Source: a virus
Length of the DNA stretch: 30,443 bases
IMG/VR virus record: IMGVR_UViG_3300020109_000092
Coordinates: 1 to 30,443 of that record
Reading direction: 5' to 3' (one strand)
This document shows positions 1 through 30,443 of the stretch, in pieces. Both the position numbers and the translations under genes were made by a program. Under the pieces are notes generated by a model. The model saw only the letters and a list, made by a program, of their open reading frames with translations. It was not told the DNA's origin and searched no databases. Position 1 is the stretch's first letter; the number at the start of each line of letters is the position of its first letter.

Positions 1-814
1 TCCAGATCCAGATCCAAACCAAGACTTAGACCCCAAAGACGTATGGAAATGGGATCTCAGTGGAGAAAGTGAATACGGACTGGTTGAACCTCCGGTAAAT
101 GAACCAAACTACGATCTTTTTGACTCTAATTGGGCAGCACAGTTTGTTGTTTTCGGTCCAGGCGATGGCATGTCTTGCAAGAGTTTGGATTTAGACTGGT
201 GTTCGTGGTCTCCTACAACCCGACCAAAACGAGGTCCAGACACAGATATACATCAAAATTGTCCTGCACAATCTGCAAAACCCACAGAACCTGAGCCGTC
301 TTATCTAGACTTGTATAAGGCCTATCTGGAAACAAACGAATGCGAAAAAATAGAAAAAGTTTTAGGACCTCAATATTTAGGATGTATATGGTCTGATCCC
401 AAGCATCCATGTAGTTGTAATTGTCCAGAACAAGGAGTTTCTTTTGCAGATTATCTGGCAGCAACCAGAACATATGCCACCTTTTGGGATACTCCTCATT
501 ATACCCCACTTCATAGAGCAGCACAGGTGGGCCAACTTACAGATAATATTATCAAAATAAATTTAAGCAAAACAACAAGAGATCTTAAGCTGGGAGACAT
601 AGTAAATATAATACAAAAAGATAATATTAAATATGAAAATCCACTTAAAAATAGTGGAAACTGGATGGTGGCTTCTATTACTCACCAATTTAGTCCATAT
701 GCAGAATCGGGAACAACTGTAACTTTGATCAGAGATACGAATAATATAAATTTCCAATCTTCAGAAATGGGATGGGAACCTATATATTTGAATGACTGGG
801 AAGAAATAAGTTAA
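1..814 (+). CDS. Tail/baseplate hub-like structural protein, 3' part (start lies before the window)
   Basis: The frame is open from base 2 to the TAA at 812-814, so the ATG at 170 is only an internal methionine and the gene begins upstream. The visible N-terminal part is Asp/Pro-rich (a PDPDP run) and contains several cysteines (for example a CSCNC cluster). The last ~100 residues hold a motif LKLGDIVNI followed by GNWMVASITHQF and a TTVTLIRDT strand. That pattern (a ligand-like domain ending in 'G.W.V..I.H.......T.VTL.RD') is typical of C-terminal domains of hub or spike-associated proteins of contractile tails, but I cannot assign it to gp5, gp27 or gp53. Its stop overlaps the gp25 start by one base (TAATG), so the two are translationally coupled. 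It is a virion protein by context; exact identity is uncertain. Confidence 0.6.
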   Translation, partial: PDPDPNQDLDPKDVWKWDLSGESEYGLVEPPVNEPNYDLFDSNWAAQFVVFGPGDGMSCKSLDLDWCSWSPTTRPKRGPDTDIHQNCPAQSAKPTEPEPSYLDLYKAYLETNECEKIEKVLGPQYLGCIWSDPKHPCSCNCPEQGVSFADYLAATRTYATFWDTPHYTPLHRAAQVGQLTDNIIKINLSKTTRDLKLGDIVNIIQKDNIKYENPLKNSGNWMVASITHQFSPYAESGTTVTLIRDTNNINFQSSEMGWEPIYLNDWEEIS

Positions 815-1212
815 TGCCATTACTTAATAATCCAAAATACACCGATTTACCTATTTTTTTAACAAAAAATAGATATACCAATGATTTCAATGTAGTGTTA
901 GATAAAAATACAATACGAGCTAGTATAAAAAATATTATTTTAACTAAAAATAGAGAAAGACCATTTAATACATCCTTTGGAACTCGAATTTATGACAGTC
1001 TGTTTTCAACAGAAAAATTAGAAATTTTAGAATATGAAATAATAAACCTAATATATCCTGCCATAGTAAAAAACGAACCAAGAGTAGATGCTCAAAGTTT
1101 AAAAGTAAGTTTAGAAGAAAAAATAAAAAATCAAAAAAGGAATTTATTTATTACTCTTGGTATGAAATTAATAAATTCAGATGAAACAGTAACAATAATA
1201 ATAACTCTATGA
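814..1212 (+). CDS. 25: Baseplate wedge subunit gp25
   Basis: This 132-residue protein belongs to the gp25/GpW lysozyme-like family, a small wedge component that joins gp6 and helps start sheath assembly in contractile tails. Visible family marks are ERPFNTSFGTRI at about residues 48-59 and the conserved EPR tripeptide at 88-90 within NEPRVD. The length equals T4 gp25 (132 aa). The ATG at 814 overlaps the previous stop by one base, and its TGA (1210-1212) overlaps the gp6 start as ATGA, so all three are likely co-translated. Placement directly before gp6 is the order of many environmental T4-like phages, unlike T4 itself. Confidence 0.93.
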   Translation: MPLLNNPKYTDLPIFLTKNRYTNDFNVVLDKNTIRASIKNIILTKNRERPFNTSFGTRIYDSLFSTEKLEILEYEIINLIYPAIVKNEPRVDAQSLKVSLEEKIKNQKRNLFITLGMKLINSDETVTIIITL

Positions 1213-2879
1213 CCCAAACTCCTCCCAATCTGACTAAACTTAACTTCGCTGAAATTAAATCTTCGTTAACTGATTTTTTAAAAAATCAAACTGTTTTTAA
1301 TGGATTTAATTTTGAAGGAACCGTTATTCAAACAGTTATAGATTTACTGGCTTATAATACGTATTATTATGCCTTCTATTCTAATATGATTGCAAACGAG
1401 GCATTTTTAGATACTGCACGACGACCTACTTCCATCATTTCTTTACTGAAGCCATTAGGATATACTGTACCCGGAAAAAAATCAGCCAGTTCTAAACTAA
1501 TAATTTATACACCAGATCCAGCTTTACAAAGTCTAGATATTCCTAGATACCGACAATTCATAGTTTCGACGTCTGATGGAAATTATTTTACATTTTATAA
1601 TATTAATCCGGTATCTTTGATCCAAGGAAGAGCTGCAGACGTCACTGTAGTGGAAGCAAAACAAATTGTAATAGAACAAGATATTACTACACAAATAGAT
1701 TTAACAAAACAAAAATTTTTAATAAATGACAGTGATGTAGATTTATCTACTATACGAATAGAAGTAAAACCACAAAACGTACCATACTGGGAAGAATGGA
1801 CCAATGTGAATTTTTTTCCAAACAACGACAGTAATATTTTTTTCATAGACAGATTAGATGATACTTTCGTAATAGATTTTGGAAAAGATAACAACCTTGG
1901 AAGATCGATAAAAGCAACAGATCAAGTAAGAATAAGTTATTTAATTACAAGTGGTTCTGCAGCAAACGATTTATTTGATTGGACAGATCCTGTTTTTCAA
2001 ATACAGAATGCTCTGACTACATCCGGTGGATCTGATGGTCCTGATTTAAATTTAATAAGATTTCTTGCACCAAAAGTTTTTTCTGCACAAGAACGTGCAG
2101 TAACCAGTTCTGATTATGCTGCATTATTATTGAAATCAGGATACATTACAAATCTAAACGAAATTGCTATATACGGTGGAGATGAAATGATACCGCCTAA
2201 GTATGGTAGAGTTTTTGTATCTTTTTCCGGAGGAATAGGAAATCCTAGAGAAATAATAGAATTTCTCAGAGAAAAAAATATGATTACTGTTATTCCGGAA
2301 TATATTATTCCTCAAACACTCGATGTAACTTTGAATGTTGAAACAATATTTCCCACAACTTTATCTCAAAGAACTAAACAATATTGGAGAACAAAAATAC
2401 TAGAATCTTTTAGACAAGAATACAGTACATATTCAAATAAATATTCTTTTAATTTGGAGTTTAACTGGGAAGATTGGAGAAATAGTATTTTAGAAAAATT
2501 TCCTATAGTACAGAATCTGGAACACATTAATACGACATATGAGTTTACTTTACAAGATAAACCATTAAATACAATAGATCTATACAATACTGTGTCACGC
2601 AGTGCAAATCGACGAGATGAAATAATTTCTACTCAGTTTGAATCAATTACTGGACAACAAATACGATTATCCTGGGATGGTTTAAGCTTAATTGCTGTAA
2701 ATGAGGATGGAGATCCTATTGTTGATTTCCCTGTTGGTCAAATACTACAAAATCGAATTATTCAAATAAAGAAAATATTTAAAGAACATTTGGCCGTTAG
2801 ATTAAAATTAAAATCTTTCAATCCTAATATTAATAAAATCAGAACAACAATGAGTAAAATGACTCTTAATCTGACATGA
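1209..2879 (+). CDS. 6: Baseplate wedge subunit gp6
   Basis: The 556-residue product matches the gp6/gpJ family, which forms the inner ring of the baseplate by dimerising between wedges. The N-terminus is diagnostic: LNFAEIKSSLTDFLKNQ, then FNFEGTVIQTVIDLLAYNTYY and a NEAFLDTA stretch at about residues 9-75. The family segment APKVFSAQERAVTSSDYAALL occurs around residue 290. It is somewhat shorter than T4 gp6 (660 aa), which is usual in marine relatives. The start overlaps gp25 (ATGA) and the stop overlaps the next gene (ATGA at 2876-2879). No Shine-Dalgarno is visible before the start, so expression probably relies on coupling. Confidence 0.94.
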   Translation: MTQTPPNLTKLNFAEIKSSLTDFLKNQTVFNGFNFEGTVIQTVIDLLAYNTYYYAFYSNMIANEAFLDTARRPTSIISLLKPLGYTVPGKKSASSKLIIYTPDPALQSLDIPRYRQFIVSTSDGNYFTFYNINPVSLIQGRAADVTVVEAKQIVIEQDITTQIDLTKQKFLINDSDVDLSTIRIEVKPQNVPYWEEWTNVNFFPNNDSNIFFIDRLDDTFVIDFGKDNNLGRSIKATDQVRISYLITSGSAANDLFDWTDPVFQIQNALTTSGGSDGPDLNLIRFLAPKVFSAQERAVTSSDYAALLLKSGYITNLNEIAIYGGDEMIPPKYGRVFVSFSGGIGNPREIIEFLREKNMITVIPEYIIPQTLDVTLNVETIFPTTLSQRTKQYWRTKILESFRQEYSTYSNKYSFNLEFNWEDWRNSILEKFPIVQNLEHINTTYEFTLQDKPLNTIDLYNTVSRSANRRDEIISTQFESITGQQIRLSWDGLSLIAVNEDGDPIVDFPVGQILQNRIIQIKKIFKEHLAVRLKLKSFNPNINKIRTTMSKMTLNLT

Positions 2880-4018
2880 GCTTTTTTCCATACATTTCAT
2901 CGCAAGAACAAAGTAATGATATTCCGCCTGAAGCGATTTTAGCGGAAATATTTGATATATTAATACCAAATGCGAGTAGTGCAAATGATGAAGACAGTAC
3001 CATATCAGGAACAGAATGTTGTATAACTAATTTTGATATATCCAAGCAAATACCCCTCTGGATTCTTATCGAAAAAGAAGAACGAGGAGGAAATGAACTA
3101 ACTGTATTTGATTTTGTGCAAAAATATTATGATTGGTTGTATTGTGACTTAGAGTGTGGTGCAGGATCAGGTTATTTGTTAGAAGATAAATTTCTTAGTG
3201 TAATAGATATAGAAAAAACTAAAGCAAAATATCTTAAAAGATTATACTCTACATATTTTCCAGAATACGATGATAAAGAACAATTAAAAGACAAAAATGG
3301 AAATAATATAACTGCAGTTTCTTTGGGATCTTTTGTTAAATATATAAAAACTAGATTTTATTTGAAAAAAGGAACAGCAGAGGCCCTAAAAATATTTTTT
3401 GAAAAAATATTTTCTGTTCCGTCATCAGAACTTTCACTAAAATATCCAAAAAAACAAATACTGAGATTGAATGGAGGTGCATTTCAAGACTCTAGATTTC
3501 AATTTAATGCAGTAACTGCAGATCGTTTACTAGATCCAGAAAGTGTTGCCAATGAAATAATCGGATCTAAACTGAATTACAGCAGATTTCAAGACGGAGA
3601 AGTTTTTACTGACTATTCGTATATTCTTACTGTAGGAATATCTCAAGAAAATTATAAAGGTCTTTATCTTCGTTCAAATCATCCAGCCGGAACAAACTGT
3701 ATATTTGAATTAGAAATAAATCAGTTTCAACCGCCTGGTTCCACCGCAATACAAACTCAAATATGTGAGTTTCCTCGATTGCAACAGTATTCACCTTATG
3801 TTATGGGAAATACCTATGCAACCGGATTAACTTATACTGAGGGATGTAATTTGAGTGGTGATTTTGGAGGAGTTCCTTCTTATTTTTTTCCAAATTGGGC
3901 AAACGAAATGACCGATTATAATTCATTTTTTGATATTCCTATAGAAAACATGTTTAGTTTATGTCGTATAAATAATGGCGTTAATCCAAACAGTCAAATA
4001 CCAATAGAGTGCCCCTAA
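2876..4018 (+). CDS. 7: Baseplate wedge protein, gp7-like (short form)
   Basis: This 380-residue protein carries the motif RFYLKKGTAEALKIFFEKIF at about 160-179, followed by YPKKQ. T4 gp7 has an equivalent segment near its C-terminus (STKGIEASYKFLFKVLYNEEV). Gene order gp25-gp6-X-gp8 also places it as gp7, the wedge protein that links gp6, gp8 and gp10. It is only about a third of T4 gp7 (1032 aa), so the N-terminal arms are missing, as in many marine T4-like phages. The start overlaps gp6 by 4 bp and the TAA overlaps the next ATG by one base. The gp7 assignment is an inference from motif and order. Confidence 0.72.
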   Translation: MSFFPYISSQEQSNDIPPEAILAEIFDILIPNASSANDEDSTISGTECCITNFDISKQIPLWILIEKEERGGNELTVFDFVQKYYDWLYCDLECGAGSGYLLEDKFLSVIDIEKTKAKYLKRLYSTYFPEYDDKEQLKDKNGNNITAVSLGSFVKYIKTRFYLKKGTAEALKIFFEKIFSVPSSELSLKYPKKQILRLNGGAFQDSRFQFNAVTADRLLDPESVANEIIGSKLNYSRFQDGEVFTDYSYILTVGISQENYKGLYLRSNHPAGTNCIFELEINQFQPPGSTAIQTQICEFPRLQQYSPYVMGNTYATGLTYTEGCNLSGDFGGVPSYFFPNWANEMTDYNSFFDIPIENMFSLCRINNGVNPNSQIPIECP

Positions 4019-5361
4019 TGAATAAATTTTTTCTAATAACTGGATATACTGCAGGGGCGACAGGTTCCCAACTGAGTTACAGTCAAGTGTTGCAATCTAC
4101 AAATTTACAGTTATTTAGTATTCCTACTTCTAATATTAGCTTAGGAATAAATAGAAAAAATTGGATCAGAGGAGGACAATATGTTCCGTATTCCAAATCA
4201 AATTCTCAAGAATCTTATGTGTTTCACAACGAAAAGGTGTATTTGTGTATAAGCAATAACGATAAAAATATAAAAAATATATCAAATTCTTCCAGATATG
4301 TTCCGATTCATACTTCAGGCATCGTTCAGTATCCAGACGGGTATTCTTGGTTATATTTGTACAAAATTACAGCAAATGTACAGAATATGGTCAACAGTAA
4401 TACGATTCCTGCTCCAAGTACATACGGTCTAAAAAATTTAGTAATAAACAGAGAAACAGATGATATCGATTGCGGACTAACTGCAGGAATAACTGGAACG
4501 TGTGCAATTTATTTAATGAATTCTGATAAAACTTCTGCAAGTCTGATACATCAAACTGGATTGTCTTGTTCTATTTGTTTGAATATTGCAGAAGAGACAA
4601 CAAAGACTGATTTATTAACAACAATTTTTTATTCGACTGGAGTTACACCAGACGGAACAATACTGATAAAATCTACTCAAGATTTTTTAGAAAATTATAT
4701 AACAGGAAAAAAAATAGATTCTGATTTAAATTTTGAGGCACAATGTTATGAAATTGGAAAATCTTCTGGTCTTTCAGCGGGTGCAATATTGTCTGCTCAA
4801 ATAAGTCTGACACAAATAGAAGGAGTGTCTTCTGAATATTTGTTATTAACTAATTCAGAACTTCCTATAACAATTCCCGGAGGAACTGATGCCAGTGCAT
4901 CTTTTATTACTACACCAATCAGTAATAAAAATAAAATCATAGGAATACGCTTGACTGGTTCTGGATACGGATATGTACCAGAACAACTACGAGTTAGTTT
5001 AACTGGTATATCGGATTCAACAAAAAGAACAACAATAGAAAATGCAATTCATTTAACTGGAACATCACCATCATTAACTTTCACTAATCTGAATTCTATT
5101 TTTGATGCAGCTTCTATAAATTCAATAGGTACCGATAGTGTTATTCGAATAGTAAACGCACAGATAGACTCACATTCTCCCAACACCAATTTTTACGGAT
5201 TGGTAGAAGCAGATTCGTTTACCCCGGAAACAATAGCCGAATTGTGTCCTACTAGTTTAAAAATATATCCGTATTCTACTAGTGGTCTTACATTTGGTAG
5301 AGAATATTTAAATCTAATATTTAATAAACCCGTAAGTCAAACTGAAATACTAATGAGATAA
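4018..5361 (+). CDS. 8: Baseplate wedge protein, gp8-like
   Basis: I chose the ATG at 4018 (TAATG overlap with the upstream stop) over an in-frame GTG at 4009; the product is then 447 residues. The N-terminal third follows T4 gp8: an early RGGQYVPY segment (51-58), then YVFHNEKVYLCISN (67-80), and YPDGYSWLYLYKI (105-117), which corresponds to GDGYVWEYLFEI in T4 gp8. gp8 forms the outer wedge frame with gp7 and gp10. The later half is not alignable by eye and adds about 110 residues over T4 gp8 (334 aa). The TAA stop (5359-5361) lies inside a GATAAATA late-promoter-like box for the next gene. Confidence 0.78.
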   Translation: MNKFFLITGYTAGATGSQLSYSQVLQSTNLQLFSIPTSNISLGINRKNWIRGGQYVPYSKSNSQESYVFHNEKVYLCISNNDKNIKNISNSSRYVPIHTSGIVQYPDGYSWLYLYKITANVQNMVNSNTIPAPSTYGLKNLVINRETDDIDCGLTAGITGTCAIYLMNSDKTSASLIHQTGLSCSICLNIAEETTKTDLLTTIFYSTGVTPDGTILIKSTQDFLENYITGKKIDSDLNFEAQCYEIGKSSGLSAGAILSAQISLTQIEGVSSEYLLLTNSELPITIPGGTDASASFITTPISNKNKIIGIRLTGSGYGYVPEQLRVSLTGISDSTKRTTIENAIHLTGTSPSLTFTNLNSIFDAASINSIGTDSVIRIVNAQIDSHSPNTNFYGLVEADSFTPETIAELCPTSLKIYPYSTSGLTFGREYLNLIFNKPVSQTEILMR

Positions 5362-5364
5362 ATA
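5357..5364 (+). promoter_or_regulatory. Late-promoter-like box GATAAATA
   Basis: The octamer differs from the T4 late consensus TATAAATA by one base and matches the NATAAATA motif described for T4-like cyanophages. It overlaps the stop of the gp8-like gene and ends 5 nt before the ATG at 5370. No Shine-Dalgarno separates it from the start. Confidence 0.45.
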
Positions 5365-5369
5365 CAAAT

Positions 5370-6053
5370 ATGGAAAAATCGCCCTTCTCAATCAATACAC
5401 CACTTTCATCATTTCCGTATAATTCCAGAACGGGTGTAAACGAATTTGATCCCAACACTGATTCTAAAAATTATGTACTACATGGGTTTAAACCAGGATA
5501 TCCACTTCAAGCTTCAGAATTAAATGAAGTTCAAGAAAATTACTATAAAAATTTAACTCTATATAATATTTTACTTAAAAATTGGTTTAAAATTGGACAA
5601 ATGATTCCTGGAGATACTACACAACCCATAAGAGGCCCGTCTTGGATGGGAGCAGTTCCTTTACATCCTGACATGATCGAAATATCTTCTGGAAGTGTTA
5701 CAATGACAACTGGTTGGTATCTTGTAGACGACTCCAGTGGATTAAAATTTTGGATATACAATAATAAAAATCGTTCTCTTACAGGTGCATTTCCTCAGGG
5801 CGGAGTAGTAGGATTAAATATAGAAAGAAAATATGTAACTGCTGCAGAAGATTCTACATTAAACGATAATTCTAACGGATATTCTGATTCTTCTGTCAGT
5901 TCTGGAGCTGACAGATTTCAATTAAACTTTACTGGTAATTTAGTATCTAATCTAGTACAAAACGAATCTCCAATAATTCTGAGAAGAGACATATTTGGAA
6001 TAAGTCCAGGCAAAGTATATTATTTAAATAATCTATTAATAACAACATTATAA
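5370..6053 (+). CDS. Baseplate/fibre attachment protein with DUF4815-like N-terminus
   Basis: The product has 227 residues. Residues about 25-60 read FDPNTDSKNYVLHGFKPGYP then LQASELNEVQENYY. This is the 'F.PG..LQA.ELNE.Q' pattern of DUF4815-type N-termini found on baseplate-anchored fibre or wedge proteins of marine myoviruses. The rest is a beta-rich sequence with IILRRDIFGISPGKVYYLNN near the end. It sits where T4 has gene 9 (the long-tail-fibre socket), so a role in joining fibres to the wedge is plausible, but a gp9 relationship is not shown by sequence. It follows the gp8-like gene after 8 bp and has its own late-promoter-like box. Confidence 0.62.
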   Translation: MEKSPFSINTPLSSFPYNSRTGVNEFDPNTDSKNYVLHGFKPGYPLQASELNEVQENYYKNLTLYNILLKNWFKIGQMIPGDTTQPIRGPSWMGAVPLHPDMIEISSGSVTMTTGWYLVDDSSGLKFWIYNNKNRSLTGAFPQGGVVGLNIERKYVTAAEDSTLNDNSNGYSDSSVSSGADRFQLNFTGNLVSNLVQNESPIILRRDIFGISPGKVYYLNNLLITTL

Positions 6054-6056
6054 ATA
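6049..6056 (+). promoter_or_regulatory. T4-type late promoter box TATAAATA
   Basis: This is a perfect match to the T4 late promoter -10 octamer. It overlaps the end of the preceding gene (TAA at 6051-6053) and ends 7 nt before the ATG at 6064. If transcription starts about 6 nt downstream of the octamer, as in T4, the mRNA would begin almost at the start codon. Confidence 0.6.
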
Positions 6057-6063
6057 AAATAAT

Positions 6064-8199
6064 ATGCCATTTCCCGATCTAACTAAACTTCAGTCCACTA
6101 ATACGTTTCAGACATTATTTCAAAGAAACAATCAAGTTATTGACAGAATTAATGATTTAAAAATTGGAACCATTGCATCTGACGGCAGTATTATAATTTC
6201 AGGACCTGGATCTAGTGGAGGAGTGACACTAGGAATCAATAATATAACCACCCTGAATACAATAATAGGATTGAGTGGTTCATCTAATATTGTTGTATCA
6301 GGCAGTGTTCCTGGTGGACTAACACTTAATTCGCCTATTGGTATAAGTGGTACTGAATTGGGAAAAGTAACAAGTTCTGATGCAGCTTCTGCCAGAAAAT
6401 TCGTTGGATTTATAAGCGGTATATCAGGAAACGATTCTTATACTGTAACAGTCTCGGGTCGAATAAAAAATACAGGATTAGCAGATAATACTCTGTTTTA
6501 TTTAAACTCCGATGGTACATTGACTGATACAAGGCCCACAAGTGACGGAACCGTAATTAAACCTGTATTTCTAAACATTGGAGCAACACTCGGAGGCATT
6601 GTTCTTCAACAACAAGAACAACAAAATACAGCATTATCTAATTATACCAAGTCTGCATCCAGAACGATTGCGGAAATATCTACTAATCCAGGACTAACAC
6701 TGGGTAACGTTGTTTATTATGACGTCACCGGAACTACCTGGGCAAAATCTCAAGCAAATGCTTCTGTTTCTTCTGAAGTATTTGGTATTGTGGAAAGTAT
6801 TGCGGGTGCAACTGCTATAATAGTAACTCACGGTTCTGTCAATGTACCCAATAGTATTTTAAATTCAATGGGAGCAGGCGGTGCAGGAGGAAATGATATA
6901 TGGTTTCTTTCTGCCTCTACAGGAGGGCAATTACAAAATCAGGCACCAAATGACGCTGGACATATAATTAAACCAATATTTTATCAATATCCACACGAAA
7001 TGGGAGGAGTCACATTTAGTGGATATCTTATCAACTATATTGGTTATGCAGTAGGAGGAACAGTAGACGATTTAGCCTCTCCAGAAGGATCAAATGAAAT
7101 AAGACTTGGAGAGTTTAAACAAGTTTCATTTCACGGAAACAGATTAGGATTTGCTCAAGACTGGTTAACTACTTTTCTAGAACTAATACAGCAAAATAAT
7201 ACTCCAGCTACTAGTGTTCCTTGGTTAAAATCTGTTCCTTATGAATTGAATGAATCTGGTTTATTGGATGATTATACTAGTAGAAGTTATATTGAATTAT
7301 CTGGTGGCTTAATATTGACTGAAGAGAAAGGTGATATTAGTGAAAAAAGTACATTAACCGATTCTGATGCAATTGGTATCAATTGTTTGCTTACTACAAC
7401 TAACAGTAGAAGTTCGTTGAGTACGCCATACTCTTCTTTTCAAGACATTCCACTCAATAGATTTATAGATTACGGAGTTTCACATATATGTAAAATTAAA
7501 TCAGATGTCAATTGGGCCAATGCACAAAATTCAGATGCTCAAGACCGATGGGCACAATTAAAACGATTGTGGTTCAGCAAAACAGATCTATCTGGAAATA
7601 ATGTTAAAGTATTAAACTGGGCTAATGCTAATCTAGTATTGTCTGAGTCTATTGCCACAGATAGAACTCATTTTGGGGATTTTCAAGGCACACAACAAGG
7701 AATTCAACAAACTGATATTAATAAATTGACTACAAGATTGCAAGATAAATTGAAAACAGACATCTTAACCTCATTTTATTTGCCAGGTTTTATTCTGAAA
7801 CGCAGAGGAGGAGTGCAATTTCCGGCTCCTAATATATCAAATGACTCCGGAATTATACCATTATATTCGGATTGGATGGGTACTGTTTCAGAAGAAATAG
7901 GATTTTATATTCCTCGTCAAGGAGATTTAATTTATATTTATTCTCCGTGGTGGGCAATAAAAAATCAAAAATGGAACATTCGAACTATAGATCTATATAA
8001 ATTTTTAAATAATTGTTGTCGCTCTGCTGATAATCAAATAGACTGGACCATAACAACACGCGAAAATTCGTTTCCGACACAACAATCGCAATCATTTAGT
8101 TTACAGTTAACATCCGATCAATTGTTAAAATCTGTTATAGGTATACAATTACCTAATTATTCTAGCCAAGGATATAAAACCTTAATGAGAGTATTATGA
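6064..8199 (+). CDS. Large baseplate/tail-fibre structural protein
   Basis: This 711-residue protein starts with DLTKLQSTNTFQTLFQRNNQ and VIDRINDLKIG, a short helical N-terminus seen on wedge or fibre proteins of marine T4-like phages. It is followed by Gly/Ser-rich beta sequence. Residues about 100-185 (KVTSSDAASARKFVGFISG...) and 210-330 (GNVVYYDVTGTTWAKSQANA...) look like two rounds of a fibre-shaft domain in which a property value is followed by a 'VFGIVESI' strand. The C-terminal ~350 residues are mixed and Trp-rich with no family I recognise. By position it could fill the role of gp10. It ends one base before the ATG of the 1899-residue gene. Confidence 0.6.
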   Translation: MPFPDLTKLQSTNTFQTLFQRNNQVIDRINDLKIGTIASDGSIIISGPGSSGGVTLGINNITTLNTIIGLSGSSNIVVSGSVPGGLTLNSPIGISGTELGKVTSSDAASARKFVGFISGISGNDSYTVTVSGRIKNTGLADNTLFYLNSDGTLTDTRPTSDGTVIKPVFLNIGATLGGIVLQQQEQQNTALSNYTKSASRTIAEISTNPGLTLGNVVYYDVTGTTWAKSQANASVSSEVFGIVESIAGATAIIVTHGSVNVPNSILNSMGAGGAGGNDIWFLSASTGGQLQNQAPNDAGHIIKPIFYQYPHEMGGVTFSGYLINYIGYAVGGTVDDLASPEGSNEIRLGEFKQVSFHGNRLGFAQDWLTTFLELIQQNNTPATSVPWLKSVPYELNESGLLDDYTSRSYIELSGGLILTEEKGDISEKSTLTDSDAIGINCLLTTTNSRSSLSTPYSSFQDIPLNRFIDYGVSHICKIKSDVNWANAQNSDAQDRWAQLKRLWFSKTDLSGNNVKVLNWANANLVLSESIATDRTHFGDFQGTQQGIQQTDINKLTTRLQDKLKTDILTSFYLPGFILKRRGGVQFPAPNISNDSGIIPLYSDWMGTVSEEIGFYIPRQGDLIYIYSPWWAIKNQKWNIRTIDLYKFLNNCCRSADNQIDWTITTRENSFPTQQSQSFSLQLTSDQLLKSVIGIQLPNYSSQGYKTLMRVL

Positions 8200-8200
8200 T

Positions 8201-11200
8201 ATGTCATCAAGTTTTATATACCCTAATTACATAATAGGAGTTTGTGGAGAAAGAGGCCCAACTGGTGCCACTGGATCTACTGGACCGATAGGATCAATAG
8301 GTAATTCTGGATTAAATGTTTTTGGCACAACTGGACCAGGTGTAACTGGATGGACTGGACATTATTCGTTATTTTCTGCACCATTTCGTGCTTTAGAAGG
8401 AATAACTGTACAAATAGGAAATCATATTGGTTTACGTTTTGTGAATCATTTCACAGACGGAACTGTAGTATTATCGTCTGGTAATCCTTTTATAGGATTT
8501 ACTGGATTTTGGTTTGTTCAAGCTGGAGCAACTTGTCCAGGATGTACATTTAGTCCCGTTGTTTCTACGAACAATACATCTTATTTTAAATTCTCTGATA
8601 ATGTAGATTACGATCCATTGTCTACAAAAAAATCTACTATTACATTAAAAACTATTAATACTAGAACTCCAGAAACAATCGGAATCACATTAACAGATGA
8701 TTTAAAAAATATAAGAGTAAAATACACGGATTATGGCGGTATCACTTTATTTGGTGTAACCGCACAGGCTCTTGTAATTGGAATAGGAGAGACTGCGGCT
8801 GCAGGCGCAACAGGAAGTCGTTGGTATGGTGATGAAAATGTAGTTGACTGGGTTACAAGACAGGCACTAGAAGGAATAACATCGATTTCAGGAATTACTA
8901 CAGATGGATCGGATGCGTTTTATCCTATAGACACGAAAAATAATTCTATATTTCAGATTAAAAAATCTGAATTGAATTCAATAAAAATTGAAATTCAAGA
9001 AGATAATACAATAAGTCCAGATGAAAGTAAATCTTTACTATTGATCATTCCACTAGAAACAGCATTTACTGGAGCATTCGAAATAAATGGAGCAAATCCA
9101 ATACAAGTTTATTTTCCACTTAATGTGATTCCTAAACCAGAACCCGGAATAAATGTTTACTCCGCAATAAGTTACGGTCGAGATTGGTATATGAATTGCG
9201 TTGGATTAGGAATAACACAAGATTATTGGTCAAAACAAAATTTAAAAATAGACAACCTATATCTTCCTTCAGACAGTTTATTAACTTTGTTGTTGGCAGC
9301 ATGGAGAACTCCATCGTATGATTTAAACAACGACGAAATAGTAGATGCAACAGATGTTACTATTGCATTCGCTTCATGGCAACAAGACCTATTTCAACCT
9401 TATTATAAAAATTGTGTCAATATTACTGGAATATCTTACGGCAGAGAATGTATAGGACCAGTTCCACCTCCTCCTCAACCTCCCCCTACTCTCGCTTCTG
9501 TCGAGCCCGCGACTGGACCAGAATTAGGAGGAACTGATATAACCATCACTGGAACAGGATTTACTGGAGCAAATTCTGTAAAAGTGGGATCGAATCTGGC
9601 AACAGATCTCCGGGTAATCGATCCCACCATAATTCAGGCAAAAACGCCATTTGGAAGTGGACCACAACAGATAACTGTAACTACTCCGGACGGATCTGCA
9701 ACTGGTCTTTCGTTTGTTTATTCAGGAAATCCTCCTGCTTTGCCCACAATAACTAGTGTAATACCACAAAATGGTCACAGATACGGTGGTGATGAAATAA
9801 AAATATATGGAACAAATTTAGATACTACTATTCAGGTGGTTATACAAGATCGGGAAGCAGAAATTATAGAGAAAAATACTGGATTAGTCAAGGTAAAAAC
9901 TCGTGGAGGAAATGTAGGATCTGCCAGGATTAAACTTGATAATGCAGAGGGTCGTGTAGAACATGATGGCTGGTCTTATAGACAAGCAGTTCCTCCAATC
10001 ATTATTAGTATCGATCCCAATACTGGACCGGCAGATGGAGGATATTCTATAATAATAACAGGACAACATTTTAACCAGGTAGAATCTGTTCGAATTGGAA
10101 GTCACGAATGTTTAGATCAAAACATTATTTCTTCCCAGCAAATAAAAGCTACTGTTCCTAGTGGACAAGGAAGTCAACCACTAACAGTTCAAACATACGA
10201 AGGTTCAGATAGTAAACCATTTACATATCAGGGAAATTCTCCTCCCCTGCCAGTAATAGATGAAGTTGTTCCTGATCACGGACCAATAGAAGGAGGCACC
10301 GTAGTACAACTTCGTGGGCAGAATTTAAATTATCAAGGCACTCTTACAGTTACAATAGGAGGTGTGGAAGTCGAAATTACATCTAGAACAGACGATCTAG
10401 TAACTATAACAACTCCACCAAGTACTGAAGCAACACAACAAGAATTAAGATTTAGTGCAGAAAATGGAACTGAAACCAAGACTTTCACATACAATCCAAC
10501 TAGTCCGATGATTCAGAGTATAACAACTCAAGTAGGCAATCAAACGTTAGACAACCAGTTAAAAACTACTCCTTCTGAACCAAATCAAACAGTGTGTATT
10601 TATGGTCAGAATTTTATGGGACAATATCCAGTTAATAAGATCAATATAAAATCAGCACATCCCGACGGCATAGAGGGAATTTATTCTCCGTTTTCTATTG
10701 TTCAGCCAGTTACTCCTGTCGATGATACAAAAATTGTATTCCAGTTAGAGGGAGTTCCATTTGAACACAATCATCGTGTAATGATTACAGCAATAAAATC
10801 TAATGATATAGAAAGTAATGAATTCCCGACTAACTGGAAAGTTGATGGTATTATTTCTTCAATAAAATTAGACTCTGATACAACTTTGAGTGCTCCGTAC
10901 GGAATTGGTATTGGTGAAACTCCTGTTATTAAAGTCTATGGAACATATATGGATGCCAAAAATGATCAAAGCGGTTTTGATTATTCTGGAATTCAAAGAG
11001 GAGAGTCCGGAATAACATGCACAGACTCCAGATTATTTGAACAATACAATGATATTTACTTTAAAGTCAAACTTCCTGCCATTACAACAAAAGGAGAATA
11101 TAAATTCTGGCGTAGACGAAAAAGAGATATACTGGGAGAATCGATATCCACTCTGCAATTACCAAATCAATTTATTTATTATCAACCCGCGCCTCAAATA

Positions 11201-13900
11201 AATAATATACAACCGAATAGAGGACTTCGTACAGATTCACATCTTGTAACAATATCAGGACTTAGATTATACTATTCAGATGAAACTACTAAAGTTTTTG
11301 TAAATGGAAATGAAGTTTTAGTAACCAATTCAACAGAAAATCAATTACAAATTGTTGTTCCACCTTCTCAGAGTTCTGGATCGGTTCCTATTAAGGTTCA
11401 AAGATCCGAAGGACCATGGCCGGCGGATGGTGATGGTATTCAAGAAACAACAATAACTCAAGGCTTCGAGTATACCCAAATTCCTGTACCAACCATAACC
11501 AATGTTAATCCTAATAATGGTCCTACTACCGGCGGAACATCTATAATAATTACCGGTACAAATTTTGTTAATGTAAGTTCTGTTCGTGTTGGAGGAGTTG
11601 CTGCTGTGACCTACACCGTTAACTCCTCAACACAAATAACTGCAACGACTCCGCTTGGTACAGCCGGAAATCAACCGATAGTAGTCACCACCCAAACCGG
11701 TTCTGCTAGTATACTATTTACATATACAGTTCCTCAACCAACCATAACCAATGTTAATCCTAGTAGTGGTCCTACTACCGGCGGAACACCTATAACAATT
11801 ACCGGTACAAATTTTGTTGGTGTATCTTCTGTTACTGTTGGAGGAGTTGCTGTGACCTACACCGTTAACTCCTCAACACAAATAACTGCAACGACTCCGC
11901 TTGGTACAGCCGGAAATCAACCGATAGTAGTCACCACCCAAACCGGTTCTGCTAGTATACTATTTACATATACAGTTCCTCAACCAACCATAACCAGTGT
12001 TAATCCTGATAATGGATGGGGTAAACCAGATTATGGTGGTCAATCTGATCGTCCAGCAACTAGTGTTACGATAACAGGATCTAATTTAGATGATTGCACT
12101 GTTAAAATAGGAAATAAGGATTGTGTTATAACAAATCAATCTTCTGGTAGCATAACTATCGATGTTCCAGTGCAAACAGATGGATTTGAAGGTCCGCTGT
12201 CATTAACAGTCAATAGAACTGGTGCAACATCAGTTACTAGAACCTTTACCTATACATTGCCTCCTCCATTACTTAAAATAATTAACGGATTCCATGATAT
12301 TTCACCAACATCTTGTGTTTATACAGGAGGATGTGTTATTCAGGCTAACGGATGGTATCTTAAAAATTCTTCAAATCAAAGTCGTGTTGTCTTTAGTACC
12401 CAGCCTCAAATCGAAGTTCAATGTAATTCTGACTCTACTAGAAATCAATTAAAATTTATCAGTCCTATGGTTTCAGTTTCTGATATAGGACTATGCGATT
12501 TAACGTTTAAGAGACATGATAATCAAGGCGACGACTCTGACGATTATTTTACTTTTACTTCAAGTCAAACTCCTCTGCAGATCACTTCAGTTAGTCCTAA
12601 TGAGGGACCTATGGGTGGCGGAAATACGATAACAATAACAGGACAGGACTTTACTCAAAATGAAGGAGTAAATCAAGTCTTGATAGGAGGAGTAAATTGT
12701 GACACTGTCGATGTTTTAAATTCTACCACAGTAACTGCAATAGTTCCTGGTTCGAGTTCGCCTGGAACGCGAAGCGTCCAAGTCAAGAACGCATATCAAC
12801 AGTCTAATGTGTTAGGCAATGCCTACACTTATACAACTCCATGCCCACAACCTAATGCAATTGCACCAAATAATGGACCAGCTTGTTCATCAACTGGAGT
12901 TAATTTTACAATTACTGGTTTGAATTTCCAAGAAATAAATAAAATTATATTTAATAATGATCCTAGTCTTTCTGCCACTAACATTAGTGTCCATACTAAT
13001 GGAAAGTCTTTGACAGCTATAACACCAGTTCAATTCCCTCTTACGACATGGGATCTGCCATTAACGGTTACAGTAATAAAACCCGGATGTACTGATACAA
13101 CCTTAAATGCTCGATATACTCCACGCAGTGCAAATTACACCATAACTAGTGCAACATGGCAAAATACAATATGTGTTGGTTCAGGAAATTTTGGACAATT
13201 AAATATTGCCGGAAACAATTTTACAGATCAAGGAATACACAGAGTATCATTGCAGAAGATAGGTGGTAATTCAATAATTGCTACATCGTTTATCATCGAC
13301 ACGTCAAATCTGATAACAGCTCAATTCAACACTCCTGTACAATCAGGATCATGGAAAGTTTATGTAGAAACTCCATGCCATAGTCAATATTATCAGTTAT
13401 CTGATATTTCAGATTGTTATTCGATATGCAGTGGCATACTGAACCACCGGGTGCCCGTGAGTTTCCAGGGCACTGTCATCAACTTCGTCACGAGTGAGAT
13501 CGAAAACGCGCCGGCGAATAGCATTCCTGGGTGGGATGTCAATCCCTACGGCACGAGCGATACCAGTGTGGCTCTGCTGGCAGGAGCTGGCACAGGGATC
13601 ATGCGAAACCCTAACGCAGGCACAAGCACCTTCCGCACCAATCTCGCGCTCGGTACCGTGGTCGGCCCCTCGGCATTCTTCTACATCAGCTCCGCCGCCG
13701 CCATTGGAACTTCGGTTGGCCAGTGGACAGCAAACTCCATTGGCTACTTCGGAGTCAAGTTCAAAAACGAGGCGACAAATACGACCCACTACGGTTATGT
13801 AGCGATGCGAATCGGTGCAAATGCCACCGACCGAGAAATTGTTGGATACTGTTGGAATCCTACACCAAATGTTTCAATAACAGTTCAAGAAATAGTATGA
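8201..13900 (+). CDS. Giant multi-domain adhesin: collagen-like start, dockerin-like loop, TIG/Ig array, GC-rich tip
   Basis: The 1899-residue product has these parts in order. (a) A collagen-like GERGPTGATGSTGPIG stretch at about 16-37. (b) An unassigned beta-rich region. (c) A dockerin-like segment: LLTLLLAAW, then DLNNDEIVDATD at 374-385, then VTIAFASW. (d) A Pro-rich hinge at about 420-428. (e) About 14 Ig-like units from roughly residue 428 to 1740, of which nine or ten are clear IPT/TIG domains (pattern 'P..GP..GG..I.ITG..F......V.IGG'). Two adjacent units are almost identical in DNA. (f) A 156-residue C-terminal tip encoded by GC-rich DNA, with GYFGVKF, THYGYVAMRIG and a last GYCWNPTP motif. 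The HYGYV pattern recalls bacterial surface domains ending in 'HYGW'. No signal peptide is present, as expected for a virion protein. Likely a long receptor-binding fibre. Confidence 0.78.
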   Translation: MSSSFIYPNYIIGVCGERGPTGATGSTGPIGSIGNSGLNVFGTTGPGVTGWTGHYSLFSAPFRALEGITVQIGNHIGLRFVNHFTDGTVVLSSGNPFIGFTGFWFVQAGATCPGCTFSPVVSTNNTSYFKFSDNVDYDPLSTKKSTITLKTINTRTPETIGITLTDDLKNIRVKYTDYGGITLFGVTAQALVIGIGETAAAGATGSRWYGDENVVDWVTRQALEGITSISGITTDGSDAFYPIDTKNNSIFQIKKSELNSIKIEIQEDNTISPDESKSLLLIIPLETAFTGAFEINGANPIQVYFPLNVIPKPEPGINVYSAISYGRDWYMNCVGLGITQDYWSKQNLKIDNLYLPSDSLLTLLLAAWRTPSYDLNNDEIVDATDVTIAFASWQQDLFQPYYKNCVNITGISYGRECIGPVPPPPQPPPTLASVEPATGPELGGTDITITGTGFTGANSVKVGSNLATDLRVIDPTIIQAKTPFGSGPQQITVTTPDGSATGLSFVYSGNPPALPTITSVIPQNGHRYGGDEIKIYGTNLDTTIQVVIQDREAEIIEKNTGLVKVKTRGGNVGSARIKLDNAEGRVEHDGWSYRQAVPPIIISIDPNTGPADGGYSIIITGQHFNQVESVRIGSHECLDQNIISSQQIKATVPSGQGSQPLTVQTYEGSDSKPFTYQGNSPPLPVIDEVVPDHGPIEGGTVVQLRGQNLNYQGTLTVTIGGVEVEITSRTDDLVTITTPPSTEATQQELRFSAENGTETKTFTYNPTSPMIQSITTQVGNQTLDNQLKTTPSEPNQTVCIYGQNFMGQYPVNKINIKSAHPDGIEGIYSPFSIVQPVTPVDDTKIVFQLEGVPFEHNHRVMITAIKSNDIESNEFPTNWKVDGIISSIKLDSDTTLSAPYGIGIGETPVIKVYGTYMDAKNDQSGFDYSGIQRGESGITCTDSRLFEQYNDIYFKVKLPAITTKGEYKFWRRRKRDILGESISTLQLPNQFIYYQPAPQINNIQPNRGLRTDSHLVTISGLRLYYSDETTKVFVNGNEVLVTNSTENQLQIVVPPSQSSGSVPIKVQRSEGPWPADGDGIQETTITQGFEYTQIPVPTITNVNPNNGPTTGGTSIIITGTNFVNVSSVRVGGVAAVTYTVNSSTQITATTPLGTAGNQPIVVTTQTGSASILFTYTVPQPTITNVNPSSGPTTGGTPITITGTNFVGVSSVTVGGVAVTYTVNSSTQITATTPLGTAGNQPIVVTTQTGSASILFTYTVPQPTITSVNPDNGWGKPDYGGQSDRPATSVTITGSNLDDCTVKIGNKDCVITNQSSGSITIDVPVQTDGFEGPLSLTVNRTGATSVTRTFTYTLPPPLLKIINGFHDISPTSCVYTGGCVIQANGWYLKNSSNQSRVVFSTQPQIEVQCNSDSTRNQLKFISPMVSVSDIGLCDLTFKRHDNQGDDSDDYFTFTSSQTPLQITSVSPNEGPMGGGNTITITGQDFTQNEGVNQVLIGGVNCDTVDVLNSTTVTAIVPGSSSPGTRSVQVKNAYQQSNVLGNAYTYTTPCPQPNAIAPNNGPACSSTGVNFTITGLNFQEINKIIFNNDPSLSATNISVHTNGKSLTAITPVQFPLTTWDLPLTVTVIKPGCTDTTLNARYTPRSANYTITSATWQNTICVGSGNFGQLNIAGNNFTDQGIHRVSLQKIGGNSIIATSFIIDTSNLITAQFNTPVQSGSWKVYVETPCHSQYYQLSDISDCYSICSGILNHRVPVSFQGTVINFVTSEIENAPANSIPGWDVNPYGTSDTSVALLAGAGTGIMRNPNAGTSTFRTNLALGTVVGPSAFFYISSAAAIGTSVGQWTANSIGYFGVKFKNEATNTTHYGYVAMRIGANATDREIVGYCWNPTPNVSITVQEIV
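11489..11983 (+). repeat. Near-identical tandem duplication of a TIG-domain unit
   Basis: Two consecutive copies, 11489-11737 (249 bp, 83 codons) and 11738-11983 (246 bp, 82 codons), differ at a handful of codons in their first half. From GCTGTGACC onward they are identical for roughly 150 bp by eye, extending into the first bases of the following unit. The one-codon length difference is an extra GCT in the first copy. The neighbouring TIG units are far more diverged, so this is a recent duplication or gene-conversion event. Confidence 0.9.
13436..13830 (+). other. GC-rich segment encoding the C-terminal tip of the 1899-residue protein
   Basis: By hand count the 60-base rows from 13441 to 13740 are 57-63% G+C, falling to about 50% by 13860, while the row just before (13381-13440) is 30%. 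Codon choice shifts with it (GCC, CTC, GGC, CGC). The reading frame continues unbroken through both borders. This is the signature of a transferred domain fused in frame to a phage-type stalk. Confidence 0.8.
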
Positions 13901-13906
13901 TAAATA
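13899..13906 (+). promoter_or_regulatory. Late-promoter-like box GATAAATA
   Basis: The octamer overlaps the TGA stop of the 1899-residue gene and ends 7 nt before the ATG at 13914. No Shine-Dalgarno is visible between it and the start. Another ATG at 13909 is out of frame. Confidence 0.45.
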
Positions 13907-13913
13907 ACATGTC

Positions 13914-15659
13914 ATGAGTCTATTTTCTAACATACAATCTAATACACAAGGAGCCTGTATCTGGAAAGGTAGTACAGGAGAAAGATGCATTAATACCGAT
14001 GCGTATACTTGTGCTGTCAGATACGGAAAACTAGGAAGTGTATTTCGAGCTGGAGTAACTTGTGGTCAAATAAATCAAGAAATTGGATCGTGTTGTTTGT
14101 ACGATCCTCAACTAAAACAAGTTTTGCCCTGTCAAGATACTACTTTATCTCAATGTAACGCACTAGCTACTCAATTTAGATATCAGTCTTCTTGGTCTAA
14201 TGTGTTGTGTCGTAATACTCGTTGCACATTCCGAACCGTAGAACAAAAAGGAGCATGTTGTGATGGAAACGGACTATGCAAAGAAACTACTAAATCAGAT
14301 TGTGAATTACTAAAAAGATATTATCAAGGAAACGGAACTTTATGTGAAACTGGTTTGTGTTATGGAGGTACTGGAGCGTGTTGTGATGGAATAAGTTGTG
14401 AAAACGGGATAACTGGTAGTTATTGTCTTGAAAAGAAAAATATATATTTTGGAAAATCTAAAACTTGTGCGGAATTTGAATGCGACAACGGTGCATTAGA
14501 TTGTTTTAACAGCATATATCAAGAACGACTCAGACCAGGAGATAATTATGCAGGAGGTATTGTTGTAGGAGTATATAATCCGGGGAAATCTCGTTGTTTA
14601 GGACATCCTTACTTTGGTCCTAAAACAGATTTGTCTTTGAGTTCTATTAATGAAACAAATTCTGAACTTTATACTGGACGAATTGACGGAAACGGATACG
14701 GTATAGATTATTCAAATGTTTGCGACTCTAATGATTCTTATTTAATGATACTTGCGCCAAGTGATCTTACGACTTCAAAAGACAGCACTCGTTTTACTTG
14801 GAGCAGAGGAGGAAACGATTGGGGTCCTTTATACAATGAAATAGGAAAAATATTAGAAAATAATGCAACAGATTTAATTTCTTTTAATGAAGGATACATA
14901 AAAAATTCTAGTTTAACAGATGATGAAAATTCTGAAATTATATCAAATAATCATAATTTGTTTTGTCAAAAAAGAGAAGACGGAGACAATCCTTTCAGAC
15001 GAGCAATACAAAAGGCAACTCAAGGAATAAACGGAAGATGGTCTTCTGATTGGGGCATATACAATACTGTTAGATCAGTTAATGCCTATTTGTTTAGTAA
15101 ATACGGAATAAATCATCAAGGATTAAGTAAGTCTTTGTATGCAAATTCTTCTCAATGGAATTCCAGTATGACTAGTGCTGCCGAGGCAATTATAGAAATA
15201 AACAATCTTTATAAATCAATGGAAGATTTATTTACTCGTCCTGGATTTTTCTCTGGAGTTTTATTAACAGAACTTTTAGCAAAAGGCGTATCTAGAGTTT
15301 CAAATAAAGTAAATGTAAGTCCATGGTTTATTCCTAGTCATAACGAACTAGCTTACATCATGAATCAAACACAAAATCATTCATTCAATGAAATTCTTGT
15401 TTCCGCTGGAGTGACACCATTAACGGATTCATATTGGACTTCAACTGGTGCATTTAATTATCCCACAGAAGGAATTTGGTCTGGGTCTACAATATCTGGT
15501 GGAAGTCAAGCATGGATTGGTAATTTTTCTAATCGTAAATTCAAAAAAATCAATCGTCTAGAAACAGCAAAAATTAGACCAATTCGAATGATACGATGTG
15601 ATGGAAAAACTTTAATTAAAACTAAATACTCTAGTCTTTGGGAGATTAATCCAGAATGA
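13914..15659 (+). CDS. Cysteine-rich virion protein with Lcl_C (DUF1566)-like C-terminal domain
   Basis: The 581-residue product begins with cysteine modules: GACIWKG (residue ~13), GSCCLYD (~58), GACCDGNGLC (~113) and GACCDGISC (~154). Each runs about 35-45 residues and contains about six Cys. After residue ~190 comes RLRPGDNYAGGIVVGVYNPG. Near the C-terminus WFIPSHNELAYI (from 471), YWTSTG (508) and AKIRPIRMIRC fit the Lcl_C/DUF1566 pattern 'W..P...EL......YWSST......RPVR', a domain named for the Legionella collagen-like adhesin. The 275-residue product at 25134 resembles this C-terminal part. The stop overlaps the next start (ATGA). A receptor-binding or capsule-binding role is likely but inferred. 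Confidence 0.68.
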   Translation: MSLFSNIQSNTQGACIWKGSTGERCINTDAYTCAVRYGKLGSVFRAGVTCGQINQEIGSCCLYDPQLKQVLPCQDTTLSQCNALATQFRYQSSWSNVLCRNTRCTFRTVEQKGACCDGNGLCKETTKSDCELLKRYYQGNGTLCETGLCYGGTGACCDGISCENGITGSYCLEKKNIYFGKSKTCAEFECDNGALDCFNSIYQERLRPGDNYAGGIVVGVYNPGKSRCLGHPYFGPKTDLSLSSINETNSELYTGRIDGNGYGIDYSNVCDSNDSYLMILAPSDLTTSKDSTRFTWSRGGNDWGPLYNEIGKILENNATDLISFNEGYIKNSSLTDDENSEIISNNHNLFCQKREDGDNPFRRAIQKATQGINGRWSSDWGIYNTVRSVNAYLFSKYGINHQGLSKSLYANSSQWNSSMTSAAEAIIEINNLYKSMEDLFTRPGFFSGVLLTELLAKGVSRVSNKVNVSPWFIPSHNELAYIMNQTQNHSFNEILVSAGVTPLTDSYWTSTGAFNYPTEGIWSGSTISGGSQAWIGNFSNRKFKKINRLETAKIRPIRMIRCDGKTLIKTKYSSLWEINPE

Positions 15660-17047
15660 GTATTAATAAAGGAAGTTCATCTGCACGAATACGACTAGAA
15701 GTTCGAGGAGATCTAGGTCCAATTGGACCTACTGGACCTACTGGACCTACTGGACCTACTGGACCAGACGGTTTATGTTTTCCTGGTGTCACGGGAAGAC
15801 AAATATCTGGTGGAACTTTTGGATTCCAATCTGAGTATCTTTTGCATGAGCAAAAGTATTTATTCATCTTAAATTTTAACGATGGATTTACTTTAGCAGT
15901 AGTACACGGTGGAACCGCTGCAAAGTTAATTGTTCCAGCAAATGGAGCACCCTTCATAAATGATTCATACTATACGTTAAAGGGAACAACAACAAACGGT
16001 CAACTTATATTTAAAACAAGCACACCAGAAGAATATTCTAAAGCCACTCGTGAGTATCAGGCAGCTTCTCCTACTCAATTAGAAGCGAATAGTTATCCAG
16101 AATTTTACGGAATAACTTTGACTGGTATAAATGCAACTGAGACTTCTGGTGGCATAATATTATCTTTGAATGAAGTAATAGACGAATTATCTGGATCAGG
16201 GTTGCCAGGTCAATTGGTATTTGTTGATACTTCAGAAAATGATAAACTTGTTCTTAGAGGAACATCTGGTGCTCAATGGAATAAAAATCTTGGACTACTT
16301 AGTTATACTTCTAAAAATACAAGAGAAATTTATCCGTTTGGTTGGGACGGTTCCACTTATTACAACGATAATTGGATTACCGCAACGGGAGGCGTGACAA
16401 ACTCACTTGATACTTTTATTCCTAATTCTGTTTTGATGGGAAACACTGGGGCCCCAGTGGGTTCATCCTACGCAAATGCAATTACATTAGTGAACCAATT
16501 AGGAACAGAAGGTATCACTAAATCTATACAACCAGTATTAAATATAGTAGGAGATAATAAAAATCTAAGAATTCCGTTTTTGCTTCAAGATTACAGTCCA
16601 GGAAAAACTGCAAATTTAATTACGGGTTCTGGTCCTACGATGGGATCTTGTTTTATTGCCAGTATACCGGATCCTCGTAAAAAATGTGTAGACTTTGTTT
16701 CTAAAACGTATTGTGACTCTATTGGTGGAACATGGGACGATGAACCGTGTAAAGAAAGAGATGAATTATTAGAATTTCAGACAGCTTGTTGTCTGTACGA
16801 TTACGATACAAATGGAATAACTTGTATAAATACCTGGCCTGTAGAGTGTCTTGAATGGATGGGAGTTGTAGGAAACGTCAAATGCAACATATACGAGGGA
16901 ATATTAAACAGATGTTCGGATCTTCCTGATATGTGTTTTAGTTGTTTGATTGGAAAATGTTGTTTTAAGGGTCGTTGTATTCCAGAATCAGAATACAATT
17001 GTTTGTTAAATTATCCAGGAGCTGTCTGGTTCGGGGAGACTTGTTAA
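15656..17047 (+). CDS. Collagen-like, cysteine-rich virion protein
   Basis: This 463-residue protein starts MSINKGSSSARIRLEVRG and then has GPTGPTGPTGPTGP collagen-like triplets at about 18-40, encoded by perfect 9-bp repeats. The start MSI.GSS resembles that of the 847-residue protein at 22352, so these two and the 8201 protein share a common head design. The middle is beta-rich. The last ~135 residues hold three cysteine modules (GSCFIAS from ~330, TACCLYD from ~376, GKCCFKGRC from ~433), the final one ending at the stop. A GGGAGA sequence lies 9 bases before the ATG. Short collagen-like triplets are common in trimeric phage fibres, so trimerisation is plausible. Target unknown. Confidence 0.65.
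   Translation: MSINKGSSSARIRLEVRGDLGPIGPTGPTGPTGPTGPDGLCFPGVTGRQISGGTFGFQSEYLLHEQKYLFILNFNDGFTLAVVHGGTAAKLIVPANGAPFINDSYYTLKGTTTNGQLIFKTSTPEEYSKATREYQAASPTQLEANSYPEFYGITLTGINATETSGGIILSLNEVIDELSGSGLPGQLVFVDTSENDKLVLRGTSGAQWNKNLGLLSYTSKNTREIYPFGWDGSTYYNDNWITATGGVTNSLDTFIPNSVLMGNTGAPVGSSYANAITLVNQLGTEGITKSIQPVLNIVGDNKNLRIPFLLQDYSPGKTANLITGSGPTMGSCFIASIPDPRKKCVDFVSKTYCDSIGGTWDDEPCKERDELLEFQTACCLYDYDTNGITCINTWPVECLEWMGVVGNVKCNIYEGILNRCSDLPDMCFSCLIGKCCFKGRCIPESEYNCLLNYPGAVWFGETC
15725..15769 (+). repeat. 9-bp tandem repeat encoding Gly-Pro-Thr triplets
   Basis: Four perfect copies of GGACCTACT (15725-15760) are followed by a partial fifth. They encode the Gly-Pro-Thr collagen-like run near the N-terminus of the 463-residue protein. 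Such a perfect repeat can expand or contract by slippage without breaking the frame. Confidence 0.85.
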
Positions 17048-17048
17048 A

Positions 17049-20000
17049 ATGGGTATAGGCGGTCCTGAAGTTCATGGTTACTGTTATGGATCAATCGTAG
17101 GGCCTGATGCATTTCCACACAGTCTTCTAGCATGCTTGTGTAAAATATTAGAGGGAAATGGTGTACCCTGTCCATGTAATTTGTGTACCGTTCAAGATGT
17201 TTTAGCATGCGCTGGTGGTGGACCGCCACCGCCACCTGTGCCTGGGGATCCTTGTTCCATGCATTTCGGCAGGTGTTGTGGAGATGATACCGTACAATGT
17301 GGGGGTTTTTGTCCGTATTGGTGGGAATCGTGCGAGATGTGCTTTCCGTGTGTTGCTGGAGGAGGAGGAGGAAATACCTTTAACTATATTCCTCCCATAG
17401 GAGTATCAGGACCTCCTGGAGATTTATATCATTATGTTTCTCCGGATTTAGAAGATGAGCCACAAGCAAACGTAAAAGAAGTATATCCTTTTATGCCAGG
17501 TACACTGGTACCATGGTGTCCAGGAGAATGTCCAGGTCCTGATCCGTCTACGGTATTTATAAAGTGTCCTCAAAAATGTTCTGATTTACCTTATAAATGG
17601 GCTGTGAAACTTGGACCTCCGCCTCCATGTGACGACACAATTACTGTTCAATTAGGAGGATGGAATCTTGCTGATCTTTTTTCTCCTAACTTAATTAGTG
17701 ATGGAGATAACTCTCAAATAGTGCCCAAACAAGCATGGTTAGGTGAACCAAATTTATTTAATAAAAATATTGGATCTAACCCAATACGATCATTAGGACC
17801 AGATGGATGGTATGTTGTAAATAATCGAGGCCTCGGCATTGTTCAGGAACCGGATACGGTATTATATCCAAGCGCAGTGGGTGTGGAAAACCAGCCAAAC
17901 AAGCGAATAATATTAGAATGGCAAGATCCTAATAGTGTTTCAGCACCTGGTGACTATTTACAGGTTGCTGTTGGTTCGAAGTACGGTACTATTATTCATT
18001 CTAATGCAGCTAATCTTATGGACAATCTGATTGATGAATACACGTTCAAAGGTAGCACTGGACTAAACGAACCGGATTATTCTAGTTTATTTTTTTGGCC
18101 AATTAACGGTCAGATTGTATATGATAACGGATTATTACGAGATGATAAAAAAATAAGAATATCTGCAAGAAATTATAAATCTCCATTTTCTTTTAACGAA
18201 TTCAATATTCCGTATTATATTTCTAGTGCGTCGACAACAGCAGGTGATGTATTTGCCACTTTATGGTCAAACACAAAGAAAAATCCGTACAGAAGTTTTG
18301 GAATGAATTTATACTATTTGAAAGACGATCCTTCTTCTGAATTAAACGGAATAACATGGCAATTAAACGGAGGAACTGCACAAAAACAGGCATACGGTAT
18401 TCGTCCAGATTTAATACTGTGGAAATTCGCACATCAATTGTACCCTGAGGCATTTACCAGAGGATATACAAATTGTGAAGGGTTTACATATACTAACCAG
18501 CAATGTGACGGCAGAGAATGGTCTGGATTTATGGGACAAACTTTTATGGAGGAGTGTGATTCTAATCAAGTACCAACTTCCTTGTATTATAAACAAGTCT
18601 CGTTAAGTAGTGATTTTGCTTTAGTTACTCTTGCTCACTACGAACCACAATACGATGAAGACTTACTTAAAATTAGTGATTCACAGATTCATGAAGTTGG
18701 AAGACAAGTATGGGAAAATAGAAGAGAACAGGCACGATGGTTATTCATGATATCCACCACAAATGAGTATAGAACTGTGCCATTGATAAATACTGATACA
18801 GTTACACCACATTCTATCTTAGATCCTGTTAAAGAGGATGTGCGAACTCGTTTATTAACATTTAACGAGATGGATACTATACACTATTACGGATTTACTT
18901 TGGAGAATGGAAGTCACGTTAAAATACCAGATTACGATAACGACGTTTGTAGATTTTGTAATCCGCCGGTTGAGAGTGGTGGCGGTGGACTCGACGGCGG
19001 TGGATCCGGCAGCGGTGGACAAACAGAAAATAATTATATTATCAATCCATTGGCATGTATGACTTCTTCTCTATCAGGATTTACTTCATGTTTCAAAGAG
19101 GAAATAGAATTTGGTGATTCTAATCATCCTATATGGAACACAAAAACAGACGGTAGACCTGATATGCCTTATGTTTACGTCTTAGACGCATTGGCTCATG
19201 CAAAAACATTTGATAATGATGCTGAATCTGCCAGTTGGGATTGGATCGATGCCAATACGTTGAATGCAGTATTGTCTTGGACGGATCGTTTAGATCAAAT
19301 TACTAAAAAATTTGTTAAATTATATGAGGGTGATTTTTTGCCATGGCATGACTGTTTAGACGTAGTACCCTTTACGGGTCCACCAACGAATTACAAGGCA
19401 TTCCCACCAGAAGGACCTTGGTGTTCGGATACTGCAACTATTGTTAAAATTAAAGGTAAAAATCTTGATAGAGTAACAAATGTATATTTTAGTAATAAGC
19501 CCGGTACTATTGTGGGTGTTGCTGATTCTGAGGATTACGAGAACCAAATTTTAACGGTAAAAACACCACTTCAATTTGACGTTGAAGATCAAGATATACC
19601 GGTAGATATTAAATTAATAAACCCACCTTGTAAAGATTTTATTATTCCAAGTGCTTATACTCCACTCACTTTGAACTCTACTGAGATGCATGGTGCAACT
19701 TGGTATTATTATTATTTCGATGGACATGGTGAGCCCGCTCTTACAGGAAAGGTGCAAAGACCATGGATATGTGCATCTCCTACCTCTAACGAAAATAATG
19801 TGTTTCAACAGCTAATAATCAGTGGAACGAATATTTCGAAAAAGTTAGGAATCAATAAAGTATCATTACAAAAAGAAGGCGCTGCTCCAATATTAGCCGA
19901 TAATTTTATAATAAAAGTAGAGGGGGCACACGGAGATGACCCCGTGATGGTAGTTTTTTTCGACGACGCGCAAGTGCAACCAGGAGTCTGGAAAGTTTGT

Positions 20001-20894
20001 ATGGAAACTCCATGTCAAGAAAAATGTTATGAGTTGCCTGAGATTCCAATATGCGAGATCATATGCAAAGAATGCAATCATCCAGTCCCCCCCACAGGCA
20101 GTTTTGTTGATCAATACTTTACAGGTCTAAGAACTCACATTGATATACCCAACGGTCTGATCTTCAATGCTAATAGCGTAGCTGGTGTGAACGCTAATAC
20201 CTCCGTCTACAATCAATTAGCTGTTGGTGTGACAATCGGATGTCCCCCCTCCCCGATCACGGGACAACAATTCCCCCCAGCGTTTAAGTATGTGAGTCAA
20301 TTTGTTTTGAGCCAATCTAGGGGCAATGCCCCGTCAGCGATCGACCCCGGGGTGCTTGCGGGGCTGCACGGCCACATGAAAACCCCAGGGGTAACAGGCC
20401 CCGATGAGGTTTTCCCATGTTGTCAACCATATGGATGTCAACCATCAGGCGAACCAGAGAACTGCTGCGGGTATTCTGTATGGAACCGCACCAACCTCCC
20501 TGTCGGTACCCAGGTCGGTGAATATCGTAATGACCAGACTACAGTCAACAAGTGGTACAACGCGAATTGTGAAGGACCAGTATGTTCCTTTAATTGTAAT
20601 GAAGAGAACGAACAATGTTGGGGAATGTTCGGTGGGCCAAGCGGTCGGGTTCGGCAGCAATGCACGATTGGAAATATACCCGGTCAGTGGCCAGCAGGAG
20701 TTAATACAGGTTACTATGGAGTCAGACTTCAGCCAGTGCAGATAGGTTTCAACGTCTGGGGAGGAAATTATCGAACCCCACATTACGCTTACGTAGCGCT
20801 GAGCTTTGGACCAAACCCTAACGATCTAACAGTTAAAGGATTCTGCTGGAATCCTGATCCGGGGATTCCAATAATAGTTCAACCAATAGGATAA
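17049..20894 (+). CDS. Giant virion adhesin, paralogue of the 1899-residue protein at its C-terminus
   Basis: The product has 1281 residues. The N-terminal ~110 residues are rich in Cys, with a Pro run (GGGPPPPPVPG) and a module FGRCCGDDTVQCGGFCPYWW. A large central region (about 130-630) is unlike anything I recognise. A flexible GGGGLDGGGSGSGG linker begins near 642. Two Ig/TIG-like domains follow (about 770-1010) and align with the last two units of the 8201 product: TITGLNFQEINKIIF versus KIKGKNLDRVTNVYF, and WKVYVETPCHSQYYQL versus WKVCMETPCQEKCYEL. The C-terminal tip starts after CNHPVPP, is encoded by GC-rich DNA, and ends GFCWNPDPG, matching GYCWNPTPN in the other protein. It starts one base after the preceding stop. 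Confidence 0.72.
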   Translation: MGIGGPEVHGYCYGSIVGPDAFPHSLLACLCKILEGNGVPCPCNLCTVQDVLACAGGGPPPPPVPGDPCSMHFGRCCGDDTVQCGGFCPYWWESCEMCFPCVAGGGGGNTFNYIPPIGVSGPPGDLYHYVSPDLEDEPQANVKEVYPFMPGTLVPWCPGECPGPDPSTVFIKCPQKCSDLPYKWAVKLGPPPPCDDTITVQLGGWNLADLFSPNLISDGDNSQIVPKQAWLGEPNLFNKNIGSNPIRSLGPDGWYVVNNRGLGIVQEPDTVLYPSAVGVENQPNKRIILEWQDPNSVSAPGDYLQVAVGSKYGTIIHSNAANLMDNLIDEYTFKGSTGLNEPDYSSLFFWPINGQIVYDNGLLRDDKKIRISARNYKSPFSFNEFNIPYYISSASTTAGDVFATLWSNTKKNPYRSFGMNLYYLKDDPSSELNGITWQLNGGTAQKQAYGIRPDLILWKFAHQLYPEAFTRGYTNCEGFTYTNQQCDGREWSGFMGQTFMEECDSNQVPTSLYYKQVSLSSDFALVTLAHYEPQYDEDLLKISDSQIHEVGRQVWENRREQARWLFMISTTNEYRTVPLINTDTVTPHSILDPVKEDVRTRLLTFNEMDTIHYYGFTLENGSHVKIPDYDNDVCRFCNPPVESGGGGLDGGGSGSGGQTENNYIINPLACMTSSLSGFTSCFKEEIEFGDSNHPIWNTKTDGRPDMPYVYVLDALAHAKTFDNDAESASWDWIDANTLNAVLSWTDRLDQITKKFVKLYEGDFLPWHDCLDVVPFTGPPTNYKAFPPEGPWCSDTATIVKIKGKNLDRVTNVYFSNKPGTIVGVADSEDYENQILTVKTPLQFDVEDQDIPVDIKLINPPCKDFIIPSAYTPLTLNSTEMHGATWYYYYFDGHGEPALTGKVQRPWICASPTSNENNVFQQLIISGTNISKKLGINKVSLQKEGAAPILADNFIIKVEGAHGDDPVMVVFFDDAQVQPGVWKVCMETPCQEKCYELPEIPICEIICKECNHPVPPTGSFVDQYFTGLRTHIDIPNGLIFNANSVAGVNANTSVYNQLAVGVTIGCPPSPITGQQFPPAFKYVSQFVLSQSRGNAPSAIDPGVLAGLHGHMKTPGVTGPDEVFPCCQPYGCQPSGEPENCCGYSVWNRTNLPVGTQVGEYRNDQTTVNKWYNANCEGPVCSFNCNEENEQCWGMFGGPSGRVRQQCTIGNIPGQWPAGVNTGYYGVRLQPVQIGFNVWGGNYRTPHYAYVALSFGPNPNDLTVKGFCWNPDPGIPIIVQPIG
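20080..20700 (+). other. GC-rich segment encoding the C-terminal tip of the 1281-residue protein
   Basis: Rows inside this stretch reach 60% (20221-20280) to 68% G+C (20341-20400) by hand count, well above the AT-rich DNA before it. They contain C and G runs (such as CCCCCC) rare elsewhere in the window. Composition relaxes gradually after about 20560. The reading frame stays open throughout. The position matches the GC-rich tip of the 1899-residue protein, directly after a conserved C...IC...NH.VP junction. Confidence 0.72.
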
Positions 20895-20897
20895 ATA
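20890..20897 (+). promoter_or_regulatory. Late-promoter-like box GATAAATA
   Basis: The octamer overlaps the stop of the 1281-residue gene and ends 5 nt before the ATG at 20903. The sequence around it resembles that after the 1899-residue gene, so the two paralogous genes share their downstream control element as well as their last codons. Confidence 0.45.
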
Positions 20898-20902
20898 ATA
20901 TA

Positions 20903-22324
20903 ATGGCCCCATGTTGTAAATGTAATGACACACCGATTAGAATAGGAGCAGTTGAAGCGTTATTCTCAGGAGATGATCTTGAACAAAAGACGGAAAACTA
21001 CGCTCATTGTAATAATCCAATAGATATTACTTGGAGTCCGTGTCAAGTGGCTGGATGGGGTAGGTCTCCAGATCAATCAATATTTTATATGAAGTCTTTA
21101 CCGTATGTCTCCTGGTATGAATCAAAAAATAATAATTTAATTGCAAATACCTATAACACATTAGCAAAAACAATATCTCCATATAGATCATCTGGAGCTT
21201 TTATTTTCCGTTCTGATTATAATGCAACAATAGGAGATCCAATACCGGTACATTATACATCAGAACAAAATAAAACAAATAGAAATTTCAATAGAAGATT
21301 TAGTTATCCTTCTGGTTACGATTATTTTCAAAGTGAAATATATGCCATAACAGAAGGAAATACTTATCCATTCTTGATAGAAGATTGGCTAACAACTCCT
21401 AGTGAGACAGTTGTATTAGGTTCTCCGTATTCTGATTTTTCGTCTTCGGATGGATTTAATCCATATACTCAACAATGGCCTAGTATTCCATATTGGTTAA
21501 GAAATTATTGGTTACCTTCGTGGACTCCAAAATATCCTGTCATAGCCTCTCACAATCTTTGCTATTCAGGGAATAAAAATAGACGAATTGATAATGTTTA
21601 CAATGATAAAAAGCCGTATAATTGTGATACGTGCAAATACGATGGAACTACTGGTTGTTGTAAAACAAATGGAGCATGTAAAGAAAGTGTTCCAAAGACT
21701 CAGTGTTGTTTGTCTGGAGGAGAATGGGCTCAGGGTACATGTTCCAGTCTGTGTCCGTCCTGTAAACAAATAAACAACACACCAATAACAGAAAACTTCA
21801 GTAATACTCAACAATCTCGATCCGTTACTATACACAATGAAACTCTTTTGTGTAATTGGACAGCCCAAAAAGATGTCGACTGGTTCAGTATAAATCCTGA
21901 CCAGGGAACTGTTAATTCAATAACAGTCACTGTACAGGATAATTCAAATGGACAGTTTAGACAAGGCGATATCACGGTAAGACAAAACAATATTACTAAA
22001 ATAATAACAATTAAACAAACTGGTTCTAATCCAAATCCCACTGGTGCGTGTTGCCAGGGAACTGGTTGTAGTATCAAAACGCTTCTTCAATGTCAAAGTG
22101 CTGGTGGTGTTTTTAAGGGAGAGAACACATCCTGTACCTCAAATCCGTGTGATGATGGTGGTGGTGGTGGTGGTGGTGGCAGCGGAACAGATTGTTGTGA
22201 TTATTTTATAGGTCCTTGTTGTCAATATCCTTCCGGATGTGGATATAAGACTCCACAAGAGTGCAAAAATTTAAATGGAATATTCTTAGGCTTTAATCAA
22301 ACTTGCGATAATTGTCCCAGTTAA
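20903..22324 (+). CDS. Cysteine-rich virion protein with BACON-like domain
   Basis: The 473-residue product opens MAPCCKCNDTPIRIG. An unassigned Trp/Tyr-rich region runs to about 240. A cysteine module (GCCKTNGAC, from ~251) is followed by a BACON-like domain at about 287-375: WTAQKDVDWFSINPDQGTV, then ITVTVQDN, then a closing TKIITIKQTG strand. This fits the family pattern 'W.......W....P..G.....TV.V..N.....R...I.V......I.V.Q.G'. Two more modules follow (GACCQGTGC from ~381, GPCCQYPSGC from ~437), separated by an eight-Gly hinge. BACON domains are common in carbohydrate-linked and adhesive proteins, including those of some gut phages. A glycan-binding tail role is plausible. Confidence 0.67.
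   Translation: MAPCCKCNDTPIRIGAVEALFSGDDLEQKTENYAHCNNPIDITWSPCQVAGWGRSPDQSIFYMKSLPYVSWYESKNNNLIANTYNTLAKTISPYRSSGAFIFRSDYNATIGDPIPVHYTSEQNKTNRNFNRRFSYPSGYDYFQSEIYAITEGNTYPFLIEDWLTTPSETVVLGSPYSDFSSSDGFNPYTQQWPSIPYWLRNYWLPSWTPKYPVIASHNLCYSGNKNRRIDNVYNDKKPYNCDTCKYDGTTGCCKTNGACKESVPKTQCCLSGGEWAQGTCSSLCPSCKQINNTPITENFSNTQQSRSVTIHNETLLCNWTAQKDVDWFSINPDQGTVNSITVTVQDNSNGQFRQGDITVRQNNITKIITIKQTGSNPNPTGACCQGTGCSIKTLLQCQSAGGVFKGENTSCTSNPCDDGGGGGGGGSGTDCCDYFIGPCCQYPSGCGYKTPQECKNLNGIFLGFNQTCDNCPS
22157..22180 (+). repeat. GGT trinucleotide repeat encoding an eight-glycine hinge
   Basis: Seven GGT codons and one GGC lie in a row between the second and third cysteine modules of the 473-residue protein. The run encodes a flexible linker and is a candidate for length change by slippage. 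Confidence 0.9.
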
Positions 22325-22338
22325 TTAATATAAAGTAA

Positions 22339-22346
22339 TCTAAATA
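22339..22346 (+). promoter_or_regulatory. Late-promoter-like box TCTAAATA
   Basis: This octamer differs from TATAAATA at one position. It ends 5 nt before the ATG at 22352, the same spacing seen at several other genes here. It lies in a 27-bp gap with no Shine-Dalgarno. Confidence 0.35.
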
Positions 22347-22351
22347 ATGCA

Positions 22352-24895
22352 ATGAGTATCATCGGATCTAGTTCAATATCAGTAAGAGGATTTACAGGTC
22401 CTAGTGGCCCAGAAGGTCCTATAGGCCCAACAGGAAATACAGGAATAAATGCGACAGGGTGCAATGAAGCAACTGGATCCAAAGGAACATGGTTAGATTC
22501 TTTGCAATTTGATATTGGTGGAGGAGCAGGATCATCTTTTCAAAAACTATTTGGTAATGAAGGTTGGGGTAGTACATACGACTATTATAAAGCATGGGAA
22601 GCTTTATTCTATTTTGATACTCTCTCATGGCCCGTTAAAATTCGTGATAATAATCAAAAACAATTTAATATCAATGTTGGTAGTTTGGCAGGATCAACGT
22701 TTTATATTGGCGAATATCATGGAACCAGTTATTCTGACAGTAGTGGGGTAATCGGCGCAACAACCGGAAATCTTTCTTTATTTACAGGAATTTCCGGTGG
22801 CACTTTTGTTTTCCGTTCTTTTGGAATATCCGGATCAGGATTAACTGTAGGCTCGGACTCTAATTACATATACATAGACACAACTCAAATATCTGCTGGT
22901 TCTAGTGGATTTGGTCAAAACGAGTTATTGTATTGGATTTCTCATTCACAAACGAGGGGAATAACATTAGACAACGGATTTACATTAGGTTATGTTTCTC
23001 AACCAAGTGGAACAACTAAAGATGCGTATTTTAGTTTAAACAGTAGAACTCTTTCGAAATCTAAAATAAAAACAATTCCTATTTCAAGTCCAGTAGGAAT
23101 AACATTAGATTTAACAGAAGCTGGAGTATTTTATATTCATACTCCGGCGATAATAACAGGATTTACAGGAACAACAGGATGGCATCCTGGAACAGTTTAC
23201 AGTACAACTTTAATTTTAGAAAACGATTATGTTTTTCAATTTCCTACAAATATAGTATTTCCTAAAAATAATAATACTCTTTCTTGTGGTGAAAATATTA
23301 TCAATTTAACATCAATAGATGCAGGAAAAACATGGTTGGCAAATATTTTTGGAAAAGGATTCAGATCCACTACTTCTACTTGTCATTCTAGTTGGGATAT
23401 AGGATCTTGTACTGTTGGAACAACATGTGAAAACTATGTTACTCGATGGGAATGTGAAAAACAAAATGGAATATTTTGTTTAACTGCGTGTGCTCAAGAA
23501 GGAAACACATACAACGAAGGATCTTGTTGTGCAAATGGAGTTTGTCGAGACGGAGTATCTCAGTTCTTGTGTAACAAATACGGCGGTAGATTTTGGAGCA
23601 CACAACAAACTGGAGGTTCTGGTTGCAACGCATTCACTTGTTGGGATCCTTGTTTTCCAACAATAGGAAGTTGTTGTATAGGATTGACTTGTATGGATCG
23701 GCATACAGAATCTGAATGTGATTTGTTGAATGGTCAATGGAACCCATGGCCGTGTTCAATACCATTTCCGTGCGAACCACTTGCCAATTCTATAGGTGCA
23801 TGTTGTAAATCAAAAACACAATGCGAACCTTTATCCTGGAGAAACTGTATATTGCAAGGTGGATTGTATACGGGAATAGGAGAATCGTGTGAAGATGTTA
23901 ACTGTGATTGTTTTGAAGATCCTGGAGCTACTGCGGGGTTTGGATGTAACTATGTAGGAATAACTTTTTCAGGAAATCAGATTGTATTTAACGAATATAA
24001 AATAGATTTAAGAGAGTTAGACTTCACTGGATCAGAAGAAATCTGTTTAACTTATAAAACATTCACTGCAAAAGATCGTTTAATTATCACCAAAACTAAT
24101 GATTCAAATCTTGCTATAAAAAGTAAACTACAAGGACCTGTTGCTACTAATTACACTACTACACAATATCCTCAATTTGCAAAACAGTCAGAAAGACATC
24201 CTGCATATTATAGCGATACTAATTCGAATGGTGTAAAAATTAATGATTCTATTATATACGACACTGAATGTGTTGACACAGGCATTATTTCAAAATCTAC
24301 TACAATAACAATCGATCCAGATGATATAGAACTCGTCTCTAATAGTGCTTGGTATAAACAATTAAGATTATGGATTATTGCAGGATGTGAGACTTCAAAT
24401 TATAGTTTATGGAATGTTAATATTCAATGTAATGCATGTGCAGATCAATACGGAGCATGTTGTTCTTCAAATAATTGTGTAGAAAGAACATCAAAAGAGT
24501 GTGCTGATATAAATGGAACATGGAAAGGTCAAGGAAGTGTTTGTACATTGAATACTTGCGTGTCACCGCCGCCTCCGCCGCCACCGCCACCGCCACCGCC
24601 ACCGCCGCCACCGCCGCCTCCGCCGCCACCGCCACCGCCACCGCCGCCACCGCCTGGCACTTTGTGTCCCTGTTGTCAATGTGTCGCCGGCTGCGACGTA
24701 GGACCAGAATTAGGATGTGCATTTGTCACTGAAGTAGTGTGCGGATCGGAAACCTCAGCAGGTTGCTGTGCTGATATGCTGTGTAGCAATATAGAAACTC
24801 CGATGGGTTCCACTCAGTTACCGCCCAATTCAAAAGGTATAAAAGAATTTTCTCAAATAAATATAGGAGATATTACATTTGAGGTCTACTTATGA
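22352..24895 (+). CDS. Collagen-like, cysteine-rich virion protein with polyproline hinge
   Basis: The 847-residue product starts MSIIGSSSISVRGFTG and continues with collagen-like GPSGPEGPIGPTGNTG, much like the 463-residue protein. A beta-rich Gly/Ser region of about 300 residues follows. Cysteine modules then appear at about 351 (GSCTVGTTC), 390 (GSCCANGVC), 439 (GSCCIGLTC), 482 (GACCKSKTQC) and 701 (GACCSSNNC). Between the last two lies a ~200-residue unassigned beta domain. After 30 prolines in a row come LCPCCQC and further Cys. No enzymatic motif is visible. The stop overlaps the next ATG (ATGA). It is likely a fibre or whisker-like surface protein. Confidence 0.67.
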   Translation: MSIIGSSSISVRGFTGPSGPEGPIGPTGNTGINATGCNEATGSKGTWLDSLQFDIGGGAGSSFQKLFGNEGWGSTYDYYKAWEALFYFDTLSWPVKIRDNNQKQFNINVGSLAGSTFYIGEYHGTSYSDSSGVIGATTGNLSLFTGISGGTFVFRSFGISGSGLTVGSDSNYIYIDTTQISAGSSGFGQNELLYWISHSQTRGITLDNGFTLGYVSQPSGTTKDAYFSLNSRTLSKSKIKTIPISSPVGITLDLTEAGVFYIHTPAIITGFTGTTGWHPGTVYSTTLILENDYVFQFPTNIVFPKNNNTLSCGENIINLTSIDAGKTWLANIFGKGFRSTTSTCHSSWDIGSCTVGTTCENYVTRWECEKQNGIFCLTACAQEGNTYNEGSCCANGVCRDGVSQFLCNKYGGRFWSTQQTGGSGCNAFTCWDPCFPTIGSCCIGLTCMDRHTESECDLLNGQWNPWPCSIPFPCEPLANSIGACCKSKTQCEPLSWRNCILQGGLYTGIGESCEDVNCDCFEDPGATAGFGCNYVGITFSGNQIVFNEYKIDLRELDFTGSEEICLTYKTFTAKDRLIITKTNDSNLAIKSKLQGPVATNYTTTQYPQFAKQSERHPAYYSDTNSNGVKINDSIIYDTECVDTGIISKSTTITIDPDDIELVSNSAWYKQLRLWIIAGCETSNYSLWNVNIQCNACADQYGACCSSNNCVERTSKECADINGTWKGQGSVCTLNTCVSPPPPPPPPPPPPPPPPPPPPPPPPPPPPPPGTLCPCCQCVAGCDVGPELGCAFVTEVVCGSETSAGCCADMLCSNIETPMGSTQLPPNSKGIKEFSQINIGDITFEVYL
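24566..24655 (+). repeat. CCG/CCA repeat encoding 30 consecutive prolines
   Basis: Thirty Pro codons (mostly CCG and CCA, three CCT) run without interruption between a six-cysteine module and the C-terminal Cys-rich end of the 847-residue protein. The stretch is almost pure G+C on the codon 1 and 2 positions inside AT-rich DNA. It should form a stiff polyproline II rod. Confidence 0.92.
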
Positions 24896-25137
24896 CGCAA
24901 TTTAGAAGCAGATTAGGAGAGGCAGTAGATTACAGTTTACTCTTAAATCAGGGTCTGTGTTGTAAAGGAATTACTAGAATCGGAGGAACAGGAGAATTAG
25001 GATATCATTCTTGTTTTGCAACAGGTGGTCAATATTTTCCGTTTACTAAAGAAATTTTTAATCCAGTTACTGGTTTTTTGCTAGACTATACTCAATGGGA
25101 AACTTGCTCGGATAAAGATCCAAGGAAAAATCAATGA
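24892..25137 (+). CDS. Small cysteine-containing protein of unknown function
   Basis: The 81-residue product overlaps the previous gene and the next one by 4 bp each (ATGA at both ends), so it is a real, coupled gene. It contains GLCCKGITRIGG and GYHSCFATGGQYF. These resemble one half of the cysteine module in the neighbouring genes (CC, then C, then a Gly-Gly turn). It has no signal peptide or membrane segment. It may be a small partner or N-terminal companion of the 275-residue protein after it. Function unknown. Confidence 0.6.
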   Translation: MTQFRSRLGEAVDYSLLLNQGLCCKGITRIGGTGELGYHSCFATGGQYFPFTKEIFNPVTGFLLDYTQWETCSDKDPRKNQ

Positions 25138-25961
25138 CATTAACTTCAAAAGAAATTTCAGTTTTACAAGAAAGTGGCCTAAAATGGGGATCGTGTTATA
25201 AAACTGTAGAAACAGACACAAACAGATCAATTGAATGTTCTGTTACACTTTCTAAAAATTGTGATGGGGTTTTTGTTTCAGGCAAAGATTGTCAAGCTGA
25301 TAACATGTTCAATTCTATTAAAGATTCTGGTGGAAATTGGAATGCAATTGCACAGTCTATAAGTTCTTTCTCTGATATAAAACCTGGAGATAATAAATAC
25401 GACTCTGTTTTTGTTGGAATATATACTCCCAATACAATAACAGTTTCTAATGGAATAAACACTTCATCTAGTTCTGATTCGAATTCTTATGCAATATTTT
25501 TGTATCCGAAACCATTTTACGCCAATAAACCAGTCGAAGTAAACGAAAAGTCCAATGGACTTAAATCTCTGTCAGATGACACCTCTTTTTTTAACGGTAA
25601 ATATAATAGTTTTGCCGGACCTAAATTTGGTCCTCCAGTTAATGTAGACACTAATTTTATGTTTGGAGTAGAATCTTTTTTTCGAGATTGGTATTATCCG
25701 TCTATTGGAGAATTGATATTTATTCATAACCAATACATATCAAATCCTAAATTAAGGGCACCTATAAATTCTATATTTGAAAAAACAAAAGTAGTTCGTT
25801 CGTCTACTGTATTTTCCTTAAACACAAGGGCATATCCAGAATTAGATAATATTAATAAAAAAAGTTTTTATTCTTTTGATTTTGAAAAAAGAAAAATAGT
25901 ATATGTGAATTTTTATATTCATACTCTTCAGTTTCTTATAAGATCTATACCAATAACTTAA
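25134..25961 (+). CDS. Lcl_C-like virion protein, paralogue of the C-terminal half of the 581-residue protein
   Basis: The 275-residue product has IKPGDNKYDSVFVGIYTPN near residue 85. This parallels LRPGDNYAGGIVVGVYNPG in the 581-residue protein at 13914. The C-terminus has WYYPSIGELIFIHNQ (from 186) and a final LQFLIRSIP, parallel to WFIPSHNELAYIMNQ and AKIRPIRMI. Both fit an Lcl_C/DUF1566-like fold. It lacks most of the cysteine modules and has only a few Cys in its first 60 residues. An AAGGA precedes the ATG by seven bases, and the start overlaps the upstream stop (ATGA). Likely a second adhesive head or its accessory. Confidence 0.6.
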   Translation: MTLTSKEISVLQESGLKWGSCYKTVETDTNRSIECSVTLSKNCDGVFVSGKDCQADNMFNSIKDSGGNWNAIAQSISSFSDIKPGDNKYDSVFVGIYTPNTITVSNGINTSSSSDSNSYAIFLYPKPFYANKPVEVNEKSNGLKSLSDDTSFFNGKYNSFAGPKFGPPVNVDTNFMFGVESFFRDWYYPSIGELIFIHNQYISNPKLRAPINSIFEKTKVVRSSTVFSLNTRAYPELDNINKKSFYSFDFEKRKIVYVNFYIHTLQFLIRSIPIT

Positions 25962-25962
25962 T

Positions 25963-26607
25963 ATGGGATGTGGTTGTAATAAAAATAAAAACTCTGAAAA
26001 ATCCTGCACCGGCTCGGATTGTCCGTCAAAAAAGGCAGTAAAAGAAATTACAATCGAACATTTGATTGAACCCGTTTCTGATATAAATACCCGTAGTGTT
26101 CCTGTTTGGGTAAAACAAAAAGGTTATAATATGGATGAAGAATTTAAAAAACGAGAAGTGACGCCTTCAAATCCAATTGCAAAAGGATTTGGAATGGCAA
26201 CAAGTTTTATTAGTGCAATAGCATCAAAAGGACTTAGTGAAGAAAAAGTAAACATTCCCCTAAAACAATTACGAGTATTGAGTTGTTTTGGAAATAGAGA
26301 ATCGGGTGGAGTATTGCCTGCTTGTGAATACCTACAAACAAGTGCGACACCAGGAAAATTCTTTTGTGGAGGATGTGGTTGTGGAGATAAGCCTCTTACT
26401 TGGTTAAACGGCACTGCAGACGAATACAGTAAACTAGATTATCCAAAACTTGCCTGTCCTCTTCAAATGCCTGGATTTTCTAATTATAAAGAATCTGCAC
26501 CAGAAGAATCTGTTGCACCAGTTACTCGTCGAGCCTATATCGAAAAGATGAAATTTGAAGAATTAAACTCGGTTCCAGTAACCATGCCAGAAGATCCCAA
26601 GAGTTAA
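25963..26607 (+). CDS. Conserved-looking hypothetical protein with cysteine clusters
   Basis: The 214-residue product begins MGCGCNKNKN with further Cys at about 15 and 20. A second cluster FFCGGCGCGDKPLTWL (C135, C138, C140) is followed by LACPLQMPGF (C165). The C-x2-C-x-C spacing plus a later Cys suggests metal binding, most simply zinc, rather than the disulfide modules of the upstream genes. A short Ala/Gly/Ser segment (FGMATSFISAIASKG, about 74-88) is amphipathic or weakly hydrophobic. It is the last gene before the gp13 promoter and may be a virion or assembly protein. I do not recognise the family. Confidence 0.55.
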   Translation: MGCGCNKNKNSEKSCTGSDCPSKKAVKEITIEHLIEPVSDINTRSVPVWVKQKGYNMDEEFKKREVTPSNPIAKGFGMATSFISAIASKGLSEEKVNIPLKQLRVLSCFGNRESGGVLPACEYLQTSATPGKFFCGGCGCGDKPLTWLNGTADEYSKLDYPKLACPLQMPGFSNYKESAPEESVAPVTRRAYIEKMKFEELNSVPVTMPEDPKS

Positions 26608-26624
26608 ATATTTTCAAGTGAAGG

Positions 26625-26660
26625 CCCAGCTCCTTATAAATAAAATGGAGCAATAATGGG
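26625..26660 (+). promoter_or_regulatory. Potential hairpin covering the gp13 ribosome-binding site, with a late promoter in its loop
   Basis: GCTCC (26629-26633) can pair with GGAGC (26647-26651), enclosing TATAAATA in the loop. CCCA (26625-26628) can then pair with TGGG (26657-26660) across a 5-nt bulge. The right arm contains the GGAG Shine-Dalgarno and part of the start codon. Read-through transcripts would therefore have the site masked, whereas transcripts started at the internal box would lack the left arm. Confidence 0.45.
26635..26642 (+). promoter_or_regulatory. T4-type late promoter box TATAAATA before gp13
   Basis: This perfect T4 late octamer lies in the largest intergenic gap of the window (26608-26655). 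It ends 13 nt before the ATG at 26656, leaving room for the GGAG Shine-Dalgarno at 26647-26650. It should drive gp13 and the downstream neck and terminase genes. Confidence 0.65.
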
Positions 26661-27459
26661 AAATATTAACTCAAAAGATAAAATTATTAAATACGCGCTT
26701 CGGGCATTAGGTCATCCTGTAATAGACATCAACGTAGATCACGAACAATGTCTGGATCGCGTAGACGACGCACTAGAATTATTTGCAGAACGACACTTTG
26801 ATGGAGTAGAAAAAGTGTATTTTCGTCATACCATGACCGAAGATAATATACAAAAACGATATATTGATACAGAAACCTTATCTAATCCTACCGGCATAAC
26901 AGGAGACGGACCTGACGGAACAACTATAGTAAGTGTTGTAAAGTTGTTTCGTTTTAGTAATTTTTCTAATATTAATATGTTTGATATCAGATATCAACTT
27001 GCCCTAACAGATTATTTTGGTATCAATAGAGGATTGGCCTCTCAATCCTCACTTGGTCTTCCTCAATACAGTGCAACAAAACGATATATTAATTTAGTTG
27101 AACAATTTTTTGCTCCAGAAAAATCTATAAGATTCAGTAAAGTTAAAAACAGAATTTATATTGACGGATCCATGGAAGAATTGTCAGCAGGTGCAGTTAT
27201 GGTTATTGAGGCATATGCTGCACTAGATCCAAACAAATACAATGAAATATACGATGACAGATTATTGAAAAAATATGTTACTGCCCTAATTAAACGACAG
27301 TGGGGAGCAAATATGTCAAAATTTGATGGAGTTCAATTGCCTGGTGGAATCACTACTCGAGGCGCTGCAATTCAACAAGAGGCAGTACAAGAAATAGAAT
27401 TGATCGAAAACGAGATAAGAGGAACACACGAACTACCTTCTGACTTTTTCATAGGATAA
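26656..27459 (+). CDS. 13: Neck protein gp13
   Basis: The 267-residue product matches the T4 gp13 head-closure family. These proteins form a ring under the portal after DNA packaging and, with gp14, make the site where the tail docks. The N-terminal signature is clear: INSKDKIIKYALRALGHPVIDINVDHEQCLDRVDDALELF, then HFDGVEKVYFRH. T4 gp13 is slightly longer (309 aa). The start is supported by GGAG five bases upstream. It is followed after 3 bp by gp14, and the order gp13-14-15-16-17 is that of T4. Transcription probably starts from the TATAAATA immediately upstream. Confidence 0.93.
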   Translation: MGNINSKDKIIKYALRALGHPVIDINVDHEQCLDRVDDALELFAERHFDGVEKVYFRHTMTEDNIQKRYIDTETLSNPTGITGDGPDGTTIVSVVKLFRFSNFSNINMFDIRYQLALTDYFGINRGLASQSSLGLPQYSATKRYINLVEQFFAPEKSIRFSKVKNRIYIDGSMEELSAGAVMVIEAYAALDPNKYNEIYDDRLLKKYVTALIKRQWGANMSKFDGVQLPGGITTRGAAIQQEAVQEIELIENEIRGTHELPSDFFIG

Positions 27460-27462
27460 TGT

Positions 27463-28401
27463 ATGGCGACAAATCCGTATTTCAGATCATACGATTCTGA
27501 TCGAGAACAAAAACTCATCAATGAATTGACTGTTGAAACTATTCGTGCAATGGGTCGAGATGTTCTGTATATTCCTAGAGATTATTTGAATATAGACAAC
27601 ATATTCGGAGAAGATCCGGAAGCAAAATTTACCCAAGGATATCCGATAGAGGCCTATCTGGTAGACGTGGATCGATTTCAAGGAAACCGAGACGTTATTG
27701 CAAAATTTGGTGTACAAATAACAGATCGTTGTACTATACTATTATCTAAAACCAGATTCGAAGAAGAAATAAAACTTAAAAGAACAGAGATACTCAAGCC
27801 TCGTGCTGGAGATTTAATATATCTTCCTCTTTCCAAGTCTTTGTTTGAAATCAATTATGTAGAAGACGAATTTCCATTTTATCAATTAGGCGGATTAACT
27901 ACATATGCTCTTACTCTGGAACTGTTCACATACGACGGAGAAACCATCGATGTTGGAGTTACCGATGTAGATGTCATAGAAACAGAAAGAAAAACTCCTG
28001 CCATTATATCGTATATTCACGGAAGTCCTATTACTGGATCAAATGAAATTAGAGACGGCGAATTAGTATTTCAAGTATTAGGAGTAACCGGGCCCGGTTC
28101 TACTTTAGCAAATGCAACAGCAACTGCTACAGTAGTAGATATTATTCACGGCACGACAATGAACGCACTGTATCTGTCTGGAATTAGTGGTGCCTTCTCT
28201 TATAGTCAAACTCAAACCGTTAAGGGAAGTGTATCAGGTGCAGAATATTACTTCCGAGTAGCAGGAACATCCAGTGACAGAATAATTCCAACAGATCCGT
28301 TTACCGGTAAAAATGTAAACGATAATAATGATTTGAAACAGTCTACAATGACCATTTTTGATTTTACTGATATTGATCCGTTTTCTGAAGGAAATTATTA
28401 A
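27463..28401 (+). CDS. 14: Neck protein gp14
   Basis: The 312-residue product belongs to the gp14 family, which caps the neck with gp13 and allows the completed tail to join the head. Characteristic features are the start ATNPYFRSYDSDREQKLINEL, the VYIPR-like segment VLYIPRDYLNIDNIFGED, and RFEEE within the first ~110 residues. Length is a little above T4 gp14 (256 aa), the extra lying in a Gly/Thr-rich insertion at about 190-250 (TGPGSTLANATATATVV). The stop overlaps the gp15 ATG by one base. Confidence 0.92.
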   Translation: MATNPYFRSYDSDREQKLINELTVETIRAMGRDVLYIPRDYLNIDNIFGEDPEAKFTQGYPIEAYLVDVDRFQGNRDVIAKFGVQITDRCTILLSKTRFEEEIKLKRTEILKPRAGDLIYLPLSKSLFEINYVEDEFPFYQLGGLTTYALTLELFTYDGETIDVGVTDVDVIETERKTPAIISYIHGSPITGSNEIRDGELVFQVLGVTGPGSTLANATATATVVDIIHGTTMNALYLSGISGAFSYSQTQTVKGSVSGAEYYFRVAGTSSDRIIPTDPFTGKNVNDNNDLKQSTMTIFDFTDIDPFSEGNY

Positions 28402-29147
28402 TGTTTAATCAGATTTTAGAAAGCGGGTTTGACGATATTATTAAAAAGCATGTTATTGCATTCGGTTCGTTGTTTAGTTCTGTTTATACCATGACTGAAA
28501 GAAATGGCCAAACAGAAAAAAGAAGAGTTCCAATATCATTTGGTCCAAAAGAAAAATTTATTCAAATAATTATAAACGAAAGTGGTCTAACAGATAAAAC
28601 CCATATTCAAATGGATTTACCGAGAATGGGATTTGAGCTAATAAACATTCAGTATGATCCTGGACGAAGATTGAACAAACTACAAAAGAAAACAAAAATT
28701 ATTAATAATGTTCGAAAACAAGCCTTTTCAGAATCTCCATATAATTTTACATTTGCTCTGTATGTGTTTTCTAGAAGTATGCAACACAATTTACAAGTAA
28801 TTGAACAAATTGCTCCATATTTTACTCCAGACTTTACTGTTACCATGAATATGAATGAACTGTATCAACGAGTAGATGTTCCTATTGTTCTAATGGACAT
28901 AGATATTAACGAAGATTATGAAGGATCATTCGATCAGCGTAGATCAATAGTTTCTGTGTTACAGTTTAATATGAAAGGTTACATTTACTCACCCATAAAA
29001 ACTAATACTACTGCTGTTATTGAAACTAGTGACATTAATTTGTTTGATGGCTTAACTGGAAATGATTTTATTTTAGATATTGGATATACCGGAGACGCTG
29101 ATATTGGTCCGTCAAGTATTATTTGGTCTCCCGAAGGAGATCCATGA
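28401..29147 (+). CDS. 15: Tail completion / sheath stabiliser protein gp15
   Basis: The 248-residue product matches T4 gp15, which forms the hexameric ring closing the top of the tail tube and sheath and docking onto the neck. Visible family features are HVIAFGSLFSSVYTMTERN, RRVPISFGPKEKFIQ and PRMGFELINIQYDPGRRLNK in the first ~100 residues. AAGGA about eight bases before the ATG supports the start. The final bases carry the Shine-Dalgarno (GAAGGAGA) for gp16, and the stop overlaps its ATG. Family members include gp3-like tube terminators, but the position between gp14 and gp16 favours gp15. Confidence 0.9.
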   Translation: MFNQILESGFDDIIKKHVIAFGSLFSSVYTMTERNGQTEKRRVPISFGPKEKFIQIIINESGLTDKTHIQMDLPRMGFELINIQYDPGRRLNKLQKKTKIINNVRKQAFSESPYNFTFALYVFSRSMQHNLQVIEQIAPYFTPDFTVTMNMNELYQRVDVPIVLMDIDINEDYEGSFDQRRSIVSVLQFNMKGYIYSPIKTNTTAVIETSDINLFDGLTGNDFILDIGYTGDADIGPSSIIWSPEGDP

Positions 29148-29578
29148 AATCTAGTAATGAAAAAATATCAGATGCACTGAATATTGAATTTACACCAGAA
29201 GAAACTACTTCAATAGTTAAACCTGTTGCAGAAAAAGAGTCTACAGATTTAACAGGAGATTTTAATTCTGCGCGAAGTAATATTTCTTCTCTGATTGATA
29301 CTGGAATGACTGCATTAGACGGAATATTAAAGGTGGCAACAGAATCTGATTCTCCGAGAGCATATGAAGTATTATCTAATATGATCAAAACTTTAAGTGA
29401 AATGAATAAAGATCTGATGGATATACACGAGAAAATGTCAAATACGGAATCCAAAAAGATTACAGTTAAAAATACAACAAACAATTCAATATATGTCGGA
29501 TCTACTAGTGATCTTCAAAATTTAATTAACAGAGAAAGAAGTCCGTTAAAAGTTTTTGAAGAAGAGGATAAAGAATGA
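29144..29578 (+). CDS. 16: Terminase small subunit gp16
   Basis: I chose the ATG at 29144, four bases inside gp15 (ATGA) and preceded by GAAGGAGA, rather than an in-frame TTG at 29123. The 144-residue product fits T4 gp16 (164 aa), the ring-forming subunit that recognises DNA and stimulates the gp17 ATPase. The central helical region (about 40-98), with ISSLIDTGMTALDGILKVA and SPRAYEVLSNMIKTLSEMNK, is the coiled-coil oligomerisation core typical of the family. The stop overlaps the gp17 ATG (ATGA). Confidence 0.9.
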   Translation: MKSSNEKISDALNIEFTPEETTSIVKPVAEKESTDLTGDFNSARSNISSLIDTGMTALDGILKVATESDSPRAYEVLSNMIKTLSEMNKDLMDIHEKMSNTESKKITVKNTTNNSIYVGSTSDLQNLINRERSPLKVFEEEDKE

Positions 29579-30443
29579 AAAAGCCTGGATATCTGGGAAA
29601 CACGAATCTTAAACCAGAAGGCCAACGCATTGAATTCACTAAAGAACAAATAGAAGAATATGTTCGTTGTGCCCAAGATCCTAGTTATTTTGTATCCAAA
29701 TATATCAAAGTAGTTTCTCTTGATAAAGGTCTTGTTGCTTTTGATATGTATCCATATCAGAAAAAAATGATCGAAATGATTCATAATAATAGATTTGTTA
29801 TAGCAAAACTTCCCAGACAGAGTGGAAAAACTACAACAGTTGCCTCTTATTTACTACATTATATTTTATTTAATCAGAGTGTTAATATTGCCATTCTGGC
29901 AAACAAACAGTCTACTGCAAGAGAAATTCTTGCACGGTTGAAATTGTCATACGAATATTTGCCTCTTTGGTTACAACAAGGAGTTCGAGAATGGAACAAG
30001 CACTCTATTGTTTTAGAAAACGGATCTCGAATTATTGCAGCTGCTACTTCTTCTAGTGCAATTCGTGGAGGATCTTATAATGTTATTCTTTTAGACGAAT
30101 ACGCACACGTTCCTACTACAGTGGCAGAAGAATTCTTCAGCTCTGTTTATCCTACGATCACTGCCGGTCAAACTACCAGAGTTATAATGATTTCTACTCC
30201 AAAAGGCCTAAATATGTTTTATCGTTTTTGGAAAGGAGCTCAAAGTAAACAAAACGAATATATTCCGATGGAAGTTACATGGAATGAGGTTCCAAAATAC
30301 CCAGGAGGTCCATTACGAGACGAAGAATGGAAACAAGAAACTATACGAAATTCTTCAGAACGACAATTTCAAGAAGAATTCGTATGTGATTTTATAGGAT
30401 CAACCAATACTCTGATATCATCTCAAAAATTAAACAGCTTAGT
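29575..30443 (+). CDS. 17: Terminase large subunit gp17, N-terminal part (cut by window end)
   Basis: 289 complete codons are present and the frame is still open at the window edge. This is the motor that pumps DNA into the prohead and cuts the concatemer. The ATPase domain shows Walker A at about 81-87 (RQSGKTT), Walker B ILLDE at 171-175 with the catalytic Glu, and coupling motif III ISTPKG at 206-211. The Gln after Arg in Walker A matches the T4-type LPRQ..KTT sequence. The nuclease domain lies beyond the window. The start overlaps gp16 by 4 bp and is preceded by GAGGA. T4 gp17 has 610 residues, so roughly half is visible. Confidence 0.96.
   Translation, partial: MKKPGYLGNTNLKPEGQRIEFTKEQIEEYVRCAQDPSYFVSKYIKVVSLDKGLVAFDMYPYQKKMIEMIHNNRFVIAKLPRQSGKTTTVASYLLHYILFNQSVNIAILANKQSTAREILARLKLSYEYLPLWLQQGVREWNKHSIVLENGSRIIAAATSSSAIRGGSYNVILLDEYAHVPTTVAEEFFSSVYPTITAGQTTRVIMISTPKGLNMFYRFWKGAQSKQNEYIPMEVTWNEVPKYPGGPLRDEEWKQETIRNSSERQFQEEFVCDFIGSTNTLISSQKLNSL

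Follow-up and report, generated by a model that had tools for sequence, protein, structure and literature searches.

A probable promoter-choice translational switch at the neck gene gp13 of uncultured T4-like phages

We present here an RNA hairpin that covers the Shine-Dalgarno (SD) sequence of the first neck gene, gp13, in an uncultured T4-like phage, and that probably acts as a cis-acting translational switch of the T4 gene e type, in which the promoter used would decide whether gp13 is translated. The window, which is the whole stretch of DNA analyzed, is a 30.4-kb viral contig (30,443 nt) carrying gp13, gp14, gp15, and gp16 consecutively from position 26656. What the analysis shows is the fold itself, how it is conserved and covaries, that it is specific to gp13, and a computed contrast between long and short RNAs; these are described below together with the gene context and with other readings of the same sequence.

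The gp13 leader and its surroundings

The leader and the genes around it are on the plus strand. The gene under the proposed control, gp13 (26656 to 27459, ATG at 26656 to 26658), encodes a neck protein, or head-tail adaptor Ad2, of 267 amino acids (PHROG 211, E 2.4e-34). It is followed by the genes for the head closure protein Hc2, gp14 (27463 to 28401; PHROG 460, E 9e-63), the tail sheath stabilizer gp15 (28401 to 29147; PHROG 227, E 5e-55), and the terminase small subunit gp16 (29144 to 29578, with an ATG start predicted from the sequence; PHROG 445, E 1.5e-36). These matches, with the sequence, bear out the placement of the hairpin before the neck and terminase genes that had been proposed in the first-pass annotation. 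A terminator-like stem-loop, GAGGATTGG-CCTC-TCAATCCTC, is found within the gp13 coding region at 27029 to 27050.

Upstream of gp13 are baseplate wedge, tail, and BACON-domain genes, of which the recognizable ones (baseplate wedge and tail) are expected to be late themselves, and a conserved gene for a Cys-rich protein of 214 amino acids (25963 to 26607). This last gene directly precedes gp13 on the same strand; 48 nt separate its stop codon from gp13, and the stop codon is 18 nt before the hairpin. Its homologues lie upstream of gp13 in many related contigs (L309:3626-4153 and L318:903-1472 among them), and many phages that have the hairpin encode this protein, with the motif MGCxCxKNK...FCGGCGCGD...LDYPxLxCPLQMPGF, immediately before gp13. 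It has no Pfam or PHROG match, and a tblastn search of 50,697 cultured-phage records with its homologue from the 157-kb contig G036 found nothing. The photosystem gene psbA was found in none of 15 hairpin-bearing contigs.

The core of the hairpin is a 5-bp stem in which the left, anti-SD arm GCTCC (26629 to 26633) pairs with GGAGC (26647 to 26651), which holds the SD sequence GGAG. A putative late-promoter octamer of the T4 type, TATAAATA (26635 to 26642), occupies the 13-nt loop of the computed fold. An outer arm, CCCA (26625 to 26628), pairs across a 5-nt bulge with TGGG (26657 to 26660), which consists of the last two bases of the AUG and the first two of codon 2. The sequence and coordinates given earlier for 26625 to 26660 were correct, the minimum free energy (MFE) structure is exactly the one described, and both this fold and the relatives confirm that a late-type octamer lies within an SD-masking hairpin.

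Folding energy had been put forward as a check on the hairpin, over the stretch 26610 to 26670; there the MFE was -12.4 (z -1.59, 14/200 shuffles equally good), and over shorter stretches it was -12.0 for 26620 to 26665 (z -2.27, 5/200 shuffles) and -10.7 for 26625 to 26660 (z -2.71, 2/200 shuffles). The z score varies with the stretch chosen, from -1.0 to -3.2, and energy alone was not taken as proof. In isolation, the window hairpin is only moderately better than chance, which is suggestive only. We judge it to be real because relatives conserve and covary the pairing, not because of energy alone, and once that conservation and covariation count, the sequences indicate that it is much more than a chance fold. 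A further helix, GAGUUAA...UUAACUC, joins 26601 to 26613 with 26661 to 26673, so that it spans the distance between the stop codon of the preceding gene and codons 3 to 6 of gp13; it lowers the MFE to -18 (z -3.2), is absent in L010 and L013, and is not claimed as part of the device. The AT-rich window contains 6 octamers versus 4.7 expected and has no match at gathering score to any Rfam family.

Conservation, covariation, and specificity for gp13

The core hairpin is kept in relatives with 90 to 100% gp13 identity, and an SD-covering hairpin is also present at 81% and 75% identity, with different base pairs. In L013 to L016 (75%), the stem is ATTTCCTTAT-AAATAA-ATAAGGAGAT, in which a G-C pair of the window has become U-A and one C-G has become U-G; in L025 (81%), the stem CATTTTCCTTAT...ATAAGGAGAATG carries further compensatory changes. 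The covariation in relatives that had been suggested as a check was thus found, and the outcomes named beforehand as counting against the hairpin did not arise. The two parts of the originally described pairing fared differently: the 5-bp GCTCC/GGAGC core over the SD is conserved, whereas the 4-bp CCCA/TGGG extension is lineage specific, occurring only in the closest relatives, L001 to L009 and L024, and absent from L010 to L016 and L025. A late-type octamer is present within 48 nt upstream of gp13 in 51 of 71 nonredundant leaders. These relatives are metagenomic contigs and are not fully independent.

The same arrangement was recovered when 2.9 million viral contigs were scanned blindly with the pattern CTCC-TTATAAATA-N3-8-GGAG, no gene being specified. 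The scan returned at least 119 stretches, versus 12 with the left arm scrambled to CCTC, and among the matches listed, gp13 accounted for 70 of the 76 that had a downstream open reading frame of at least 50 amino acids. The outer arms, meaning the bases beyond CTCC and GGAG, were not selected by the pattern. In 42 distinct hairpins, their mean pairing run was 5.31 bp, compared to 1.89 bp when arms were swapped between phages (standard deviation, 0.32; maximum, 2.93 in 2000 trials). All 42 are complementary at the first outer pair (T-A in 32, A-T in 6, G-C in 4), and most are at the second (A-T in 22, C-G in 11, T-A in 3). On the loop-padded alignment A3, 89.9% of cells are paired, compared to 43 to 65% in slid versions, and the covariation score is 0.225, versus 0.086 in shuffles (0/500 shuffles as high). 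The aligned stems contain 18 G-U cells, so pairing at the RNA level is favored over a DNA palindrome. By its sequence, the hairpin is no single local device: many uncultured T4-like phages have it at gp13.

The effect on the ribosome-binding site was estimated from the energy needed to open the start region (-12 to +3), comparing each native leader with versions carrying the left halves of other phages' leaders. This left-half swap was used instead of a shuffle test with the octamer fixed, which misses leaders where the octamer itself is the left arm. Among 58 nonredundant gp13 leaders that have a late-type octamer, this opening cost averaged 9.06 kcal/mol for the native sequence, 6.22 after swapping, and 2.45 for the predicted late RNA (z 10.5 for native against swapped, 0/20000 permutations). 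The native cost did not exceed the swapped cost in 18 of the 58. When each 60%-identity gp13 cluster was represented by a single leader (n=19), z was 6.2. The window leader ranked 6th of 57 swaps (5/100 with SD shuffles); its start region takes 7.7 kcal/mol to open in the long RNA versus 2.8 in the predicted late RNA, and its hairpin is among the weaker ones, at 7.7 versus 14.7 to 17.4 kcal/mol in G036, G037, and T4 e.

Other octamer-bearing genes in 24 contigs gave z scores of 1.0 (n=74) and 0.2 (n=33) in the same test, gene starts being approximate in these genome-wide comparisons; the idea that all late genes are built this way is ruled out by these 107 genes. The top 5% of the swap test took in 16 of the 58 gp13 leaders versus 11 of the 107 other genes (Fisher p 0.007), and in contigs of 157, 108, and 61 kb, gp13 has a higher long-minus-short cost than any other octamer gene. 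Hairpin-bearing phages, those of these long contigs among them, encode gp55 homologues that resemble late sigma factors (E < 1e-50). No clear equivalent of the hairpin was found in twelve cultured or single-cell relatives, in Pelagibacter phage Mosig, or at T4 gp13.

A second form of the leader occurs in another large group, with L020 and L031 as examples. Here the octamer GCCATAAATA is itself the left arm and pairs with UUUAUGGC, the start of gp13 (Met-Ala, AUGGC). The pattern TGCCATAAATA-N5-17-TATGGCA had 116 matches, of which 66 were gp13, in 33 distinct contexts, counts to which shared descent contributes; a nonpairing control with TCGCATAAATA had 44 matches, none of them gp13. Some of these leaders lack an SD, and their predicted late leader is about 1 nt long. 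We put at roughly even the chance that gp13 of a large uncultured T4-like group is singled out for translation from its own promoter only, by two RNA designs used separately, one with an anti-SD arm and the octamer in the loop, the other with the octamer GCCATAAATA antisense to AUGGC. In one group of leaders (L019, L041, L046, L051, L057, L059, L061 to L066, L068, and L081), TTATACATA or a close variant replaces the octamer, often within perfect 7- to 14-bp SD-masking stems (L057, L062, L065); TTATACATA is a candidate for a variant late promoter that a divergent gp55 might use.

Octamers elsewhere in the window are placed differently. Those at 5357 to 5364, 6049 to 6056, 13899 to 13906, 20890 to 20897, and 22339 to 22346 lie at a distance of exactly 5 or 7 nt from a following ATG; a transcript begun 6 nt past such an octamer would have little or no leader. 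Among 830 gene starts from 24 contigs, an octamer-ATG distance of 5 is the peak (14, versus 1 for two anagram motifs combined), and the T4 region has no octamers at this distance from a gene start. Aquatic T4-like phages may thus possess a class of late mRNAs that lack a leader. The start of a 711-amino-acid gene at 6064, predicted to be near-leaderless, is paired with an upstream ATTATTT in the read-through RNA and shows the largest long/short difference in the window (7.9 versus 0.1 kcal/mol). In G036, a strong stem, GUCCUUGAA/UUUCGAGGAC, abuts the ATG at +69633, with an opening cost of 21 kcal/mol and no octamer nearby.

The proposed switch and rival readings

In RNA reading through from upstream, GCTCC would pair with GGAGC and hide the SD, 30S subunits would be unable to load, and gp13 would be poorly translated. 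Under the rule that a late octamer occupies -13 to -6 (PMC1524935), gp55-type late transcription from the loop octamer is predicted to start at about 26648, giving an RNA with an 8-nt leader that begins within GGAG. Across the 42 hairpins, the octamer-to-GGAG distance is 4 to 7 nt, mostly 6, so that the 5' end of late RNA would fall on the SD or immediately beside it, the left arm would be missing, and gp13 would be freely translated from such RNA. The first neck gene of the gp13-gp14-gp15-gp16 series would thus be made only from its own promoter. We infer promoter activity, the start site, and repression and release of gp13 translation from the anatomy of the leader and its conservation. The earlier claim that the late RNA would lack the left arm agrees with the predicted start; its description as simply a free leader needs amending, as the predicted mRNA begins essentially at the SD and, for a +1 at exactly 26648, would keep no more of it than GAG.

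The likely purpose would be to keep read-through of the tail-fiber, baseplate, and Cys-rich genes from affecting how much gp13 is made and when, a benefit that is not obvious because the recognizable upstream genes of the window are late. The first-pass annotation had given the same mechanism another purpose, namely a timer that blocks gp13 translation from early or middle read-through RNA until late in infection. Such a role is documented at T4 e, soc, and I-TevI (PMC3014915, PMC2988022), and metabolic genes lie just upstream of gp13 in Pelagibacter phage Mosig, though the Mosig leader has no clear hairpin. Since the upstream genes recognizable in the window encode baseplate wedge and tail proteins, expected to be late, a delay to late times is doubtful here and own-promoter-only translation fits better, leaving the timer as a possible but disfavored purpose; it would revive if the Cys-rich gene were expressed early.

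It is improbable that the hairpin is instead an intrinsic terminator of the upstream unit with an embedded late promoter, the SD pairing being a by-product. No terminator is called at the window hairpin, where GGAGC is followed by AATAATGGG with no U-run directly after the stem, and the stem has only 3 to 4 G-C pairs. A U-run does usually follow the stem in a large sub-clade of the scan (GGAGATTTTT, GGAGAGTTTT, GGAGTTTTTT), as well as in L062, L057, and L079, and the G036 hairpin is called as a terminator, on the opposite strand; yet L010 to L016, L025, and the AUG-pairing leaders keep SD or AUG pairing without one. Termination may add to the effect in the part of the family with a U-run, not in the window. 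Inverted repeats near promoters can also serve as operators, and RNA-hairpin operators are known at T4 genes 43 and 32 (PMC3014915), so that the dyad could be a site for a regulatory protein, on DNA or RNA, as in autoregulation by gp13 or control by another RNA-binding protein. We consider this very unlikely: arms, stem lengths, and loop sizes vary widely while complementarity to the SD or AUG persists, the G-U cells fit RNA better than a DNA palindrome, and in one form the octamer itself pairs with the start codon. Least credible is a reading of CTCC as an extended late-promoter element or inherited sequence whose complementarity to GGAG has no function. In relatives, the octamer and the bases on either side of it are indeed well conserved near gp13. 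Against this reading, other octamers of the same phages lack CTCC or pairing, the outer arms covary, matches to the scrambled arm are rarer by a factor of about ten or more, and the swap result persists when each 60%-identity cluster contributes a single leader.

Known systems and significance

The first-pass comparison with T4 gene e is supported by the anatomy of the leader. Both leaders have a late octamer inside an SD/AUG-masking hairpin, in both the octamer ends 13 nt before the AUG, and both have a predicted 8-nt late leader. At T4 e, roughly 100-fold repression by the structure masking the ribosome-binding site is documented (PMC3014915). Gene e differs in that it controls lysis, has a stronger stem (17.4/1.9 kcal/mol for long/short RNA in the same computation, versus 7.7/2.8 for gp13 of the window), has been demonstrated experimentally, and is reached by early transcripts, whereas gp13 of the window follows tail genes; here the device is at a neck gene and is conserved over many phages. 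At T4 soc, 49, and I-TevI and at Aeh1 mobE, the ribosome-binding site is likewise sequestered in read-through RNA and the late RNA lacks the 5' arm (PMC3014915, PMC2988022), but these are genes other than gp13, several of them for homing endonucleases, and for soc the late leader is predicted to be 24 nt long and the computed long/short difference is smaller (8.1/5.9 kcal/mol).

T4 gene 13 is orthologous, and the order gp13-gp14-gp15-gp16 is common to T4 and the window. Its leader (L158:21533-21592) has no late octamer within 60 nt, an opening cost of only 2.8 kcal/mol, and a GGGGCC-GCAA-GGCCCC hairpin before the SD. Late promoters of the T4-like cyanophages S-PM2 and Syn9, NATAAATA, belong to the same octamer family and precede late genes, and the parts of that report consulted describe no hairpin masking a ribosome-binding site (PMC2984593). 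None of the gp13 leaders of the cultured cyanophages P-HM1, Bellamy, S-CAM9, S-SSM7, S-RIM8, Syn30, DSL-LC02, and DSL-LC03 has a clear one. We found no report of such a switch at gp13 in the literature searched.

The known examples guard against early lysis or early endonuclease, whereas the gene concerned here is one structural gene, and the device is conserved with covariation at gp13 across environmental phages without being general to their late genes. The question that follows is why the phage must separate synthesis of the neck protein from transcription arriving from upstream. The combination of an anti-SD arm, a late octamer, and an SD is a signature by which late-only genes may be found in uncultured phages, and the second design would be a promoter element that doubles as a start-codon antisense. 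If gp13 is indeed singled out through both designs, the first neck gene would act as a general checkpoint between the expression of tail genes and that of head-neck genes.
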